In this document: in pieces, positions 1-64,000 of the stretch
Layout: each line of letters opens with the position of its first letter
Position numbering within the stretch: the stretch's first letter is position 1
From: Thermococcus sp. 21S7
GTDB lineage: Archaea > Methanobacteriota_B > Thermococci > Thermococcales > Thermococcaceae
Assembly (NCBI RefSeq): GCF_012027615.1
Contig: NZ_SNUT01000006.1
Span: 62,001 to 126,000, forward strand
DNA: 64,000 nucleotides
Direction: 5' to 3'
The notes under the pieces: generated by a model
Told to the model about the DNA's origin: nothing
The model's database searches: none
Seen by the model: the letters and a program-made list of their open reading frames with translations, nothing else
Translations under genes and position numbers: made by a program

Positions 1-1
1 C

Positions 2-979
2 GGCGATGTGGTTGTGTGGAAGCCATCAACGAAGGCCCCTCTGACCGCAATAGCAACCACCAAAATCGTCAACAGCGTCCTTGAGCGCCACGGCCTTCCG
101 CCGATATTCTTCCTTGTAACCGGCAGAGGTTCTACCGTCGGCAACTGGATGGCGGAAGACAAGAGGCTGCCGCTGATATCTTTCACCGGCTCGACCGCAA
201 CAGGGAGAAAGGTGTATGAGAAGGTCGCAAAGCGCATTGGAAGGGCAATACTCGAACTCGGCGGGAACAACGCAGCTATAGTCAGCGATAAGGCGGACAT
301 GAGGATTGCGCTCAAGGGAGTCGCTTTTGGAGCCCTCGCAACTGCCGGACAGAGATGTACAACAACCCGCCGCTTAATTCTGCATGAAAGAATCTACGGC
401 GAGTTCCTGGACAAGCTGATAAAAGTGTACAAGGGCGTGAAAATCGGCAATCCATTCGAGCCGGATACGCTGATTGGGCCTCTAATAGACGAAGAGGCCG
501 TTAAGAAGTACGAGGAGGCCGTAGAGAGAGCAGTTGCAGAGGGAGGCAGGATTCTCTATGGCGGAAAGAGACTGGAGGGCTGCTACGTTATGCCCACGAT
601 AATCGAAGCGCACCCGGATATGGAGGTAGTGAGGGAAGAAACATTCGCTCCAATACTCTATGTCTTCAAGTACTCCACCATCGAGGAGGCCCTTGAACTC
701 AACAACTCGGTTCCACAGGGTCTCTCTTCTGCAATATTCACGAACGACCTGAGGGAAGCGGAGTACTTCCTAGCCCATTCCGACTGCGGCATAGCCAACG
801 TAAACACGAGCACCGCTGGAGCGGAGATAGGCGGAGCGTTCGGAGGGGAAAAAGACACCGGGGTCGGAAGAGAGGCGGGAAGTGACGCGTGGAAGTTCTA
901 CGCAAGGAGGCAGACTGCAACTGTGAATTACAGTGAGGACCTCCCTCTTGCACAGGGGGTTAAATTTGATATTGAATGA
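2..979 (+). CDS. ALDH7-type aldehyde dehydrogenase, 5' end cut by window edge
   Basis: NAD(P)-dependent oxidation of an aldehyde to the acid. The ALDH7 (antiquitin) family is known for alpha-aminoadipic semialdehyde in lysine breakdown. The frame is open from base 2 and the residues before the first internal GTG (base 8) already fit the family, so the real start lies left of the window; about a third of a normal 500-residue enzyme is missing. Visible are the WKPS cofactor region, FTGST, the general-base Glu in ELGGNN, the nucleophile Cys in GQRCTTTRR, and the ALDH7-type ending with EIGGAFGGEK and DLPLAQG. The next dehydrogenase starts 12 bases after this stop, so the two are probably co-transcribed. 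The family call is firm; the substrate is inferred. Confidence 0.88.
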   Translation, partial: GDVVVWKPSTKAPLTAIATTKIVNSVLERHGLPPIFFLVTGRGSTVGNWMAEDKRLPLISFTGSTATGRKVYEKVAKRIGRAILELGGNNAAIVSDKADMRIALKGVAFGALATAGQRCTTTRRLILHERIYGEFLDKLIKVYKGVKIGNPFEPDTLIGPLIDEEAVKKYEEAVERAVAEGGRILYGGKRLEGCYVMPTIIEAHPDMEVVREETFAPILYVFKYSTIEEALELNNSVPQGLSSAIFTNDLREAEYFLAHSDCGIANVNTSTAGAEIGGAFGGEKDTGVGREAGSDAWKFYARRQTATVNYSEDLPLAQGVKFDIE

Positions 980-990
980 GGTGGCGAGGT

Positions 991-2586
991 ATGATATGGG
1001 CAGTTGAGAAGCCGAAAAATGAGATGGACAGCATACTGAGCTACTCCAGCGGAACAAAGGAAAGGGAGGAGCTTCTGAGAGAAATCGAAAGGATCAAGAA
1101 AACGACCGAAGAAATTCCCCTGATCATCGGAGGGAGGAAGGTAAAAACCGGGGAGGTTATAGAGATAAGGGCCCCACACGACCATGATGTTGTGCTCGCA
1201 AAAGCTCACTTGGCTGGAGAGGATGAGCTGAAAGAGGCAATAGAATGTGCCCTTTCAGCATGGGAGGATTGGTCCGAGCTGGACTGGTACCACAGGGTTG
1301 CAATATTCCGTAAGGCTGCAGATCTGCTTGCCGGAAAGTACAGGAAAAGAAACATTGCAGCGATAATGATGAACCTCTCAAAGAACCCCTACGAGGCAGA
1401 GATCGACCTGGCAGAGCTTGTCGATTTCTGGAGGTTCAACCCCTACTACATCAGATTTATCTACGAGCAACAGCCGGACCAGGCGCCAGGGGAGATGAAC
1501 AGAACCGACTGGCGTCCCCTAGAGGGATTCATACTCGCAGTTACACCCTTCAACTTCTACTCCATTGGAGGAAACCTGCCAACTGCACCGGCGATGGTTG
1601 GAAACGTCGCCCTCTGGAAGCCTTCCCGCTCTGTGATATTCGCAAACTTTGAAATAATGAAGATACTCATGGAGGCGGGACTCCCAGATGGCGTTATAAA
1701 CTTCGTACCGTTTCCAAGCAAATGGTCCGACGTTGTTCTAAGCCACCCCGACTTCGCTGGACTTCACTTCACAGGAAGCTATGAAACCCTCGTCAAACTC
1801 TGGAGGAAAATAAGCGAAAACATCACCAGATACAAGAACATCCCGAGGATCGTGGGCGAAACTGGGGGGAAGGACTTCGTATTCGTCCACAGCTCCGCGG
1901 ACGTGAAAGCAGTTGTGACGAACATAATCCGTGGCGGCTTCGGTTATCAGGGTCAGAAGTGCTCAGCCGTTTCAAGGGTTTACGTTCCGAAGAGTCTGTG
2001 GCCGGCCATTAGGGAGGGCCTCCTTGCGGAGCTGCCCAGAATCAAGTACGGCCCCGTTGATGATCTGAGCAACTACATGGGTGCGGTCATAGATGAGGGG
2101 GCATTTAAGAAAATCGTGTCGTACATAGAGTACGCCAAAGCACATCCCGAGGAGTATGAGATTATCTACGGAGGCCACTACGACTCGGGCAAGGGCTGGT
2201 TCATCGAGCCGACGGTTATCCTCACGGGGAATCCAAAAGGAAAGCTTATGACCGAGGAAATATTCGGGCCCGTTGTGACGGTCTATGTCTACGACGACGA
2301 CAAATACGAAGAGACACTCCGCCTGTGCAGCGAAACCTCACCGTACGGCCTCACAGGCTCAATCTTCGCCAGGGACAGGTATGCAATAGTGAAGGCCGAA
2401 AAGATGCTCAGATACGCGGCAGGGAATTTCTACATAAACGATAAGCCTACCGGGGCAATCGTTGGCAGACAGCCCTTCGGCGGTTCGAGATGGAGCGGAA
2501 CCAACGACAAAGCCGGTTCATGGCTCAACCTGCTCAGGTGGCTCAATCCCAGAACTATAAAGGAAACACTTGCTCCCAAGAAGTGA
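991..2586 (+). CDS. Delta-1-pyrroline-5-carboxylate dehydrogenase-like (ALDH4 family)
   Basis: Predicted to oxidise glutamate semialdehyde (open form of P5C) to glutamate, the second step of proline breakdown. The 531 residues carry PFNFYSIGGNLPTAPA, the general-base Glu in GETGGKDF and the catalytic Cys in GQKCSAVSRVYVP, a combination typical of ALDH4/P5C dehydrogenase. The C-terminal GRQPFGGSRWSGTNDKAG block also fits. An in-frame ATG at 976 overlaps the previous stop, but AGGTGG at 980-985 sits at the right distance from ATG 991, so I prefer 991. It forms a pair with the ALDH7 gene upstream; no proline dehydrogenase is visible in this window. Confidence 0.87.
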   Translation: MIWAVEKPKNEMDSILSYSSGTKEREELLREIERIKKTTEEIPLIIGGRKVKTGEVIEIRAPHDHDVVLAKAHLAGEDELKEAIECALSAWEDWSELDWYHRVAIFRKAADLLAGKYRKRNIAAIMMNLSKNPYEAEIDLAELVDFWRFNPYYIRFIYEQQPDQAPGEMNRTDWRPLEGFILAVTPFNFYSIGGNLPTAPAMVGNVALWKPSRSVIFANFEIMKILMEAGLPDGVINFVPFPSKWSDVVLSHPDFAGLHFTGSYETLVKLWRKISENITRYKNIPRIVGETGGKDFVFVHSSADVKAVVTNIIRGGFGYQGQKCSAVSRVYVPKSLWPAIREGLLAELPRIKYGPVDDLSNYMGAVIDEGAFKKIVSYIEYAKAHPEEYEIIYGGHYDSGKGWFIEPTVILTGNPKGKLMTEEIFGPVVTVYVYDDDKYEETLRLCSETSPYGLTGSIFARDRYAIVKAEKMLRYAAGNFYINDKPTGAIVGRQPFGGSRWSGTNDKAGSWLNLLRWLNPRTIKETLAPKK

Positions 2587-2620
2587 CAGAACAGATTTCT
2601 CATTTCCTTTTTGACCCAAC

Positions 2621-2629
2621 TTTTTAAAC
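2621..2629 (+). promoter_or_regulatory. TATA box for the helicase-taw3 operon
   Basis: TTTTTAAAC lies about 35 bases before the ATG at 2660, which puts the expected transcript start near 2650 with a very short leader holding GGGGAAGAG. Confidence 0.5.
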
Positions 2630-2659
2630 TCCCTTTCTCCTCCCAGATTGGGGAAGAGA

Positions 2660-4630
2660 ATGGAGCCTGAAAGATTTATTGCCCGCCTTAAGGTACTCGT
2701 TGAGATGGAGCGTAAGGCCGAGATAGAGGCCATGCGCCTAGAGATGAAAAGGCTGAGCGGACGCGAGAGGGAGAAAGTCGGGAGGGCCGTTCTGGGACTC
2801 AACGGAAAGGTCGTTGGGGAGGAGCTGGGATATTTTCTGGTGAAATACGGCCGAGATCGAGAGATAAAAACGGAGATAAGTGTTGGCGACCTCATCGTTG
2901 TGAGCAGGCGAGACCCGCTGAAGAGCGACCTGGTTGGAACGGTCGTCGAGAAGGGGAAGCGCTTCATAACGGTCGCCCTTGAAACCGTCCCGGAGTGGGC
3001 TTTGAAGGGAGTCCGCATCGACCTGTACGCCAACGACATAACCTTCAAGCGCTGGCTTGAGAACCTCGACAACCTTCGAGAGAGTGGGAGAAACGCCTTA
3101 GAGCTCTACCTCGGTTTGAGAGAGCCGGAGGAGGGCGAAGAAGTCGAGTTCGCGCCCTTTGACAAGAGCTTGAACGCGAGCCAGAAGAGGGCGGTTGCCA
3201 AAGCCCTCGGAAGCCCGGACTTCTTCCTGATTCACGGCCCGTTCGGAACCGGCAAGACGAGGACTCTCGCCGAGCTGATACGGCAGGAGGTGGAGAGGGG
3301 CAACAAGGTTCTGGCAACGGCCGAAAGCAACGTGGCAGTCGATAACCTCGTCGAGCGCCTGGTTAATTCCGGCCTGAAGGTCGTCCGCGTCGGCCACCCG
3401 AGCAGAGTCTCAAAGAGCCTCCACGAGACGACCTTAGCTTACCTCATAACCCAGCACGAGCTCTACGGCGAGCTGAGGGAGTTGAGGGTTATCGGCCAGA
3501 ATCTAGCGGAAAAGCGCGACACGTTCACCAAACCATCGCCGAAGTACAGGCGCGGACTGAGCGACAAGGAGATACTCAGGCTGGCCTCGAAGGGCATCGG
3601 GACGAGGGGTGTTCCGGCAAGGCTGATCCGGGAGATGGCGGAGTGGATCAAGATCAACCGGCAGGTCCAGAAGACCTTCGACGATGCCAGGAAGCTTGAG
3701 GAGAGAATCGCAAGGGATATAATCAGGGAGGCGGACGTTGTTTTAACGACGAACTCCTCCGCGGGCCTCGATGTCGTTGACTACGGTTCCTACGACGTGG
3801 CGATAATAGACGAGGCCACTCAGGCGACTATACCGAGCGTCCTCATACCCATAAACAGGGCGAGGCGGTTCGTTTTGGCCGGAGACCACAAGCAACTGCC
3901 CCCGACGATACTCAGCGAGAAGGCGAAGGAGCTTAGCAAGACGCTCTTCGAGGGCCTGATTGAGCGCTATCCCGGGAAGAGCGAGATGCTCACAGTCCAG
4001 TACAGAATGAACGAAAGACTCATGGAGTTCCCGAGCAGGGAGTTCTACAACGGTAGAATAGAGGCGGACGAGAGCATCAAGGGGATAACCCTCGCCGACC
4101 TCGGGGTTAAAAGCCCCGCGCGCGATGGTTCGTGGGACGAAGTCCTCAGGCCGGAGAACGTCCTGGTCTTCGTGGACACCTCTGGAAGGGAAGACCGCTT
4201 CGAGAGGCAGCGCTATGGGAGCGAGAGCAGGGAGAACCCGCTTGAGGCGAGGCTGGTTAAGGAAACAGCTGAGGGACTTCTGGAGCTCGGCCTCAGGCCG
4301 GAGTGGATTGGAGTGATTACCCCCTACGACGACCAGCGCGACCTTATACGCTCGTTCCTGCCTGAGGAGGTCGAGGTGAAGACGGTCGACGGCTACCAAG
4401 GGCGGGAGAAGGAGGTAATCGTCCTGTCCTTCGTCCGCTCCAACGGGAAGGGCGAGCTTGGTTTCTTAAAGGATTTGAGAAGGTTAAACGTCTCGCTGAC
4501 GAGGGCCAAGAGGAAGCTGATTTTGATAGGCGATTCCTCGACTTTGAGTGCCCATCCAACTTATAAACGGCTGGTGGAGTTTGTGGATGAGAGGGAGACT
4601 GTGGTCGATGCCGGAAAGCTGGAGGTGTGA
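2660..4630 (+). CDS. Superfamily 1B helicase, Upf1/IGHMBP2-like
   Basis: ATP-driven DNA/RNA helicase. The N-terminal ~150 residues match the small beta-barrel region before the motor in IGHMBP2-type helicases. Then come Walker A GPFGTGKT, motif Ia [11 protein letters not shown], Walker B DEATQA, the QYRMNE motif IV region, [12 protein letters not shown] (motif V) and [10 protein letters not shown] (motif VI), so all SF1 motifs look intact. Length (656 residues) is normal for archaeal members. A TTG lies 12 bases upstream (2648), but ATG 2660 has GGGG at 2650-2653 as its ribosome-binding site. taw3 starts 3 bases after this stop, so the two are co-transcribed. The exact nucleic-acid substrate is unknown. 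Confidence 0.88.
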
Positions 4631-4633
4631 GTG

Positions 4634-5236
4634 ATGTTCCTCTACACCAAAAACTTCGATGAGCAGAAAGCTAGAGCGATGGAAGGCCTCAGGCAGGCCT
4701 TGGAAGAGGGCAAGGTGGATGAGGACATAATCCCGCTACTCGATAAAATCAACTCCCTTGAGAACTACTTCACCACCTCCTCGTGCTCGGGCAGGATTTC
4801 GGTCATGGAGATGCCGGACTTCGGGGACAAGGTGAACTCCGTCTGGCTCGGCAAGTGGCACCGCGAGGTTACCGTTGAGGAGATCCTCGATGCCATAGGA
4901 AAGCACTCAAAGGGCCAGCTCTGGTTCCTGGTCAGGAGTCCGATTCTTCACGTCGGGGCGAGAACCATGGAGGACGCTGTAAAACTTCTCAACCTCGCCA
5001 TCGGGCTGGGCTTCAAGTACTCGAACATCAAGAGCGTGAGTCACAAGAAGCTCCTCGTTGAGATACGCTCCACCGAGAGGATGGACGTTCCGCTTGGCTC
5101 TGATGGAGAGCTCTGGGTGGACGGCGAATACATCGAGAGGATCGTTGCCCTCGCCAACTCCCAGGTGAGGCGCTTCAAGGGGAAGCTGAAGAGGCTGGAA
5201 GAGGAAATAGACAAGCTTACCCCTCAAGCCCCCTGA
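4634..5236 (+). CDS. taw3: tRNA(Phe) wyosine-modification methyltransferase Taw3/TYW3
   Basis: Methylates the 4-demethylwyosine intermediate at G37 of tRNA(Phe), a late step of wyosine synthesis. The 200-residue protein has the TYW3 signature: SSCSGRISV near residue 53, KWHRE near 75, WFLVRSPILHV near 95 and KYSNIKSVSHKKLLVEIRS near 135. The tail (RRFKGKLKRLEEEIDKL) is helical and basic. GTG at 4631 is possible, but ATG 4634 is better spaced from GGAGGTG at 4621-4627, which overlaps the helicase 3' end. The last 20 bases overlap the 3' end of the convergent permease gene, so the two transcripts are antisense to each other there. Confidence 0.92.
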   Translation: MFLYTKNFDEQKARAMEGLRQALEEGKVDEDIIPLLDKINSLENYFTTSSCSGRISVMEMPDFGDKVNSVWLGKWHREVTVEEILDAIGKHSKGQLWFLVRSPILHVGARTMEDAVKLLNLAIGLGFKYSNIKSVSHKKLLVEIRSTERMDVPLGSDGELWVDGEYIERIVALANSQVRRFKGKLKRLEEEIDKLTPQAP

Positions 5237-5900
5237 ATCTGGCCAGGAAGAGCAGGCCGGTGAGCCCCCAGAAGGCCGTCACGAGGAGGTTCCCGGGATC
5301 GCCGTTCCCGGATATCAGCCGTGAGGCGCTCACCGTCGGGAGGAGCATAAGGATTCTGGCAAGGCCATCGGGCAGAACGCTTGGGGGATAGTAGACCGGC
5401 GGGAACACCGTGAGGCCGGTCACGAGTATGTTCGAGAGCCTTATCGTTCTAACGGGTTCCTTCATCCTCACGCCAAGGAGGAAGCCTATCCCTGCACCCC
5501 ACAGCCAGAGGGATACCACACCAAGGAGCATCCCGGGGAGTGCCCGGACTCCAAGGCGCGTGAGGAGGAGAACCGTGAGGAGAAGGACGTAGGGAAGAGC
5601 GGGAACGCTCATTCCTATGGAAATCCCCAGGGCTTTCTTCCAGCCGCTTCCCGGGAGGGACATGAGGATGTCGTAGAACCTCGAACGCGTCTTCATTCCG
5701 ACCAGCTCTATCGCAAGGTCCGCTATGCCGACCCCAGCTATGAAGCTGACGACCGCTCCGGCTAGAGCTGTGTTCAAAAACCTGCCTCCGCTCACGACGT
5801 AGACTATGAAGATGAAGGAGAGCGGCTGAATGGCGAAGCTGATGAGGGAGAACCTCCCCCTGGTTAATGCCCTGGCGTAGTACTCAATCAGCGCCATCAT
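5217..5900 (-). CDS. ABC-2 type transporter permease
   Basis: Membrane half of an ABC exporter. About six hydrophobic helices span the 227 residues (for example near LISFAIQPLSFIFIVYVV, GAVVSFIAGVGIADLAIEL and VSLWLWGAGIGFLLGV), as in ABC-2 permeases that export drugs, lipids or glycans. The ATG at 5900 is preferred: GGGTGGT lies just upstream inside the ATPase gene, and the permease start overlaps the ATPase stop by 17 bases, giving translational coupling. A longer frame from 5924 is less likely. Substrate unknown. Confidence 0.8.
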   Translation of the reverse strand: MMALIEYYARALTRGRFSLISFAIQPLSFIFIVYVVSGGRFLNTALAGAVVSFIAGVGIADLAIELVGMKTRSRFYDILMSLPGSGWKKALGISIGMSVPALPYVLLLTVLLLTRLGVRALPGMLLGVVSLWLWGAGIGFLLGVRMKEPVRTIRLSNILVTGLTVFPPVYYPPSVLPDGLARILMLLPTVSASRLISGNGDPGNLLVTAFWGLTGLLFLARFRGLEG

Positions 5901-6765
5901 CGAGACCACCCGCGATGAAAACATCCTCTATCGTCAGGCTCTCCCTTCTGAAGGGTATTCCCGCACTTTCGAGGGCTTCCATTATCTCCTTCTCTTCACC
6001 CCCCGAGCGGGTGTAGATGTAGACCCTTCTCCCGGCTTTTTTCAGGAGAAAGCCCTCAAGCTCAACGTCTTCAAAGGCTACTATCTTCGAATGAAGACCG
6101 CTCAGGTAGTCCCTCGCGACCCTCTCGGGCCTTCCGAAGGCCTTTATCTTCCCGTCCTTCAGGAGGAGAACGCGGTCGCAGACGCTCGATATCTCGTTGA
6201 GGTAGTGGCTGGTGAGGACTATCGTCGATTCCTCGGCCTTTTTCCGGAGAACCTCCCACAGGTTGAGTCTGTTCTCGACGTCCAGGCCAACGGTGGGCTC
6301 GTCAAGGAAGTAGAGCCTGGCATGGGCCGAGAGGACCATGGCCAGCAGGGCCCTCCTGACCATGCCCCCAGAAAGGGTGGACATAGGTTCGTCCGCGTAC
6401 TCTATCCCAAAGAGTTCCATGGCATCGTCCGCAATCCTTCTGGCTTCGTCCCTCCCAAGCCCCCTCATCCGGAGGTAGTGGTAGACGTAGTCCCTCGGGG
6501 TGAGCGTGTAGAAGTGGGCCTTGACGTCCTGGGGGAGGAGCGCGAAAAGGTCTTTTGCCTCGCAGGGCCTCCTTCCAAAAATCCGGACTTCACCGGAGTC
6601 AGGCTTCAGGAGACAGACCAGAATCCTTATCAGCGTCGTCTTTCCGGCACCGTTCGGCCCGATTATGCCCACTATCTCGCCCTCTTGCACGGTGAAGGAA
6701 ACGTCGCTGAGGGCCTTCTTTGAGCCGTACCATTTGGAGAGGCCTCTTACTTCAATGGAGGGCAT
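5884..6765 (-). CDS. ABC transporter ATP-binding protein
   Basis: Drives the adjacent ABC-2 permease. Motifs in order: Walker A GPNGAGKTT (residues ~36-44), Q-loop LLPQDV, signature LSGGMVRR (~135), Walker B LYFLDEP (~155), H-switch TSHYL (~190). The C-terminal ~80 residues after the core form a regulatory extension common in drug/lipid exporters. No strong ribosome-binding site precedes the ATG at 6765. A TATA-like ATAAACC near 6796-6802 suggests a short leader. It forms a two-gene operon with the permease. Confidence 0.87.
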   Translation of the reverse strand: MPSIEVRGLSKWYGSKKALSDVSFTVQEGEIVGIIGPNGAGKTTLIRILVCLLKPDSGEVRIFGRRPCEAKDLFALLPQDVKAHFYTLTPRDYVYHYLRMRGLGRDEARRIADDAMELFGIEYADEPMSTLSGGMVRRALLAMVLSAHARLYFLDEPTVGLDVENRLNLWEVLRKKAEESTIVLTSHYLNEISSVCDRVLLLKDGKIKAFGRPERVARDYLSGLHSKIVAFEDVELEGFLLKKAGRRVYIYTRSGGEEKEIMEALESAGIPFRRESLTIEDVFIAGGLDDGAD

Positions 6766-6835
6766 ACAAGAAAAGTTCAGGGGGAACTAAAAAAGGTTTA
6801 TGCCTACCAGTTGTATTATGGCCGTCCAATCAAGG

Positions 6836-8197
6836 CTAAAGCATCAGTAGGAACCACTCATTTGGGAGCCATATTATATTGCCCCTCCGTTTGAATGCTC
6901 CACCGTGCACCACAACCCCTCTATCGGCTTTTACCTTCCTCATGGTCCTCCTAACCTGTCTGTCGTCCTTCTCCCCCCATCCAACCTCGATAACGACCTT
7001 TTCCCGGGGTGTGCTCAGTATGAAGTCGGCCCCTCCTTTGCTGGCGTCATATGTTACCAGGCCAAGGTTTCTGCCAGCCATGAGGTACAGGTAAAGGGCA
7101 ACGGCATCCTCAAGCAGGTTCCCGAGAGTTTTCTCGTCCGTCTCAAGAAAACCGAAGCGGTTTAGGATAGCCGCTCTAAGGGCGGGGGCAAGAAACTTGT
7201 ACTTGGGAGTTTTTCTCACAGCCTTTCCGAGCGAGCCGTATGCCCTCACAGGAAATATAACCTCAAGGGCCTCAAGGGCTGAGAGGAGTTTGGCCAAAAC
7301 CGGCCTTGAAATCCCCAGTCTCGCCGTCAGCCTGTCGTAATTCAAGCTCTCACCCGAGGCCAGCATGAGCATCAAGGAAAAAGCCTTCTCCAGAATCTCT
7401 CTAGAGAATCCAGCGTTCGCCAGATCCCAGTGAACTATACGCTCCACTATCGAATATGCGTCCTCTAATGGTTCCCTCGAAGACAGTGCTAAAGGAAGGG
7501 AACCGGAGACGAGGTATCTTTCAACTTCAATCGGGTCAAACCCCAGGAGAACCTCCCGAATCTTTTCCTCTATTCCATCTGCCTCGCCAGTTAGCAGGAG
7601 TTTTTTAAGGTCGTCCTTTATCCAAGCATCGGTGTGAATCCCCTTTAGATGAAGATACTCCGTAAACGTCAGAGGTGTGACGTGAAGTCTCTTTGCCCTT
7701 CTTGCCAAATCGGTGCTGAGCTTTATTTCCATGGCCGAAGAACCCGTCGCAACTACAACCAGGTTCTTCGCCCTGTCGTGGGCAACCTTCAAAGCCAGAT
7801 CCCAGTTTTCGTCGTAGTGAACCTCATCAAGGAGAAAAACTGTTGGCTCGCTCAGCTCCTCAAGTCTCTCGCCGATGGCGTGCTCGTAGCTCTCGAAGAC
7901 ATCCATGAGGCGGAAACCAAGCATTTTAATCTCATCCACGGAGACGTAGATAATTCTCTTCTCACTTACCCTGCCAAGGAGCTTGAAGTAAAGCTGGGCC
8001 AGCATCGTGGTCTTTCCCACCCCCCTGAGCCCGTGGAGTAAGATGACCCTGCTCTCCCCCGAGTTCAGGCTAATCTCCACTTCTTCAAATAATCGTTTCA
8101 CCATATCCCTCTCGGGTAGGGGTTTTCCGCTCTTGAGGGCGAACTTCTCCAGCCGCTTTCCGCTGAGGGTTAGGATTCTGCGCATATATTCTTCCAT
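6836..8197 (-). CDS. AAA ATPase with C-terminal DUF4143-type domain
   Basis: Member of the large archaeal ATPase family (AAA_14 plus DUF4143). The N-terminus has Walker A GLRGVGKTT (~55-63), Walker B VFLLDEVHYDENW (~120) and sensor VVATGSSAMEIK (~148). A winged-helix-like middle (LTARLGISRPVLAKLLSALE) follows. The C-terminal part ends in ADFILSTPREKVVIEVGWG, which has the D-E-K spacing of a restriction-endonuclease-like fold. Function in this family is unproven; repair, regulation or mobile-element links have been proposed. Start ATG 8197 has GGTGGG upstream. The leader contains repeated TTAGTT/AGTTAA motifs (8215-8275) that could be an autoregulatory site. Confidence 0.8.
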   Translation of the reverse strand: MEEYMRRILTLSGKRLEKFALKSGKPLPERDMVKRLFEEVEISLNSGESRVILLHGLRGVGKTTMLAQLYFKLLGRVSEKRIIYVSVDEIKMLGFRLMDVFESYEHAIGERLEELSEPTVFLLDEVHYDENWDLALKVAHDRAKNLVVVATGSSAMEIKLSTDLARRAKRLHVTPLTFTEYLHLKGIHTDAWIKDDLKKLLLTGEADGIEEKIREVLLGFDPIEVERYLVSGSLPLALSSREPLEDAYSIVERIVHWDLANAGFSREILEKAFSLMLMLASGESLNYDRLTARLGISRPVLAKLLSALEALEVIFPVRAYGSLGKAVRKTPKYKFLAPALRAAILNRFGFLETDEKTLGNLLEDAVALYLYLMAGRNLGLVTYDASKGGADFILSTPREKVVIEVGWGEKDDRQVRRTMRKVKADRGVVVHGGAFKRRGNIIWLPNEWFLLML

Positions 8198-8300
8198 TGA
8201 TCGCCCACCGGGTTTTAGTTAGTTTTAACTTACTTAAACTTTGCTGTTTTAGTTAATCTCAATTTACTAATTTGCACAACATACACTAGAGAAGAATGCT

Positions 8301-8328
8301 AAAGCAAAAATGCCATTACGGTGGCATT
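8301..8328 (-). terminator. Hairpin plus T-run downstream of the thermosome gene
   Basis: On the minus strand AATGCCA (8322-8328), a 6-base loop and TGGCATT (8309-8315) form a perfect 7-bp stem directly followed by a T-rich tract (TTTTTGCTTT). It lies about 78 bases past the thermosome stop, as expected for its transcription end. Confidence 0.5.
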
Positions 8329-8405
8329 AACAGGGGAGAAACTCCAGAAGTCTCAAAGAGAAAATGATTGCAATATTGAGAAAGAAAGGCTAGAATGAAT
8401 CAGAA

Positions 8406-10043
8406 TCAGTCGAGGTCGCTGCTGAAGTCGTTGCCCCCGCTCTCGCCGCCCTTGTCCTTTTCAAGCTTGCTCGCCGCGATGACGTCGTCGATTCTGAGGA
8501 TCATTATTGCCGCCTCGCTGGCGCTCTTGATGGCCTGCTTGGTGACCCTGACCGGGGCGATAACACCGCGCTCCATCATGTCGGCGGGCTCGCCCTCGAA
8601 GACGTCGACGCCGACGGTCGGTCCCTTCTCCTTGTGGGCGGCGATGACCTTCACGAGGGTCTCGATCGGGTCGAGACCGGCGTTCTCGGCGAGGGTCCTC
8701 GGTATAACCTTGAGGGCCTCAGCGAAGGCCTCTATGGCGAGCTGCTCCTTGCCGCCGACCTCCTTGGCGAACTCGTCGAGCCTGATGCTGAGCTCAATCT
8801 CCGGGGCGCCACCGGCGGCGAGTATCTTGCCGTCCTCGACGATGTCCTTGACGACCTTGACGGCGTCCTCAAGGGCGCGCTCAACCTCGTCGACAACGTG
8901 CTCGGTGCCGCCGCGGATGAGTATGGTCACAGCCTTCGGGTTCTTGCAGCCCTCAACGAAGATCATGTTCTCTCCGGCGACCTTCCTCTGCTCGACGAGC
9001 TCGGCCTCACCAAGGTCCTCCGTGGTGAGGTCGCGGACGTTGGTGACGATCTTGGCGCCGGTAGCTTTCGCGAGCTTCTCCATGTCGCTCTTCTTAACCC
9101 TCCTGACGGCGAGGATGCCGTACTTGGCCAGGTAGTGCTGGGCGAGGTCGTCGATGCCCTTCTGGACGAAGACGACGTTAGCTCCGACATCCTTAATCTT
9201 TTCGACCATCTCGCGGAGCATCTTCTCCTCCTGCTCAAGGAAGGCCTGGAGCTGCTCCGGGCTGGTGATCCTGATCTCGGCGTCGGTCTCGGTCTCCTTG
9301 ACCTCAAGGGCCTCGTTGATGAGCGCAATCTTGGCGTTCTCAATTCTCTTAGGCATGCCGGGGTGGACAACCTCCTTGTCGATGACGACGCCCCTGATGA
9401 GCCTGGTGTCCTTGACGCTGCCGCCCTCCTTCTTCTCGAACTTGATGTTGTCGAGGTCGACCTTGTAGGTGCCGTCGACCTTCTCGGCGACCTGCTTGAC
9501 GGCCTCGACGGCGATGTTGGCGAGGTACTCGCGCTCCTCCTCGGCGGCCTTACCGGTGATGGCGGTGATGGCGGCCTTCTTGAGCATCTCAACGTCGTCA
9601 ACGTCGACGTCCTTGGCTATCTCGTCGAGTATCTCCTGGGCCTTCTCGGCGGCGAGGGCATAACCCTTGATGACTATGCTCGGGTGGATGTTCTGGTCGA
9701 GGAGCTCCTCAGCCTTCCTGAGAAGCTCGCCAGCGATAACAACGGCGGTGGTGGTACCGTCACCCGCCTCCTTGTCCTGAGTCTTGGCGACCTCAACCAT
9801 CATCTTCGCGGCCGGGTGCTGAATGTCCATCTCGTCGAGGATGGTGGCACCGTCGTTGGTGATGACTATGTCTCCGAGGCTGTCGACGAGCATTTTATCC
9901 ATACCCTTCGGGCCAAGGGTGGTTCTAACGGTTTCAGCAATAATCCTCGCGGCAAGAATGTTCAGCCTCTGCGCATCCCTACCAACGTACCTCTGAGTCC
10001 CCTCAGGCAGAATAACAACCGGCTGTCCAGCGAGCTGGGCCAT
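8406..10043 (-). CDS. Thermosome subunit (group II chaperonin)
   Basis: Subunit of the double-ring ATP-dependent archaeal chaperonin that folds cytosolic proteins. The 545 residues show the expected landmarks: [14 protein letters not shown] (~42), ITNDGATIL (~60), the ATPase motif [15 protein letters not shown] (~93), apical helical protrusion region (~245-275), GGAPEIELS (~405) and [12 protein letters not shown] (~475). The C-terminal tail is acidic and Gly/Ser-rich, without the GGM repeats seen in some paralogues. GGAGGTGAGAGG precedes ATG 10043. Thermococcales usually carry one or two subunits; which paralogue this is cannot be told here. Confidence 0.97.
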
Positions 10044-10130
10044 CTCCTCTCACCTCCGCCCGTTTTTCTTTTTACCGACGGAGGACTTTTAGTTACAATT
10101 AGTGTTTCCGGTCTATGGTACCTTTGGATT

Positions 10131-10140
10131 ATTTATAAAG
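10131..10140 (-). promoter_or_regulatory. TATA box of the thermosome gene
   Basis: Minus-strand CTTTATAAAT lies about 90 bases before ATG 10043, implying a leader of 60-70 nt. A GGTACC palindrome (10118-10123) sits just downstream; no clear Phr heat-shock site was recognised. Confidence 0.6.
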
Positions 10141-10177
10141 TTTTCGGTCAAGCCCAGAGCAAATCATCCACAAGAAT

Positions 10178-10185
10178 TATAAATG
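10178..10185 (+). promoter_or_regulatory. TATA box of the exported-protein gene at 10206
   Basis: TTATAAAT is centred about 25 bases before ATG 10206, so this mRNA is probably leaderless. It stands back-to-back with the thermosome promoter. Confidence 0.5.
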
Positions 10186-10205
10186 ATATAACCCCAAATA
10201 GTACC

Positions 10206-10943
10206 ATGGGGCGGAAAAGCTGGGCCCTTGCGGGACTGCTCATGGCCATTATCGTAACGTATCTTGCCCCTTCCACGATTCTTGAGAAAGGAACGGCTCC
10301 GATTCCCGCCAAACTTTCACCCGAGGACGTTCTCACCGGGGTGGAGGAGCTTTCGGAAGCCGGAGCAACGTGGGAAACGAACTGGAGTACCGGGAACGAA
10401 ACCTCGTTCATAAAAGGAACGGCAATCATCGAAGACGACATCCGGGGCATCCTCACGACAATCCGCCCCGATGGAACTTTGGGAGGAGAGACCCTGGTGC
10501 TCTGGAAGAATGGAACCCTTGAGACCGTCGGTGTTGTGATGTTCGAAAACCTGACCATTCCAAAGTGCAGGAACGGGAGCATGAACGAATCCCGGGCCAA
10601 AAGCCTTGTGCTGCCACTGGTTGAAATTTTCGCCGCTTTCGACCTTGGGTTCGGCAATCACAGCAACAGCGTCGAGAGCGAATGTTCCGAGAACACCTGC
10701 ACCGTACGGGTACTTAGGCTTTCGGATAATGAGAGAATAGAGGGGCGGGCCGTGTTTATCGGCTCCCGGCCCTCGGTTATAAGAGTGAGCATCAGCTACG
10801 ACAACACCACCCGAAACACCGTCGTGAGGTTCACCTACCCGGGAGATGAAACCTACGAGGCCGTGAAAAGGGCTATAGAGACAAAACAGCGGGAGCTGAG
10901 AAGGTTCTGTCCCCCAGGGGAAACGGAGGACAAAGGGCGATGA
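10206..10943 (+). CDS. Exported or membrane-anchored protein of unknown function
   Basis: I do not recognise a family. The 245 residues start with a short basic stretch and one hydrophobic helix (WALAGLLMAIIVTYLAP), suggesting a signal anchor. The rest is beta-rich and carries many N-glycosylation sequons (NWS, NET, NGT, NLT, NGS, NHS, NTT), plus three closely spaced Cys residues (ECSENTC and a later FCPP). It therefore likely acts outside the membrane. The frame stays open far upstream across the antisense thermosome gene, but ATG 10206 fits the TATA box at 10178. It converges with nrdG with a 2-base gap. Confidence 0.7.
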   Translation: MGRKSWALAGLLMAIIVTYLAPSTILEKGTAPIPAKLSPEDVLTGVEELSEAGATWETNWSTGNETSFIKGTAIIEDDIRGILTTIRPDGTLGGETLVLWKNGTLETVGVVMFENLTIPKCRNGSMNESRAKSLVLPLVEIFAAFDLGFGNHSNSVESECSENTCTVRVLRLSDNERIEGRAVFIGSRPSVIRVSISYDNTTRNTVVRFTYPGDETYEAVKRAIETKQRELRRFCPPGETEDKGR

Positions 10944-10945
10944 AA

Positions 10946-11692
10946 CTACACGCGTTCCTCCGAATCCAGTCCGGCGGCTGTGCCCCAGAAGCCGTTAACG
11001 TGAACGCCGATGCCGAGGCTTTCGAGCTTCCCCCTCAGCTCCTCAACCTCGCCGTCAGGCCAGCAGTGGATGGAGCACCACCACCCGTCCCTGGGGTCCG
11101 TCAAAGGCCTGCCGACGAGCGGGTTCAGGACAACGTAGAAGTTCGTATCGACCCTTTTGAGCCCTTCCTCAATGTAGGGCCACGCATCCAGACCCTTCGC
11201 CACAGGAATCCTCAGCTCCAGCGGGACCCCGTAGTCGGAAACTACCTCAAGTCCCCTCAGGAAGAGCCCCCACAGCTTCCTCGCAGGCTTTTCTGGAAGG
11301 CCGTAGAGTTCGGGCGGTGCTTTAAGGTCCGTCGCTATGTGGTCAACGAGGCCGGCCTTTAAAAGCCTCTCCAGCGGGCCAATGAGGGTCAGGTTCGTGT
11401 TCAAACTCACCGGCACGTCGAGGAGCTTCACCTCGGCGAAGAGCGAACTCAGCTCCCTCCACTGCATCAGCGGCTCCCCGCCGGTGACGTGGAAGTAGTC
11501 CACGAGGAAGGAGCCCGCATCAAGTTCGTCGAGGAGTGCCCTTCTGTCGAGGGTGAAGCAGTCGAGGCCTTCCGCTATGCGCCAGTTGTGGCAGAAGGGG
11601 CACCTCAGGTTGCACCCGCAGAGCCAGAGCGTGAAGGTCACCCCGCCGTGAACGTCCACCATGCTGACGCTCTTCCAGCCGCTCGTGAGCAT
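10946..11692 (-). CDS. nrdG: Anaerobic ribonucleotide reductase activating enzyme (radical SAM)
   Basis: Radical-SAM activase that uses a 4Fe-4S cluster and S-adenosylmethionine to make the glycyl radical on NrdD. The cluster motif CGCNLRCPFCHNW (residues ~29-41, CxxxCxxC) is intact and VTGGEPL (~70) supplies the SAM-contact GGE motif. At 248 residues it is longer than bacterial NrdG and resembles the archaeal pyruvate-formate-lyase-activase-like form. It starts 22 bases after the NrdD stop, with GGGGGTGA as ribosome-binding site, so the two form an operon. Confidence 0.9.
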   Translation of the reverse strand: MLTSGWKSVSMVDVHGGVTFTLWLCGCNLRCPFCHNWRIAEGLDCFTLDRRALLDELDAGSFLVDYFHVTGGEPLMQWRELSSLFAEVKLLDVPVSLNTNLTLIGPLERLLKAGLVDHIATDLKAPPELYGLPEKPARKLWGLFLRGLEVVSDYGVPLELRIPVAKGLDAWPYIEEGLKRVDTNFYVVLNPLVGRPLTDPRDGWWCSIHCWPDGEVEELRGKLESLGIGVHVNGFWGTAAGLDSEERV

Positions 11693-11714
11693 AGGGTCAC
11701 CCCCAGAAAAGAAA

Positions 11715-13559
11715 TCATGAGGAGTAGTGCCTCCTCGTCCAGAACTCCTTCTTCCTGAAGGGGTTCCAGTTCTTGAGCGGTCTGTAATAGCCGATTATCC
11801 TGCTCCAGACCTCAACGTTCTCGCTTCCGCAGCGCGGGCAGTGGGTGTGCAAACCCGTTGTCGAGTACTTGCAGTCGTTGCAGACGGTAACTGCTGGAGT
11901 GTAGCTCCAGTAGACGAGTTCCGTCCTCATCAGCCTCTTCGTGAGCTTTGCTAATGCCTCCGGGTCGGGCTCTTCTCCAAGGAAAATGTGCATCATGACC
12001 CCGCCGGTGAAGCTCTTCTGGACCTTCTCCTCCACGCGTATCCTGTCGGCCAGCTCAAGGGAACCGTAGTAGGGGGCTATACTGGTGGAGTAAATCGGAT
12101 TCTCAGGGTCGCTGAGGTACCCTTCAAGCTCCGGGAACTCACGCAGGTCCTTTATAGCTAATTTCGCCGCGGCGCTCTCACCGGGAACCTCCTCGACGTT
12201 CCACGGAGTTCCAGTTTCCTTCATCCACTCCCTCGCCTTTGCCGTCGCGAACTCGACCATCTCCTTCATCAGTTCAGCGGCCCTGAGCCAGTCCCTCCTA
12301 GTCCCCTCCTCCCAGAGGTTGGGCTCGTTGAGGTAAATCGCGGCCGCCTCCGGGAGGCCGAGGATTCCGACGGTGTTGAAGTGGCTGCCCGGGAACTCCC
12401 CGAGGTAGAGGTGAATCATGCTGTACATGTGCCCGTATGCCGTAATCAGCCTCACATAGCGCTCCCTGAACCAGTCTGTTGTTCTCCTCACGACCCCGAG
12501 AAGCTTCTCGTACTCCTCCCAGAACCCATCATCGTCGCCGTTGGCCTTGAGGGCCAGCCTCGGCAGGTTCACGGTGGTAACATTCACAGAGCCGGTGACG
12601 TCCGGCATCGCCCAGAGCCCGCCGAAGCGCCCCCTCTCAACTTCTTTAAGCCATTGATCTTTAGTATCTTCTGCATTAAAGCTAAAAACCTCTTTCATTT
12701 CGTTTTTATCTATCACAAGCCTGCAGCACATCGAGAAGCTCGCGTCCGGGTCTACGACGTTGGTGTTGAGCCAGTAGAAGCTCCCGCGCTTTGAGGCGGT
12801 CTTAAAAACGGCCTCGAAGACCTCCGGGTCGTCCCAGAGCATCTGAGCTGTAACCATCAGCGTCGGAATCGGGAAGGTAAAGGGCTGGCCGAGCGAGTCT
12901 CCCTCGCGGAGAACCTCGGTTAGGGCTATGAAGAACTCCTTCGCCTCCCTTTCGTACTCGCCGAGCGGTTCGACCCTTTCACCGGCGTAGAGGGCGTGGT
13001 CGCCATCGAGCATCTTCTTTGGGGCGTCGAGTGTTACGGTGAAGTTCGTGAAAGGAGTTTGCATTCCCACCCTGCTCGGGTAGTTGAGGTTGTAAACCAA
13101 GCGCTGAATCTGCTGTCTGATTTTACGCCTGTCAATGCCCTCCTTCCTGATGAAGGGCCCGGCGTACCACTCGACCGAGCTTAAAGCCTGGGCGCCGCTG
13201 AAGTAGTGCTGCATCGTTATGAGGTAGTTCGCTATGTGGTCAACGTAGGTGTCGAAGTGCCTGGCCGGCCTTGAGACTATGGTCGGCGTTTTCAGCCCCG
13301 TCTCAAGGAGCCTCGCCGTGCTGTGGCCGGTGCAGTAGGGAATGTAGAGGCTGTATGGGAGCTTGTGGATGTAAACGTCACCAGAGAAGTGAGCCTTCCT
13401 GCCCTCCTTCGGAACGAGCGAGATGCTCTCCTTTAAGGCCTCCTCCATCACGTAGGCGAAGAAGCCGGTCGGACCGGGGTAGCGGTTTGCGTTCTCCAGA
13501 ACGTCCAGACTGCTCCAGCCCGCGTACTCATGGATTACATCCTTTTTCACTATCTCCAT
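11715..13559 (-). CDS. nrdD: Anaerobic (class III) ribonucleoside-triphosphate reductase
   Basis: Reduces ribonucleotides to deoxyribonucleotides for DNA synthesis in the absence of oxygen. Visible are the SMCCRL active-site Cys region (~residue 270), TGSVNVTTVNLPRLAL, the C-terminal zinc site with CNDC and CPRC pairs (~565-585), and the glycyl-radical RIIGYY near residue 590. ATG 13559 is chosen because AGGTGA lies just upstream; a GTG at 13568 is less likely. No intein or N-terminal ATP-cone is evident. Codons 12650-12720 are unusually AT-rich. An operator-like palindrome sits in the leader (13571-13583). Confidence 0.95.
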   Translation of the reverse strand: MEIVKKDVIHEYAGWSSLDVLENANRYPGPTGFFAYVMEEALKESISLVPKEGRKAHFSGDVYIHKLPYSLYIPYCTGHSTARLLETGLKTPTIVSRPARHFDTYVDHIANYLITMQHYFSGAQALSSVEWYAGPFIRKEGIDRRKIRQQIQRLVYNLNYPSRVGMQTPFTNFTVTLDAPKKMLDGDHALYAGERVEPLGEYEREAKEFFIALTEVLREGDSLGQPFTFPIPTLMVTAQMLWDDPEVFEAVFKTASKRGSFYWLNTNVVDPDASFSMCCRLVIDKNEMKEVFSFNAEDTKDQWLKEVERGRFGGLWAMPDVTGSVNVTTVNLPRLALKANGDDDGFWEEYEKLLGVVRRTTDWFRERYVRLITAYGHMYSMIHLYLGEFPGSHFNTVGILGLPEAAAIYLNEPNLWEEGTRRDWLRAAELMKEMVEFATAKAREWMKETGTPWNVEEVPGESAAAKLAIKDLREFPELEGYLSDPENPIYSTSIAPYYGSLELADRIRVEEKVQKSFTGGVMMHIFLGEEPDPEALAKLTKRLMRTELVYWSYTPAVTVCNDCKYSTTGLHTHCPRCGSENVEVWSRIIGYYRPLKNWNPFRKKEFWTRRHYSS

Positions 13560-13570
13560 GCCGGTCACCT

Positions 13571-13583
13571 GGATAATTTATCC
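13571..13583. promoter_or_regulatory. Perfect palindrome in the nrdD leader
   Basis: GGATAATTTATCC has 6-bp perfect arms around one central base. The minus-strand TATA-like GTTATAGG near 13607-13615 places the transcript start near 13586, so the palindrome covers about +3 to +15 and abuts the ribosome-binding site. A half-site TTTATCC recurs at 13638-13644. Possible nrd operator. Confidence 0.35.
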
Positions 13584-13874
13584 AATATCTGTGAGTGATG
13601 GGAGAACCTATAACGATTTGCCTTGAATGAGTGGTCATTTATCCAAAAGATGGGCATATTGTAGCATTAAATGTTAGAAAAGGTCTGGAAACTCTACCAA
13701 AACGACAACCAAAGTGACAACGTGTCCACGGCATGGTATAAAATTCCGACGAACTCTTGTCACATATACAAGAAAATTAGAGAATATTGGACAGCATCAC
13801 CGGACACTGCATCATCCCCCGCTCGAATCACAAAAACGAAAAAGGAGTGAGGAACGCCAGGAATGTCGAGTTCC

Positions 13875-14762
13875 TTAGGAAAGTGCCGCCTCCCCGTTCC
13901 ACACCTCTACTATCCGAGTCTTGGGACAGCTGTACTGATAGACGCACCGGGAGTCCATTATACGGAGCTTCACCTCTTCCTCCACAGGTATCTTGATGGC
14001 GTAGACCCCGTCCACGAGCCTGAGGAGGCGAGAGGGATAGAATGAGCACGACGGGCCGTAGAGAACCCTTACCCTCGCGTTCCTGCAGTGCTTGAGGACC
14101 TCGGGCAGGGTTCCGTTCGGGAGCGTCATGCCGGTGATGAAGACTACGTCGGCATCCTCCAGGCACCCAGGATTGTTGTAGACCCTGACCCTGGGTTCCC
14201 TGCCTCTGAGGCTGAGGGTCTGGAACAGCTCCGCATCGAGCAGCTCAAGGCACCTCAGTTCCTTGACCTGGCTGATGAGGTACGGAAACGTCCAGTAGGC
14301 GAAGCCGACTACCGCAACCACGTCTTCCTTTGATATCAGCCTGCCCCCGCTCCGTCCTATCTCGCGCCCAAACAGGCCCTCGCTTATCGGACGCTCAACG
14401 ACGTTAAAGCCTTCCCGCTCAAGGTGCTCCCTGTTCATGAACCTGTAGGAAAGGGCGGAGAGCGTTGAAAGGGCTATGGCGTTGTACAGCGTCCCATCCA
14501 GTTCCATGAGCTCGCCTATGACCCCACGCGCATCCCTGCCGAGCAGGTCGAGGCCCTTAATCTCCCCTATCATTCCACCACTGCCGTACTCCATGCCTCT
14601 GAACACCGCCGAACAGCTGCCGCATCCTGTACCTCCGTCCTCGTATTCCACGTAAGTCAGGAGCCACGGATGGTACGGGCTGGCTATGAGGTCGTCGATT
14701 CTGCCATTGGCCCCGATGTCCTTCAGCGTCTTCTCGACTATATCCCTAATCTCCGCCCTCAT
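13875..14762 (-). CDS. DUF4213/DUF364 (putative heavy-metal chelation) protein
   Basis: The 295-residue protein resembles the enolase-like N-terminal (DUF4213) plus Rossmann-like C-terminal (DUF364) proteins found beside metal and corrinoid transporters. Features are a Gly/Ser/Cys-rich segment GGTGCGSCSAVFRG (~43), VVAVVGFAYWTFPYLI (~148), VVFITGMTLPNGTLPEVL (~210) and LYGPSCSFYPSRL (~235). Its ATG overlaps the stop of the upstream lipoprotein gene by 4 bases (ATGA), so translation is coupled. Likely a cytoplasmic partner handling the imported metal or cofactor; the exact ligand is unknown. Confidence 0.72.
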   Translation of the reverse strand: MRAEIRDIVEKTLKDIGANGRIDDLIASPYHPWLLTYVEYEDGGTGCGSCSAVFRGMEYGSGGMIGEIKGLDLLGRDARGVIGELMELDGTLYNAIALSTLSALSYRFMNREHLEREGFNVVERPISEGLFGREIGRSGGRLISKEDVVAVVGFAYWTFPYLISQVKELRCLELLDAELFQTLSLRGREPRVRVYNNPGCLEDADVVFITGMTLPNGTLPEVLKHCRNARVRVLYGPSCSFYPSRLLRLVDGVYAIKIPVEEEVKLRIMDSRCVYQYSCPKTRIVEVWNGEAALS

Positions 14763-15952
14763 TCTCCCTCACCCGGCGTTATCTTTTCGAAGGCACGGTA
14801 CCTCTCCTTGAGAATGCGGTACGCGTCCCTGCCCCGTTCCCCAAGGAACTCAACGAATATCTCCTCCGCCTTTTTGTCCACGTCGATGTCGGCGAACTTC
14901 TCTGGATAGAGTATCTTCCCGACGAAGTAGGCGTCGGCTATCCCCACCTCCTTGTTGTAGGCGAACCAGCAGTAGGGCATGACCGAGTAAAGGGGCTTTT
15001 CTTTCAGCGGCCCGTATGCGGGGTCGTTCTCTATGTCGCTGAGGACGAAGGGCAGGGAAACGGCGCTCACAAATATGACGTCGGGGTTCCACTGGACGAG
15101 GGCCTCCTTATCGACGTTTATGCCCTTGCTCTCCCCGTCAACCTCGGAGGCAACGTTTTTGGCGTGGACCCATTCGAACGGGGGCCAGTGAGGGTCGGTT
15201 CCGAGAACACCGTGAGTTCCGTAGTACGCCCTGCCGGCGATGTAGACGGTGGGCTTCTCCTGGTCCGGGATACCCTTCGTTCTTCCATCCAGGTCAGCCA
15301 GGTAAGAATTCATCGTGTTAATGATCTCTTCCGCCCGGTTCTCCTTGCCGAGAATCCTTCCCATCAGCCTCAGGGAATCGTAGTACTTCTCAAGCTGTTC
15401 CTTCGTTCCAACGGAACCAACGTACACGATCACGACCGGAATCCCCGTTTTCTGCTGAATTTCGTCTGCCTCGTCGGCGTTCCACGGGCCGGCAAAGATG
15501 ACGTCCGGCTTCAGCTCCACAATCCTCTCAAGGTTCAGGGTTTTTCCGCTCCTGATGACTGGCTTCTTCCGGAGCTCCGGATACGCCGCAATATAGGGCA
15601 GATCAAGGCCGGCGGGCCACTTTCCGTTCTCCCCCCGAACCTCCGCCGCTTCCCTCAGCTCTATCCCAACGACCTTTTCGGGGGCCTCGTCCCTCAGCAG
15701 GTAGACAACTTCCCTCAGCGTACAGCCGATCGCAAGAACCCTATCGACCCTGGCGGGAACCTCGACGTGTCTCCCAACGGAGTCGACTATCTCCACCAGC
15801 TGAGGCGCACCAGTCGTCTGAACTTTGCTCTCCGCCGACGGAGTTTCGCTTGGGATGTTCTTGGCATTCTCCCCGATGCAGCCGGCACTCATGACACTGA
15901 GAGCCAAAATGACGAGCACCAGGAGAGGAATGATCCTGCGTATCCCCCTCAC
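14759..15952 (-). CDS. Lipoprotein substrate-binding protein, iron/cobalamin-type ABC uptake
   Basis: Type III periplasmic-binding-protein fold that captures a chelated metal or cofactor outside the cell. A lipobox (VMSAGC) ends the signal peptide, followed by a Ser/Thr/Pro linker. Then IVDSVGRHVEVPARVDRV and the paired sheets LKPDVIFAGPWNADEADEI and WNPDVIFVSAV, typical of BtuF/FepB/FhuD-like domains. GGAGGG touches the ATG at 15958 but is well spaced from GTG 15952, so I favour the GTG; the signal peptide is unaffected. No permease or ATPase is next to it here, so these must be elsewhere. Ligand unassigned. Confidence 0.82.
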   Translation of the reverse strand: MRGIRRIIPLLVLVILALSVMSAGCIGENAKNIPSETPSAESKVQTTGAPQLVEIVDSVGRHVEVPARVDRVLAIGCTLREVVYLLRDEAPEKVVGIELREAAEVRGENGKWPAGLDLPYIAAYPELRKKPVIRSGKTLNLERIVELKPDVIFAGPWNADEADEIQQKTGIPVVIVYVGSVGTKEQLEKYYDSLRLMGRILGKENRAEEIINTMNSYLADLDGRTKGIPDQEKPTVYIAGRAYYGTHGVLGTDPHWPPFEWVHAKNVASEVDGESKGINVDKEALVQWNPDVIFVSAVSLPFVLSDIENDPAYGPLKEKPLYSVMPYCWFAYNKEVGIADAYFVGKILYPEKFADIDVDKKAEEIFVEFLGERGRDAYRILKERYRAFEKITPGEGE

Positions 15953-16053
15953 GTCCATCCCTCCGTTTGCCAGGTTGTGTGTTACTTATTTCAAGTTCAG
16001 TAATACAAAACACGAGAAATATGCCAAATTTTTAACACTTTTTAAAACTGTCA

Positions 16054-16070
16054 GTTCAAAACTTATAGTT
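16054..16070. promoter_or_regulatory. Candidate SurR-type site
   Basis: GTTCAAAACTTATAGTT matches the published SurR consensus GTTn3AACn5GTT exactly. It lies just upstream of TATA-like A/T tracts (16026-16049) serving the minus-strand binding-protein gene. The region is AT-rich, so a chance match is possible. Confidence 0.3.
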
Positions 16071-16090
16071 TTAGTAGCACCCAGTGACTT

Positions 16091-16131
16091 TTCTTTTTTC
16101 ACAAGCCTCGCCCTTTAGGGTGGGGAGTCAG
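16091..16131 (+). repeat. Dispersed T-run/GC hairpin element, copy a
   Basis: A T-rich run is followed by AAGCCTCGCCC-TTTA-GGGTGGGGAG, a GC-rich stem with a TTTA loop. Related copies lie at 32459-32497 (inverted), 39798-39844 and 43266-43303 (inverted). Confidence 0.55.
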
Positions 16132-16240
16132 ATCAGGCAGCGAAACTGGAGAACCGAAGGGCAACACATTTCGCATGCCCCGAATTGCTGGAGCATACAT
16201 TTTTAACCCGTTCGGCGAACCGAAACCCGGTGATGTGAAA

Positions 16241-17260
16241 ATGGGCGACATCAAGGCCGAATGGGAGAATGCCCTAAGCGAGAGGGACTGTGAGAGGCTC
16301 CTGGAGCTCTTTGACGATTACGTGGACTCCATAGAGGACGAGGAGACCCTCAGAGAGGAGCTCGAAAGGCTCAAGAGAATCGCCGAGGAGTGCGAAGACC
16401 CCTACGACCTGGCCCACGAGATAGGCCACGTCTACGCGCACCTCGACGACGTCGAGGCAGGAATCGAACTCTACAGAAGGGTGGTCGAGAGAAAAAGGGA
16501 TGACCCTGAGGAGTACGCGACTGCTCTCTACTACCTGGCGGACGCCTACGAGCACTTCGGCATGCCGGAGAAGGCGATAGAGACCTACGAGAAGCTCCTC
16601 AAGCTGGAGGAAGAGGTTCTGAATAACGAGAGGGAGATAGCGCTCACGCTGGCGAACCTGGCGGTGAACTATGACGAGATAGGTGAGACCGAGAAGGCCA
16701 TCGAACTCATGGAGCGCGCCAGGGAGATTTTTGAGAGGCTCAACGACGAGAAGAACCGCATGATAAGCCTCCTCGACCTTGCGCACTTCAGGTACGAGCT
16801 GGGGGACTACGACGCGGCGGAGGCGCTGATAAACGAGGTTCTCCGGAACCCGAGGGAGGACGAGATTGAGATAAACGCCAGGCTGGTCGAGGCCGAGATA
16901 TTCGCCGGGAGGGAGGAGTACGACAAGGCTTTCAGAGCCATACGGGACGCCCTCGTAAAGGCCATAAACGTGAGCGACGAGATTTTTGGCCTCGTCTTCG
17001 ACACGCTGATGGACTTCATCGAGGGGCTCTTCAACGAGGGCTCCTACGGCGTTGTCGCAGAGAACATGGAGTCCTTTGCGGAGCTCTTCGAGGACGACAC
17101 CGCTTACTTCTTCAGGGCCATCGCCGAGCTTGCCCGCTGGAAGGGCGGGGAGGACGGTGCGAAGGAGCGCTTTGACGAGCTTTATTCAAAGGTGGAGAAC
17201 AAGGAGCTCCGCTCGGTTCTGGACGAGTGGAAGAGGCCGAAGCTGAGTCTGGGGCTTTAG
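16241..17260 (+). CDS. Tetratricopeptide repeat protein
   Basis: The 339 residues are almost wholly helical hairpins of the TPR type, e.g. ATALYYLADAYEHFGMPEKA, ALTLANLAVNYDEIGETEKA and SLLDLAHFRYELGDYDAAEA between residues ~90 and ~220. About six repeats are followed by a helical cap. It is acidic, cytosolic and probably a protein-interaction scaffold; no catalytic motif is seen. The frame is open from 16175, but GGTGA at 16230-16234 and a TATA-like TTTTTAACC near 16200 support ATG 16241. Its 3' end overlaps the convergent DUF2283 gene by 4 bases. Confidence 0.8.
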   Translation: MGDIKAEWENALSERDCERLLELFDDYVDSIEDEETLREELERLKRIAEECEDPYDLAHEIGHVYAHLDDVEAGIELYRRVVERKRDDPEEYATALYYLADAYEHFGMPEKAIETYEKLLKLEEEVLNNEREIALTLANLAVNYDEIGETEKAIELMERAREIFERLNDEKNRMISLLDLAHFRYELGDYDAAEALINEVLRNPREDEIEINARLVEAEIFAGREEYDKAFRAIRDALVKAINVSDEIFGLVFDTLMDFIEGLFNEGSYGVVAENMESFAELFEDDTAYFFRAIAELARWKGGEDGAKERFDELYSKVENKELRSVLDEWKRPKLSLGL

Positions 17261-17481
17261 GCCTTTATTTCTTCATTTAACCCCTTTGTGTAGCGCTCTA
17301 TCTCAAGGAGGCTCTTTCTGATGATGTTTTCTCCAGCGTTCCATATCTCAATTCCAACGACGTTTCCATTCTCGTCGTACTCGAACCACACATCATCGTC
17401 AACCTCGTCGGTATCGGCCACTGGGCCATCCCTGATGAGGATATAGAGGATGTCAGCCTTTGGATCGTATCTCACTTTCAT
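17257..17481 (-). CDS. DUF2283 protein, likely antitoxin partner
   Basis: A 74-residue single-domain protein with the DUF2283 pattern: KVRYDPKADILYILIRDG at the N-terminus, then VWFEYDENGNVVGIEIWNA (~35-55). It pairs with the upstream DUF4258 gene, whose stop overlaps its ATG (ATGA), and GGTGGAG precedes the start. DUF4258/DUF2283 pairs are widely regarded as a toxin-antitoxin-like system; activity of this one is inferred. Two further pairs occur in this window (37072-37768 and 44643-45109). Confidence 0.78.
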   Translation of the reverse strand: MKVRYDPKADILYILIRDGPVADTDEVDDDVWFEYDENGNVVGIEIWNAGENIIRKSLLEIERYTKGLNEEIKA

Positions 17482-17762
17482 AACTCCACCCACCTCCGGG
17501 ATGATAATCTTCTTTCAATGATTTTGTCGAGGCTTTTACTGGTGTCTATAACGGTTATAACTTCAACAATATTGTCCCTTCTATCATGTACCACTATCAG
17601 CCAGTGCTCGGGGATGTTTCTTCGACCAATTACAACGAAATGGCCTGAGCGCAGGTCATAGAACTTCCTCCTGGGCGAGTCGATGATCCCCATTACTTCC
17701 TCAATACTAACATCCCTTTCTCTAAGTCTCTCTTTTGCATGCTCTGTTAAGACAATCTTCAT
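17478..17762 (-). CDS. DUF4258 protein, likely toxin partner
   Basis: A 94-residue RelE/BrnT-like small protein with the DUF4258 signature: LTEHAKERLRERDVSIEEV at residues 4-22, then a beta-rich middle and WLIVVHDRRDNIVEVITVID (~55-75). These folds are compatible with an RNA-acting toxin, but no activity is shown here. Translationally coupled to the downstream DUF2283 gene. The ribosome-binding site is weak (AGGTT) and the upstream ATTTTTAG may be its TATA element. Confidence 0.75.
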   Translation of the reverse strand: MKIVLTEHAKERLRERDVSIEEVMGIIDSPRRKFYDLRSGHFVVIGRRNIPEHWLIVVHDRRDNIVEVITVIDTSKSLDKIIERRLSSRRWVEL

Positions 17763-17858
17763 CAGAACCTAATTCAGTCAGAAAACTAAAAATATTGTGG
17801 TTTTGCATTGTTATGGAAGTTACACTCAAATGCTCGTATAGAGAAAAGGAATGAGGAT

Positions 17859-18134
17859 TCAGATCCTCGAAACGGTCTCAACTTCCGCGCTCTCGACGTT
17901 CTCAACCTGCCTGAAGAGCTCGGTAACCTCGTCGTAGGAGTAGCCCTCGGCGTCCTTTCCGAGAACGTAGAACTTGAGGGCGACGAGACCGAAGGCGATC
18001 GGCTCGCGCTCGACCTTGGCAAGGCCGAACTTCTCGGGGATGACGGCCTTCAGCTTCTCCTCAAGCTCGTCGAGGTTGACCTCCGGGTCGGTCGGCATGA
18101 CCTTTATAACGCCAACAAGGTTGAAGTCAGCCAT
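17859..18134 (-). CDS. Elongation factor 1-beta (archaeal EF-1B)
   Basis: Guanine-nucleotide exchange factor that recycles EF-1 alpha during translation. The 91-residue protein is the compact archaeal form: MADFNLVGVIKVMPTDPEV at the start, LKAVIPEKFGLAKVEREPIA in the middle and SYDEVTELFRQVENVESAEV near the end, an alpha/beta sandwich. GGGAGGTG precedes ATG 18134; an earlier in-frame ATG at 18143 lies in the spacer and is not used. It follows the zinc-ribbon gene by 19 bases, an arrangement common in Thermococcales. Confidence 0.96.
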   Translation of the reverse strand: MADFNLVGVIKVMPTDPEVNLDELEEKLKAVIPEKFGLAKVEREPIAFGLVALKFYVLGKDAEGYSYDEVTELFRQVENVESAEVETVSRI

Positions 18135-18153
18135 CTTTTTCACCTCCCAACTT

Positions 18154-18333
18154 TCACGGCCCCTCCCAGCCGCACTTCGGGCACTTGTAAGGGACTGAGA
18201 GGACCCTGCAGCTTTCGCAGCGCCAGATTATCTCCTCGCCGCAGTTCGGGCAGACGAAGTGAGTGGCGTGCTCCCTAGGGGTTATCTCCTTTCCGCATGA
18301 TGTGCATACGGGTATCTCGAACTTGGCTTCCAC
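18154..18333 (-). CDS. Small zinc-ribbon protein, putative RNA-binding
   Basis: A 59-residue protein with four CxxC knuckles (CTSC, CPNC, CESC, CPKC), enough for two zinc ribbons, matching the archaeal family annotated as RNA-binding involved in translation (DUF1610-like). The start is GTG 18333, with GGAGGTG at the right spacing. It leads the EF-1 beta operon, driven by a TATA box at 18390-18400. Role in translation is inferred from context. Confidence 0.88.
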
Positions 18334-18389
18334 TGCGAACACCTCCGAGAAAGGTGGTTTTAATCACTGGTGGGCATTGAGGGGGTTGG

Positions 18390-18400
18390 CTTATAAACCT
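18390..18400 (-). promoter_or_regulatory. TATA box of the zinc-ribbon/EF-1 beta operon
   Basis: Minus-strand AGGTTTATAAG, about 60 bases before the GTG start, predicts transcription from about 18368 with a leader of roughly 35 nt. Confidence 0.6.
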
Positions 18401-18420
18401 TTCTCTGGGGAAAGGTGGGA

Positions 18421-18617
18421 CTACAACGAAATCGCCCGACCAAGTTCTTCAATTCTGAGCTTCAGGCTTCCTATCATCTCTTCCCAGTTGGGACGCAGGC
18501 TCTTGGGGATAAAGTGGTTGGTAGAGTTAGCAGGAAGGAAATCCTCTCCTCCTTGGCGATATAGTTCAGGCCCAGCCCAGTCTTGGCGGCCAAATACCGG
18601 AGCATCTCCTCATCCAT
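18421..18617 (-). pseudogene. AbiEii-like nucleotidyltransferase toxin, gutted by internal deletion
   Basis: An ATG at 18617 overlaps the AbiEi-like stop and has GGTGGG upstream. It encodes MDEEMLRYLAAKTGLGLNY..., which reads like the N-terminus of AbiEii-type nucleotidyltransferases. After about 30 residues the frame breaks (stop after TGKR). A second frame then gives NHFIPKSLRPNWEEMIGS... to the stop at 18421, resembling the C-terminus. The whole catalytic core (a few hundred residues) is gone, so the toxin is dead while its upstream partner remains open. Confidence 0.6.
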
Positions 18618-19401
18618 ACGCCCACCCCAGTATCTTCTCCTTCCCAAGGTTGTCTATCAATTTCCATTCCCTAATGCTCCTCCCGCGGGAGGGAAGAGTC
18701 GGAACAAGCTTCGTCCAGCTTTTAACCCTCCCCTTTAGATAGTCAAGAACTCCCCCTGGGACACCAACTCCTAGCTCGTCCTTGAGGAGCTCTAGAATGT
18801 AGCCGGTTCTCTGACAGAGGGAGTCGCTGGCAAAGCGTTCGAAGTAGTCCATGAACTCGTCCCAGTCGAGTTTTTCGGCCTCATAGAGGGCCTTGGTTAT
18901 CTCGGAGTAACCCCCGCAGTAGGCAGGCTTGTAAAAGCAGTCGAAGAACGTCTTCGCGAGGGTGGAGGTGTAGACGCCATCCTTAAGCGTCATTCCCGTG
19001 GCCTTTTCTCCGAGGGCAACAGCCTTGATCGTGTACTCCCCAACGACCCTCTCGCCGGATTTTCTCGGTGTTGCCACGAATATCGTGAACGGCTCGTAAT
19101 CAAGCAGATCGTAAAGCCTTAGGGCGGAAGAGAAGGCTATGTATCCAGGGAACAGGGCCAGTGCTATCCTATAAGGGTTTTTTATTGAGGGCTTTCCGGG
19201 GCCTTCGTTGACGAGGTAGAGGCCTTTCTTCAGCCTTGTGAGGTAGCCCTTTTTCGAGAGGCTCCAAAGGACCTTTTTAACCATCCCCCTGCTGAGACCT
19301 GGGAAGAGCTCTCTAATCTCATCGGCACTCACAATATCCGCTCCCCGTATCACCCTCATTATGTCCTGTTCAGTTTTTGTGAGGTAGTAATTTTCCCGCA
19401 T
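18610..19401 (-). CDS. AbiEi-like winged-helix antitoxin/regulator
   Basis: 263 residues with an N-terminal winged helix (ADEIRELFPGLSRGMVKKVL, then GYLTRLKKGLYLV) followed by the AbiEi C-terminal domain (IALALFPGYIAFSSALRLYD, FDCFYKPAYCGGYSE). AbiEi proteins bind their own promoter and neutralise AbiEii nucleotidyltransferases. The partner here is a deletion remnant (18421-18617). The intergenic space up to 19497 is shared with a divergent ATPase gene. The gene itself looks intact, so it may have been kept as a regulator. Confidence 0.75.
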   Translation of the reverse strand: MRENYYLTKTEQDIMRVIRGADIVSADEIRELFPGLSRGMVKKVLWSLSKKGYLTRLKKGLYLVNEGPGKPSIKNPYRIALALFPGYIAFSSALRLYDLLDYEPFTIFVATPRKSGERVVGEYTIKAVALGEKATGMTLKDGVYTSTLAKTFFDCFYKPAYCGGYSEITKALYEAEKLDWDEFMDYFERFASDSLCQRTGYILELLKDELGVGVPGGVLDYLKGRVKSWTKLVPTLPSRGRSIREWKLIDNLGKEKILGWAYG

Positions 19402-19460
19402 ATAGTGACTGCTATGGTAACTTTCCTAATAAAATTTTCGAAAGCCCAAAAAGCTTATAG

Positions 19461-19494
19461 GTTACAGGGGTATAACTAGTTACAGGGGTGTAAC
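19461..19494. promoter_or_regulatory. Two tandem inverted repeats, operator-like
   Basis: GTTACAGGGGTATAAC (19461-19476) and GTTACAGGGGTGTAAC (19479-19494) repeat with 18-bp spacing. The second is a perfect GTTAC-A-GGGG-T-GTAAC inverted repeat. They fill the gap between a TATA-like CTTATAGG (19454-19461) and ATG 19497, where a repressor would block transcription. Autoregulation of the ATPase gene is the simplest reading. Confidence 0.55.
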
Positions 19495-19496
19495 CT

Positions 19497-20564
19497 ATGA
19501 TGTTCAGTGAGAGACCTGTCTCAGATATGAGGAGGTTATATGGGAAGGAGCACAGGCGGGCGGTTCAAGAACTGAAAAAGAACGTGGAAGCGGGAAAGTT
19601 CACCGCGATACTGGGTCCAAGAAGGGTCGGGAAAACAAGCGTTCTACGAACTTTCCTCAACCACTACGGCTACCCCTATCTCTACTATGACCTATCCCCA
19701 TACATTGGACTTACCGGAGTCAGCTACCAGGCCCTAACTCCTGCCCTGATTGGGTTTGAGACGGGTAAACTCTCCGGGGAGGCGCAACTTAGCCTGGGAG
19801 TTCTCAAACTGAATTTCAAAGTTGAGAGGGGAGTAGAGTTCGAGAATGCTATGATAAACCTCCTTCGGGAAGTCAACGAAAAGTATGAGCGCTTTCTCCT
19901 GGTATTCGATGAGGCTCAGGTGCTCGCGTTCGTAAGGGGCGTGAACATGATGGGGCTCCTCCAGATGATCCACAACACCCTAGATAACGTTGTCGTGATA
20001 ATGACCGGGTCGATGCCAGGGCTTCTTGAGAACATGCTCTCCCCTTCGTCCAGTAAGCCTATGTTCGCCAGATACGTTGAAACGATACGGATAAACAGGT
20101 GGAGCCCCGGAGAGGGAAAGGAGTACCTGAAGAAGGGTTTCGAGGAGGCAAACGTTGAGTACCTGCCGGATGAGTTGGAGGAAGCGGTGGAAGAGCTCTC
20201 TCCAGTGCCTGGTTTCCTGACGATTTATGGGATCCACAGGGTTAACGGAAAGGAACACGGGGGGGCTTTGGGGGAGGCGATAGATGAGGCAGTGAGTCTG
20301 TGGGAAAGAGACCTTGAGGCGTTTCTGAACATATACAACTCAAAAACATACGTCCGGGTTCTGTGGGTACTCGCCCAGAGCAGGCTGGGGTTTTCGTGGA
20401 GTGAACTAAAAAGGGAGCTGTCTAGGTTTGAGACCGTTAGCAATCCCAAACTTGCAAGAGTGCTGAAGAACCTCCTCGGAGCAGGGATGATAGAGAAGAG
20501 AGACGGCAAGTACTATATAGCCGAGAGACCTCTTGCCAAGGCGGTGTTGAGGATGAAGGTATGA
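19497..20564 (+). CDS. Archaeal ATPase (PF01637-type AAA)
   Basis: 355-residue STAND/AAA-like ATPase of the family expanded in Thermococcales. Walker A GPRRVGKTSVLR (~40), the beta strand YLYYDLS, Walker B FLLVFDEAQVL (~132) and sensor VVIMTGSMPGLL (~165) are intact. A winged-helix C-terminus ends in LLGAGMIEKRDGKYYIAERP. Two ATGs start the frame (19497, 19500), and the transcript is nearly leaderless. The biological role of this family is unknown; copies are often lineage-specific and associated with mobile regions. Confidence 0.82.
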   Translation: MMFSERPVSDMRRLYGKEHRRAVQELKKNVEAGKFTAILGPRRVGKTSVLRTFLNHYGYPYLYYDLSPYIGLTGVSYQALTPALIGFETGKLSGEAQLSLGVLKLNFKVERGVEFENAMINLLREVNEKYERFLLVFDEAQVLAFVRGVNMMGLLQMIHNTLDNVVVIMTGSMPGLLENMLSPSSSKPMFARYVETIRINRWSPGEGKEYLKKGFEEANVEYLPDELEEAVEELSPVPGFLTIYGIHRVNGKEHGGALGEAIDEAVSLWERDLEAFLNIYNSKTYVRVLWVLAQSRLGFSWSELKRELSRFETVSNPKLARVLKNLLGAGMIEKRDGKYYIAERPLAKAVLRMKV

Positions 20565-21117
20565 ATCCACATCTAGATGTGTTTGATATCATGTTTAGAC
20601 TGTAAGTTGCGGGTGAGATGCAAGGCTCCTCCCAGCCTAGAGGTGTGCCTCCTGCTCAGAGAAATGGGAGGTCCCCCATTATGGGGGATGTCCAAAGATG
20701 TACATAGGAGTTGCAGGAGTTAACCAAACCTTAACAACACTGGCTCCTCTCATACGAACAGGATAAAGAGAACTACGAAAAAGCCCAAAGCATTAGGAGG
20801 AACAGTTCACAGGGGACGAACCACACGCCATTTCTGTTTTCAAGCTTTCCGTTATGGATGACCATACCACAGTCTTAGTCTGTTCAAACAGAATAAAAAC
20901 CCCATGTTTAGTCTGCTTGAGCAGACTAGAGCCAAACTTTTAGCAAGGTCGACTAGAGAGAATCTCTCGCAAATGAACCCCCTTCACTAGGGGTCTTCAC
21001 TTATTCAAGGTTTCCCTCATAGTGGATTATCTCCCTATGAGACACAGATGGAAGTGCTGGGAAAGCCTTTGTAGTTGGGGGAAGCAGATGGAAAAGTTAG
21101 GGATAGTGATGCACATA
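20565..21117. other. Gene-free stretch with several palindromes
   Basis: No convincing gene in 553 bases. It holds a perfect CACATCTAGATGTG palindrome just after the ATPase stop (20568-20581) and TCCCCCAT-T-ATGGGGGA (20672-20688). Two related inverted repeats follow: TCTGTT-CA-AACAGA (20879-20892) and TAGTCTGCT-TG-AGCAGACTA (20909-20928). This may be the decayed promoter region of a lost gene. Confidence 0.4.
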
Positions 21118-21846
21118 CTATAAAAGGCCAGTGGAGTTCTCCAAAAAATTTTGCAAAAATGATAGACCATTATTAATGTTCTCCTCGGTTATGGCACCCC
21201 TGCGAACTTTGGTCTTTTTTGATTGGATATCTTTGAGGGGATAAATCTCAAAGCCCAGCCTGTCCCTAAAGTCTGTATCAAAAGTAAGTATCTTATTTAT
21301 CCCCATTTTAATCATGAAATACGTAACCCAGGCATCAAAAAGATCAAATTCGTTGCTAAATACAATGTTCCTGCCACTGTTTCCGTATTTTTGAGTTATA
21401 CTTCTTTTAGTTTCTATTTTAGTTGCCAGGAATTCAAACTCAAAAAGGGAAACACTCAGAGCTATTAGGTAATCCGGATCTGTTTTGTTCTCCAGAAAAT
21501 CAAATATCTCCCGCTTATCTTTTAGGTGATCCCTTCTACTGATAAGAGCCTCTACCTGCAGTGGGTTAAGCAATAGTACAAAATTTTTTGGAAATTTTAG
21601 ACCCAGCTCCAGCATCCCTTCAAAAAAAGTTTTTGCGACTCTCTTTCCGTGTTTCTTTATTAGTTCATTCGTTGTTTCCCAAAGGGTCGGCCAGCCAATA
21701 AAAAAGACAACATTACGGGAAGAGGTAGGATTATCAAGAAACTCCCTGGATCTTTCATGATACTGATCTTTCGGATCACAGAGGGAAATTAGAAAGCTCG
21801 TGTCTACGTAATACCAATCATTTCTCTGGGTGTGATTAGATCCCAT
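21118..21846 (-). CDS. PIN-domain protein (VapC-like putative ribonuclease)
   Basis: 242 residues, AT-rich. The PIN signature begins with WYYVDTSFLISLCDPKDQYH (first catalytic Asp near residue 15), a Glu follows in the TLWETTNEL helix (~55), and NKILTFDTDFRDRLGF (~185) supplies the last acidic pair. At 242 residues it is longer than a minimal VapC (~130-150), with an insert in the middle. GGTGAGGGG precedes ATG 21846. The small gene upstream (21874-22023) is a plausible antitoxin. RNase activity is inferred from fold only. Confidence 0.7.
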   Translation of the reverse strand: MGSNHTQRNDWYYVDTSFLISLCDPKDQYHERSREFLDNPTSSRNVVFFIGWPTLWETTNELIKKHGKRVAKTFFEGMLELGLKFPKNFVLLLNPLQVEALISRRDHLKDKREIFDFLENKTDPDYLIALSVSLFEFEFLATKIETKRSITQKYGNSGRNIVFSNEFDLFDAWVTYFMIKMGINKILTFDTDFRDRLGFEIYPLKDIQSKKTKVRRGAITEENINNGLSFLQNFLENSTGLL

Positions 21847-21873
21847 TAACTCCCCTCACCTTTAGAAACAATG

Positions 21874-22023
21874 CTAAAACAGACTAATCCTGTTGTCTTC
21901 GAGGTACTTCCTAAACTGCACGCTGCTTATTCTCTGGACTTCTTTTGCTTCTCTGTATATACTAGTGTCCCTGAACATCCCCTTTGCTATTGCCTTTCGA
22001 AGGGTCATATCTTTTTTGCGCAT
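21874..22023 (-). CDS. Small basic protein, candidate antitoxin for the PIN gene
   Basis: A 49-residue Lys/Arg-rich, helical protein. I recognise no family. ATG 22023 has GGTGGGGAG at ideal spacing, and the PIN gene follows 27 bases after its stop. A longer reading from 22203 would be antisense to the ATPase remnant and is unlikely. Its size and position upstream of a PIN gene suggest an antitoxin. Confidence 0.45.
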   Translation of the reverse strand: MRKKDMTLRKAIAKGMFRDTSIYREAKEVQRISSVQFRKYLEDNRISLF

Positions 22024-22080
22024 TCTCCCCACCAAAGTTAGTTGGGGTCGAGAATATTTAAGCATTTCTTCACTGTGCAC

Positions 22081-22716
22081 ATGGTAGAAATCGAAACAGC
22101 ATGTCCGAGTTCCCAAAAGCATAATGTGGTGTTCTTTGGCTATGCGAGAAAGGACGACGGTGATCCCCGTGAGTTCTTCCAGGAGTTCATCGACCTTGGT
22201 CACCTCCGTTTCGTCTTCGTACCGCGTTCGACGTCCCGCCTGTTGAACTACCTCGGTGTTGGAGACTACTCCTCGCCCCTGTTCGGCAGGTTTGAGGTCT
22301 TCGTTGAAGTTGTTCCACTCTCGCCAAATGAGAGTATGAAATTTCTCGGCGATTGCCCCTTCGATGTGGTGAGAGTTTATGGGTTGACTGGTGGTTTAAG
22401 GGGTGCTCTTGAGCTTCTCCGGAGTGTGGACTGTGATATCAAAGAATACAGGAGGATGATCAGCAAAATCGCTCTTCGCGACCTCGCACCGAAGGGGCCC
22501 AAAAAGGGCAGGAAACTCGTTGAGGTGGCCGCGGCGGTTGCAAAGGAAACCAGGGTTCGGGAATATGTAAAGCGTGAAGACATTGTCCAAAAGTATGGCA
22601 TAGATGAAAAATCGCTGTCAAGATATTTATTCCCATTGTATGAGCTTGGCTATGTTGACTTTTTGAACAAAGATATGGTAAAAACACCAATACCATTTCA
22701 GTTTTTTGACATATAA
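22081..22716 (+). pseudogene. PF01637-type ATPase lacking its P-loop half
   Basis: The frame encodes only the C-terminal part of an archaeal ATPase. It covers LRFVFVPRSTSRLLNYLG and SSPLFGRFEVFVEVVPLSPN, then the VYGLTGGLRGALELL loop and a winged-helix end with KYGIDEKSLSRYLFPLYELG. No Walker A or B motif precedes it, so about 150-200 N-terminal residues are missing. A TATA-like ATATTTAAGC (22051-22060) and ATG 22081 could still express a fragment. It ends at a strong hairpin (22715-22746). Confidence 0.65.
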
Positions 22717-22748
22717 ATACATACTCATTCTTCTGAGTATGTATTTTT
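22715..22748 (+). terminator. Strong hairpin with T-tract after the ATPase remnant
   Basis: AAATACATACTCA and TGAGTATGTATTT form a perfect 13-bp stem around a 6-base loop, followed by further T residues. It overlaps the stop codon of the remnant. Good terminator geometry. Confidence 0.5.
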
Positions 22749-23411
22749 GTGTAATAATGCACGTTTGGGAGTACAGGAAGCTTTTGGAAAAAGCTTCGCC
22801 AAAAGTTTGTAGCTCTCTGCATTGTCGCGTTTGGAAAAGTTCTGGTTTTCTTCTCGGGAACCCTATTCTTGATGAGAACAATGAACAAAATGCCGAGCTT
22901 ATCAAAGGGGTTTGCTTTCCTCTGACGCCCTACGGGCGCCTTTTTAGGGGTAAACCCCTTTACAAGGAGTTCCTAAAGGAGTTCTCACTCAAAACAATTG
23001 ATTTCAAGTAGAAAACCTCTAGAGAACTTGCACTTCAAGAAGGAGCTACCAACTTTGATGAAACTTTGCGCAGGCAAACAAACTTTGCAAAGCAAAGTTT
23101 GATCAAAGAGAGCCCTTTCCATCAAACTGGCAGAAAAACCAGTCGTGCAATGGTCAAGTACAACCAAAACATGGGTTTAACTTTTAAATCAAGCCCTTCA
23201 AGCAGTTTCACATTTTTATCGGCGCCCGAAGGGCGCCTTCACAGATGAAACACTCACTAAGCAAGAATGGTTTACTGGTTAAAGCCCTGAAAAATTTCGT
23301 GCACTAGTTAAACCCTCGTTGAGAATGTAGTTAAAATATCGCACGACCTCAAGGCACAGCACCAAACACAGTTAGAACTTTTTGATGAAACTTTGCGCAG
23401 CAAAGTTTCAA
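22749..23411. repeat. Hairpin-rich, gene-poor stretch before the tRNA pair
   Basis: No supported gene. Hairpins: CGCCC-TAC-GGGCG plus T5 (22926-22945); CAAACTTTGC-AAA-GCAAAGTTTG (23079-23101); GGCGCCC-GAA-GGGCGCC (23221-23237); TGAAACTTTGC-GCA-GCAAAGTTTCA (23386-23410). The block GATGAAACTTTGCGCA occurs twice (23057 and 23384). The last hairpin abuts the tRNA-Ile 3' end and may stop tRNA transcription. Confidence 0.5.
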
Positions 23412-23489
23412 TGGTGGGCCCGCGGGGCTTCGAACCCCGGACCTCCCGCTTATCAGGCGGGCGCTCTGACCAGGCTGAGCCACGGGCCC
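23412..23489 (-). tRNA. tRNA-Ile (GAT), CCA encoded
   Basis: The minus strand folds as a full cloverleaf: acceptor GGGCCCG (23483-23489) with CGGGCCC, anticodon loop CTGATAA (anticodon GAT), T-loop GGTTCGAAGCC, discriminator A and an encoded CCA. No intron. Second in a two-tRNA transcript. Confidence 0.95.
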
Positions 23490-23502
23490 ACGAGAAAGAT
23501 TT

Positions 23503-23580
23503 TGGTGCCCCGGCCGGGATTTGAACCCGGGTCGCGGGATCGAGAGTCCCGCATGATTGACCGGGCTACACCACCGGGGC
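23503..23580 (-). tRNA. tRNA-Glu (CTC), CCA encoded
   Basis: The minus strand gives acceptor GCCCCGG (23574-23580) pairing with CCGGGGC, anticodon stem CGGGA/TCCCG with loop CTCTCGA (anticodon CTC), T-loop GGTTCAAATCC and an encoded CCA. No intron. It lies 13 bases upstream of tRNA-Ile in the same direction. Confidence 0.93.
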
Positions 23581-23604
23581 GCGTCCGAAATTAGGGAGCC
23601 GGGA

Positions 23605-23616
23605 GGATTTAAAAAG
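23605..23616 (-). promoter_or_regulatory. TATA box of the tRNA-Glu/tRNA-Ile unit
   Basis: Minus-strand CTTTTTAAATCC is centred about 30 bases before the mature tRNA-Glu 5' end, as usual for archaeal tRNA genes. Confidence 0.65.
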
Positions 23617-23796
23617 TTTTCGGTAGATGGTCGGTCGTTCAGTGGGTCGGGCGGGTTTCATGAAAAAGGGTAATCATCACACAATCACTTATTTCTTTTA
23701 TGAAAAGTCCTTCCGAACCACTCAGGGCACATCCCGCAGTTTTGTGAAATTATTTCCAACAGTTGCCAAAAAATTTTGCTATAAATAAAAGCAAAG

Positions 23797-23806
23797 CTTT
23801 ATATAG
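23797..23806 (+). promoter_or_regulatory. TATA box of structured RNA copy 1
   Basis: CTTTATATAG is centred 25 bases before the first base of the repeated RNA core. The flanking block TTTTGCT...AAAGCAAAGCTTTA is conserved at copy 2 and contains a TTTGCT/AGCAAA inverted repeat, possibly a regulator site. Confidence 0.6.
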
Positions 23807-23826
23807 TTAAAACACCTATAGGTATC

Positions 23827-23992
23827 TGAGGAGTGCTGTACGGAAGAGACTGAAGCGAAAGCTTCACCCCAGGACAGCCTGACCCGAGTGGTTTCATGAA
23901 CCGTAACGGAACATGAGGCACGTTGCAGGGGAGGGTTTGAAAGGAGTGGAACTTCACTCCAGCCTCTTTCGCACGGCGCTCCTCACTATTCT
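23827..23992 (+). ncRNA. Structured noncoding RNA, copy 1 of 2 identical copies
   Basis: A 166-bp segment identical to 51624-51789. The ends pair: 23828-23839 with 23973-23984, then GGAAGAG (23842-23848) with CTCTTTC (23964-23970), closing a multibranch fold. Internal hairpins: TGAAGC-GAAA-GCTTCA (23851-23866), CAGG-ACAG-CCTG (23870-23881), GGTT-TCATG-AACC (23890-23902), GGAGTG-6-CACTCC (23943-23960). A TATA box sits 25 bases upstream. No reading frame explains the conservation. I cannot match it by eye to SRP RNA, RNase P RNA or box C/D/H/ACA RNAs. Confidence 0.75.
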
Positions 23993-24283
23993 CCAGCGTT
24001 TAATGAACGGCAGGTTTATCTGCTCTACTCTAATTAAACGTATTATCATATCTAATTTTCGTGGATAGCATGACACTATCTTCCACAAAGTTCTAAGATT
24101 ACCCAACACGAAATTTCAAAACACCTCCTGCAGTCGTGACGAAAAACTTATTAGTATCATCTTGCTTGTCTACCATAGACTTCCACTCACATATGTCCAA
24201 TCTAATCGGCACGTTGTTAAACCACCATGTCCATGGGGTTTACAAAAAAGGGCCTCGCACCAGCCGGCATGGAGGCATATCAA

Positions 24284-25240
24284 ATGGAGAAAAAGGTTCA
24301 TCCGGATGACGTCACGATACTCATTCCCACGAAGAACGAGGAGGATGGAATCGGGGAAGTCATCGACGGGTTTAAAGAACTGGGATATAAGAATATCTTC
24401 GTCATAGACGGACACAGCACCGACCGAACGAGAGAGATAGCAAAGGAGAAGGGTGCAACCGTTGTGGTTCAGAGCGGTAAAGGGAAAGGACAGGCGGTTG
24501 CTGAGGCGTTCAACCTCATTGACACTGATGTAATCGTCATGATCGACGGGGATGGAACTTACGACCCGAAGGATATCGAAAAACTTCTCCAGCCCATCGA
24601 GAGGGGGATAGCCGAGCACGTCATAGGAAACAGACTTGAGAACTACGAAGATGGGGCTTTTACCCGGCTTAATCTGGTTGGGAACAAGATATTCAACGCG
24701 CTCTTCAGGTTCATGTACGGCGTTAAGGTTCACGATTTACTCACAGGATACCGCGCCCTGACGAAGGAGCTCTACAAGAGCGTGGAGCTTGAAAAGCACG
24801 GCTTTGAGATCGAGACGGAACTCACAGTTGAGACGATAGCCAAAGGCTTTCGCATCGCCGAGGTTCCGATAAGCTACCGCAGAAGAAAGGGCGAGGCAAA
24901 CCTCCACCCGATAAAGGACGGCTGGCGGATAGGAAAGACGATAATAGAACTGATGGTCAGGTACAATCCCGGGAGGTACCTGTACATCCTGGGATTCCTT
25001 GCCCTTCTGGTGGGCTTTATAACCGGGGTCTACGTGATACAGGAATGGCAGAGGGGAGTGACCCACTACCTGCTGGCACCGCTCACATCGATTTTCGTGA
25101 TCACTGGGATTAACCTCGTGATATTCGGGTTCGTCACGGGGTACATCTTCAAGAGCATGGTGGGTTTGAAGAGGGAGATACGGAGTATCCAACGCATAAT
25201 AGAAACCAAGTCCCAACGCAAGAATAACGGAAAAATCTAA
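24284..25240 (+). CDS. AglJ-type S-layer N-glycosyltransferase (GT2)
   Basis: Adds the first sugar to dolichol phosphate in archaeal N-glycosylation. GT-A fold: VTILIPTKNEEDGIGEVI at the start, DGHSTDRT (~45), the metal-binding region VIMIDGDGTYDP (~85), GNRL, VHDLLTGYRALTKEL (~150) and YRRRKGEANLHPIKDGW (~205). Two C-terminal membrane helices follow (ILGFLALLVGFITGVYVI, FVITGINLVIFGFVTGYIF). In-frame ATGs at 24227 and 24269 exist, but GGAGG at 24270-24274 fits ATG 24284 and the protein then starts just before the domain. First gene of the glycan island; normal GC, unlike the genes that follow. Confidence 0.85.
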   Translation: MEKKVHPDDVTILIPTKNEEDGIGEVIDGFKELGYKNIFVIDGHSTDRTREIAKEKGATVVVQSGKGKGQAVAEAFNLIDTDVIVMIDGDGTYDPKDIEKLLQPIERGIAEHVIGNRLENYEDGAFTRLNLVGNKIFNALFRFMYGVKVHDLLTGYRALTKELYKSVELEKHGFEIETELTVETIAKGFRIAEVPISYRRRKGEANLHPIKDGWRIGKTIIELMVRYNPGRYLYILGFLALLVGFITGVYVIQEWQRGVTHYLLAPLTSIFVITGINLVIFGFVTGYIFKSMVGLKREIRSIQRIIETKSQRKNNGKI

Positions 25241-25291
25241 AGTATATTAGAAGACAAGTTTGAATGAGCAGTTGAGAGGTGAAATGAGACT

Positions 25292-26455
25292 ATGGATCGC
25301 GAAAAACTTTTGATAATATCCCCACATACTAAAGTCAAGTTGAAAGACATGCCAACCGAAGGTGTAGAGAGCAGAATATCCACCCTTGCACGTTTACTGA
25401 CCAAAGACAAAGAAATCATAATTATTGAGCCTTCAGATTTAAAGAATAGCAAAGAACATGGTGTCAGATATCATTTCTACGCGTTCGACTTTGTGAAAAT
25501 AAAAAATATGCGACTAGGTTCGTATTTCCTGTTTCTAAACCCATTCTATTACTATGCACTCTTTAGAGCCCTAAAAAAGCATTCTCCATCTATGATATTG
25601 ATAAGCCAGCCGTGGGGAGTTTTTTCTACGTACTTAGTTGTAAGAAAAATTTTTGGAAGTACCTCATTTATTGTGCATGACTCTCACAATGTCGAAAGTG
25701 AATACGCAAAGATCATAGTAAAAGATAAAAATATCCCATGGATCATAAGACTGTTTTATCTTGTGACTATAAACTTTATTGAAAAATTATCTGTATACTA
25801 TGCCGATTATACACTGGCAATAAGCTATGATAACAAAAAAACATTTATTAACAAATATAAAGTAATCCCAGAGAAAATAATTGTTGCTCCCCCACTAATC
25901 ACAGTCAACAGACTTTCCAAAAATGAAAGGGCCAATAAAGGAAATAATCAAATCTGGGCAGTCTTTCATGGCATCTACAGAACTGTTCAAAACAAGGAGG
26001 CAATTGTCATTATAAAAAATAAGCTTGCAAAAGAATTTAAAAAATATAAAAACTTCAGGTTTATAATCTTTGGAAAAGGAGTTCCTAAGATTAACGATGA
26101 TATTGTACTCTCTCTTGGGTTTGTTGAAAATATATATGAGCTTCTTGAGAAATGTGACATTGCAGTTATCCCACTAAAAAGTGGAGAAGGTGTTAAGCTT
26201 AAGATGTTAGATTACATGACTGTAGGGTTACCAATAGTAACAACCAAAAAAGGCGCTGAAGGATTGGAACTGGTAAACGGTAAGCATGCAATAATAGTCG
26301 ATGATGTAAATGAAAACTTCGTGAGGGCGATTAAATATCTAATTGAAAATCCAAAAATTAGACGAAAACTTGGACACAACACAAAGGAACTAGCTAAGAA
26401 AAAACACACGAGAATAGAGCTTAATGGACAATATATCAGAGGGAATCTCACATGA
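25292..26455 (+). CDS. Glycosyltransferase, GT-B fold (group 1/GT4-like)
   Basis: 387 residues with two Rossmann domains. N-terminal acceptor side includes TSFIVHDSHNVESEYAK. The nucleotide-sugar side has FRFIIFGKGVPKIND, IYELLEKCDIAVIPLKSGEG and VKLKMLDYMTVGLPIVTTKK. It lacks a classical E-x7-E, having KMLDYM at that site. The gene is strongly AT-rich, unlike flanking chromosomal genes, suggesting acquisition from elsewhere. Its last ~70 codons share 197 identical bases with the next gene, with which it overlaps by 4 bases (ATGA). Likely elongates the lipid-linked surface glycan; sugar unknown. Confidence 0.8.
   Translation: MDREKLLIISPHTKVKLKDMPTEGVESRISTLARLLTKDKEIIIIEPSDLKNSKEHGVRYHFYAFDFVKIKNMRLGSYFLFLNPFYYYALFRALKKHSPSMILISQPWGVFSTYLVVRKIFGSTSFIVHDSHNVESEYAKIIVKDKNIPWIIRLFYLVTINFIEKLSVYYADYTLAISYDNKKTFINKYKVIPEKIIVAPPLITVNRLSKNERANKGNNQIWAVFHGIYRTVQNKEAIVIIKNKLAKEFKKYKNFRFIIFGKGVPKINDDIVLSLGFVENIYELLEKCDIAVIPLKSGEGVKLKMLDYMTVGLPIVTTKKGAEGLELVNGKHAIIVDDVNENFVRAIKYLIENPKIRRKLGHNTKELAKKKHTRIELNGQYIRGNLT
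26189..26385 (+). repeat. 197-bp identical segment shared by two glycosyltransferases, copy 1
   Basis: Bases 26189-26385 equal 27310-27506 at every position read, whereas the upstream parts of the two genes are clearly diverged. It covers the nucleotide-sugar-binding C-terminal part. Recent gene conversion or unequal recombination is the simplest cause. Confidence 0.9.
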
Positions 26456-27540
26456 GTACTACCTCAAAAAAGATAGCTGTCATAATAAATCCAATCCGAG
26501 GGGACATACTACACCCAAAAAAAGGGGGAGACCTGTATGTAAGATATATAGTTGATAAATTCATAGAAAACGGTTTTGATATCATCATTCTAAGTCCTGC
26601 TTGCTCGTCTTCTAAAAATAAAAAAATATCATGTTATAAATTTTCTACAATAAAGGGAGCTGGAACTTTAATGCTTGGTCTGAATATATCATATTTAGTT
26701 AGATTAACTAGGGCCATACGAAAAACAAGATCCCGGGTACAGTTAGTCCTAAATGGACCGTTTGGAGCGATTAGTACATATTTTCTATCACGAATATTGA
26801 GAACTAAAATGATTTATATTGCCCATAATGTTGAAAAAGATAGATACTCAGAAAAAAGTGTGTTTGAACATGAAGCTAAGTTGTTATGGGTATTATCTCG
26901 TATTGTACCCATATTTGAAGACTTTGCTGTCAAAGCAGATTCCATCATCTCGATTTCACCAACCGATAAAAAACGCTTTGTGGAGAAGTACAATATCAGG
27001 CCGGAAAAAATAATGGTATACCCCCCCATTGGCTTCAATTATCAACCTGTTACTAGGGCATATAACAAAGTATCCACAAAAGTGATTTTCCACGGTTCGT
27101 ACAAATACTTACCGAATAAAGAAGCCATGGAAATTATCAGGGGATACCTTTCCAAAAGAATACCTTACAAAAATGTTCGATTTTTAGTTTTTGGCTCAGG
27201 CTCTCCAAAAATCCACGAAGAAACGTTTAGATCAGTTGGATTCATTGAGGATATATACAAATTTTTGTCTTCGTGTGATATAGCAATTGTCCCCCTTAAA
27301 AGAGGTGCTGGTGTTAAGCTTAAGATGTTAGATTACATGACTGTAGGGTTACCAATAGTAACAACCAAAAAAGGCGCTGAAGGATTGGAACTGGTAAACG
27401 GTAAGCATGCAATAATAGTCGATGATGTAAATGAAAACTTCGTGAGGGCGATTAAATATCTAATTGAAAATCCAAAAATTAGACGAAAACTTGGACACAA
27501 CACAAAAAAGCTGGTGATGTTAAAATATTCGGGGGGATAA
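26452..27540 (+). CDS. Glycosyltransferase, GT-B fold, paralogue of the previous gene
   Basis: 362 residues, same architecture: a KGGDLYVRYIVDKFIENGFD N-terminal loop, MIYIAHNVEKDRYSE in the acceptor half, FLVFGSGSPKIHEE and IYKFLSSCDIAIVPLKRGAG in the donor half, and the converted segment with KMLDYMTVG. After that segment it ends quickly (KKLVMLKYSGG), about 10 residues shorter than its neighbour. AT-rich. Overlaps the upstream stop by 4 bases and is followed 2 bases later by the membrane protein gene, so all are one transcript. Donor and acceptor unknown. Confidence 0.8.
   Translation: MSTTSKKIAVIINPIRGDILHPKKGGDLYVRYIVDKFIENGFDIIILSPACSSSKNKKISCYKFSTIKGAGTLMLGLNISYLVRLTRAIRKTRSRVQLVLNGPFGAISTYFLSRILRTKMIYIAHNVEKDRYSEKSVFEHEAKLLWVLSRIVPIFEDFAVKADSIISISPTDKKRFVEKYNIRPEKIMVYPPIGFNYQPVTRAYNKVSTKVIFHGSYKYLPNKEAMEIIRGYLSKRIPYKNVRFLVFGSGSPKIHEETFRSVGFIEDIYKFLSSCDIAIVPLKRGAGVKLKMLDYMTVGLPIVTTKKGAEGLELVNGKHAIIVDDVNENFVRAIKYLIENPKIRRKLGHNTKKLVMLKYSGG
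27310..27506 (+). repeat. 197-bp identical segment shared by two glycosyltransferases, copy 2
   Basis: Second member of the pair with 26189-26385; direct orientation, 1,121 bases apart start to start. Confidence 0.9.
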
Positions 27541-27542
27541 GC

Positions 27543-29147
27543 ATGGGATATAGTCCAAAAATCTCTTTGATACTGAGTATTGTATTTGTCAATTTATTAA
27601 CATTGTTGGTCCTGTTAGTTAGAGAGTACTACATCATCTACCATCATATTTACACATACTTTTTAGTCTCCCTTGCTATCTTTATTGTAACAAGCTTGGG
27701 AGTTGTCTTCTATTGGAGGCACTCTGGAATTACTTGTACATGCATTCCATGGGTCATTGGTACATCTCTTTTTCTTGCAATTCCCATTTCATTTTACCCT
27801 AATACCGTAAACAACCCAGATGTAATAAAGATGCTCCAGCTCACATCATTTCTAATGAGTAAGAACTTTGAGCTAGCACGCCATATTGACTATAGTGCAT
27901 TTCCCGGATTTTCTTATATACTGGGCATAATTAGTGTTACTGTAGGGATGTCTATAAACATAAAACTCGCCTCACTTGTATATATACTCTTTTCTTTTGT
28001 GTTGTTACTAGTAGTGTTCGCCCTTGGTATGAAGTCCAAACAGCCAAGCATGTACATGTTGATTTTGTTCTCTTTAGGATTTATATATTCCTTTAACTAT
28101 CTGTCCCCTCAGATGCTAGGGCAGATTTTACTTGTTACATCTTTAATTGCACTATTGAACACAAATCTATCTTTTATGGCCCGCTTTGTAGTATGGTCTA
28201 TAAGTTATATAGGCGTATTACTAATCCATCCCGAGAGCATGATAATGTTATTTTTAATATTCATATTCTATTTTATAGTCTTCAGTTTAACCTTAGAAAA
28301 ACAAAAACGTCCAGTAATGATGCTGACGAGTATAATACTATTCTCTATTCTGACCACAGTGTATTTAATCTTTTTTGTACCTTCTAATGGGCCCGAGTAC
28401 ATTTTGAAAGCTCCTTTGGCATATTTTATGGAGCTAAAGAATGTCGTCTTTCACTTGTTTACTCATGGCAAGGATTCCGTTGTAACGTCCAGTACAATAA
28501 AACCATCAAATATTTTAATTTTCTCTAAGATTAATTTAACATACAATCTCATTTTATTGGTTTTTGTTATATACCTCCTCATTAAATATACAAATATGTA
28601 CCTTGAATACGGAATACTAATGTTGTCATTTATGACATCTGCAATCGCATTCGTTGCTATTTTTGGATTGTCTTTTGGGCAATTTATTGGTAGGCCCGCA
28701 TTTGCTGTTTCACTTGTAGTTTCTATTGTACTCACTAAGTATCTAAACACACGCAGGGCGAGGGCAATACTTGGGGTTACATTAATAGCGTTGCTTTTTA
28801 TGCTCATTTCATTTCCAGCTCGCGTTGCACCACAAGAGTGGAATGTTCACGCACAAAATTATTATCCACCAATTGACTTTATTATTGATCATCACACTCA
28901 AAAGCAAAGGGATATCTACTATTTCCTTTATCCCAACCCAGGAATATCCATTCAGAAAGCAGAATATGTTATCCTTCCCATTGGACAGAAAGAATATGTT
29001 ATTGGAATGAGTAATTTTTTTGGATGGAACGCACAAAAGGCTATGAAGCAGATAATGTTAAGTTATGAGTATCAAGGCATCATATATACAAACACCAAAT
29101 CCCTAACCATGTGGAAGTGTGTATCTAGTAGTTTTATAAGGAGGTGA
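27543..29147 (+). CDS. Polytopic membrane protein of the glycan cluster
   Basis: 534 residues with about 12-13 hydrophobic helices spread along the chain, and few charged loops. A longer, partly hydrophilic tail at ~440-534 contains PPIDFIIDHHTQKQRD and IGQKEYVIGMSNFFGWN. No family recognised with confidence. In this setting (glycosyltransferases, flippase) a polysaccharide polymerase or a dolichol-phosphate-sugar-dependent GT-C enzyme is plausible. Very AT-rich. GGGGGGAT precedes ATG 27543, 2 bases after the previous stop. Confidence 0.6.
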   Translation: MGYSPKISLILSIVFVNLLTLLVLLVREYYIIYHHIYTYFLVSLAIFIVTSLGVVFYWRHSGITCTCIPWVIGTSLFLAIPISFYPNTVNNPDVIKMLQLTSFLMSKNFELARHIDYSAFPGFSYILGIISVTVGMSINIKLASLVYILFSFVLLLVVFALGMKSKQPSMYMLILFSLGFIYSFNYLSPQMLGQILLVTSLIALLNTNLSFMARFVVWSISYIGVLLIHPESMIMLFLIFIFYFIVFSLTLEKQKRPVMMLTSIILFSILTTVYLIFFVPSNGPEYILKAPLAYFMELKNVVFHLFTHGKDSVVTSSTIKPSNILIFSKINLTYNLILLVFVIYLLIKYTNMYLEYGILMLSFMTSAIAFVAIFGLSFGQFIGRPAFAVSLVVSIVLTKYLNTRRARAILGVTLIALLFMLISFPARVAPQEWNVHAQNYYPPIDFIIDHHTQKQRDIYYFLYPNPGISIQKAEYVILPIGQKEYVIGMSNFFGWNAQKAMKQIMLSYEYQGIIYTNTKSLTMWKCVSSSFIRR

Positions 29148-29151
29148 AAAA

Positions 29152-30081
29152 ATGAGAGACACCATAAAACAGAAAATTCTTAGTGTAAAAGCGCATTGGA
29201 ATAATAAGATATGGTGGAAAGATGTTATGATAGATCACATTTCTAAGATAGTGTACCCTACGAATAATGGTTTCTATGTACTCTCAGAAGATTGGGATTA
29301 TTTAATAATACTAGATGCTTGCAGGTTTGATATTTTCAGTACAGTCATTAAACAAAGCAAACTATATCACTTAGGCAAGTTAGAGTATAGAATCTCAAGG
29401 GGATCTATGACTGCAGAGTTCCTTATCGAAAACTTCAGCAGAGAAAAATTCGAGGATATTATATACATAACTGCAAATCCATTTGTAGATATGCTTCTCA
29501 AAGGACGATTCTATAAAATAGTCTCAGTATGGAAGGATGGATGGAATGAAGAACTAAAAACTGTACATCCACGTGACGTTTACACATATGCTATTAGAAC
29601 CATCGAGAAATACCCCACAAAACGCTTTATAATCCACTTTATGCAACCACACTTCCCATATTTAACATTCAGACCGCAAGAGGATACGGGTTTTTCGCAA
29701 CATCGAGAAGCTGCATTAAACGGCAAAGAAACATGGGAAGACCAGACAATATGGAACCTAGTTCAGGAAGGCAGAGTTCCTCTAGAACGTGTTATTAAAG
29801 CATACACGGAAAACCTGAGAATTGCACTTGAATATGTAGAAAAGCTTGTAACATATTTAGATGGAAAAATAGTAATAACCTCAGATCATGGAGAAGCTTT
29901 TGGAGAGCCATTTCACAAATTAATACCTCTGAAGATATATGGTCATCCTAGAGGAACAAGAATAGAACCATTAGTCAAGGTACCGTGGTTTATTATAGAG
30001 AAGCCAAGACAAAAGAAAAATCCCGAAGCCCTTAAAGTACAAAAAGCAATCAAAAACCTAAAACTCAAAGGCAAAATCTAA
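29152..30081 (+). CDS. Alkaline-phosphatase-superfamily (sulfatase-like) protein
   Basis: 309 residues with the metal-site motifs of the sulfatase/phosphoglycerol-transferase fold: YLIILDACRFDIF (~49-61, first Asp and probable nucleophile region), FIIHFMQPHFPYL (~160), VITSDHGEAFGE (~240) and IYGHPRGTRIEPLVKVPW (~260). No signal peptide, so it probably acts in the cytoplasm or at the inner membrane face. May add or remove a phospho- or sulfo-group on glycan intermediates. Translated from a strong site, GGAGGTG. It converges with the flippase gene with a 4-base overlap. AT-rich like the three genes upstream. Confidence 0.75.
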   Translation: MRDTIKQKILSVKAHWNNKIWWKDVMIDHISKIVYPTNNGFYVLSEDWDYLIILDACRFDIFSTVIKQSKLYHLGKLEYRISRGSMTAEFLIENFSREKFEDIIYITANPFVDMLLKGRFYKIVSVWKDGWNEELKTVHPRDVYTYAIRTIEKYPTKRFIIHFMQPHFPYLTFRPQEDTGFSQHREAALNGKETWEDQTIWNLVQEGRVPLERVIKAYTENLRIALEYVEKLVTYLDGKIVITSDHGEAFGEPFHKLIPLKIYGHPRGTRIEPLVKVPWFIIEKPRQKKNPEALKVQKAIKNLKLKGKI

Positions 30082-31607
30082 ACAAACCTCTCCAAAATCC
30101 TCTTTACAACCTTTAAATCAACCCCTACTCTTTTCTCTATTACCAGAAGCAGCTCAACGTCCTCCATATCGATGCTCCTGCTCAGGAGAACCAGGATCAG
30201 GTACATCCCAGTGAAAACAACCAAGATAGGAACCGCATACCAGATGCTTGAAACTCTCAAGTGCAATCCCATGACCAGCCCCAGCAGAACAAAACCAATA
30301 ACCAGCGACTTAAGATAGCTCCAGCCAAATGGGTGTATCCGGGTTTTCTGATAAAGCCTGAGGGAATTCAAAACGTTAGTTACAAAATATGACGCTGTAG
30401 TGGCGATGGCCGCGCCCTCGATACCGTAGCGGGGTATCAACAGGGCGTTCAGGGCCACGTTTATTCCCGCCGATAGTAGGGTGGAATACATTATGAAATT
30501 GCTTTCCTTGATAACAATTAAACTCCAGCCGTTCAGCCCCAAAAGCGTGTGGAACATAAAGCCCAAAGCCAGAATTTGAAGCACTGGAGCCGCTGAAAGG
30601 TACTTGGGCCCAAAGAAGAGGTTTATGGTGGCCTCGGGAAATAGAAAGATCAAAGCAAACAGCGGAAAAGTAGCCAGGAATATCCATTTAGTCAGGATTT
30701 GATACACCCTGTTGAGCTCATCAATTTTTCCGTGGGCGTAGAGGACGGTGGCCAAAGGCGGAAAAATCAATCCCGCAGAATTCAAGAATACTGGTAAGAG
30801 CTTGGCGATCGGAGCGGCACCGTTATACAGACCAACAACATCAGAACCCAGATAGTACCCAAGCATCAGAGTATCCGTCCAGGTCATGACGAAACCAGCG
30901 ATACCTGTCAGCATGAGGGGGATTGAAAATTTAATCAGCTCTTTTCCAAGCTTTGAATTTAGAGAAACCCCAAACTTAAGCAGGTCATCTTTCCAGATAC
31001 TAACCATCAAAGCCAGAAATGCCAGGCCCCAAGCGGCAACGTGGGCACCAAAAACAAACGCAAACGGGAACCTCAGAAACGCTCCCACCACAACAAAGAC
31101 CATGAAGAGCACAGGATAAACAATATTCTGGAAATACACCTGCTCCCTGACCCTTCCAAAGCCCCTCGATACTGAGATAATGACCCCGGCCAGCGCCCAG
31201 AATGGGAGGGCAAAGACCGCGATTCTCAGTGCCCCTACCAACCGCTCATCACTGAAGAGCCGCGAGATGCTTTCCGCGCCGGCGAAGAGTATGGCAGTCC
31301 AGAATATGCTGTTCACTGCAACAATCACCAGTGCCGTTGAAATCAAATCCCCGACCTTTGATGGTTCCCTCTCCCTGTAAAAGGCAACCTCTCTAGGCAG
31401 AGCGTTCTGAAAGCCGAGCGTCGCTATTACAAGGGCAATGTTCAAAACGGTCAGAGCTAGATTGAAAACCCCGTACTCCCCAGTGGAAAAATACCTCGCT
31501 ATCACTGCCCTGCTGAGGAATCCAAAGAACATCGAGATAACCGTTCCAGCAAAAACAATTCCCGTTCCCCTGGCGATCTTCTGCAGGGCCTGGCTTGCCT
31601 CGCTCAT
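30078..31607 (-). CDS. Polysaccharide flippase (Wzx/MATE-like)
   Basis: Predicted to flip lipid-linked oligosaccharide across the membrane. About 12-14 hydrophobic helices over 509 residues; the N-terminus SQALQKIARGTGIVFAGTVISMF is the typical entry into helix 1 of the polysaccharide-biosynthesis flippase family, and TWTDTLMLGYYLGSDVVGLYN (~235) is a family landmark. GC is higher than in the four genes on its left. ATG 31607 has GGTGA five bases upstream. Its first ~45-70 bases, with or without this ribosome-binding site, recur at 32549, 34516, 36809 and 37919, marking the module boundaries of the inserted region between it and rmlD. Confidence 0.9.
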   Translation of the reverse strand: MSEASQALQKIARGTGIVFAGTVISMFFGFLSRAVIARYFSTGEYGVFNLALTVLNIALVIATLGFQNALPREVAFYREREPSKVGDLISTALVIVAVNSIFWTAILFAGAESISRLFSDERLVGALRIAVFALPFWALAGVIISVSRGFGRVREQVYFQNIVYPVLFMVFVVVGAFLRFPFAFVFGAHVAAWGLAFLALMVSIWKDDLLKFGVSLNSKLGKELIKFSIPLMLTGIAGFVMTWTDTLMLGYYLGSDVVGLYNGAAPIAKLLPVFLNSAGLIFPPLATVLYAHGKIDELNRVYQILTKWIFLATFPLFALIFLFPEATINLFFGPKYLSAAPVLQILALGFMFHTLLGLNGWSLIVIKESNFIMYSTLLSAGINVALNALLIPRYGIEGAAIATTASYFVTNVLNSLRLYQKTRIHPFGWSYLKSLVIGFVLLGLVMGLHLRVSSIWYAVPILVVFTGMYLILVLLSRSIDMEDVELLLVIEKRVGVDLKVVKRILERFV

Positions 31608-31622
31608 GGGGGTCACCTTTTT
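31567..31622 (-). repeat. Flippase 5'-end repeat, copy A (functional gene start)
   Basis: Reference copy: start codon, first codons and ribosome-binding site of the flippase. 44 bases (31567-31610) are identical to 34516-34559; 25 bases (31598-31622) are identical to 36809-36833. Confidence 0.9.
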
Positions 31623-31660
31623 TGCATCTTTTGCATCATTATTGCTTCATTTTTGCATCA
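31618..31660. repeat. Tandem short repeat upstream of flippase start
   Basis: TTTTGCATC-type units recur four times (one as ATTGCTTCA) between the flippase ribosome-binding site and the end of the PIN gene, encoding the last residues of that protein. A different but similar tandem block occurs at 36831-36871, at the same place relative to copy E. Confidence 0.7.
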
Positions 31661-32145
31661 CTGGCATTGTACATTCTTTTCAGCTCTTCAACGACTTTAT
31701 TGCTGAAACGGACACCCCTGGCTCTTAACTCCCCTATTATAAGTTCCAGATCTTCGTTTATTATCCCCTTCTTCTTCGCGATAAAGAGAAGAGCCAGACT
31801 CCCAGCAACATTCAGCCCGAGAGACTTGGCAATAATCCGGGGGATTTTCTCATCCAGAATTATCAGGTCAGCATTGAGTTCTTTAGCGAGGACTATCGCC
31901 TCGGCCTCTCCGACTTCAATTTCCCGCGTGAGGATTTCAACGCTCAGCTTATCCTTAACCTCCAAAACTCTAATCCAGGTTGCGTTCTTAACGTCTTCAG
32001 AGCCGGGCTTTCCTTTTCCTCTCTCCACAACCTCAACCCAGACTGCCCTCGGAGTTATAACCTCTCCAAAAAGCTCATTAAGAATGTTCAGTTTCCTGAC
32101 CTTGGCCAGTGCCATTAACGGCCCCGAGTCAGAGACAACTATCAT
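31639..32145 (-). CDS. DUF3368 PIN-like toxin
   Basis: 168 residues with the DUF3368/PIN pattern: VVSDSGPLMALAKVRKLNIL at the N-terminus (catalytic Asp in SDSGP), a Glu-rich middle (VGEAEAIVLAKELN, ~95) and LIILDEKIPRIIAKSLGLNV (~110-130) with the second acidic site. Family members pair with UPF0175 antitoxins, as here; the ATG overlaps the antitoxin stop by 4 bases. The last residues come from a tandem repeat and may be extra. Probably an RNase toxin; not proven. Confidence 0.83.
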   Translation of the reverse strand: MIVVSDSGPLMALAKVRKLNILNELFGEVITPRAVWVEVVERGKGKPGSEDVKNATWIRVLEVKDKLSVEILTREIEVGEAEAIVLAKELNADLIILDEKIPRIIAKSLGLNVAGSLALLFIAKKKGIINEDLELIIGELRARGVRFSNKVVEELKRMYNASDAKMKQ

Positions 32146-32402
32146 AACAACCTCTCCAGGGTCTCAATGTCCTCCTTCAAGTCCTCTTCGTTGTACTGGA
32201 GGGGTATTCCTTTTGACGTCAGAATCTCCATCATCTCCCACCTGCTCACCCCTGCAATCTCCGCAGCTTTACCGAGGCTGACTATGCCCTCACGGTAAAG
32301 CTCAAGGGCAAGGTAAATTCTAACAGTCTTAGGGAGCTCCTTTCCACTAACCCTTAAAATTCTCGCCAGATCCTGGGGAAAGGAAACCAGAATTTCATTC
32401 AT
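32142..32402 (-). CDS. UPF0175 antitoxin
   Basis: 86 residues. A ribbon-like N-terminus (ILVSFPQDLARILRVSGKE) is followed by the UPF0175 helix-turn-helix YREGIVSLGKAAEIAGVSRW (~36-55) and the GIPLQYNEEDLKEDI tail that binds the toxin. Transcribed with the DUF3368 gene from a TATA-like GTTTTTAATGCC near 32432-32443. Normally binds its own promoter and neutralises the PIN partner. Confidence 0.87.
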   Translation of the reverse strand: MNEILVSFPQDLARILRVSGKELPKTVRIYLALELYREGIVSLGKAAEIAGVSRWEMMEILTSKGIPLQYNEEDLKEDIETLERLL

Positions 32403-32458
32403 TTCTCACACCATAAAGATTGTGAACATGTGGCATTAAAAACATATCGTCCTCTTAC

Positions 32459-32497
32459 TGACCTCCTCACCCTGAAGGGCGAGGCTTGCAAAAAAGA
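32459..32497 (-). repeat. Dispersed T-run/GC hairpin element, copy b (inverted)
   Basis: Read on the minus strand: T-run, then AAGCCTCGCCC-TTCA-GGGTGAGGAGGTCAG. The changes relative to copy a keep the stem paired. Confidence 0.6.
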
Positions 32498-32548
32498 AAA
32501 ACCGGATCAGGTTCTTTCTTTTATAGTTCTGAACCAGTGTTAACACTA

Positions 32549-32605
32549 TTCCCTGTCTGAAGAGCCTGACCTGCCTCGCTCATGGGATTCACCTGTAATT
32601 ATGCT
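32549..32605 (-). repeat. Flippase 5'-end repeat, copy B (decayed)
   Basis: On the minus strand it reads CATAATTACAGGTGA, then a flippase-like start ATGAGCGAGGCAGGTCAGG, continuing with a 14-base deletion into sequence resembling codons 15-22 of the flippase. No open frame follows. Confidence 0.75.
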
Positions 32606-32718
32606 GTTTTTTCCTTCCCCAAAATTGCCACCTATGTTTGGAAGTACCCAAAGAGTGACCACTATTTCTGGGAGGATGTTGAATACTATGCCCGTTTTGG
32701 ACTGGAGATTGTGGTGGA
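32606..32718 (+). pseudogene. Remnant of a second copy of the 36148-type gene
   Basis: 32606-32649 resembles the promoter-side block 36055-36099. Then 32656-32718 is identical for 63 bases to 36366-36428, inside the unknown gene (codons for DHYFWEDVEYYARFGLEIVV). The ~265 bases between are deleted, and an insertion-element end follows directly. It shows the 36148 module was once duplicated. Confidence 0.8.
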
Positions 32719-32786
32719 GTGGGAGGGGGAAGGTTAGCCGTAACGACGTTTACGAACTTTACACAAGTTACGGCTAACCAGAACGG
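32719..32786 (+). mobile_element. Solo right end of the TnpB element
   Basis: 32730-32786 is identical to 35943-35999, the last 57 bases of the intact element, including the 13-bp stem GGTTAGCCGTAAC/GTTACGGCTAACC with a 22-base loop. The rest of tnpB is gone. The flank after AGAACGG differs from that of the intact element, so this was a separate insertion, within the duplicate of the 36148-type gene. Confidence 0.85.
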
Positions 32787-32849
32787 TTCCTTTTTCAATT
32801 GTATGATGGCTTTGAGCCCTGTAACACATGATCGGGGCATAAATTTGTA

Positions 32850-32880
32850 GAACAACCGTTAACTTTTTTAACTGTTGTTC
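32850..32880. promoter_or_regulatory. Operator-like inverted repeat of the AbiE pair
   Basis: GAACAACCGTTAA and TTAACTGTTGTTC are 13-base arms with one mismatch around CTTTT. A TATA-like CATAAATTTG lies at 32838-32847, so the repeat spans the expected transcript start. AbiEi-type antitoxins are known to bind inverted repeats here. Confidence 0.6.
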
Positions 32881-32894
32881 CACAAACTGAAAAC

Positions 32895-33524
32895 ATGAAC
32901 ATCGCAGTGCGGTTCATCCTGTCCAGATACGGTGGAAAAGTCGTCACGAAAGAGGAACTGGCCGAGATATGCGGCAGATTTGGGGTTAACCTCGATTATC
33001 TGGTGCATCATCTTATATCCTATGGCTACGCGGTCCGCATTCTCAGGGGACTCTACTATGTAAAGACCGTTGAAGAGTTCAAGCTGAAGAAGGCTTTAAA
33101 ACCGCTGGAGGTTATCGGGCTTGGGTTGAACAAACTTGGCATGAAATGGTACTACGGCCTGTTTACAGCCCTTAGATTAAACGCCCTCACACATGAGTAC
33201 TTCACTAAGATATTTGTCCTGAACGACGGGATTTACCGTTCAAAGGCCATAAAGATTTACGGGGAAGACGTCGAGTTCATAAGAATCAAACCCAAACTTT
33301 TGGAGTTTGGCGTAGTGGAGCGGGGGGAGATAAGGTATTCAGATGTGGAAAAGACCCTCCTGGACTTTCTGTACCTCTCGCGGTACAATCCAAAGCTTAG
33401 AATCACTGCAAAAAACGTCCTGGGGGAGTATTGGGACAGGGTAAACAAAGAAAGGATACACGAATACCTCAAACATTACCCCCACTCACTGAAAGGGGTG
33501 CTTGAGGATGAGGGACTACTCTGA
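32895..33524 (+). CDS. AbiEi-like antitoxin
   Basis: 209 residues. N-terminal winged helix (VVTKEELAEICGRFGVNLDY, then LRGLYYVKT) followed by the AbiEi C-terminal domain (GMKWYYGLFTALRLNALTHE, EKTLLDFLYLSRYN). In type IV systems it represses its promoter and counters the AbiEii nucleotidyltransferase. It overlaps the abiEii start by 17 bases, so the two are coupled. A large inverted repeat lies at its promoter. Confidence 0.83.
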   Translation: MNIAVRFILSRYGGKVVTKEELAEICGRFGVNLDYLVHHLISYGYAVRILRGLYYVKTVEEFKLKKALKPLEVIGLGLNKLGMKWYYGLFTALRLNALTHEYFTKIFVLNDGIYRSKAIKIYGEDVEFIRIKPKLLEFGVVERGEIRYSDVEKTLLDFLYLSRYNPKLRITAKNVLGEYWDRVNKERIHEYLKHYPHSLKGVLEDEGLL

Positions 33525-34437
33525 GTTCATCCAGTTGATAGCCGAGAAGAGCAAAATTGGGAAGCCTGATTTGATTGAGAGGGATGTAATCCTGCACACA
33601 ATCCTGAAAAGAATGTATTCTAGCAACTATTTCGCCCAGAACTACATTTTCAAGGGCGGAACCTGCCTGGTTAAATGCTATTTCGGCTACTACCGCTTCA
33701 GCGTTGACCTCGACTTCACCTTTATGAATCAGGAAAAGTGGGGAGGGCTCTCAAAGAGAAGCAGAAGAAAAGCTCTCGTTGGGGAGGCACAAAAAGTTGG
33801 CGACCTAATTGAAGCTATTGCCGGCTACATAGGTCTTGAGTTCAATGCCGAACTGCAGAACAGGCGGTACGTGGAGTTTGGAAGCGGTTCAAAGATGGTG
33901 ACTTATAAACTGTACCATCCCTGTAAAGAGGGAGGCATGATAAAGGTTCAGGTCAATCTAGTTGAAGACATTATCTTTGAACCAAGAAGACTTACGGCAA
34001 GAACCCTTCTAAGCGGGATTTCATTGTCCGAAAACGACAAGCTGTATTTCTACGATTTCCTCGATGATTATTCTGAAGTCGAAGTCCTCGCTTATGACCC
34101 GAGGGAGATCCTGGCCGAGAAAGTCAGGGCAATTCTAACCCGGAGAGTTCAAAAATTAAGGGATTTCTACGATCTGTACCTGTTATACCAGCATGGTTTA
34201 AGAATAGCCGACTACAAAGACGAGATTATCAGGAAGGTTGTTTCGGCCATGAATTATGAGAAGTACAGAGAGAATCTCAGAAGGAACAGGAATCTATTTA
34301 ACGCAGGGTTTAATGTTAGGGATGAATATGAGGTTTACCTGCTGAACACCAAAGTGGATAAGGGATTCACAGAGTTCCTTGACCAGACGGTTGAAGATAT
34401 TGGTAGAATCCTTGATGAAATAAAAATATATCCCTGA
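33508..34437 (+). CDS. AbiEii-like nucleotidyltransferase toxin
   Basis: 309 residues of the AbiEii/MenT family. The catalytic motif is FKGGTCLVKCYFGYYRFSVD followed by LDF (~49-72), i.e. GG-x-LD-x-D. Later come DPREILAEKVRAILTRRVQK (~200, with the KLRDFYDLYLL helix that follows) and a long helical C-terminus. The family transfers nucleotides to tRNA or other targets to stop growth. Unlike the remnant at 18421-18617, all core motifs are present. Start ATG 33508 is set by GGGGTG 8-13 bases upstream. Confidence 0.85.
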   Translation: MRDYSEFIQLIAEKSKIGKPDLIERDVILHTILKRMYSSNYFAQNYIFKGGTCLVKCYFGYYRFSVDLDFTFMNQEKWGGLSKRSRRKALVGEAQKVGDLIEAIAGYIGLEFNAELQNRRYVEFGSGSKMVTYKLYHPCKEGGMIKVQVNLVEDIIFEPRRLTARTLLSGISLSENDKLYFYDFLDDYSEVEVLAYDPREILAEKVRAILTRRVQKLRDFYDLYLLYQHGLRIADYKDEIIRKVVSAMNYEKYRENLRRNRNLFNAGFNVRDEYEVYLLNTKVDKGFTEFLDQTVEDIGRILDEIKIYP

Positions 34438-34515
34438 AAAATTTTCCAGTAACACACTAACATTTTGATAGAGCGGGATTAATAATCAGCATAATGGAGA
34501 AAAAACAGCTCCATC

Positions 34516-34559
34516 CCCTGGCGATCTTCTGCAGGGCCTGGCTTGCCTCGCTCATGGGC
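34516..34559 (-). repeat. Flippase 5'-end repeat, copy C
   Basis: Forty-four bases identical to 31567-31610 (start codon and first 12 or so codons of the flippase). The TnpB element is inserted directly at its right side; the continuation (TCACCTGTAACTATG) resumes at 36001. Confidence 0.9.
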
Positions 34560-34654
34560 TGTTCTTTAGTCGGTAACTTTCGTAACTTTTGTTGGTTTTT
34601 GTTAGCACAAGGTTTAAATATTCCTACTTAGTATTCTTTAAGTGGTAGTTAGTA

Positions 34655-34819
34655 ATGCCTAAAGCAACTTTCGTCATCAGTGAAGAAACCCTTGAGGAGT
34701 TCAAAAAACTCGCCAAAAAACGTTATGGAGACAAAAGAGGAGTCCTAAGCGTTGCAATTGAAGAAGCCATCAAAGATTGGATTAAGAAAACAAAAAAGGA
34801 GCTGGAAAATGCCGAGTGA
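34655..34819 (+). CDS. Ribbon-helix-helix protein encoded upstream of tnpB
   Basis: 54 residues: a beta-ribbon start (KATFVISEETLEEFKKLAKK), then a GDKRGVLSVAIEEAIKDWIK helix pair, as in CopG-like DNA-binding proteins. Transcribed from a TATA-like GGTTTAAATATT near 34611-34622. It overlaps the tnpB start by 11 bases, so translation is coupled. Likely represses the element's promoter; a role in controlling TnpB or guide RNA is possible but unproven. Confidence 0.75.
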   Translation: MPKATFVISEETLEEFKKLAKKRYGDKRGVLSVAIEEAIKDWIKKTKKELENAE

Positions 34820-35990
34820 AACCATCAAACTCACGGCAAAATTCAAACTCAAAGAAACACCCGAAGGGTTAGATGAGCTTTTCGAAACTTATCGTGAAAT
34901 CGTGAACTTTCTCATCACTTATGCTTTTGAAAACAACATCACCAGCTTTTACCGGCTGAAAAAGGAGACTTACAAAAGCCTTCGGAGGGGATATCCAGAA
35001 CTGCCAAGCCATTACCTTTACACGGCTTGTCAAATGGCAATAGCAATCTTCAAAAGCTTTAGAAAGCGGAAAAAGAAGGGTAAAGCTAAGGGAAAGCCTG
35101 TTTTTAAGAATGAAGTCATCATGCTGGACGACCACTTGTTCAAGCTCGACTTGGAGAATAAAACCGTAAAACTCTCCACTCCGAATGGGAGGACTCAGTT
35201 AGAGTTTTATCCCGCAGAATACCATGAGCGGTTCAAGGATTGGAAGGTCGGGCAGGCTTGGTTAGTTAGAACGCCGAAGGGACTCTTCCTAAACGTAGTC
35301 TTCTCTAAAGAAGTTGAGGTTAAAGAGCCTAAAGCCTTTGTTGGCGTGGATTTGAACGAGAACAATGTAACCCTTTCCCTCCCGAATGGAGAGTTTATCC
35401 AGATAATCACTCACGAGCGTGAAATCAGGACTGGCTACTTCGTGAAGAGGCGAAAAATCCAACGGAAGATTAGGACTGGAAAGAGGAGGAAAGAACTCCT
35501 CGAAAAATACGGGCGGAGGGAAAGGAACAGGCTTAACGACCTTTACCATAAACTCGCCAATAAAATCGTCGAGCTGGCGGAAAAATATGGTGGGATTGCT
35601 TTAGAGGATTTAACGGAAATCAGGGAGTCAATCAGGTATTCGGCTGAAATGAATGGTCGCCTTCACCGTTGGAGTTTTCGGAAGCTTCAATCACTCATCG
35701 AATACAAGGCGAAATTAAAAGGTGTTAAGGTTGTTTTCGTGAATCCTGCTTACACTTCTTCCCTGTGCCCGGTATGTGGGGGTAAGTTAAGCCCGAATGG
35801 GGGCAGGGTTGTGAAGTGTTCGAATTGTGGGTTTGAAGCTGACAGGGATGTGGTTGGGAGTTGGAATATTCGTTTAAAAGCCCTGAAGATGTGGGGAGTC
35901 ACCGTTCCCCCCGAAAGCCCCACGATGAAGAAGGGAGTGGGAAAGGTTAGCCGTAACGACGTTTACGAACTTTACACAAGTTACGGCTAA
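34809..35990 (+). CDS. tnpB: TnpB RNA-guided nuclease
   Basis: 393 residues, full length for the family. N-terminal helical region with LPSHYLYTACQMAIAIFKSF (~58-77). RuvC-like core with the first Asp in VGVDLNEN (~180), Glu in IALEDL (~265) and Asp in EADRDVVGSWN (~352). The zinc finger CPVC/CSNC sits between the last two. All three catalytic acids are present. The frame is open further upstream, but ATG 34809 inside the RHH gene is the domain start. The 3' end lies within the right-end hairpin, as expected if the transcript also yields the guide RNA. Confidence 0.93.
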   Translation: MPSETIKLTAKFKLKETPEGLDELFETYREIVNFLITYAFENNITSFYRLKKETYKSLRRGYPELPSHYLYTACQMAIAIFKSFRKRKKKGKAKGKPVFKNEVIMLDDHLFKLDLENKTVKLSTPNGRTQLEFYPAEYHERFKDWKVGQAWLVRTPKGLFLNVVFSKEVEVKEPKAFVGVDLNENNVTLSLPNGEFIQIITHEREIRTGYFVKRRKIQRKIRTGKRRKELLEKYGRRERNRLNDLYHKLANKIVELAEKYGGIALEDLTEIRESIRYSAEMNGRLHRWSFRKLQSLIEYKAKLKGVKVVFVNPAYTSSLCPVCGGKLSPNGGRVVKCSNCGFEADRDVVGSWNIRLKALKMWGVTVPPESPTMKKGVGKVSRNDVYELYTSYG

Positions 35991-36015
35991 CCAGAACGGG
36001 TCACCTGTAACTATG
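35943..36015 (+). ncRNA. Predicted 3' part of the TnpB guide (omega/re) RNA
   Basis: The 13-bp stem at 35945-35957/35980-35992 and the element end at 35999 form the scaffold. The following ~16 bases (GTCACCTGTAACTATG) would be the guide, taken from the flank. The first 7 guide bases match flippase copies A and E. Inferred from known TnpB elements. Confidence 0.45.
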
Positions 36016-36147
36016 ATGGCTTTAATAAATCAGCACATGTGGCTTAATACTTCCAGGTTTTTCTCCTTCCCAAAATTGCCACTATGTTTGGAAGGTCCCA
36101 CGAAAAGCGTTATAAATTTAACTCAATGACATGACCTAGGATAATTC

Positions 36148-36672
36148 ATGCCGCTTGTAATAGCCATTGATGAAAGCAGCAGAGCAGCTGCAATTGTAAT
36201 AGTCGAGTACAATGACCTCCCCAAAATTGCAAGGGAGTTTAGGGGAATAAGACATTTTAGGGAGGTCAAAAGAAACAGAAACCGGTATTTAAAGGACGAG
36301 TTTAAGCCAAGGCTGGAAAAAGCCGTGAGGAAATACCGCCTTGAGCTTAGGTACTACTCCAAGATTGACCACTATTTCTGGGAGGATGTTGAATACTATG
36401 CCCGTTTTGGACTGGAGATTGTGGTGGATGATAAACTCTGGAGGGCTGTTGTGGATAGATTCGGAGATATGCAGATCTCAATTGCAAAGGAAGGCGATAT
36501 TGCTCCAGCCATAGAAGAGTTAAAACAAAAGCTTTGGAGAGCAGGGAAGGAAAAAGATGTTTCCATTCAAAAGCAAATTGAGAAAAAGCTGGAGTATTAC
36601 CTGCAGAGGAAAATCCTGATAACAATAGCCGATAATTACGTTAATCTCCGGAGAAGAGGGCTAAAACATTAA
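36148..36672 (+). CDS. Unknown 174-residue protein, possibly nuclease-like
   Basis: I do not recognise a family. The start MPLVIAIDESSRAAAIVIVEY is a hydrophobic strand with D-E-S, then a second strand, as at the start of RNase H-like folds or DUF3800-type proteins. The rest is charged and helical: NRNRYLKDEFKPRLEKAVRK, DHYFWEDVEYYARFGLEIVV and QKQIEKKLEYYLQRKILITI. A TATA box (TTATAAATTT, 36110-36119) gives a nearly leaderless transcript. A 63-base identical fragment of a second copy sits at 32656. It occupies the place taken by toxin-antitoxin pairs in the other modules. Confidence 0.6.
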   Translation: MPLVIAIDESSRAAAIVIVEYNDLPKIAREFRGIRHFREVKRNRNRYLKDEFKPRLEKAVRKYRLELRYYSKIDHYFWEDVEYYARFGLEIVVDDKLWRAVVDRFGDMQISIAKEGDIAPAIEELKQKLWRAGKEKDVSIQKQIEKKLEYYLQRKILITIADNYVNLRRRGLKH

Positions 36673-36770
36673 AAAGAACCAGAGACACACCCGCTCATCT
36701 GCCCCCTCCTGTCATCGGACGGGCTTCACAGGGGAGCGGGCGAAACATTCTGCCTAATACTGTCTCCAGT

Positions 36771-36783
36771 ATCTATTATAGAT
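36771..36783. promoter_or_regulatory. Perfect ATCTATTATAGAT palindrome
   Basis: A 6-bp-arm palindrome between the unknown gene and flippase repeat E. Function unknown. Confidence 0.25.
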
Positions 36784-36808
36784 TCGTCCCTTTTAACCTT
36801 TTGGGTCA

Positions 36809-36833
36809 CCTCGCTCATGGGGGTCACCTTTTT
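36809..36833 (-). repeat. Flippase 5'-end repeat, copy E (short)
   Basis: Twenty-five bases identical to 31598-31622: ribosome-binding site, start codon and first codons. Beyond codon 4 the sequence diverges. Confidence 0.85.
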
Positions 36834-36871
36834 GACTCATTTGACTCATGGTTGACTCATATTTGACTCAT
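36831..36871. repeat. Tandem TTTGACTCAT repeat next to copy E
   Basis: Four units of TTTGACTCAT or close variants. They encode the last residues of the winged-helix fragment on the minus strand. Same position relative to the flippase repeat as the TTTTGCATC units at 31618-31660. Confidence 0.75.
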
Positions 36872-37061
36872 GGGGAGTCTTTAGTTTATACCTGCCTTTT
36901 TCAACACGCTCGAAAATTCCCAGTTTAACCAGAGCACTAAGATCCCTTGTAGCCGTTATCCTTGAAACTTTAAACAGCTCCCGATATTCTTTATTTGTTA
37001 TACTGCCTTTCCCCTTCACATAGAGTACTATCCTGAAATTATGAAAATCAGAGGATTCTCT
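36846..37061 (-). pseudogene. C-terminal winged-helix fragment of a Fic/Schlafen-type protein
   Basis: The open minus-strand frame has no start and encodes GSITNKEYRELFKVSRITAT followed by RDLSALVKLGIFERVEKGRY. This is the DeoR-like winged helix that ends many Fic-domain and AlbA_2/Schlafen-like proteins. The N-terminal catalytic part is missing. It lies 11 bases after the DUF2283 stop and ends within the tandem repeat. Confidence 0.6.
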
Positions 37062-37071
37062 TCAATTCCAT

Positions 37072-37452
37072 CTAGACACTGATAGAAGTGACTACCGTGG
37101 GAAGGCCGACGTTTGCCATTTCCAGTACCCTTGAGCGCTCACGTTCCTTTTTTCTCTGGACTACAACTATTGAAATCATCATTTCAACCCGGTCCTCGCT
37201 GATCTTGATCTCCGCATGGAGCCTCCTAATGTTCCTGAGCAGGCCTTTGTCCAATCCAAACTTCTCGGATGCCCCAAGTATCTCAAAACCGATGACGTCC
37301 AGCTTATCCCCATCCGAAAGCCGGCCAAAGTCAAGAATAACATCATCCCCAAGCATAACAGAATGCTCATACTTACCCTCCGGCACCACTACAAAGAGTG
37401 AATCGACAAGGGGGTCGTAATCCATGGGCCTGAACTCAATCTTCTCTCCCAT
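37072..37452 (-). CDS. DUF2283-like protein, likely antitoxin partner
   Basis: 126 residues. The N-terminal half fits an enlarged DUF2283 domain (YDPLVDSLFVVVPEGKYEHS, then KLDVIGFEILGASEKFG), the rest is helical and basic. Longer than the other two copies in this window (71 and 74 residues). AGGTGA precedes ATG 37452, within the overlapping end of the DUF4258 gene (17-base overlap). Pairing suggests a toxin-antitoxin role. Confidence 0.68.
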   Translation of the reverse strand: MGEKIEFRPMDYDPLVDSLFVVVPEGKYEHSVMLGDDVILDFGRLSDGDKLDVIGFEILGASEKFGLDKGLLRNIRRLHAEIKISEDRVEMMISIVVVQRKKERERSRVLEMANVGLPTVVTSISV

Positions 37453-37768
37453 ATTCTTTCACCTTCGTTCTCCTCTTGGAGGGTTGCGGAAACACCGTCA
37501 CCACGATTAATTTTAATTTGCTCTTAACATGCCTTGCATCCACTATTATTATCAGGTCCTTATCCTCAGTATACGCGTAATACAGCTTAAACCTCCCCTC
37601 AGGCTCTTGCTGGAGCACACCTCTGAGTCTCTGTGGGTTATAAAGCAGCTCTTCCACCAAATCCTTTGAGATTCCCCTAATCTGAAGGCGATATTCACAG
37701 TGATGGGTAACTGTAACCTCAGAGATGCTTTTGGACCTCAACAGAGCCACGAACTTGGTGAAATCCAT
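37436..37768 (-). CDS. DUF4258-like protein, likely toxin partner
   Basis: 110 residues with the DUF4258 core: VTHHCEYRLQIRGISKDLVE (~19-38), LLYNPQRLRGVLQQEPEGRF and LYYAYTEDKDLIIIVDARHV, then a basic tail. It precedes its DUF2283 partner, the same order as in the other two pairs. It starts about 160 bases downstream of the decayed flippase 5' copy F, with GAAGGAAC as a weak ribosome-binding site. Confidence 0.68.
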   Translation of the reverse strand: MDFTKFVALLRSKSISEVTVTHHCEYRLQIRGISKDLVEELLYNPQRLRGVLQQEPEGRFKLYYAYTEDKDLIIIVDARHVKSKLKLIVVTVFPQPSKRRTKVKEYGRED

Positions 37769-37918
37769 GTTCCTTCGAATATTATACCCAAACCAAGCAT
37801 TTAAATATTACGTTTTTGGAAGCCTCTTCTTTCAAAAAAGCAACGTAAAGACCAGAGCTTTGCTTAGGAGGACTCATGAGCCTTTCCCACGTGACAGACC
37901 AGAAAGCATTGAACCTGC

Positions 37919-38003
37919 ATCCAGGCAAAGACTATTCCCGTCCCCTAGCGGTCTTCTGCAGGGCATGACAGCCTCGCTCATGGGGGTCCCCCGTAATTAT
38001 GGG
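37919..38003 (-). repeat. Flippase 5'-end repeat, copy F (ancestral position, decayed)
   Basis: On the minus strand, 28 bases after the rmlD stop: CCATAATTACGGGGGACCCC, a start ATGAGCGAGGC, and then similarity to the flippase over about 70 bases (CCCTGCAGAAGA, GGGACGGGAATAGT, TTTGCCTGG). Frameshifted and unable to encode the protein. Its position suggests the flippase gene originally followed rmlD directly. Confidence 0.75.
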
Positions 38004-38030
38004 AGAGGTATGAAAAAGAAAAATACGGGT

Positions 38031-38885
38031 TTATTGTATATGGCCCTTTTCCCTCAGATAGTCCTCAAGTGCATTCCTCCACGGTCTCATGTTAATCCCG
38101 TGGGATTTCAACTTTTCAACGCTCAGCGCTGAGAACTTTGGCCGTTTCGCCTTCGTTGGAAACTCGTCAGAAGTTATCGGGTTCAGATTTGCCCCGATGC
38201 CGGTTATTTCAAAGATTGCTTTCGCAAATTCGTACCAACTGCAGAATCCCCCGTTGGTCACGTGGTATGTTCCGTAGGGCAATCCGTTCTCCAGTATAGC
38301 CTTTATGGCCAACGCGGCATCTTTCGTGTATGTAGGGGACATGATGACGTCATTCACCACGTTTAGTTCTCTCCCGGATTTTGCAAGCTTTATCATGGTC
38401 TCCACGAAGTTCCCGCCCTTACCGCTCGCGCCGGCGATTCCAAACAGACTGGAAACCCTAATAACGTAATGCTCGCCGTGTATGTACCTCGTCAAAAGTT
38501 CCCCCGCATACTTGCTCACACCATAGACGTTTATCGGGTTCGGAACGTCATCCTCCGTGTATGGCCTACCCTTCTCCCCGTCGAAGACGTAGTCAGTGCT
38601 GATATACACGTTGATTGCGTTGATATCCTTGGCTACCGTGGCCACGTTTCTAGCACCAACCGAATTAACAAGGAAAGTCTTTTCGGGGTTTTCTTCACAT
38701 TCATCGGTTTTGTGATACGCCGCCGTGTTGATGATCACATCGGGCCGGAGTTCCTTTAAGATGTCCAAACTCTCAATGTCCGTGACATCCAGATCCCTGT
38801 GGGTCAGGGGTACTGCATTCTCTCCAAAGGCCCTAACTAAATCACTCCCAAGCTGACCATTTGCCCCGATTACCGCTACCCTCAT
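38031..38885 (-). CDS. rmlD: dTDP-4-dehydrorhamnose reductase
   Basis: Last step of dTDP-L-rhamnose synthesis, NAD(P)H-dependent. Short-chain-reductase fold with VAVIGANGQLGSDLVRAFG at the start, VIINTAAYHKTDECEENPE (~55), YISTDYVFDG (~97), the catalytic YGVSKYAGE (~125) and VRVSSLFG. 284 residues, normal. ATG 38885 is set by GGTGGT just upstream. It follows rmlC in the operon; downstream lies the decayed flippase copy F. Confidence 0.93.
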   Translation of the reverse strand: MRVAVIGANGQLGSDLVRAFGENAVPLTHRDLDVTDIESLDILKELRPDVIINTAAYHKTDECEENPEKTFLVNSVGARNVATVAKDINAINVYISTDYVFDGEKGRPYTEDDVPNPINVYGVSKYAGELLTRYIHGEHYVIRVSSLFGIAGASGKGGNFVETMIKLAKSGRELNVVNDVIMSPTYTKDAALAIKAILENGLPYGTYHVTNGGFCSWYEFAKAIFEITGIGANLNPITSDEFPTKAKRPKFSALSVEKLKSHGINMRPWRNALEDYLREKGHIQ

Positions 38886-38942
38886 CACGACCACCCGAAC
38901 AACAGGCTCAATTAAACATTAAAAAGAATAAAACCCCATTCA

Positions 38943-39500
38943 TTAAAACAATTCTCCCCTCTGGATCAGCTCCTTTAGGGTTGGCCATTTTTTGTCCTTT
39001 TCTGAGAGGATTGGCTCCTCAACGGGCCACTTAATTCCCACGTCTGGATCGTTCCAGAGCAGTCCGCCCTCCTGATCCGGCGCATAGACGTTGTCAACCT
39101 TATAGGCAACCTCGGCAACATCGCTCAACACCGCGAACCCATGGGCAAAACCCCTGGGAATGTAAAGTTGATACTTGTTGAACTCTGATAGGATAACCCC
39201 AACATATTTTCCAAAGGTTGGTGAATCCTTTCTTAAATCCACCGCAACATCGTATATTACCCCGCGTACACATCTCACAATCTTCGCCTGGGCATACTGC
39301 CCCTTCTGGAAGTGTAATCCTCTGAGAACCCCATACTTAGACCTGGAATGGTTATCCTGGATGAATTCCCCCGTTATCCCCGCCTTTTCAAAGTCCGATT
39401 TTTTGTAGGTTTCCATAAAGAAGCCACGCTCATCCCCAAACACCTTGGGTTTTATCAATATTACATCGGGTATCTCCAACCGTCTAAACTCAAACGGCAT
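38943..39500 (-). CDS. rmlC: dTDP-4-dehydrorhamnose 3,5-epimerase
   Basis: Epimerises dTDP-4-keto-6-deoxyglucose at C3 and C5. Cupin fold, 185 residues. Landmarks: FGDERGFFMETYKKSDFEKA, DNHSRSKYGVLRGLHFQKGQ with the catalytic His (~62), GVIYDVAVDLRKDSPTFGKY, YIPRGFAHGFAVLSD (~113) and DVGIKWP near the end. GGAGGTGG precedes ATG 39500; the extra codons from 39536 are not needed. Part of the rml operon. Confidence 0.94.
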   Translation of the reverse strand: MPFEFRRLEIPDVILIKPKVFGDERGFFMETYKKSDFEKAGITGEFIQDNHSRSKYGVLRGLHFQKGQYAQAKIVRCVRGVIYDVAVDLRKDSPTFGKYVGVILSEFNKYQLYIPRGFAHGFAVLSDVAEVAYKVDNVYAPDQEGGLLWNDPDVGIKWPVEEPILSEKDKKWPTLKELIQRGELF

Positions 39501-39532
39501 CAAAACCACCTCCATTGTTGTTAGCTTAAGTT

Positions 39533-39735
39533 TCACTTTAAGCTTTTTCGTTTCTCGTTTACCGGTGCTATGATTCTCTCATAAAACTCTCTGAGCGTTC
39601 TTGTGTGTTCTTCAACCCATTCCCCGCTCACGTTTCTCCTCGCGACCCCTCTTTCATAGCCTGCTCCGCCACGGCCCTTGCTTCCTTTGGATAGCCTTTG
39701 TTAGGATTCTCAAAGTCGCAAAACCTGCAGCACGG
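39533..39735 (-). pseudogene. C-terminal fragment of a GT-B glycosyltransferase
   Basis: One minus-strand frame gives DFENPNKGYPKEARAVAEQA and stops shortly after. A neighbouring frame continues with ARRNVSGEWVEEHTRTLREF and YERIIAP. Joined by a frameshift, this is the familiar GT4 ending. No N-terminal part remains. It marks a deleted glycosyltransferase between the Ldh2-family gene and rmlC. Confidence 0.55.
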
Positions 39736-39797
39736 CACCAAATAAGGCTATCATGATTTCACGAATCTGTCGGGGTCTTGCTCGCTAACCATTACAT

Positions 39798-39844
39798 TCT
39801 TTACTTTTGAAAGTCCCGCCCTTTAGGGTGGGGCGGAGGTCAGC
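39798..39844 (+). repeat. Dispersed T-run/GC hairpin element, copy c
   Basis: T-rich run, then AAGTCCCGCCC-TTTA-GGGTGGGGCGGAGGTCAG. The stem CCCGCCC/GGGTGGG is fully paired with one G-T. Confidence 0.6.
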
Positions 39845-39902
39845 GGAAACGCATCGACACCGCCAAAATGTTTAAAGAGCAGAGCTTTTCCTTTCATTAA
39901 GC

Positions 39903-41006
39903 TCACTCACGTTCCCCGTCGGATTTTAATTTTTCCACCCCAACCCTTTCAGCTATCCCATTCAACTCTTCCATGACTTTCCTGTAAATGGGGATACCAA
40001 CCTTTAAGCGGGTTTCCATCGTGAGAAAGCCCTTTTCTCCATGGATCCAAATCTTCTCAAAATCCTCGTGCTTCCTTGAACTTTTCAGCTCTTCAATCAT
40101 TGCACCCATATTCTCCCTGAACTCCTGGAGCGGGACAAAGGCCTCAATGTTAATAGCCATAAAAAAGTGGTCAACCTCACTGTGCTTTTCGCTTGTATTC
40201 TTCACGTGTCTGCTCCATGTTCCGCCACTTAAAATCCCCGCCAAAATATCAACCATAACACTCAGCCCATAACCCTTATGCCCACCGAAAAGCTCCCCAA
40301 AGCCCCCCAACGGCAGTAGAGCACCACCAGCAAAAACCCTTTCAACATCCGTTGTTACATTGCCATCGCCATCAATGGCCCAGCCTTCTGGAATCGGCTT
40401 TCCCTTCCTCCGATACACTTCGAGCTTTCCAATTGGAACGACACTGGTTGCCATGTCAAGTAAGAACGGTTTACCGTTGGTCGGAGCGGCTAGAGCAATG
40501 GGGTTCGTTCCCAGAAACCGCTCCACCCCTCCAGTTGGGGCAACTAAGGGACGAGAATTAGTCATGCTGATTCCAATCATGCCCTCCTCGGCGGCCATCA
40601 GGGCGTAATACCCCGCGATACCATAGTGATTGCTGTTCCTTACCGCCACGACCCCGACACCACTGTCTTTAGCCTTTTCAATAGCCAGCTTCATAGCGTT
40701 ATAACCCACGACTTGTCCCAGGCCTTCATCACCGTCAATTAGAGCATATGAGAGTCCTTCCCTAACGATTCTAATATTTGGATGGAGGTTTATCCCCCCG
40801 CTCAGGATTCCATCAACGTAGCGTTTGAGCCTCTGAACGCCGTGACTTTCGATTCCCCTCAGGTCAGCCATGACCAAGTTGTCAGCAACTATTTCCGCAT
40901 CATTCTTAGGAACCCCAAGCTTTGTAAGAACATTCACGACAAAGGAGAAGAGTTCATCTTTAGGAATCCTTACATAACTTTCATCGACGTGGCCTTTTTC
41001 AAACAT
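39903..41006 (-). CDS. Malate/L-lactate dehydrogenase family oxidoreductase (Ldh2)
   Basis: NAD(P)-dependent 2-hydroxyacid oxidoreductase of the YlbC/Mdh2 family, not the classical LDH fold. Signatures: MADLRGIESHGVQRLKRYVD (~45), NSNHYGIAGYYALMAAEEGM (~125), PTGGVERFLGTNPIALAAPT (~155) and FGELFGGHKGYGLSVMVDIL (~235). 367 residues, normal. ATG 41006 is set by GGGGGAGGG. It sits within the sugar-nucleotide operon, so its substrate may be a sugar acid or a glycan precursor rather than malate; that is inference. Confidence 0.8.
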   Translation of the reverse strand: MFEKGHVDESYVRIPKDELFSFVVNVLTKLGVPKNDAEIVADNLVMADLRGIESHGVQRLKRYVDGILSGGINLHPNIRIVREGLSYALIDGDEGLGQVVGYNAMKLAIEKAKDSGVGVVAVRNSNHYGIAGYYALMAAEEGMIGISMTNSRPLVAPTGGVERFLGTNPIALAAPTNGKPFLLDMATSVVPIGKLEVYRRKGKPIPEGWAIDGDGNVTTDVERVFAGGALLPLGGFGELFGGHKGYGLSVMVDILAGILSGGTWSRHVKNTSEKHSEVDHFFMAINIEAFVPLQEFRENMGAMIEELKSSRKHEDFEKIWIHGEKGFLTMETRLKVGIPIYRKVMEELNGIAERVGVEKLKSDGERE

Positions 41007-41054
41007 CTCCCTCCCCCCAGCAAACGGAGTCAACAACGTAAAAATTGGAAAAAG

Positions 41055-42074
41055 TCACAGGATTCTACCGTTCAGCTCCACTTCCCGGATGATTTTGTGC
41101 GCTTCCAGTAGATACTTATACCACTGAACCGTTCTGGTCTTTATATCATCCTTGATTTTTCCGTCCTCCAATGCACTGTAAATCTCCTTTGCGGCATCTT
41201 TTGGAGTATATTTTGGTTTAAATCCAAGAACTTCATTTATTTTCGAGAAATCAACCCTGTATGACCTCTTGTCCGGATCCCCGTACCACTCATACTGCAG
41301 TTCCATGCCGAGTGCATCAGCCAGCATTTGAGCTAACGGGAATATCTGATAGTTCTGTTCATTGCTCCCAACATTGAATATCCGCCCGTTAACCAGTTCG
41401 CTATCAGACTCAAGAACCTTAATGAACGCTCTGGAGGTATCCCGAACGTGGACAAAGGGTCTCCACTGGGTTCCATCCCGCATTATTCTCAGTTTTCCAT
41501 CCTTCCAGAGATACAGAACCATGGCATTTATCACCAAATCAAAACGCATCCTGGGGGAAAGTCCGTACACAGTGGCCTGTCTCAGGAAAGTTGCGCTGAA
41601 TTTGTTATCCCTCAGGGGCATAATATCCCGCTCCGCCAAAACTGCCGATTTCGCATAAGTTGTCAGCGGGTTTGTTGGTGAATCCTCGTTCACAATTCCA
41701 TCCTGAAATCCGTAGACACTGCAGGTTGAAGCAAAGATATACTTCTCCACCCCATATTTTTTAGCCAGCTGCGCAACTCTCACCCTACCCTTGTAGTTTA
41801 TTTCCATTGTCCTCTCCGGATCAAGCTCCCCAGAAGGGTCATTCGACAGCGCTGCAAGGTCAATGACGGCGTCTACACCCCTCATGATAGAGGGATCAAA
41901 CCACCGTATGTCATCTTTGACCAAGGTCAATCCCGGATGCCCCTCAACATCCCTTAGCGTCTCCCTGCCAAAGAAAAACCTGTCAAGGACAATGACTTCG
42001 TACCCATCTTCCAAAAGCATCGGCACCATAACGGAACCGATATAACCTGCACCTCCCGTAACCAGCACTCGCAT
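41055..42074 (-). CDS. NAD-dependent sugar-nucleotide epimerase/dehydratase (extended SDR)
   Basis: Rossmann start MRVLVTGGAGYIGSVMVPML, STCSVYGFQ (~122) and catalytic YAKSAVLAE (~146, YxxxK). FVHVRDTSRAFIKVLESDSE (~210) and RSYRVDFSKINEVLGFKPKY (~285) are typical of this family. It occupies the place of rmlB but lacks the usual RmlB hallmarks such as a DKLTYAG stretch. A related ketoreductase or epimerase acting on an NDP-sugar is more likely. 339 residues. Followed by rmlA upstream in the operon, 16 bases apart. Confidence 0.8.
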   Translation of the reverse strand: MRVLVTGGAGYIGSVMVPMLLEDGYEVIVLDRFFFGRETLRDVEGHPGLTLVKDDIRWFDPSIMRGVDAVIDLAALSNDPSGELDPERTMEINYKGRVRVAQLAKKYGVEKYIFASTCSVYGFQDGIVNEDSPTNPLTTYAKSAVLAERDIMPLRDNKFSATFLRQATVYGLSPRMRFDLVINAMVLYLWKDGKLRIMRDGTQWRPFVHVRDTSRAFIKVLESDSELVNGRIFNVGSNEQNYQIFPLAQMLADALGMELQYEWYGDPDKRSYRVDFSKINEVLGFKPKYTPKDAAKEIYSALEDGKIKDDIKTRTVQWYKYLLEAHKIIREVELNGRIL

Positions 42075-42090
42075 TTTCCGTCACCTCCGA

Positions 42091-43149
42091 TTATAAGAGT
42101 ACCCGAGACATATCGCCCAATACGAATTTTCTACCCGACGGGTGAGAACTCCCCCTCAAAATCTTAGCCCCCCTTCCGATGAGGCTCTCCACTATTCTCC
42201 CGGCATCCCTTATCTCACTGTCGGGCAGGATTATTGAGTCCTCCACCTCAGTGTTCTCTATAACAACGTTGTCCCCGATGCTCGTGTATGGACCGATGTA
42301 GGAGTTCCTTATCACGACATTCTTGCCTATAACTACGGGGCCCTTTATGACAGTTTTCTCGTCTATCTCCGTCCCCTTTTCGATTACAACCCTTCCGTGG
42401 ATCCTCGCCTTTGTCTCGACCTGTATCTCCGTCTGAATGTCGTCCAGGATTAATCTGTTCGCATCGAGCAAGTCCCCGGGCTTTCCGGTATCCTTCCACC
42501 ATCCCGTTACCTTCGTCCAGCCGACACGGTAGCCATTGTCAATGAGCCACTGAATCGCATCCGTAATCTCTAATTCGTTCCTCCATGAGGGCTTTATGTT
42601 CCTTACCGCCTCGTGGATGACGGGCTTGAAGAAGTAGATTCCCACCAGAGCGAGGTTGCTCGGCGGCACCTTGGGCTTCTCGACGAGCCTTTTTATCGTC
42701 TTCCCGTCCTCGCTGAGCTCAGCAACGCCGAACTGCTGGGGATTTGGAACCTCCTGAAGGAGTATGCTGGCGTCAAAGTCCCCATCTTTGAAGTGCCTTA
42801 GATGCTCAACAATACCCTCCCTGAGGATGTTGTCACCCAAGTACATGACGAAATCATCATCGCCGAGGTAGTCCCTGGCAACAAGTATCGCGTGGGCCAG
42901 CCCCTTCGGGTCGCCCTGATAAATAAACTCTATGTCTGCGTCCCAATCCTCACTTAGCACAGTTTCCTTGACCTGCTCGGCGTTCGGACCAACTATTATG
43001 CCAATCTCATGAATACCTGCTTCAATTACGTCTTCAATCGCGTAGAAAAGCACTGGCTTGTTGGCAACGGGAATCAATTGCTTCTGCTGGGAATAAGTGA
43101 GGGGTCTCAGCCTCGTCCCATGGCCGCCGGAGAGAATAAGGGCCTTCAT
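42091..43149 (-). CDS. rmlA: Glucose-1-phosphate thymidylyltransferase (long form)
   Basis: Makes dTDP-glucose from dTTP and glucose-1-phosphate. Signature GGHGTRLRPLTYSQQKQLIP (~8-27), EIGIIVGPNAEQVKETV (~52), MYLGDNIL (~102), LVEKPKVPPSNLALVGIYFF (~155) and a C-terminal left-handed beta-helix (~245-340) as in long archaeal/actinobacterial RmlA. 352 residues. First gene of the rml operon. Its leader has a TATA-like GGTTTTTATCC around 43176-43186. Confidence 0.9.
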   Translation of the reverse strand: MKALILSGGHGTRLRPLTYSQQKQLIPVANKPVLFYAIEDVIEAGIHEIGIIVGPNAEQVKETVLSEDWDADIEFIYQGDPKGLAHAILVARDYLGDDDFVMYLGDNILREGIVEHLRHFKDGDFDASILLQEVPNPQQFGVAELSEDGKTIKRLVEKPKVPPSNLALVGIYFFKPVIHEAVRNIKPSWRNELEITDAIQWLIDNGYRVGWTKVTGWWKDTGKPGDLLDANRLILDDIQTEIQVETKARIHGRVVIEKGTEIDEKTVIKGPVVIGKNVVIRNSYIGPYTSIGDNVVIENTEVEDSIILPDSEIRDAGRIVESLIGRGAKILRGSSHPSGRKFVLGDMSRVLL

Positions 43150-43265
43150 GATTAATCACCGAAGTTGGGTACTGGTTTATAGGATAAAAACCTATCGTGC
43201 GAACAAAAGCCGCGTTCGTACCGTTAACAAACCTTTAACAACCATATATGCGCGGGCCACCCACC

Positions 43266-43303
43266 CGACCTCCTCCCCGCCCCGGAGGGCAAGGCGCAAA
43301 AAG
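43266..43303 (-). repeat. Dispersed T-run/GC hairpin element, copy d (inverted, diverged)
   Basis: Minus-strand T-run, then GCCTTGCCCTCCGGGGCGGGGAGGAGGTC. It differs most from the other copies but keeps the stem and the AGGAGGTC end. Confidence 0.5.
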
Positions 43304-43309
43304 AGCACC

Positions 43310-44050
43310 TCACACATCCAGCAGTGTGAACAGGCCGATCAGCAGTATTATCACGTTCATGGCAGTTTTAAGCTTCTCCCTATCGGCGATCCGGTTCACA
43401 TGGGTGCCGAGGTAAACGCCCGGAATCGTCCCCAGGATGAGGGTTCCCGCGAGACCGTAATCAACCCCACCGATGCCCGCGTAGTTCAGGAAGCTGGAGG
43501 CCGAAAGCGCCAGTCCGTAGACTATCGTAACCCCGACGACATCCTTCGGATCGAGCCGGGCGACGTTCATCAGTGTGAAGCTCACTATAACCCCAGCCCC
43601 AACTGACGTGAACTGGACGGTCAGGCCGACGATAAAGCCGAGAAGGTAAACGTAGGCCCACCTCGGCCTTACAGGGATGCGGAATTCGCCCTTGAGGAGG
43701 CTCAGAACAGCACTGATGACCAGAATGATCCCGAGGAGCGGCGTGAGGTATCCGTTCAGAACTCCCCTGTCAATCTCCCTCAGGATTATCCCGCCGAGAA
43801 CTACAGCAGGAAGGCTGCCCGCGAAAAGGCGAAGCGCTATATCGTACCTTATCCCGCCCCTCCTCCCGTGGAAGAACACCCCAAAAATCCTCGTGACGGT
43901 GGCGTAGAGCAGGTCCGTTCCCACAGCCGTTAGCGGTTCAACGCCAAGGAAGATTAGAGAAGGGGTCATCAAAGCCCCGCCGCCAACCCCCGTTAGGCCC
44001 ACGAGAAAACCGACGAGGAAGCCCAGCCCAACGAAGGTCAGCGGATTCAA
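43310..44050 (-). CDS. TauE/SafE-type sulfite/anion exporter
   Basis: 246 residues with about eight membrane helices, starting with VGLGFLVGFLVGLTGVGGGA and repeating GLTVQFTSVGAGVIVSFTLM in the second half, the two-fold pattern of TauE. Likely moves sulfite, sulfate or an organosulfonate across the membrane. The apparent start is TTG 44050 with GGAGGG about 7 bases upstream, overlapping the end of cysC. Last gene of the sulfate-activation operon, which supports a sulfur-anion substrate. Confidence 0.82.
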   Translation of the reverse strand: MNPLTFVGLGFLVGFLVGLTGVGGGALMTPSLIFLGVEPLTAVGTDLLYATVTRIFGVFFHGRRGGIRYDIALRLFAGSLPAVVLGGIILREIDRGVLNGYLTPLLGIILVISAVLSLLKGEFRIPVRPRWAYVYLLGFIVGLTVQFTSVGAGVIVSFTLMNVARLDPKDVVGVTIVYGLALSASSFLNYAGIGGVDYGLAGTLILGTIPGVYLGTHVNRIADREKLKTAMNVIILLIGLFTLLDV

Positions 44051-44066
44051 TGCCCTACCCTCCGGT

Positions 44067-44612
44067 TCACGGCAGGTAGCCGAGCTCCCTGGCCTTTGTT
44101 ATTACCGCCTCGACCTCTTCTTCCGGCGTCATCTTCGAGCTGTCCACCCTCACCTCGGGGTTCTCGGGCTCCTCGTAGACACCGTCGTAGCCGGTCAGGC
44201 CCTTTATCTCGCCCCTCAGGGCCTTGGCGTACAGACCCTTCGGGTCGCGCTGAATCCTGACCTCAAGCGGGGCGTAGACGTAGACCTCGATGAAGTTTCC
44301 TATCTCCTTCCTCGCGTACTCCCTGACCGCTTTGTAGGGCGAAATCAGCGAGACTATCGCTATCACGCCGTTCCTGCTGAGGAGCTTGGCCATGTGGATT
44401 ACAACCCTGTTGTGCATCTCCCTCGCTTCCTTCGAGAAGCCCAGCTCAGGGTATAGCGTCTTCCTTATCGTGTCCCCGTCGAGTATCTCCACGCGGTAGC
44501 CCATCTCCCTGAGCTTCCTCGCGAGCTTCACAGCCAAGGTTGTCTTTCCGGCCCCGCTCGGCCCCGTGAGCCAGATTGTAAATCCCTTTTCGAGGTTTTT
44601 GAGCCCATTCAT
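44067..44612 (-). CDS. cysC: Adenylylsulfate kinase
   Basis: Phosphorylates APS to PAPS, the universal sulfate donor. P-loop GPSGAGKTTLAVKLARKL (~17), YRVEILDGDTIRKTLYPELG (~40-60), NRVVIHMAKLLSRNGVIAIV (~72), IEVYVYAPLEVRIQRDPKGL (~115) and a short tail. 181 residues. ATG 44612 is set by GGAGGAG. With sat in the same operon the cell can make PAPS; no PAPS reductase is seen, so sulfation is a likelier fate than sulfate reduction. Confidence 0.92.
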   Translation of the reverse strand: MNGLKNLEKGFTIWLTGPSGAGKTTLAVKLARKLREMGYRVEILDGDTIRKTLYPELGFSKEAREMHNRVVIHMAKLLSRNGVIAIVSLISPYKAVREYARKEIGNFIEVYVYAPLEVRIQRDPKGLYAKALRGEIKGLTGYDGVYEEPENPEVRVDSSKMTPEEEVEAVITKARELGYLP

Positions 44613-44642
44613 TTTATCTCCTCCATCCAAGCAGTAGTAGGA

Positions 44643-44858
44643 TCAATGGACAGTGGCCTCTTCGATCCTTACGGTTATCTCGTTCAACGGATGCGAGTGA
44701 GTTCTCAGGGAGGCATTGATTATCTCTATGCCCACTATCTCCCCTTCCTCCCCGTAGTCTATCAGCACTCCCTCCTCAACTTCCACTGTCTCGACGATCT
44801 TTGCGTCCGAGAATTTTATGTACATGACATCGTGTTTGGGGTCGTATGATATCCTCAT
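44643..44858 (-). CDS. DUF2283 protein, likely antitoxin partner
   Basis: 71 residues: MRISYDPKHDVMYIKFSD at the start and GVLIDYGEEGEIVGIEIINA (~29-48), a clean DUF2283 domain. The ATG overlaps the DUF4258 stop by 4 bases. Third such pair in the window, here lodged inside the sulfate-activation operon between the phosphodiesterase and cysC. Confidence 0.8.
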   Translation of the reverse strand: MRISYDPKHDVMYIKFSDAKIVETVEVEEGVLIDYGEEGEIVGIEIINASLRTHSHPLNEITVRIEEATVH

Positions 44859-45109
44859 CGTTTCTCACCCCCACCGTATTTTCTAACTTTGGAGGTTATG
44901 TATGCTGTGATAACCACAACCACACCGTTAAGAGCCTCTTCGTAGATAACCCTTATCATTTTGCCGTTCAGACGCTTCTGGGCAACTTTCCTACCAGAGT
45001 ACCCTTTCAAAACACTGTCCGGGTTCAAGATGGCCTCTTCCACCAGTTCCCCAGGTATTCCCCTTTCCTCAATCCTTTCCAGCGCGTGGGGAATAAACCG
45101 TATCTCCAT
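44855..45109 (-). CDS. DUF4258 protein, likely toxin partner
   Basis: 84 residues: FIPHALERIEERGIPGELVE (~5-24), EAILNPDSVLKGYSGRKVAQ and IRVIYEEALNGVVVVITAYI, matching DUF4258. ATG 45109 has AGGTGAT upstream; a longer frame to 45295 is antisense-type overlap with the phosphodiesterase and not real. Coupled to the DUF2283 gene. Confidence 0.8.
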   Translation of the reverse strand: MEIRFIPHALERIEERGIPGELVEEAILNPDSVLKGYSGRKVAQKRLNGKMIRVIYEEALNGVVVVITAYITSKVRKYGGGEKR

Positions 45110-45134
45110 TATATCACCTGTCAAAAGGTAAGAG

Positions 45135-46565
45135 CTAGAGGATGCTCCTCCCGTGCATTCCCGCGAGGGGCTCCTCAATTCCAAAGAGCCTGAGCATGGT
45201 TGGAGCGAAGTCGTAGATGGTGAGCTGGGTTGCCTTGCTCTCGTCGAAGCCGGGCAGGTACATCGAGAACACTCCGAACTCGGAGTGGTTGGCATCGTCC
45301 GGCCCGGTGTCGTTCTCGGGCAGGTAGTTGCTCGGATGGCCGACCGTTCCAGCGGCGCGCCAGTTGAGGTTGTCGAAGTAGACCATTATGTCGGGCTTGC
45401 TTCCCTTCGCTATCGGATAGATGTCCTCCGGATAATAAACGCGGGTGTCCCACTTCTCGCCGTTCGGGCCGCGTATTGCCTTTATCTGCTCGGCAACCTC
45501 GTCCCTCACCCTCTGGAACCTGGAGAGGGGTATCTTTCCAGCTTTCTCCCTGCCGAGCACGTTGAGGAAGACGCGCGAGTAGTAGCCGCCCCAGCCCCAG
45601 GCGGTGGTTTCCTTCCAGTCCACGTCGAGGCTCTCGAAGCGCTTGACCTTTCCGTCGTGGAGAACCTCGGGGTTCCTGACCTTCAGGAGGCCCTCCTCGG
45701 CCAGCCACTGATTCACCGCGAAGTTGCCGTGCATGGCCTTTATCCCGTGGTCGGAGACGATGAACACGGCCGTCTCGTCGAGGTCCACGAGCTTGAGCGT
45801 CTCGCCTATCTCCCTGTCCAGGAGCCTGTAGTAGTCCGGGATGACGTTCTCGTATTTGTTCCCCTTCCCGGGGTAGAGGTGGTGGTTCGGGTCAAAGTAG
45901 CGCCAGAAGGCGTGGTGAAGCCTGTCGAGGCCAATCTCGACGAAGTGGAAGTAGTCCCACTCCTTCTCCTGGATGAGGTAGCGGATGACCTCGAACCTCT
46001 TCTCCGTCATCTCCCAGATGCCGTCCCTGACCTCGTCCTTAGCTTCCCTCCTGAAGGGGACGTCGAAGATGTACTCGCCGACCAGCCTTTCAATCTCGCC
46101 CTTGAGCTCCTTCGGGTAGGTGTAGTCGACGCTTGCATCGGGCGTTATGAAGCAGCTCACGAGGTGGCCGTTGATGGGCTTCGGCGGGTAGGTCGGTGGA
46201 ACGCCGACGATTATGGACTTCTTCCCCCTCTCGCCGAGGTAGTCCCAGAGGGTCTTTTCCTTCACCTTCCTGCTGTGGGCTATCCAGTAGTCGGTGTAGG
46301 AGTAGCCCGTCCTGTGCCTGAAGCCGTAGAGGCCGAGCTCGCCCGGCGTCTTTCCGGTGACCATCACCATCCACATCGGGATGGTTATAGCCGGGATTCC
46401 CGTCTTCATCGGGCCGTAGACGGACTTTTCTAGGAGCCTCTTCACGTTGGGCATGTCGTCGATGAAGCGGTTGAACAGCAGCTCCGGCGGGGCCGAGTCG
46501 AGGCCTATGACGAGGACCTTCTTCGTCCCCTCCACCCCTTCCTTAACCTTCCTTTCAAACTCCAT
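45135..46565 (-). CDS. Type I phosphodiesterase/nucleotide pyrophosphatase family protein
   Basis: 476 residues of the alkaline-phosphatase superfamily. Metal-site motifs: VLVIGLDSAPPELLF (~18), the Thr-type nucleophile region GIPAITIPMWMVMVTGKTPG (~56), HFVEIGLDRLHHAFWRYFDP (~215), AVFIVSDHGIKAMHGNFAVN (~275) and an end with LTIYDFAPTMLRLFGI. No signal peptide, so cytoplasmic. In many Thermococcales it stands next to sat and cysC, suggesting action on APS, PAPS, PAP or a sulfated product. ATG 46565 follows GGTGAGGAG. Confidence 0.82.
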   Translation of the reverse strand: MEFERKVKEGVEGTKKVLVIGLDSAPPELLFNRFIDDMPNVKRLLEKSVYGPMKTGIPAITIPMWMVMVTGKTPGELGLYGFRHRTGYSYTDYWIAHSRKVKEKTLWDYLGERGKKSIIVGVPPTYPPKPINGHLVSCFITPDASVDYTYPKELKGEIERLVGEYIFDVPFRREAKDEVRDGIWEMTEKRFEVIRYLIQEKEWDYFHFVEIGLDRLHHAFWRYFDPNHHLYPGKGNKYENVIPDYYRLLDREIGETLKLVDLDETAVFIVSDHGIKAMHGNFAVNQWLAEEGLLKVRNPEVLHDGKVKRFESLDVDWKETTAWGWGGYYSRVFLNVLGREKAGKIPLSRFQRVRDEVAEQIKAIRGPNGEKWDTRVYYPEDIYPIAKGSKPDIMVYFDNLNWRAAGTVGHPSNYLPENDTGPDDANHSEFGVFSMYLPGFDESKATQLTIYDFAPTMLRLFGIEEPLAGMHGRSIL

Positions 46566-46570
46566 TCTCC

Positions 46571-47506
46571 TCACCTCAGGTATTCCTCGATGATTGCGAG
46601 CACATCTTCAATTTTATCCCTCTCACAGACGCAGCCGAGGACTTCCCTCTTGCCGCCCGCGTTCGCTCCGAGGGCCTTAACGCGTTCTATGACCTCGGCC
46701 ACCTTTATCCTCTCCGCCTCCTTCCCGGAGATTCTGAAGTACACCTGCACCTTTCCATGGAAGTTTCCGTTGACCACGACCGCCCCCCTGTAGTTCATCT
46801 CCCAGACGAGCTTCCTCGCGACCTTGGAGATTATGTTGAACGGGCTCTCGAAGTGAACGATGGCAAAGCCGTTCCTCTCCTCGACGTTTGAAACCGCCCC
46901 TTCGATGGCGTCCCTTATCGCTTCAGCCTTCTTAACCCACGGATCGTATTCAAGGAGTTCCTTTACGTCCCTGCTCAGGAGCACCCCAACGGCTCCCTCA
47001 ACTGCCCCCCGATCCATGGCGATGTAGTTGGAGTCGATGAGCTCGACGATTCTCAGCGCATCTTCCCGCGAGATTCCCTCCCTCTCCAGAAGCTTCCTAA
47101 CCCAGTCCAGCCCGAAGGCCCTCTCGCCGATATCGCCGACCGCCCCGAGGACCGTCCACGCGTTGAAAAGGTTGAATTGCTCCGAGACGACGAGTGAGCA
47201 CGATGGGTAGTATTTCCCGCCCAGTGAGGGGTTGACCTGCTCCACGAGCGGATTCTTGATCCTCGGCTGGGTGTGGTGGTCGATGAACAGCGTCGGAACT
47301 GCAACCTTCTCGACCTCTCCCGGCACGTTGAAATCCAGCACGTAGAGCCTCTCGGCCTTCTCAGCGGCCCCCCATATCCTCCCGTCGAAGCGGAACTCGC
47401 CTATTGGTGCAGTGATGTTGGTGAACTCCTCGGGAGAGAGCGCCCTAACCAGCAGCGCCGAAGACGTCACCCCGTCGGTGTCCCAGTGGTGGACGATTAG
47501 ATGCAC
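46571..47506 (-). CDS. DHH-family phosphoesterase
   Basis: 311 residues. The N-terminus VHHWDTDGVTSSALLVRALS is the DHH domain's D-x-D-G variant, FIDHHTQPRI (~93) is the DHH motif itself and GANAGGKREVLGCVCERDK (~275) is the DHHA1-like glycine-rich end. Family members cleave nanoRNA, cyclic dinucleotides or 3',5'-pAp. Next to sat/cysC a PAP phosphatase is attractive because PAP is the by-product of sulfation; this is inference. Start is GTG 47506 with GGGGTGAG upstream. Confidence 0.83.
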   Translation of the reverse strand: MHLIVHHWDTDGVTSSALLVRALSPEEFTNITAPIGEFRFDGRIWGAAEKAERLYVLDFNVPGEVEKVAVPTLFIDHHTQPRIKNPLVEQVNPSLGGKYYPSCSLVVSEQFNLFNAWTVLGAVGDIGERAFGLDWVRKLLEREGISREDALRIVELIDSNYIAMDRGAVEGAVGVLLSRDVKELLEYDPWVKKAEAIRDAIEGAVSNVEERNGFAIVHFESPFNIISKVARKLVWEMNYRGAVVVNGNFHGKVQVYFRISGKEAERIKVAEVIERVKALGANAGGKREVLGCVCERDKIEDVLAIIEEYLR

Positions 47507-47534
47507 CTAACTCACCCCGCAAAAAATAATGAAA

Positions 47535-48674
47535 TCACTCCACGAAGGGATTCTCAAAGCTCCTCACGACCTCGAAGACCTCCGGCCTCATCATATGCTC
47601 CGGCGGCTGCTCGCCGGCCATTATCATCTTCCTGAGCTTGGTGCCGCTTATGTGGACGTGGAACTCCCTGTCATGGGGGCATATCTTCGCGTTGACCATG
47701 CCGCCGCACTTCCTGCAGTAGAAGGACTCGCGGATGAACATCGGGGTTATTCCCAGGTCAGGGAACTCTCCAAAGAGGTCCCACGCCTCGTAGGGGCCGT
47801 AGTAGTCTCCAACGCCCGCATGGTCCCTTCCGACTATGAAGTGCGTCGCACCGAAGTTCTTCCTCATTATCGCGTGGTGAATTGCCTCCCTCGGCCCGGC
47901 ATAGCGCATCTCGTAGCGGACGGTCGCCAAAGTTGCCGCGTCCTTGGGATAGTAGTGCTCGAAGAGCGTCTCATAGGCCTTGATTATGACTTCATCGCGG
48001 TAGTCGCCCTTTTTCTTCCTTCCGAGGACGGGGTTGATGAAGAGGCCATCGACAAAGGTGAGGGCGGCTTTCTGCACGTACTCGTGGCCGAGGTGGGGAA
48101 CGTTCCTCGTCTGGAACGCAACTATCGTCTTCCATCCGCGCTCCTTGAAGAGAACCCTAGTCTCTACCGGCCTGAGGGTGTACTTCGCGAAGGGGTTCGG
48201 GAGCTCGTTGAGGAGTTCGATCTCGCCGCCGACGAGGTAGTCGCCCATGTTCATAACGCGGGCCACGCCGGGATGGTTGAGGTCGTCGGTCTTGAAGACC
48301 TTGACCGCGAACTCCTTTTTGTCGTAGGTGTAAATCTCTTCGACGTGCATCCTCGCTATCGGCAGGTCGTCGTAATACAGGAGAATCGCATCGCCCTCGT
48401 CGAAGGTCTTCTCCCTCACGTCGAGCACTATCGGAATCGTCCAGGGCGTGTCGTCGCTCAGGCGCATGTGGTCGAGGACGCTCTGGAAGTCGTCGCTCGT
48501 GAGGAATCCCTTGAGCGGCGAATAAACGCCGTGCGCGATGTTCTCAAGGTCTATGGCCCTCCCGTGCTCTATCTGGACGCGCGGATATTCTTTCTGCTCG
48601 CTCAGAATCCTCTCGCGGGTTCTCTCGGCAACGAGCCTCCTGACGAGTCTGCCTCCATGCGGCTTTGAGACCAT
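47535..48674 (-). CDS. sat: Sulfate adenylyltransferase (ATP sulfurylase)
   Basis: Makes APS from sulfate and ATP. Motifs: PLKGFLTSDDFQSVL (~52), FQTRNVPHLGHEYVQKAAL with the HxGH-like site (~188), GRDHAGVGDYYGPYEAW (~275) and CRKCGGMVNAKICPHDREFH (~310) plus the HISGTKLR end. 379 residues, single-domain form without fused APS kinase. GAGGTGAT precedes ATG 48674. Heads the sulfate-activation operon just after the RHH gene. Confidence 0.95.
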   Translation of the reverse strand: MVSKPHGGRLVRRLVAERTRERILSEQKEYPRVQIEHGRAIDLENIAHGVYSPLKGFLTSDDFQSVLDHMRLSDDTPWTIPIVLDVREKTFDEGDAILLYYDDLPIARMHVEEIYTYDKKEFAVKVFKTDDLNHPGVARVMNMGDYLVGGEIELLNELPNPFAKYTLRPVETRVLFKERGWKTIVAFQTRNVPHLGHEYVQKAALTFVDGLFINPVLGRKKKGDYRDEVIIKAYETLFEHYYPKDAATLATVRYEMRYAGPREAIHHAIMRKNFGATHFIVGRDHAGVGDYYGPYEAWDLFGEFPDLGITPMFIRESFYCRKCGGMVNAKICPHDREFHVHISGTKLRKMIMAGEQPPEHMMRPEVFEVVRSFENPFVE

Positions 48675-48699
48675 GGTATCACCTCAAAAAGGAAAGACC

Positions 48700-48927
48700 T
48701 CAGTCAAGGTAACCAAGGGCGCGGAGCCTCTCCTTGACCTTCTCTTCCTCCTCCTCGGTGAAGACTTCCTCCTTCTCCTCCTCTTCGAGGCTCGCCAGAA
48801 CCTCGCGGAGGACGTAGGTGACGTAGTCCGAAACCGAAGTGAACCCGGTGCCCTCTATCCTGGCTTTAATCTTGTCGTAGAGGGGCTTGGGTATGGAAAC
48901 GGTCGTATACTTCTTTTCCTCAGCCAT
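48700..48927 (-). CDS. Ribbon-helix-helix regulator
   Basis: 75 residues: KYTTVSIPKPLYDKIKARIE, then GFTSVSDYVTYVLREVLASL form the RHH fold, followed by a strongly acidic tail (EEEEKEEVFTEEEEEKVKER). GGAGGTG precedes ATG 48927. It is the first gene before sat, 25 bases apart, so it may regulate the sulfate operon. AATTACATTTAATTAAGC just upstream (48958-48975) is AT-rich and could hold its promoter and operator. Confidence 0.82.
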   Translation of the reverse strand: MAEEKKYTTVSIPKPLYDKIKARIEGTGFTSVSDYVTYVLREVLASLEEEEKEEVFTEEEEEKVKERLRALGYLD

Positions 48928-49028
48928 GGCGAGCACCTCCGGCCTTAATGATATTTAATTACATTTAATTAAGCAACTAAAGGAACATATAAAGATTTCG
49001 CATCCTAGGAGGAATCGGCGGCGCTTAG

Positions 49029-51407
49029 CTACCTGTCACCGTCCGTTCCATGCAGAACATCGTCTATCCTGAAAATCCCCCTGTCAAGTACGGTCTTCTT
49101 CTGGACGTAGACATACCTCACGACGACGCTTCCGTTGATGTCCGCAGGAAGAACAAACGCATCCTTCCCTTTAACGCCGTACCACTTTTTGAAGACGAGC
49201 GTGCCGTTGTCGAGGTAGCCATGGATGCCGAGGCCGGTTCCTGTGGCATTGGTGAACCTGAGAACGATGGAGCCGTTTTCCGCAGTGACAGCGACGTTCG
49301 GGTGCTTAAACCGGAATACCTTGATGTAACCCCCGTCGGAGTACACTGGAGCGTAATTCTCGGGGTATTCATCCGTGAACATCAGCCGTGCCAGGAGGGT
49401 ATTGAATGCCTCTTTGTTCATCAGCACTGCGTAACCATAATTGAGATTTATATAGACGTAAACATCGGCGGTTGGATTGCCCGTTACAGGTACCCTCTCC
49501 AGAGAAGTGCCCCTTTCAACGAAGACTTCGGCGGGAATCACAACAGCCCCACCAACGTTGGCCTTGATGTCCCACGAATCCTCCCCAGGGGCGACCATCA
49601 GGGAGTACGATCCAGCGGAGAACAACAGCATGCCGCCAACGGATGATGCCCTAGGCATGAGAATCATCACGTACTCCCCGGGAGAGACGTTTGCCGTTTC
49701 CAGAACCGCCCCGAACTTCAACAGGGTGTCGTAGGAGACGACGACATAATCAACCCCCAGGTTCATTAGGGCCCTATCGCCCTTAAGTCCCAGATAGTAC
49801 TGGGCCACCCATCTGCTCGGACCTCCCTGTGCAACGGGGGCCCTTCCCGCGAAGTACGTAACCCAGTGACCCTCATCCCACCAGGCCAGGACAACGTCGT
49901 TTATGTTGGAGTCATCTCCAAGTTCGGTTAATGCCTCCTCCCAGTGGCCGTTGACTATGGGTTCAACGCCGGCGGTATTTTTAATTCCCTGGACTGCCGC
50001 CACGGCTGGGATTAGAAGAATGATAATGGAGAGACCGGCTGCCCCCAGTTTTTTGGCGGACAGTTTGGGTAGGAGTGCCCTATGCAGCCTCACCACACCG
50101 ATTCCCGCCATCACGGCTACTGTGAGCGAACCGATAAAGAGGAATCTCGTCCACAAAACAATCATCGGAAGAACAACCGCCGCGAGACCCAGGATTACGA
50201 AGTCTCTTATTTTGAGTTCGGTCGGGAAAAACATCAGGAAAAACGAGGGGACCAAAAACACCACGATTCCATACGCTTCCCACAGATCATGGAATGCCGT
50301 TCTCTGGGTTTCCACGATGGGGGATTCCGGGAAGAGCTTCAGGATAAGCCTATCGACCATCCCATAGTAGCGGTATCCCACCCAGACCGCAACGAGGAGG
50401 CTAACGGCGATAATCAAAGCCCGCAGTTTTCCATCCTTCATGAACTTGAACCTGGAAAGGAGCATCAGCAGGGCTATGAACCCGAGTGAGAGGGGCACGG
50501 CATATTTGATGTATATCAACAGAAACACGTCTTTAATGAAACCGAACTGGAGTCCAAACTCTTCAGCAAGCTTCCTTCCCAACCACTCGGTGGCCCCGAC
50601 CATCCCGTACCCAAAGTGACCGCCCAGAGCGTTCGCCACGAGCGCCCCGACAGCCGTCGCCAGCACGAGGGCAAGGGAATCAACGAAAAACCTGGTCCTG
50701 CCGCCCAGGAGGAACGTTCCCACTGCCAGCAGCAGAGCGCTCCCCAGCAGAAACCCGAATATCGGGTAGTACGCCTGCCAGAAGACTGCGGACAGACCAC
50801 TGGCGAACGCGGGTATCAGATAGAAAATCAGCCTTCTGTACCTCCACTTCCGCCTTCTGCGGGAGATCGCCATCGCGACTCCAAACAGGGCCACACTGTA
50901 CCAGAAGAGCATGTAGTTGTCCCCCCTGTAGTAGCCGGCCATGGAGCGGAAGACGTGACCGAAGAGAACCGCCAGGAAAAACGCTGAGAGAAAGGCCTCT
51001 TCCTTACCGTAAAGCTTCAAAACGGCCAGATACGTGAACACAACCGTAAGAACCCCAAAGATTACAGGGGTTACTCTGAAAGCATTGTACAGAGAGACCC
51101 CGAAGATTGAAAGGAATTCGTAGATATAGGCAGGTGTCATCCATAGGCCCAGGGGGTGGAAGTGACGTATCTGCATACCCCACGGGCCGACTGCATACGT
51201 GAAAAAGTTCACCCACTCGCCCCTATCCAGCGAGTACCGTACGTATGTGAAGTGGAAGTAGGGGTCATAGCCGAGGAGGTACTTAAAACGCATGGGGAGG
51301 AGCCTCAGAACGAGCGCGATAACGGCTATGATGACGGCAGCGAACCTCGGATCGATGAGCTTCCTGTAAAGAACGGACACCGCTTCAGACCTCCACAGCC
51401 GCCCCAT
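49029..51407 (-). CDS. aglB: Oligosaccharyltransferase (Stt3-type)
   Basis: Transfers the lipid-linked glycan to Asn in N-x-S/T of exported proteins. 792 residues: about 13 N-terminal membrane helices with the first-loop acidic site in GYDPYFHFTY (~46-55), the RGDNY loop (~160) and SPIVETQR in the TIXE position (~363). The catalytic WWDEGH motif (~509) starts the extracellular domain. ATG 51407 has GTGGAGGGGG upstream; an ATG at 51422 is too close to that site. Transcribed from a TATA box near 51456-51466. The acceptor-peptide DK-like motif was not identified. Confidence 0.95.
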   Translation of the reverse strand: MGRLWRSEAVSVLYRKLIDPRFAAVIIAVIALVLRLLPMRFKYLLGYDPYFHFTYVRYSLDRGEWVNFFTYAVGPWGMQIRHFHPLGLWMTPAYIYEFLSIFGVSLYNAFRVTPVIFGVLTVVFTYLAVLKLYGKEEAFLSAFFLAVLFGHVFRSMAGYYRGDNYMLFWYSVALFGVAMAISRRRRKWRYRRLIFYLIPAFASGLSAVFWQAYYPIFGFLLGSALLLAVGTFLLGGRTRFFVDSLALVLATAVGALVANALGGHFGYGMVGATEWLGRKLAEEFGLQFGFIKDVFLLIYIKYAVPLSLGFIALLMLLSRFKFMKDGKLRALIIAVSLLVAVWVGYRYYGMVDRLILKLFPESPIVETQRTAFHDLWEAYGIVVFLVPSFFLMFFPTELKIRDFVILGLAAVVLPMIVLWTRFLFIGSLTVAVMAGIGVVRLHRALLPKLSAKKLGAAGLSIIILLIPAVAAVQGIKNTAGVEPIVNGHWEEALTELGDDSNINDVVLAWWDEGHWVTYFAGRAPVAQGGPSRWVAQYYLGLKGDRALMNLGVDYVVVSYDTLLKFGAVLETANVSPGEYVMILMPRASSVGGMLLFSAGSYSLMVAPGEDSWDIKANVGGAVVIPAEVFVERGTSLERVPVTGNPTADVYVYINLNYGYAVLMNKEAFNTLLARLMFTDEYPENYAPVYSDGGYIKVFRFKHPNVAVTAENGSIVLRFTNATGTGLGIHGYLDNGTLVFKKWYGVKGKDAFVLPADINGSVVVRYVYVQKKTVLDRGIFRIDDVLHGTDGDR

Positions 51408-51455
51408 TAAAGCCCCCTCCACACCGATTCCTCCCCATTCAATTACTATCGACAG

Positions 51456-51478
51456 GTAATAAAAGCGTTGCGCAACGC
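51456..51478 (-). promoter_or_regulatory. aglB promoter with a 14-bp palindrome
   Basis: Minus-strand TATA-like CTTTTATTACC (51456-51466) is joined on its upstream side to the perfect palindrome GCGTTGCGCAACGC (51465-51478), which overlaps the BRE position. Possible regulator site. Confidence 0.45.
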
Positions 51479-51623
51479 CACCTTTTTCATGCGCCCAGGC
51501 ATCACCCGTCCCAGTGGATGGGAGAGAAGTTCCTCAATGAAAACACATTTATCCAGAAACGCTTCAAAGAAATTTTGCTGTAAATAAAAGCAAAGCTTTA
51601 CATGGTTAAAGACCCCACAGATT

Positions 51624-51789
51624 TGAGGAGTGCTGTACGGAAGAGACTGAAGCGAAAGCTTCACCCCAGGACAGCCTGACCCGAGTGGTTTCATGAACCG
51701 TAACGGAACATGAGGCACGTTGCAGGGGAGGGTTTGAAAGGAGTGGAACTTCACTCCAGCCTCTTTCGCACGGCGCTCCTCACTATTCT
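51624..51789 (+). ncRNA. Structured noncoding RNA, copy 2 of 2 identical copies
   Basis: Identical over all 166 bases to 23827-23992, same orientation, 27.8 kb away. The upstream ~50 bases are also related, but the TATA box is weaker (CTTTACATGG at 51597-51606, against CTTTATATAG). Downstream flanks differ after ACTATTCT, which sets the likely 3' boundary. The same helices form. It lies between aglB and the sugar nucleotidyltransferase, transcribed away from aglB. Confidence 0.75.
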
Positions 51790-51844
51790 ACGTGCCAAGA
51801 AGGAACGATAGTGACGTTATTCCCAGAGAATAAGAGGGAGGGTC

Positions 51845-52840
51845 TCACTCACCCCTCTGTATCTTCGCGTGCCCGCCGACGAGGCTCTTCCTGAGTTCGA
51901 GGTTTCTTATCTCACACTTCTCGTCGATGATGGAGCGCCAAATAGTGGAGTTTCTTATTATCGTGTTTCTAAAGACTATCGAGTCGCTTATGTCGGAGTT
52001 CTCTATGATGCATCCCTCGCCGATGTAGGCGTATGGGCCAATCATGGACCGCCCGAGTATCTTCGCACCCCTCTTTATGACAACGGGAGGAATAATTTTT
52101 GCGTAGGGGCTGATCTGAATCTCCTCGACATGGCTCTCCCGGAGGAGCGTCTTGAGGGCCTCCAGATAGCTGTCGGCCGAGCCTATATCGTACCAGTACT
52201 CGGAGAAGCGGTAAGCTTTAATCGGATCACCCCTCTCAAGGAGCCACTGGAGGAAGTAGCCGGGGGAGTCGCGGTTGCCGTTGGAGAGGTACTCGTCGAT
52301 GCGTCCCATAACCGCCTTTGGAAAGACGTAGACGCCGGTGCTAACCAGAGTCGACGTTGGCTCGGCGGGTTTTTCATGGAACGAGATAACCCTGTCCCCC
52401 TCAAGAACCACCACACCGTAGCGTTTGGCCAGTTCCAAATCACCAACATCGTAGACGGCTATCAGAGTCTTCCCGTCGTAGGAGTCCAGGAACTCCCGCA
52501 GGGAGAATGAGAAAAGGTTGTCACCCGCTATGACGAGATAGTCGTCAAGGCCGAGTTCATCTATGGCCTTCTTCAGCGCACCTATCGTGCCGAGCTTTTC
52601 CTCCTCGTGGAGGGTCTCCTCAACGATCAATCCGACGCCGTACTTCTCGGCGTACCGTCTAAAATGAGCCTCAAAGAATCTGTTTGTTGATATGTAGGTC
52701 TCCAGTCCCAGCTTTCCTACCCTTTCCAGGATGTATTCCAGTATCACCCTGTCCCCGACGGGAAGCAGGGCCTTCGGGTTGTCCTTGGTTATGGGCCAGA
52801 GTCTGGTGGCGTAGCCGCCGGCCATTATGAGGACTTTCAT
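51845..52840 (-). CDS. Sugar-phosphate nucleotidyltransferase
   Basis: 331 residues. N-terminal NTP-transferase domain: IMAGGYATRLWPITKDNPKA (~5-24), LVIAGDNLFSFSLREFLDSY (~105), ISFHEKPAEPTSTLVSTGVY (~150). The C-terminal part is a left-handed beta-helix (~240-325; RSMIGPYAYIGEGCIIENSD). Activates a hexose-1-phosphate (glucose or mannose type), feeding glycan or S-layer glycosylation pathways. The base and sugar cannot be fixed from sequence alone. ATG 52840 lies 15 bases after the minimal nucleotidyltransferase stop. Confidence 0.85.
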   Translation of the reverse strand: MKVLIMAGGYATRLWPITKDNPKALLPVGDRVILEYILERVGKLGLETYISTNRFFEAHFRRYAEKYGVGLIVEETLHEEEKLGTIGALKKAIDELGLDDYLVIAGDNLFSFSLREFLDSYDGKTLIAVYDVGDLELAKRYGVVVLEGDRVISFHEKPAEPTSTLVSTGVYVFPKAVMGRIDEYLSNGNRDSPGYFLQWLLERGDPIKAYRFSEYWYDIGSADSYLEALKTLLRESHVEEIQISPYAKIIPPVVIKRGAKILGRSMIGPYAYIGEGCIIENSDISDSIVFRNTIIRNSTIWRSIIDEKCEIRNLELRKSLVGGHAKIQRGE

Positions 52841-52855
52841 TTTTTATCACCCCAA

Positions 52856-53149
52856 CTATCGTATTCCAAGGGCCTCCCTCCGATACAGTTCGAGATAGTG
52901 AGAACAACCGTTGTATTCCCTCATGGTCCGCTCTTCAAAGTCACACCCGGTCTTTTCGTCCCTGCTGAAGAGGAGCTCCCCACCGATGACGTGAAACCTA
53001 AATGCAACGTCTACATCTCCAAAAGAACGGTTCTCCGGGAAAGAACCGTGAATGTAGGCGAAGGGAATGCCCTCCCGGGACATAAGGTACGTCATTATCC
53101 ACCCCTTAAGGGCATCCCGCTCCAGAATTGAGAGACGGTGCACTTTCAT
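52856..53149 (-). pseudogene. Minimal nucleotidyltransferase (MNT) gene with internal in-frame deletion
   Basis: The 97-codon frame begins with an MNT fold: FAYIHGSFPENRSFGDVDVA carries the G-S-x-x and D-V-D catalytic pair. It then jumps to FRFHVIGGELLFSRDE and ends with EERTMREYNGCSHYLELYRR. In full-length relatives about 30 residues, including a further strand with the third acidic residue, lie between DVDVAF and the RFHVI segment. That piece is absent here, so the protein is probably inactive though the frame is kept. No HEPN partner is nearby. Start ATG 53149 has GGAG upstream. Confidence 0.55.
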
Positions 53150-53231
53150 GGGGTTAACTCCGTTGGAAGGATACAAAAAACTTTCCCCAAAGTTTAATAG
53201 CCCGACAACATCAATGGGTTTGGTGGTACGA

Positions 53232-54185
53232 ATGAAGGTTCTCGTTACGGGAGGTGCCGGGTTCATAGGCTCACACCTGGTGGAGGGGCTGATGGAGCTT
53301 GGATGGGACGTCAGGGTTCTCGACGACCTCAGCGCGGGCAGTCTGGAAAACATAAGGCGGTGGCTGAACCACGAGAGCTTCGAGTTCATCGAGGGGGACA
53401 TGAGGGACCCGGGAATCGTTGAGGAGGCTGTTGAGGGCGTCGATGTCGTCTTCCACCTCGCGGCGAACCCGGAGGTTAGAATAGGCTCCCAGAGCCCGGA
53501 GCTGCTCTACGAGACAAACGTGCTGATAACCTACAACCTGCTCAACGCGATGAGAGGCTCAAGCGCCAGGTACCTCGTTTTCACCTCCTCCTCAACCGTC
53601 TACGGCGATGCTTCCGTGATTCCGACGCCAGAAAACTACGCCCCGCTCGAACCGATAAGCGTCTACGGCGGTGCCAAGTTGGCCGCCGAGGCTTTAATCA
53701 GCGGCTACGCCCACACCTTCGGGTTCAGGGCCCTGATCTTCCGTCTAGCCAACATCATAGGCGAACGCTCGAACCACGGGGTCATCTACGACTTCATAAA
53801 CAAGCTCAGGAAGAACCCGGAAGAGCTTGAGATACTCGGCGACGGGACGCAGAGGAAGAGCTACCTCCATGTGAGCGATACGGTTGAGGGCATGCTCCAC
53901 ATCTTCGAGCACTTCAGGGGGAGCGATAAAGCCGTCGACTTCTACAACCTCGGCAACGACGACTGGATAACCGTGAGGGAGATAGCGGAGATAGTCAGCG
54001 AGGGGATGGGCCTGGAGCCGGAGTTCCGGTTCACCGGCGGCGTCGATGGAGGCCGCGGCTGGAAGGGCGACGTCAAGTTCATGCGCCTGAGCATAGAGAA
54101 GGCGAAGGAAACCGGCTGGAGTCCGAGGCTCAACAGCTACAAAGCGGTGGAGAGAACTGTGAGGGAGCTCCTCTCCGGAGTCTAG
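53232..54185 (+). CDS. UDP-glucose 4-epimerase-like (extended SDR)
   Basis: 317 residues: KVLVTGGAGFIGSHLVEGLM at the start, VFHLAANPEVRIGSQSPELL (~76), TSSSTVYGDASVIPT (~118), catalytic YGGAKLAAEALISGYAHTFG (~143; YxxxK), GDGTQRKSYLHVSDTVEGML (~205) and a short C-terminus. Interconverts UDP-glucose and UDP-galactose or related UDP-sugars. The start is ATG 53232, with GGTGGT upstream; the longer frame from 53067 runs antisense through the divergent MNT gene. TATA-like GTTTAATAGCC (53195-53205) is shared back-to-back with the MNT promoter. Confidence 0.88.
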   Translation: MKVLVTGGAGFIGSHLVEGLMELGWDVRVLDDLSAGSLENIRRWLNHESFEFIEGDMRDPGIVEEAVEGVDVVFHLAANPEVRIGSQSPELLYETNVLITYNLLNAMRGSSARYLVFTSSSTVYGDASVIPTPENYAPLEPISVYGGAKLAAEALISGYAHTFGFRALIFRLANIIGERSNHGVIYDFINKLRKNPEELEILGDGTQRKSYLHVSDTVEGMLHIFEHFRGSDKAVDFYNLGNDDWITVREIAEIVSEGMGLEPEFRFTGGVDGGRGWKGDVKFMRLSIEKAKETGWSPRLNSYKAVERTVRELLSGV

Positions 54186-54186
54186 T

Positions 54187-54426
54187 TCACCTCAGCACCT
54201 CGTACACTTTTCTTGCCACGATGAAGGCAAAGGCCAGAAGGAGCAGATACGCCGAGAATTTCAGGGAGTCCTTAACGTCCCGGGGAAGGTAGAACTCCCC
54301 TACCTCCAGGGTTATCAGTATCCCAATAAGCACCACGGTGAGGAATATCTCAATAGACGGACTGAGCAGGGCAGAGAGAACAACCCATATAGTAAAGAAC
54401 AGAAAAACGTTCTCCCTCATAGCCAT
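54187..54426 (-). CDS. Small membrane protein of unknown function
   Basis: 79 residues with three hydrophobic helices (FLFFTIWVVLSALLS, IEIFLTVVLIGILITLEV, KFSAYLLLLAFAFIVARKVY). No family recognised. It overlaps the upstream DUF7982-like gene by 10 bases, so the two are coupled. It likely belongs to the surface-assembly gene group by position only. Confidence 0.65.
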   Translation of the reverse strand: MAMRENVFLFFTIWVVLSALLSPSIEIFLTVVLIGILITLEVGEFYLPRDVKDSLKFSAYLLLLAFAFIVARKVYEVLR

Positions 54427-55133
54427 TTTTCAATCCCACCAAGCCGTTCTAAAGTAATCTTCAGGTACTCCCCACTCCTCCCCACAGAAACCACCCTCAG
54501 GAGCTCCTCCACTCCCAGGGCTATTCCCACGAGCACGGCGGAGACTACGGGATCGGCGTACACAGGGCTCCCGCAGAGGGGCTTAACGAAGACGTTTATT
54601 TTGCCCTCCTCTTCAAAGACCTCGGCCGAACCCAGACCCAGTGCACTCAAAACAGACGCAACGGCAGACGAAGCGTACCCAAGTCCCGTTCCCGAAAGCT
54701 CACCCACGTTCTCCAGCGCATACTCCACCAGACCCCATCCTGGGGGAGGGCTTATTAACAGGCCGCTCTCCCTTTCGGAACCGGTCACGAAGACGGTGCC
54801 CTCACCGAATCTTCCCAAGCCAATCGTGAAATTCCGCGACCGGGGAAGAAAAAAAGCACCCTTCGGAAGATTCTCATAGGGAGGGATAACAATCGGATCC
54901 CCCTGGAGCTCCAAGTCCTTTTCTAGGGCGCCCAGAAATTCACAGGAAGGGCCACAGACCAGGGGGAGAACAGCGCTGTCCACGGCTCCATGAAGGGGAA
55001 GGGCAACGGAGACCAAACCGAGAATTATCGATCCTATCCCGAGGTTAACAAGGGAGACCGATCCCCCGGTTCCACCGTAGTACCAGAGGATTACCCCTGC
55101 CGCGATTAAAGCGCCCCCGATTATCCGCCCCAT
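54417..55133 (-). CDS. Membrane-anchored protein, DUF7982-like
   Basis: 238 residues. Two N-terminal hydrophobic helices (IIGGALIAAGVILWYYGG, NLGIGSIILGLVSVALP) are followed by a soluble alpha/beta region with two Cys (CGPSC, ~60), LISPPPGWGLVEYALENVGE (~128) and an end with GEYLKITLERLGGIEKW. Resembles archaeal proteins found beside MoxR/DUF58 operons; function unknown. The frame runs further upstream, but that part is antisense to the divergent exported protein. ATG 55133 has GGTG upstream. Confidence 0.65.
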   Translation of the reverse strand: MGRIIGGALIAAGVILWYYGGTGGSVSLVNLGIGSIILGLVSVALPLHGAVDSAVLPLVCGPSCEFLGALEKDLELQGDPIVIPPYENLPKGAFFLPRSRNFTIGLGRFGEGTVFVTGSERESGLLISPPPGWGLVEYALENVGELSGTGLGYASSAVASVLSALGLGSAEVFEEEGKINVFVKPLCGSPVYADPVVSAVLVGIALGVEELLRVVSVGRSGEYLKITLERLGGIEKWL

Positions 55134-55191
55134 TTTAACACCGGGGATGAATAAACTTAAAAGGTTTTTATGCCTTATGGATGTGATAACG

Positions 55192-56925
55192 ATGAGGAGC
55201 CTGTCACTTTTAATAATCTTGGTTATAATAATCGGTTCATTTCCAGCGGTGGCGGGTAAGGCCGTTGAAAACCCCACCCAGCGAGACGAGTTTTTGTACG
55301 ACTACTTTTCTCACGTTCTTACAAAGTTTGAGTATTCACTAAAATACGCCCTGGAAAACGAGAACTATTCCCTAACCCTTGCAAACGCAACGTTTCAGGA
55401 GCTGGAACTTCTCCAAGAGGAAAGCATGTACTACCAGGACAGGGGCCTAAACCTAACGGTTATGCGGGTCATCCCCCCGTTCTATGAATTCTCCAAACAG
55501 CTAATACTCTTGGACCAGCTCACACTGCAGTTCCAGAACAATCCAAACCCAAAATTGGCCGCGGGAATACTCGGAACCGTGAAGGGCATGGAATCTCTGC
55601 TGGATGCCATAGACCCCATAAAACTGAGAGACGGAACTAAGATCCTCACGTTTAATACAGAGGGAGTCCGGAGGAGACTCGAAGAGGTAAAAAACCTAGC
55701 ACTCAAGGTTCCTCCTGTGGGAGAGTTCACCCTGGGGGTCTCGGAGAGGACACCCATTCTCAACGAAACAGTCACGATATTCGGAACATGTCCGGAAAAC
55801 AGAACAGTCACTATCGTTGTGACCAACGGCAGCTCAACGGTATTTCTAGCGATCAAACCAAAGGGGGGATTTTTCTCAATCGGGTACCGGTTCGAGTCCC
55901 TTGGAGCCTACCGGATATACGCCACCCAATCGGGCAGGAAATCAAACACGGTAAATGTTACGGTAAGAAAAATCCCCACACTCTTCATCGTAAGCGACAC
56001 CTATTCCGCGTTCCTCGAGGGCACTATAAAGCTGAAGGGGAAGCTGGTGGACTACTACGGGCAGCCATTAGCGGGAAGAAACATAACGATCGGGGACAAA
56101 ACTCTGATAACAGGAAGCGAGGGGGAGTTCTCGAAGGAGTACTTCTCGGACAGGGCAGAAAGCCTGAGGGTAGCCCTAGCCTTCGCTGGAGACAGACTTC
56201 ACGGGGGAACTTCAAAAGAGGTCACCCTGATCTTCAAAAAGTACCCAGTATCAATAACCCTGAACGGTCCGGACGAAGCGAATCCTGGGGAGAAAGTCCG
56301 CTTTAAGGGCACAATCGATCCGCCCTTAGGCGCTCCCCTCACCGTATACGTCAACGACACTCCCTCGTTTACAGTTGTCCCATCAAACGGTACCTTTGCC
56401 TTCAACCTAACGCCTGAAAGGGCTGGAAGGCTAAAGGTTTACGTCGTATTCCCTGGAAGTGAAACCCACGAGAGGGCAATGTCCAACGCGGTCTCTCTGA
56501 CGGTGGTTCCCCCCGAAAGCGCTGCCGTTAGATATCTGTCAATACTCATCCTTGCACTCATCCTGATGGGCATCTTCACGCTGGAGAAGAAACGGGCAGA
56601 ATCAAAAGGACCAGCCAAACAGATTCCCCCGCTGCAAGTGGATAGATCCGGCTACCAAATTGAAGAACACGTTCATGTTCCGGAGGACGTTGGGGAGGCG
56701 TACAAACTGCTACGTGAAAAGCTCCATGAGGCGTTTGGAATAGACGAGAGCATGACGCCGAGGGAGGTCCTGAAAACCTTAAAGGGATGGGGGCTTTATC
56801 CAGTGCTGGAGAGGGTCACACTGCTCCACGAGAAGGCGGTTTATGGGGAGACCAGCCTGAGCGAGGAGGAACTCAGGGAATTCCACAGAGGCGTTAAACG
56901 GCTCCTGGGGGGTGTCACAGGATGA
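55192..56925 (+). CDS. Exported Ig-like repeat protein with DUF4129-type cytoplasmic tail
   Basis: 577 residues. A signal peptide (MRSLSLLIILVIIIGSFPAV) is followed by a helical region (~25-170) and three or more Ig/Big-like beta domains with sequons (e.g. LFIVSDTYSAFLEGTIKLKG). A single membrane helix (RYLSILILALILMGIFTLEK, ~450) leads to a cytoplasmic tail with KLLREKLHEAFGIDESMTPR and EELREFHRGVKRLLGG, the DUF4129-like ending often encoded next to MoxR operons. ATGs at 55147 and 55177 are possible; 55192 fits the signal peptide and a TATA box near 55166. First gene of the operon. Confidence 0.75.
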   Translation: MRSLSLLIILVIIIGSFPAVAGKAVENPTQRDEFLYDYFSHVLTKFEYSLKYALENENYSLTLANATFQELELLQEESMYYQDRGLNLTVMRVIPPFYEFSKQLILLDQLTLQFQNNPNPKLAAGILGTVKGMESLLDAIDPIKLRDGTKILTFNTEGVRRRLEEVKNLALKVPPVGEFTLGVSERTPILNETVTIFGTCPENRTVTIVVTNGSSTVFLAIKPKGGFFSIGYRFESLGAYRIYATQSGRKSNTVNVTVRKIPTLFIVSDTYSAFLEGTIKLKGKLVDYYGQPLAGRNITIGDKTLITGSEGEFSKEYFSDRAESLRVALAFAGDRLHGGTSKEVTLIFKKYPVSITLNGPDEANPGEKVRFKGTIDPPLGAPLTVYVNDTPSFTVVPSNGTFAFNLTPERAGRLKVYVVFPGSETHERAMSNAVSLTVVPPESAAVRYLSILILALILMGIFTLEKKRAESKGPAKQIPPLQVDRSGYQIEEHVHVPEDVGEAYKLLREKLHEAFGIDESMTPREVLKTLKGWGLYPVLERVTLLHEKAVYGETSLSEEELREFHRGVKRLLGGVTG

Positions 56926-57920
56926 ACAAAACTGTCAAATACCTGATACTCCTGCTTCTCATTTTCACGTTCATCACAATGCCCCTAACCGTTCCCCTCT
57001 TCAAAAGCTCAACGCCCTACAGCATGTTCAACTCCGACTGGGACGGCACCTCCAAGTTTGCAAAACTGGCGTATCACGAGGGCAAAAAAGTGATACCCCT
57101 CCTCGGCACATTTGACACAACAAACATCAGCAAACTAAACGGTGTTCTAATGATAATCGGCCCCAACATGACCTTTACCAGTGCAGAAACGGAACAGATA
57201 AGGCTTTTCCTTGAACGGGGGAACACCCTCCTGATAGCGGATGACTTCGGAACGGGAAACGAGCTACTCAAGGCCCTCAACGTGACGGCGAGGATATCCA
57301 AATACCCGCTCAGAGACTTCTTCTACGAAGGGGACGACAGGCTCATAGTCTCGGTCAGGATAGAGGATCCCTTCCTGGCCAGAAACGTGACGAAGATAGT
57401 GACTAACGACCCCTCGGCGATACTCGTGACTCGAAAGGGCGAGACGTACGCGAGCAAGATGGCGATGGTCAATTTCCACAGGAGAATGTTCCCCATCATG
57501 ACCGAAGTGCGGTACGGTGAAGGAAAGATAATCATAATATCCGACCCGGACATACTAATAAACCAGCTTTACGACGAAAACGAGCCGTTCTTAAGGAACT
57601 TAATCGAATATCTCGGGGCGGATACCTTCTACTTCGATGAAGCACACCATCCGGACTTCAACCTGTACACCGCGGGCACGATTACGATAACCCGATTCCT
57701 GCCAAGAGAGAAAGCCTTAAAGCTAATACTGATTGTGGCAACCCTAATCCTTCTCCAGGAGATTGGGGTATTCACGGCACTCTGGAGGGTTATGTGGCGT
57801 TATCTTTCACGCTTCTTTAGGAAAACTGAAAGTCCCGAAGAACTCGCCCTGATCCTCGCTAAGGAGCGGGGCTGGGACAAAGGGGAGATTATGGAAATGC
57901 TCGAAAGAATGGGTGATTGA
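56922..57920 (+). CDS. DUF4350-type membrane protein
   Basis: 332 residues with an N-terminal membrane anchor (YLILLLLIFTFITMPLTVPL), an extracytoplasmic domain with a GATase-like fold (NGVLMIIGPNMTFTSAETEQ, TLLIADDFGTGNELLKAL, and GKIIIISDPDILINQLYDEN with YFDEAHH), and one C-terminal helix (LKLILIVATLILLQEIGVFT). This matches DUF4350 proteins of MoxR/DUF58 operons. Overlaps the previous stop by 4 bases (ATGA). Exact role unknown; probably a structural member of a membrane complex. Confidence 0.78.
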   Translation: MNKTVKYLILLLLIFTFITMPLTVPLFKSSTPYSMFNSDWDGTSKFAKLAYHEGKKVIPLLGTFDTTNISKLNGVLMIIGPNMTFTSAETEQIRLFLERGNTLLIADDFGTGNELLKALNVTARISKYPLRDFFYEGDDRLIVSVRIEDPFLARNVTKIVTNDPSAILVTRKGETYASKMAMVNFHRRMFPIMTEVRYGEGKIIIISDPDILINQLYDENEPFLRNLIEYLGADTFYFDEAHHPDFNLYTAGTITITRFLPREKALKLILIVATLILLQEIGVFTALWRVMWRYLSRFFRKTESPEELALILAKERGWDKGEIMEMLERMGD

Positions 57921-57922
57921 AA

Positions 57923-58843
57923 ATGATACTGGAAAAGATACAGCGTGAAGTGGGGAAAGCTCTCGTGGGAATGGAGAAAACCGTCGAGCTGATGACAATA
58001 GCACTGATAGCCGGAGGACACATCCTGCTTGAGGGAGTGCCCGGCATAGCAAAGACTACCCTCAGCAGGAACTTCGCCAAGACACTCGGCCTGAAGTTCT
58101 CAAGGATACAGATGACCCCGGACCTTCTCCCGGCGGACATCATAGGACACACGTTCTACGACATGCGCAAGGGAGAATTCAAGATAAGAAAAGGCCCAAT
58201 CTTTGCCAATGTTGTTTTAGTTGACGAGATAAACCGTGCATCTCCCAAGACCCAGAGCGCCCTCCTGGAGGCAATGGAAGAAAGACAGGTCAGCATGGAG
58301 GGCATACCGCTAAAGCTCCCAGAGCCGTTCATTGTGCTGGCCACGATGAACCCCGTCGAGATGGAAGGCGTCTACGAGCTTCCAACGGCTCAGGTAGACC
58401 GTTTCATGATGAAAATAGACCTAACGTACCTGCCCGAGGAAAGTGAGAAGGCAATGCTCAAAAGAAAAAACCTTGGTAAGTTCACCGAGGCAAATCAGGT
58501 AGTCCTGAGCAGTGAGCTGGTTCAGACAAGAAGGGAAGTCATGAAAATCCACGTAAGCGATGCCATAATAGACTATATCTACAGGATTCTCCAAGAGACC
58601 AGACTCGACGAGAGGGTAATCCTGGGTGCATCACCGAGGGCCGGGGAGCACCTTCTCTACGCAGCCAAGGCCAAGGCATACCTTGAGGGAAGGGGCTACG
58701 TTATCCCCGACGACGTTAAGGAACTGGCCATCCATATACTGTCCCACAGGATAGTCGTAAGACCGGAGTACGAGGTCGAGGGGACGAACGGGAAGGATAT
58801 CGTCAGGGAAGCCCTGGAAAAGGTAGAGGTGCCAACGGGATGA
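57923..58843 (+). CDS. MoxR-family AAA ATPase
   Basis: Chaperone-type AAA+ ATPase that helps assemble or activate partner proteins. Walker A LLEGVPGIAKTTLSRNFAKT (~35), Walker B VVLVDEINRASPKTQSALLE (~92), sensor FIVLATMNPVEMEGVYELPT (~132) and ASPRAGEHLLYAAKAKAYLE (~234). 306 residues. ATG 57923 is set by GGTGAT; it lies 2 bases after the DUF4350 stop. DUF58 follows with a 4-base overlap, the classic MoxR partner. Confidence 0.92.
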   Translation: MILEKIQREVGKALVGMEKTVELMTIALIAGGHILLEGVPGIAKTTLSRNFAKTLGLKFSRIQMTPDLLPADIIGHTFYDMRKGEFKIRKGPIFANVVLVDEINRASPKTQSALLEAMEERQVSMEGIPLKLPEPFIVLATMNPVEMEGVYELPTAQVDRFMMKIDLTYLPEESEKAMLKRKNLGKFTEANQVVLSSELVQTRREVMKIHVSDAIIDYIYRILQETRLDERVILGASPRAGEHLLYAAKAKAYLEGRGYVIPDDVKELAIHILSHRIVVRPEYEVEGTNGKDIVREALEKVEVPTG

Positions 58844-60123
58844 AGAGAGCCGAGGTAGTACTCTCGCTGGCGGCCGTGACCGGAGCGGCCGCTTACCTAA
58901 CCGGCAGTCCAGCTACGGCTGTGATGGCAGCATTGATAATGGGCCACTACGCCCTGGCCAGACTGGCGTTTAACCCCAAGGTAAGGATAACAAGGGAAGT
59001 ACCCCCAAGGGGAATGGAGAAAGAGCCGCTTAAAGCCCAGGTAAGGGTCATCAATGAATCCAGCACAGCGGGAATCGTCCATGTGGAGGAAACCGCAAGG
59101 GACGTCTTTGCCAGAAAACTAAGTGTGGAACTCAAGCCGCGGGAGAGAAAGTATCTCACGCAGACCCTCATCCCCCAATCCAAAGGACACGTCAAACTCA
59201 GGGCAAAAGCCGTTTTTGAAGATTCCCTGGGCTTTTTCATGAGGGAATTCCCCGTTGAAGAGCAGGGAAAGATAACGGTCTTTCCCTCCCCAAGGAGCAT
59301 ACGCGAGGCCATGAGTGAAAAACACCAAGTGGATGCCCTGGCAGAAACGGAGAAGGCACTGGGAGTGGGCTCCGAAGTTCTTGACTTTGAGGAACTTAGG
59401 GAATTCCTGCCCGGAGACGACATAACCAAAATAGACTGGAAAGCAACCTCAAGACTCCAGACCCTTATAGTGAGGGTCTTCAAACGTGAGACCCTAAGTG
59501 ATGTGTACCTCCTAGTCAACGTTGACAGAAAATTCCGGCGCGAGATCAAGCGGGGCAAAATAGACTATCTGGTTCTCATAATAACCCAGCTGACCGCATA
59601 CTTCAAAAAACTCGGGCACACAGTTAAGGTCATCGCATATGACGACACTGGAGTCGTTCAGATGCTCGAACACGCAGAAGACCCGCTAATCGTCACATCG
59701 AAACTCAACCTTTCAGAGGAGAAAGGCCTGCCGCCGCTGAGGCCAGCATCACTCTCACCACAGTCCAACCTGGGAAAACTGGCGCTCAAAATAAAACGGG
59801 GCTCACCTGCACCGGGAATCGTAAAAGCCGCTATGAACGTCGAAACCGGCGCCTACGTGATTATCGTCGACGATCTCGGCCTTCATCCGGGAGAGGTTAT
59901 AACCGCCTCCAAACTCCTGCGCAGGAAAGGAAGCAAAGCTGTCCTGCTGTATCCCAATCCGGTACTGTTCGCGAGCAAAAAAGAGCTCAGCGAGAAACAA
60001 CTGGAAGCACTCTACACGGCATACCACGAAAGAAAAAGAACCATGAAGAAAGTGATGGGATGGGTCAAAGTAATCGAAGTCGGACCAAGCGACCTGCTCC
60101 CCAGGGTGGTGAGAAAACTATGA
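58840..60123 (+). CDS. DUF58 protein (MoxR partner)
   Basis: 427 residues. Two N-terminal hydrophobic segments, an Ig-like stretch (ITREVPPRGMEKEPLKAQVR), then the DUF58 signature DFEELREFLPGDDITKIDWK (~182-201) and ATSRLQTLIVRVFKRE, and a von Willebrand-A-like C-terminus with DVYLLVNVDRKFRREIKRGK (~225) carrying part of a MIDAS-like site. Works with MoxR in most genomes. Coupled to both neighbours by 4-base overlaps. Confidence 0.88.
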   Translation: MKRAEVVLSLAAVTGAAAYLTGSPATAVMAALIMGHYALARLAFNPKVRITREVPPRGMEKEPLKAQVRVINESSTAGIVHVEETARDVFARKLSVELKPRERKYLTQTLIPQSKGHVKLRAKAVFEDSLGFFMREFPVEEQGKITVFPSPRSIREAMSEKHQVDALAETEKALGVGSEVLDFEELREFLPGDDITKIDWKATSRLQTLIVRVFKRETLSDVYLLVNVDRKFRREIKRGKIDYLVLIITQLTAYFKKLGHTVKVIAYDDTGVVQMLEHAEDPLIVTSKLNLSEEKGLPPLRPASLSPQSNLGKLALKIKRGSPAPGIVKAAMNVETGAYVIIVDDLGLHPGEVITASKLLRRKGSKAVLLYPNPVLFASKKELSEKQLEALYTAYHERKRTMKKVMGWVKVIEVGPSDLLPRVVRKL

Positions 60124-60674
60124 TAGGGCTCATGGCATCAATACTCGCAGCGGTAACGCTGAGAAACCCCATGTTCCTGCTGATTATCCCAGCCTACGCC
60201 CTGAGGTTGAGGAGCCGAAACGCAGCCCTGATAGGATTTTACGCCTACACAATCGCCCTGGCCGCAACCCTGCCCAGCACGTCCATCTACGAGGGCGCTG
60301 GACTGAAGGTTGCAGTGATAACGGGATCATCCATACTTCTTGCCCTCGACGAAGTCCTGAGGGGAATTGAAGTGGAAAAAGAAACTCTAGCAGTATCGGG
60401 AGTTCTCACCGCCTCGGCGCTCAACGATTACACCTTCATAATCATCCTGGTGGGGGTGACACTCTACACCCTCCACAGGAATTTCGGGAAAGCTCTCGCG
60501 TACCTCGTGGGCTGGCTGGTCGGCTCAGTTCTTCTCCTGTACACGGGCAGGGAGAGACTGTCCGACCCCGCGGCACAGGCACTGGTCATACTGGGAGTGG
60601 GGCTCATCTTCCTGCTGTTAGCCGAGAGAAAAGAGGCGGAATTCTTAGAGGTGGCCCTGCGTGAGAAGGACTGA
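60120..60674 (+). CDS. Polytopic membrane protein of the MoxR/archaeosortase operon
   Basis: 184 residues with six or so hydrophobic helices (PMFLLIIPAYALRLRSR, VAVITGSSILLALDEVL, YTFIIILVGVTLYTLH, ALAYLVGWLVGSVLLLY, ALVILGVGLIFLLLAE). No family recognised. Its ATG overlaps the DUF58 stop and its end overlaps the archaeosortase start by 14 bases, so it is a fixed part of this operon. Confidence 0.72.
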   Translation: MIGLMASILAAVTLRNPMFLLIIPAYALRLRSRNAALIGFYAYTIALAATLPSTSIYEGAGLKVAVITGSSILLALDEVLRGIEVEKETLAVSGVLTASALNDYTFIIILVGVTLYTLHRNFGKALAYLVGWLVGSVLLLYTGRERLSDPAAQALVILGVGLIFLLLAERKEAEFLEVALREKD

Positions 60675-61473
60675 GGCCATAACAACAGCCGCCCTGATAC
60701 TGACGGGCATCCTTTTTGTAATCTACAAAACCCCGTTCACCGTGTACATGGGGTTGCTCTACATATTAACCCTCAACACGGCAAAGAAAAATCCCCGCGG
60801 CAGAAGGGTTGAACTCAACTTCCAGACTATAGCCGGCATCGTGTTAATCATCACCGCACCGGTGTTTCTCATTGTGGGCCTCAGGGGGTACTCAAGCCCA
60901 TCCACATTCCATGCATTTTTCCTCGCTGGTTTGTCCCTCCTGTTCCTTGAAACCAGCGAAAACAAGGTTCCGCTGGGAATTCTTGCACTCGAAGCGTTTA
61001 CTGCTATAGCCGCCAAAACGGTATGGTTCAGAACCACTATTGGTGCCCTCAGCAACGTCTTCGTGGATGTAACCTCCGTTTTAGTCCGGGTTCTCATAGA
61101 CCTCACCGGCATCCCCATAACAATGAACGGCAACACCGCAATGATAAATGACGGCATTATCATAATAGGCTTTGGCTGTTCGGGATTGGACGCGTTTGTT
61201 CTGTATGTCGTGGCATCTATTCTCCTGTCGTACCTAAGAGAATCAAGCAGAGAGGAAACCGCCCTGCTCCTCATAGGTGCGTTGGGGATAATACCCCTAA
61301 ACGCCCTTAGGATATTCGTTCTCCTAGCAATAGGGCACTACAGTGGAATACCCTTCCTTGAACTTTTTCACTCACACTTGGGGGATTTAATGTTCGTTGT
61401 ATACGTCCTCGCTTATTGGTGGTTGATTCTGAAACGTTCAAACTCAAAAGAAGGTTCAAACAAAAAAAGATGA
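60661..61473 (+). CDS. Archaeosortase family protein-sorting transpeptidase
   Basis: Membrane enzyme that cuts and lipid-links surface proteins bearing a C-terminal sorting signal. 270 residues, about seven to eight helices. The catalytic triad of the exosortase/archaeosortase family is visible: Cys173 in GFGCSGLDAF, Arg217 in PLNALRIFVL and His237/239 in FHSHLGD. The start is GTG 60661 with GAGGTGG upstream, overlapping the previous gene by 14 bases. Its presence in a MoxR/DUF58 operon is notable. The convergent neighbour (61483-62253) is a candidate substrate. Confidence 0.85.
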   Translation: MRRTEAITTAALILTGILFVIYKTPFTVYMGLLYILTLNTAKKNPRGRRVELNFQTIAGIVLIITAPVFLIVGLRGYSSPSTFHAFFLAGLSLLFLETSENKVPLGILALEAFTAIAAKTVWFRTTIGALSNVFVDVTSVLVRVLIDLTGIPITMNGNTAMINDGIIIIGFGCSGLDAFVLYVVASILLSYLRESSREETALLLIGALGIIPLNALRIFVLLAIGHYSGIPFLELFHSHLGDLMFVVYVLAYWWLILKRSNSKEGSNKKR

Positions 61474-61482
61474 ACAGAGAAC

Positions 61483-62253
61483 TCACTGCCTTCTGGAGAA
61501 CCGCAGAACACCAAACACCACAAGGATGGTCAGTGCGGCCATTGAAACCCAACTGCTGAAGAATGGCACCGCCCCAACCCAGGATGCCGCATACAGCTCA
61601 TTGAAATAGTCGTTGCCAGATTCCAGTGTGGTATCCGCAACCACAGTATTCCCGTGAATCTCTTGGATATTGTCCACGTACATCTGCCCCCCAACGGGCG
61701 AGGCGTTGTTCATATAGGCCGCCACCAGGTTCGCCGAAGCTACCCAGTTAACTGGGACACAGGGGATGTTCAGGTATCCCAACTGGACATCGTCATATTT
61801 AAAATACAGACATTGTCCGTAAGGCGAGCTGGGAACGAAGGTAATGTTATAAACATGCCAAGAATTGAAGAATTCAACGTCGTTGGGGATATCATAGCTA
61901 CCTCCATATCCCTGCGAGGTATTACTGCCATTCCAGACCCCGTAGACCAAAGACACATTGTCAGTAGTAGCGTTAAAGATTATTCCCATAGCAGCGATCC
62001 AACCATTAGTGAAGTTAACAAGGAGTGGTGTGGCAACCATCGTGTACGCGGTATTGTTAAAGTACGCCTCCCACCGGATGGAGAAGTTGTCGCTGTATGC
62101 ATCGTAACTGGTAATTGAGGTGTTGGATGCATACGCACCGCTCACATTTTCAATCTTAATCGCTGCACCCGAACCGACGGCGCTAACTGCCCCCGCCATT
62201 CCAACAAGCACAAGAACGCCCATAAACATAACCAGCATTCGTTCCAGTCTCAT
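61483..62253 (-). CDS. Exported glycoprotein, candidate archaeosortase substrate
   Basis: 256 residues: signal peptide (MLVMFMGVLVLVGMAGAVSA), a beta-rich body with many sequons (NVS, NTS, NFS, NNT, NAT, NGS), two distant Cys, and a sorting-type C-terminus. The latter consists of a short motif (WVGAVPFFSSW), a hydrophobic helix (VSMAALTILVVFGVL) and a basic end (RFSRRQ). The body recalls concanavalin-like/laminin-G beta sandwiches. GGAGGGAT precedes ATG 62253. The tripartite tail and the adjacent archaeosortase make substrate status plausible. Confidence 0.68.
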   Translation of the reverse strand: MRLERMLVMFMGVLVLVGMAGAVSAVGSGAAIKIENVSGAYASNTSITSYDAYSDNFSIRWEAYFNNTAYTMVATPLLVNFTNGWIAAMGIIFNATTDNVSLVYGVWNGSNTSQGYGGSYDIPNDVEFFNSWHVYNITFVPSSPYGQCLYFKYDDVQLGYLNIPCVPVNWVASANLVAAYMNNASPVGGQMYVDNIQEIHGNTVVADTTLESGNDYFNELYAASWVGAVPFFSSWVSMAALTILVVFGVLRFSRRQ

Positions 62254-62509
62254 TAACTATCCCTCCATATTTCGCGAGAGACACTCCATAATAAATGCAG
62301 GTTAGTTCCTTGGGAATTCCCCAATACTTTGTCTGTTACGCATTTGGTCTATAAATACCTTTTGGCATATTACGTCTCAGATAAGACCTCCCGGGATAAT
62401 ACTGAAAAGTAACTCTCACGGATTAAAACAGGTATCGGCGAAGAAGGGAGTCATACAACCCACGAAAACCGTTTTAAATCCCCCGCTTTCACTCTACCCA
62501 GGTGATAAA
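62254..62509. other. Intergenic space with divergent promoters
   Basis: It holds a minus-strand TATA-like GCATTTATTATGG (62287-62299) for the glycoprotein gene and a plus-strand GTTTTAAATCC (62470-62480) for DUF1616. Nothing else was recognised. Confidence 0.5.
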
Positions 62510-63499
62510 ATGAACCCCAGAAAACACTGGGATCTGCTGGCGGCCATCGCCCTCTCAATAATCCTCAACCTCCTCATATTCTATGCCCCCGACAGTCTTC
62601 TCAGGAAGGCTTTAGGGCTGGCCTTCGTCCTCTTCTTCCCAGGCTACGTATTCATAACCGCCCTCTTCCCCAACCGGCCAGAGCTGGACAACCTCGAACG
62701 GCTGGCCCTCAGCTTCGGTCTGAGCATAGCGATAGTCCCGCTTATAGGTCTTGGACTAAATTATACCCCCTGGGGTATAAGGCTCATCCCGATACTCATC
62801 AGCCTCACAATTTTCAACATCATCTTCGCCATCATAGCAATATACCGCCGTTCGAAGGCGTTTGAGCCGTGGATTCCCTGGATAACCATCGAGCGAATCA
62901 AGGAAGAACTCGAATGGGAGAACTCAAGCAAACTTGACAAGGCACTGACGGTCATCCTGATAATCGCCATAATCACATCCATCGGAACCTTGGCCTATGT
63001 GGTAACCCACCCCAAACCCGGTGAGGCCTTCACCGAGTTCTACATCCTCGGCCCGGATGGAATAGCCGACAACTACCCCACAGACCTTAAAGTGGGCCAG
63101 AACGGGACGGTAATAATCGGTATAGTCAACCATGAGCACCGCAACGTAACCTACTACGTCCAGATATGGCTGGTGAACCTAACGTGGGACAGCACGACCA
63201 ACACAACGGTAATCCACGAGATGTACCCACTGCCCGGCTGGTTCAACGTGACGCTGCCGAGCGTTCCCGTGAACATCGAGGGCAACTGGACACCGCAGTT
63301 CGAGACCAACTACACCTTCAGCATAGGGGAGCCCGGCGAGTGGCAGGTGTGGTTCCTAATCTTCAAGGACGAACCGCCAGAACTTCCCCCTGCCCCTCCC
63401 GACGGCAACTACGCAGAAACCCCCGCGAGGGACCTCATTCTGAAGGCAGTTAACGGGACCATCCAGTCCCTTAAGCTCAACATCAACGTGAGGCCATGA
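62510..63499 (+). CDS. DUF1616 membrane protein
   Basis: 329 residues. Four N-terminal helices (LLAAIALSIILNLLIFY, ALGLAFVLFFPGYVFITALF, LALSFGLSIAIVPLIGLGL, ILISLTIFNIIFAIIAIY), the pattern LGLAFVLFFPGYVFITALFP being a DUF1616 hallmark. A fifth helix (ALTVILIIAIITSIGTLAYV) leads to an extracellular beta domain with sequons (NGT, NVT, NLT, NYT), FTEFYILGPDGIADNYPTDL (~172) and PGEWQVWFLIF near the end. DUF1616 proteins occur in archaeal surface-glycoprotein loci. GGTGAT precedes ATG 62510. Confidence 0.82.
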   Translation: MNPRKHWDLLAAIALSIILNLLIFYAPDSLLRKALGLAFVLFFPGYVFITALFPNRPELDNLERLALSFGLSIAIVPLIGLGLNYTPWGIRLIPILISLTIFNIIFAIIAIYRRSKAFEPWIPWITIERIKEELEWENSSKLDKALTVILIIAIITSIGTLAYVVTHPKPGEAFTEFYILGPDGIADNYPTDLKVGQNGTVIIGIVNHEHRNVTYYVQIWLVNLTWDSTTNTTVIHEMYPLPGWFNVTLPSVPVNIEGNWTPQFETNYTFSIGEPGEWQVWFLIFKDEPPELPPAPPDGNYAETPARDLILKAVNGTIQSLKLNINVRP

Positions 63500-63527
63500 C
63501 CAATTTTACTATTTTTGAAGAAAATTT

Positions 63528-63538
63528 TATAAGCCCTC
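63528..63538 (+). promoter_or_regulatory. TATA box of the TasA/camelysin-like gene
   Basis: TTTTATAAGCC (63528-63538) lies about 45 bases before ATG 63579, predicting a leader of around 20 nt that contains GAAGGTGGT. Confidence 0.55.
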
Positions 63539-63578
63539 CCCACGTAAGCATCTCAGAATACCATTGAAGGTGGTGCAG

Positions 63579-64000
63579 ATGAAACATGCAGGAGTTGTAG
63601 CAGTCGGAGTCCTCGCAGCGATCCTGGTGCTCGCCGGGCCGGCCAAGTCACTCTTCACCGACACCGCCCTCTCCGAGAACAATGGGATAAGCTCGGGGGA
63701 GTTTGACATAGCCATAAGTAAGGACGGGAGCAAGTTCTACAACGATGCCAAACTCTTTGAGTTCTCGGACCTGAAGCCGGGCGAAGAGAGAACCTTCAGC
63801 TTCTACGTTAAGAACAGGGGCGACGTCGACGTCTCAAGATTGACCATGACCCTGTACATCAGAGACCTTGAGGAGGGTACGATGAGCCCGGCGGAGAAGG
63901 CCGTGGACAACACGACAGACGTAGGGGAACTCAGCGGGTACCTGATAGTGAAGGAACTGAGGGTCTACCTCGGCCGGGTTTCATGGACAGTCGACTCTGT
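63579..64000 (+). CDS. TasA/camelysin (CalY)-like exported protein, 3' end cut by window
   Basis: Open to the window end (140 codons visible). Signal peptide (VVAVGVLAAILVLAGPAKSL), then the family start LFTDTALSENNGISSGEFDI, followed by FSDLKPGEERTFSFYVKNRG and DVSRLTMTLYIRDLEEGTMS, as in TasA/CalY proteins. These form extracellular fibres in bacteria, and archaeal relatives (archaeal bundling pili subunits) are known. Its placement next to DUF1616 and an archaeosortase suggests a surface fibre or sheath role. The C-terminus is not visible. Confidence 0.8.
   Translation, partial: MKHAGVVAVGVLAAILVLAGPAKSLFTDTALSENNGISSGEFDIAISKDGSKFYNDAKLFEFSDLKPGEERTFSFYVKNRGDVDVSRLTMTLYIRDLEEGTMSPAEKAVDNTTDVGELSGYLIVKELRVYLGRVSWTVDS

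What the first reader, a model, noticed from the sequence alone, without database searches (positions are those of the whole stretch)
34560..36015. TnpB element inserted exactly in a flippase-start repeat; its guide would resemble sister repeats
The element splits copy C between CTCATGGG and GTCACC. Its predicted guide therefore starts GTCACCTGTAACTATG and its target-adjacent side is CATGGG. Copies A and E carry the same CATGGG and the first 7 guide bases; B and F match partly. RNA-guided cutting at these sister sites could trigger recombination among the repeats and help build or reshuffle the array.
Basis: inference. Interest (0 to 1): 0.62.

Follow-up and report, generated by a model that had tools for sequence, protein, structure and literature searches.

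The report
Repressor-bearing TnpB element in flippase-start repeat
A small jumping gene in a heat-loving archaeon sits exactly in one of several copies of a repeat; it belongs to a known family but carries a probable repressor gene where its transposase should be, and its RNA-guided cutter is unlikely to cut the sister repeats as first proposed.

Summary
A 1,441-bp element (34559-35999) splits a flippase-start repeat between CATGGG and GTCACC, and A and D share only 7 guide bases. Junctions, TnpA-bearing sister copies and 31/33 GGG flanks identify it as IS607-family, so CATGGG is a plausible TAM. The proposed mechanism is not supported. The sister sites carry 2-5 mismatches within guide bases 1-13 (B also lacks GGG). 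A characterised IS607 TnpB tolerates almost none there. 17 other Thermococcus genomes carry flippase-start arrays, and none of the fetched stretches holds this TnpB family. (1) In 15 copies from 10 genomes tnpA is replaced by a 54-aa CopG/ribbon-helix-helix-like ORF. Both left arms occur interspersed on the TnpB tree, so they are swapped in front of tnpB; a plasmid homologue sits upstream of a replication gene, which suggests an autorepressor. (2) The identical repeat position was hit again, in another species (a 267-bp derivative) and, by inference, by a fossil copy at 32726-32789 in this window. (3) The array is a genus-wide site of module exchange. Verdict: new variant of a known kind.

The parts
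34559..35999 (+). whole IS607-family element (RHH type), CTGTTCTTTAG...CCAGAACGG
   Evidence: ends fixed by comparison with about 35 sister elements
34553..34558 (+). CATGGG, target-adjacent side (TAM-like; GG = IS607 core)
   Evidence: 31/33 sister insertions flanked by GGG, 2 by GAG; IS607 TnpA inserts at (G)GG (PMC6188088)
34559..34654 (+). left end, repeated GTAACTTT motifs, TATA-like GGTTTAAATA
34655..34819 (+). 54-aa CopG/ribbon-helix-helix-like ORF in the place of tnpA
   Evidence: weak Pfam RHH_6 E 0.002 and RHH_1 E 0.004, both below cut-off; CopG E 0.1; 52% id to plasmid pTI1 RHH protein; 85-100% id in 15 copies
34809..35990 (+). tnpB, 393 aa, RuvC residues D181/E266/D347 and zinc ribbon intact by alignment
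   Evidence: NF040570 guided_TnpB 194 bits, cut-off 100; Pfam; structure alignments
35888..35999 (+). omega-RNA scaffold (overlaps 3' end of tnpB); final CGG pairs with an upstream CCG
   Evidence: 38-row alignment with compensatory changes in two stems; no Rfam match
36000..36019 (+). predicted guide GTCACCTGTAACTATGATGG
   Evidence: sequence directly after AACGG
34514..34558 (.). repeat C, left half (antisense start of a flippase remnant), 45/45 identical to copy A
31566..31618 (.). repeat A, start of the intact flippase gene (ORF 30078-31616, minus)
32542..32602 (.). repeat B
32726..32786 (+). fossil right end of a second IS607 copy (55/55 identical to this element's right end) abutting TTCCTTTTTCAATT, the right half of another repeat; its left half is deleted
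36802..36833 (.). repeat D
37941..38001 (.). repeat E

Best explanation
This is a non-autonomous IS607-family element that entered one flippase-start repeat by ordinary GG-dinucleotide recombination. It kept tnpB, the omega-RNA and both ends, but its left arm with the serine transposase has been exchanged for a left arm with a small CopG-like protein, most likely a repressor of the RHH-tnpB operon. It is presumably moved in trans by TnpA of sister copies present in the same genome (presence shown; mobilisation inferred). TnpB with the guide GTCACCTGTAACTATGATGG most likely acts on the element's own empty site: the excision scar and the uninterrupted allele on sister chromosomes or in incoming DNA. 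It thereby retains or homes the element at this locus and does not cut the diverged sister repeats (inferred). The repeat array does not depend on the element.
For: Sister copies in the same genome carry an IS607-type HTH + Resolvase TnpA in front of 88-90% identical TnpB. GG core, no target duplication, constant ends (PMC6188088). Catalytic residues intact and omega-RNA stems covary. 15 RHH-type and 27 TnpA-type copies, never both in one element. The two left arms are interspersed on the TnpB tree: at least 4 changes forced by starred branches, 9 by parsimony. The RHH gene is more alike than the tnpB beside it, e.g. 93% against 75% and 95% against 74%. The plasmid RHH homologue lies just upstream of a replication gene. 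Sister repeats mismatched in guide 1-13 against the stringency in PMC11061315. Arrays elsewhere without this TnpB.
Against: The TAM and mismatch tolerance of this archaeal TnpB are not measured; ISFba1 is a distant relative with another TAM (AGGAG). Same-position insertion in two or three repeats is not predicted by GG targeting alone. The RHH assignment is below Pfam cut-offs, the monomer fold search found nothing, and no conserved operator was identified. Expression is unknown.
Confidence: 0.7

Rival explanations
1. One reading: the guide directs TnpB to cut sister repeats, triggering recombination that builds or reshuffles the array.
For: TAM compatible. B and E are the best guide matches in the genome apart from one unrelated site. 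A and C left halves are identical over 45 nt, a sign of recent exchange. The same position is occupied again at X (32726-32789) and in another species.
Against: 2-5 mismatches in guide 1-13 at each site and no GGG at B; stringency of a known IS607 TnpB; arrays in 17 other genomes without this TnpB in the fetched stretches.
Confidence: 0.1
2. The repeat is a true hotspot for IS607 elements of this genus: TnpA, or local DNA features such as the G-run next to the ribosome-binding site, favours this position, or elements home into it when arrays are exchanged between strains.
For: Window C; G026 267-bp derivative with CATGGG|...|TTCACC; fossil X. Rough Poisson estimate, noncoding-only model: 0.008 expected, P of two or more about 3e-5.
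Against: Estimate is post hoc and rough, with an assumed noncoding fraction. X is inferred from one side only. Other insertions show no consensus beyond GGG. IS607 shows no further target preference. Dispensable island DNA collects insertions anyway.
Confidence: 0.4
3. A dead, TnpA-less remnant without function, carried passively in a defence/toxin island.
For: No tnpA in the element; decayed copies in the same genome.
Against: Both ORFs open, catalytic residues intact, omega-RNA pairs kept. The RHH type has several copies at different sites within one genome (G003 four, G000 three), so it moves or has moved recently.
Confidence: 0.18

Closest known systems
IS607 family (IS607, ISC1926)
   Same: GG target, no target duplication, tnpB downstream; sister copies have the HTH + serine recombinase TnpA
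   Different: this copy and 14 others lack tnpA and carry a CopG-like ORF in its place
ISFba1-type IS607 TnpB with RAGATH-18 reRNA (PMC11061315)
   Same: IS607-associated, about 390-aa RuvC nuclease; guide starts at the right end, G-rich TAM beside the left end
   Different: inferred TAM GGG (rarely GAG) instead of AGGAG/GAGGG; no Rfam hit to its RNA; far below the NCBIfam IS607_TnpB cut-off (42 against 350 bits)
IS200/IS605 TnpB (ISDra2)
   Same: RNA-guided nuclease with guide from the flank
   Different: no Y1 transposase seen beside tnpB; GG core and serine recombinase instead
CopG-type plasmid copy-control repressors (pLS1 CopG; RHH protein of Thermococcus indicus pTI1)
   Same: small RHH-like protein directly upstream of the gene it presumably controls
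   Different: here the downstream gene is tnpB, not a replication gene; regulation untested
TnpB gene drive on plasmids (PMC11870625)
   Same: model for guide-directed retention and spread at the identical empty site
   Different: there IS200/IS605 elements on plasmids; here a chromosomal locus, untested

Membership tests
IS607 | serine recombinase TnpA with N-terminal HTH | tested here: not met
   absent from this copy; present in 27 sister copies (example L051: Resolvase E 4e-26, HTH_17 E 2e-12). Filed as an IS607-derived, TnpA-less element.
IS607 | insertion at GG(G) with no target duplication | tested here: met
   31/33 GGG, 2/33 GAG (G at -1 in all); CATGGG+GTCACC agrees with the uninterrupted repeats
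IS607 | ends shared with TnpA-bearing copies | tested here: met
   all begin CTGTT and end CAGAACGG; the interior of the left end differs between the two types
RNA-guided TnpB | RuvC D/E/D and zinc ribbon; family score over cut-off | tested here: met
   NF040570 194 bits against 100; D181, E266, D347
RNA-guided TnpB | conserved structured RNA ending at the right end, guide from the flank | tested here: met
   covarying stems in 38 sequences; transcription not testable
RNA-guided TnpB | guide-directed cleavage | not testable with these tools
   needs biochemistry
IS200/IS605 | Y1 transposase | tested here: not met
   the gene in front of tnpB is a serine recombinase or the RHH ORF in the 42 copies with an intact left arm
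TldR (nuclease-dead TnpB) | loss of RuvC catalytic residues | tested here: not met
   D181/E266/D347 present
CopG/ribbon-helix-helix | RHH sequence and fold | tested here: inconclusive
   Pfam E 0.002-0.004 below cut-off, CopG E 0.1, two-helix model of moderate confidence, no fold hits; homologue annotated RHH

The most novel reading that the evidence does not exclude
In Thermococcus, tnpB is a fixed core on which two exchangeable left arms are swapped: a transposase arm and a CopG-like copy-control arm, giving a self-limiting nuclease element with plasmid-style regulation. Such elements home repeatedly into the start-of-flippase repeat that is also the genus-wide exchange site for toxin-antitoxin modules.
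Probability: 0.25. Interest if true: 0.72.

Novelty: new variant of a known kind. Interest (0 to 1): 0.45.

Why it matters
If right, TnpB elements can trade their transposase for a repressor and still spread, which shows a route by which RNA-guided nucleases separate from transposition. The conserved repeat with repeated same-site insertions gives a natural test of TnpB homing in a polyploid archaeon.

Tried and rejected
Rfam gave nothing for the right end. An inverted repeat in front of the RHH ORF looked like an operator in two copies but is not kept in the others, so I dropped it. Fold search with the RHH monomer gave no meaningful hit; the strand would form only in the dimer. The 224-bp derivative in G017 (L161) is 1.7 kb from the repeat and not in it. 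A second G026 copy (L234) that looked flanked by TTCACC is flanked by CTGACC, outside the array. Most genus-wide hits to CAGAACGG-n-TCACC and GCTCAYRRG-n-CTGTT are unrelated coding sequence. The RHH scan of genome contigs gave only one further Thermococcus MAG and a distant Aenigmatarchaeota hit. Literature searches showed no report of an RHH-bearing IS607/TnpB element, and one search none of the flippase-start array; the library is incomplete.

Full report
What is there. The element runs 34559-35999: left end CTGTTCTTTAG, a 54-codon ORF (34655-34819), tnpB (34809-35990), and a right end GGTTAGCCGTAAC...GTTACGGCTAACCAGAACGG. It interrupts copy C of a repeat that is the antisense start of a flippase gene (MSEASQALQKIARG...) with its ribosome-binding site (GGTGA). 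The insertion lies between the start codon and that site.

What family it is. TnpB scores over the NCBIfam guided_TnpB cut-off. Two sister copies in the same genome (C4:215220, C5:16104) carry an HTH + Resolvase transposase of IS607 type directly in front of a TnpB 88-90% identical to this one. About 45 homologous elements were found in the genus. Their left flank ends GGG in 31 of 33 usable cases and GAG in two, with no further consensus. Their right end is nearly always CAGAACGG. This agrees with the (G)GG targeting without duplication shown for IS607 (PMC6188088). The TAM inferred from these flanks is therefore GGG, compatible with CATGGG. The right-end RNA has two stems with compensatory changes in 38 sequences, and its last CGG pairs with an upstream CCG.

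Guide and sister sites. The guide is GTCACCTGTAACTATGATGG. Mismatches within positions 1-13: A 8, 10-13; D 8, 10-13; B 1, 12 (flank ATGGGA); E 4, 7, 12. Apart from the element's own site, B, E and one unrelated site (C2:384284) are the only sites within three mismatches of GGG+16 nt in the genome. For ISFba1, a characterised IS607 TnpB, single mismatches at 1-13 or any TAM change abolish or impair cleavage (PMC11061315). Cutting of sister repeats is therefore unlikely, though not measured for this enzyme. The natural target is the identical empty site. Thermococcus is polyploid (own knowledge), so homing between chromosome copies is plausible.

The array without TnpB. The same repeat occurs in many of the 61 genus genomes (29 match the joined-flank query, most of them in the repeat itself), often in 2-7 copies 1-3 kb apart. 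In 18 fetched stretches from 17 other genomes there is no TnpB of this family; one distant homologue occurs, in L155. Module genes homologous to those of the window (PIN, AbiE, DUF2283/DUF4258 pair, the 36148 gene) lie between copies in different combinations, next to flippase and rmlC/rmlD genes. Flippase remnants are cut at differing codons. The array does not need the element.

The left-arm swap. 15 copies in 10 genomes have the 54-aa ORF in place of tnpA; 27 have an intact tnpA; none has both. On the TnpB tree the types are interspersed, with at least four changes forced by well-supported branches. The small ORF is more alike between copies than tnpB (e.g. 93% against 75% DNA identity). 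So left arms have been exchanged at the start of tnpB. The ORF is CopG/RHH-like by weak sequence evidence. Its plasmid homologue precedes a primase/polymerase gene on pTI1. An autorepressor is inferred, not shown.

Same-position insertions. In genome G026 a 267-bp internally deleted element with a TnpA-type left end sits at CTCATGGG|...|TTCACC of a flippase-start repeat; a related copy (94% identical) lies elsewhere in that genome, so this is most likely an independent insertion. In the window, a fossil right end at 32726-32786, identical over 55 nt to this element's, abuts TTCCTTTTTCAATT..., which aligns with a repeat leader (score 23.5, best of 500 shuffles 15). I read it as a second insertion at the same position whose left side was deleted. 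A rough estimate with insertion confined to an assumed 10% noncoding DNA expects 0.008 such insertions in the genus. This is post hoc; I call it suggestive. Its cause (target preference, homing, or exchange of arrays) is open.

Verdict. Observation confirmed; TAM argument supported; sister-site cutting and array building not supported; new variant (RHH in place of TnpA) of a known kind.

Noticed in passing
31566-38001; L147-L164, L205: Genus-wide array: remnants of the flippase gene start separate toxin-antitoxin and other small modules, with recurring leader sequences directly after the flippase ribosome-binding site; module order differs between species.
   Followed up: partly
L205:5679-5938 (G026:C1:1093672-1093946): 267-bp internally deleted IS607 derivative at the same position of a flippase-start repeat in another species.
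   Followed up: yes
32542-32820: Repeat B followed by a fragment of a gene like 36148-36672 fused to the 3' end of a lost IS607 copy.
   Followed up: partly
L006/L059 (G000:C2:191504-191615): A tnpB remnant followed directly by a very short (about 59-bp) element-like piece with left-end-like and right-end sequences in tandem.
   Followed up: no
L155:5204-5869: A distant TnpB homologue (26% identity) inside another species' array stretch.
   Followed up: no
L242 (Thermococcus indicus pTI1): Plasmid RHH protein, 52% identical to the element's small ORF, directly upstream of a primase/polymerase gene.
   Followed up: partly
contig ends C2, C3, C5, C7, C10, C12 of G000: Several contigs of this assembly break inside copies of this element, so copy number and some left flanks are undercounted.
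   Followed up: no
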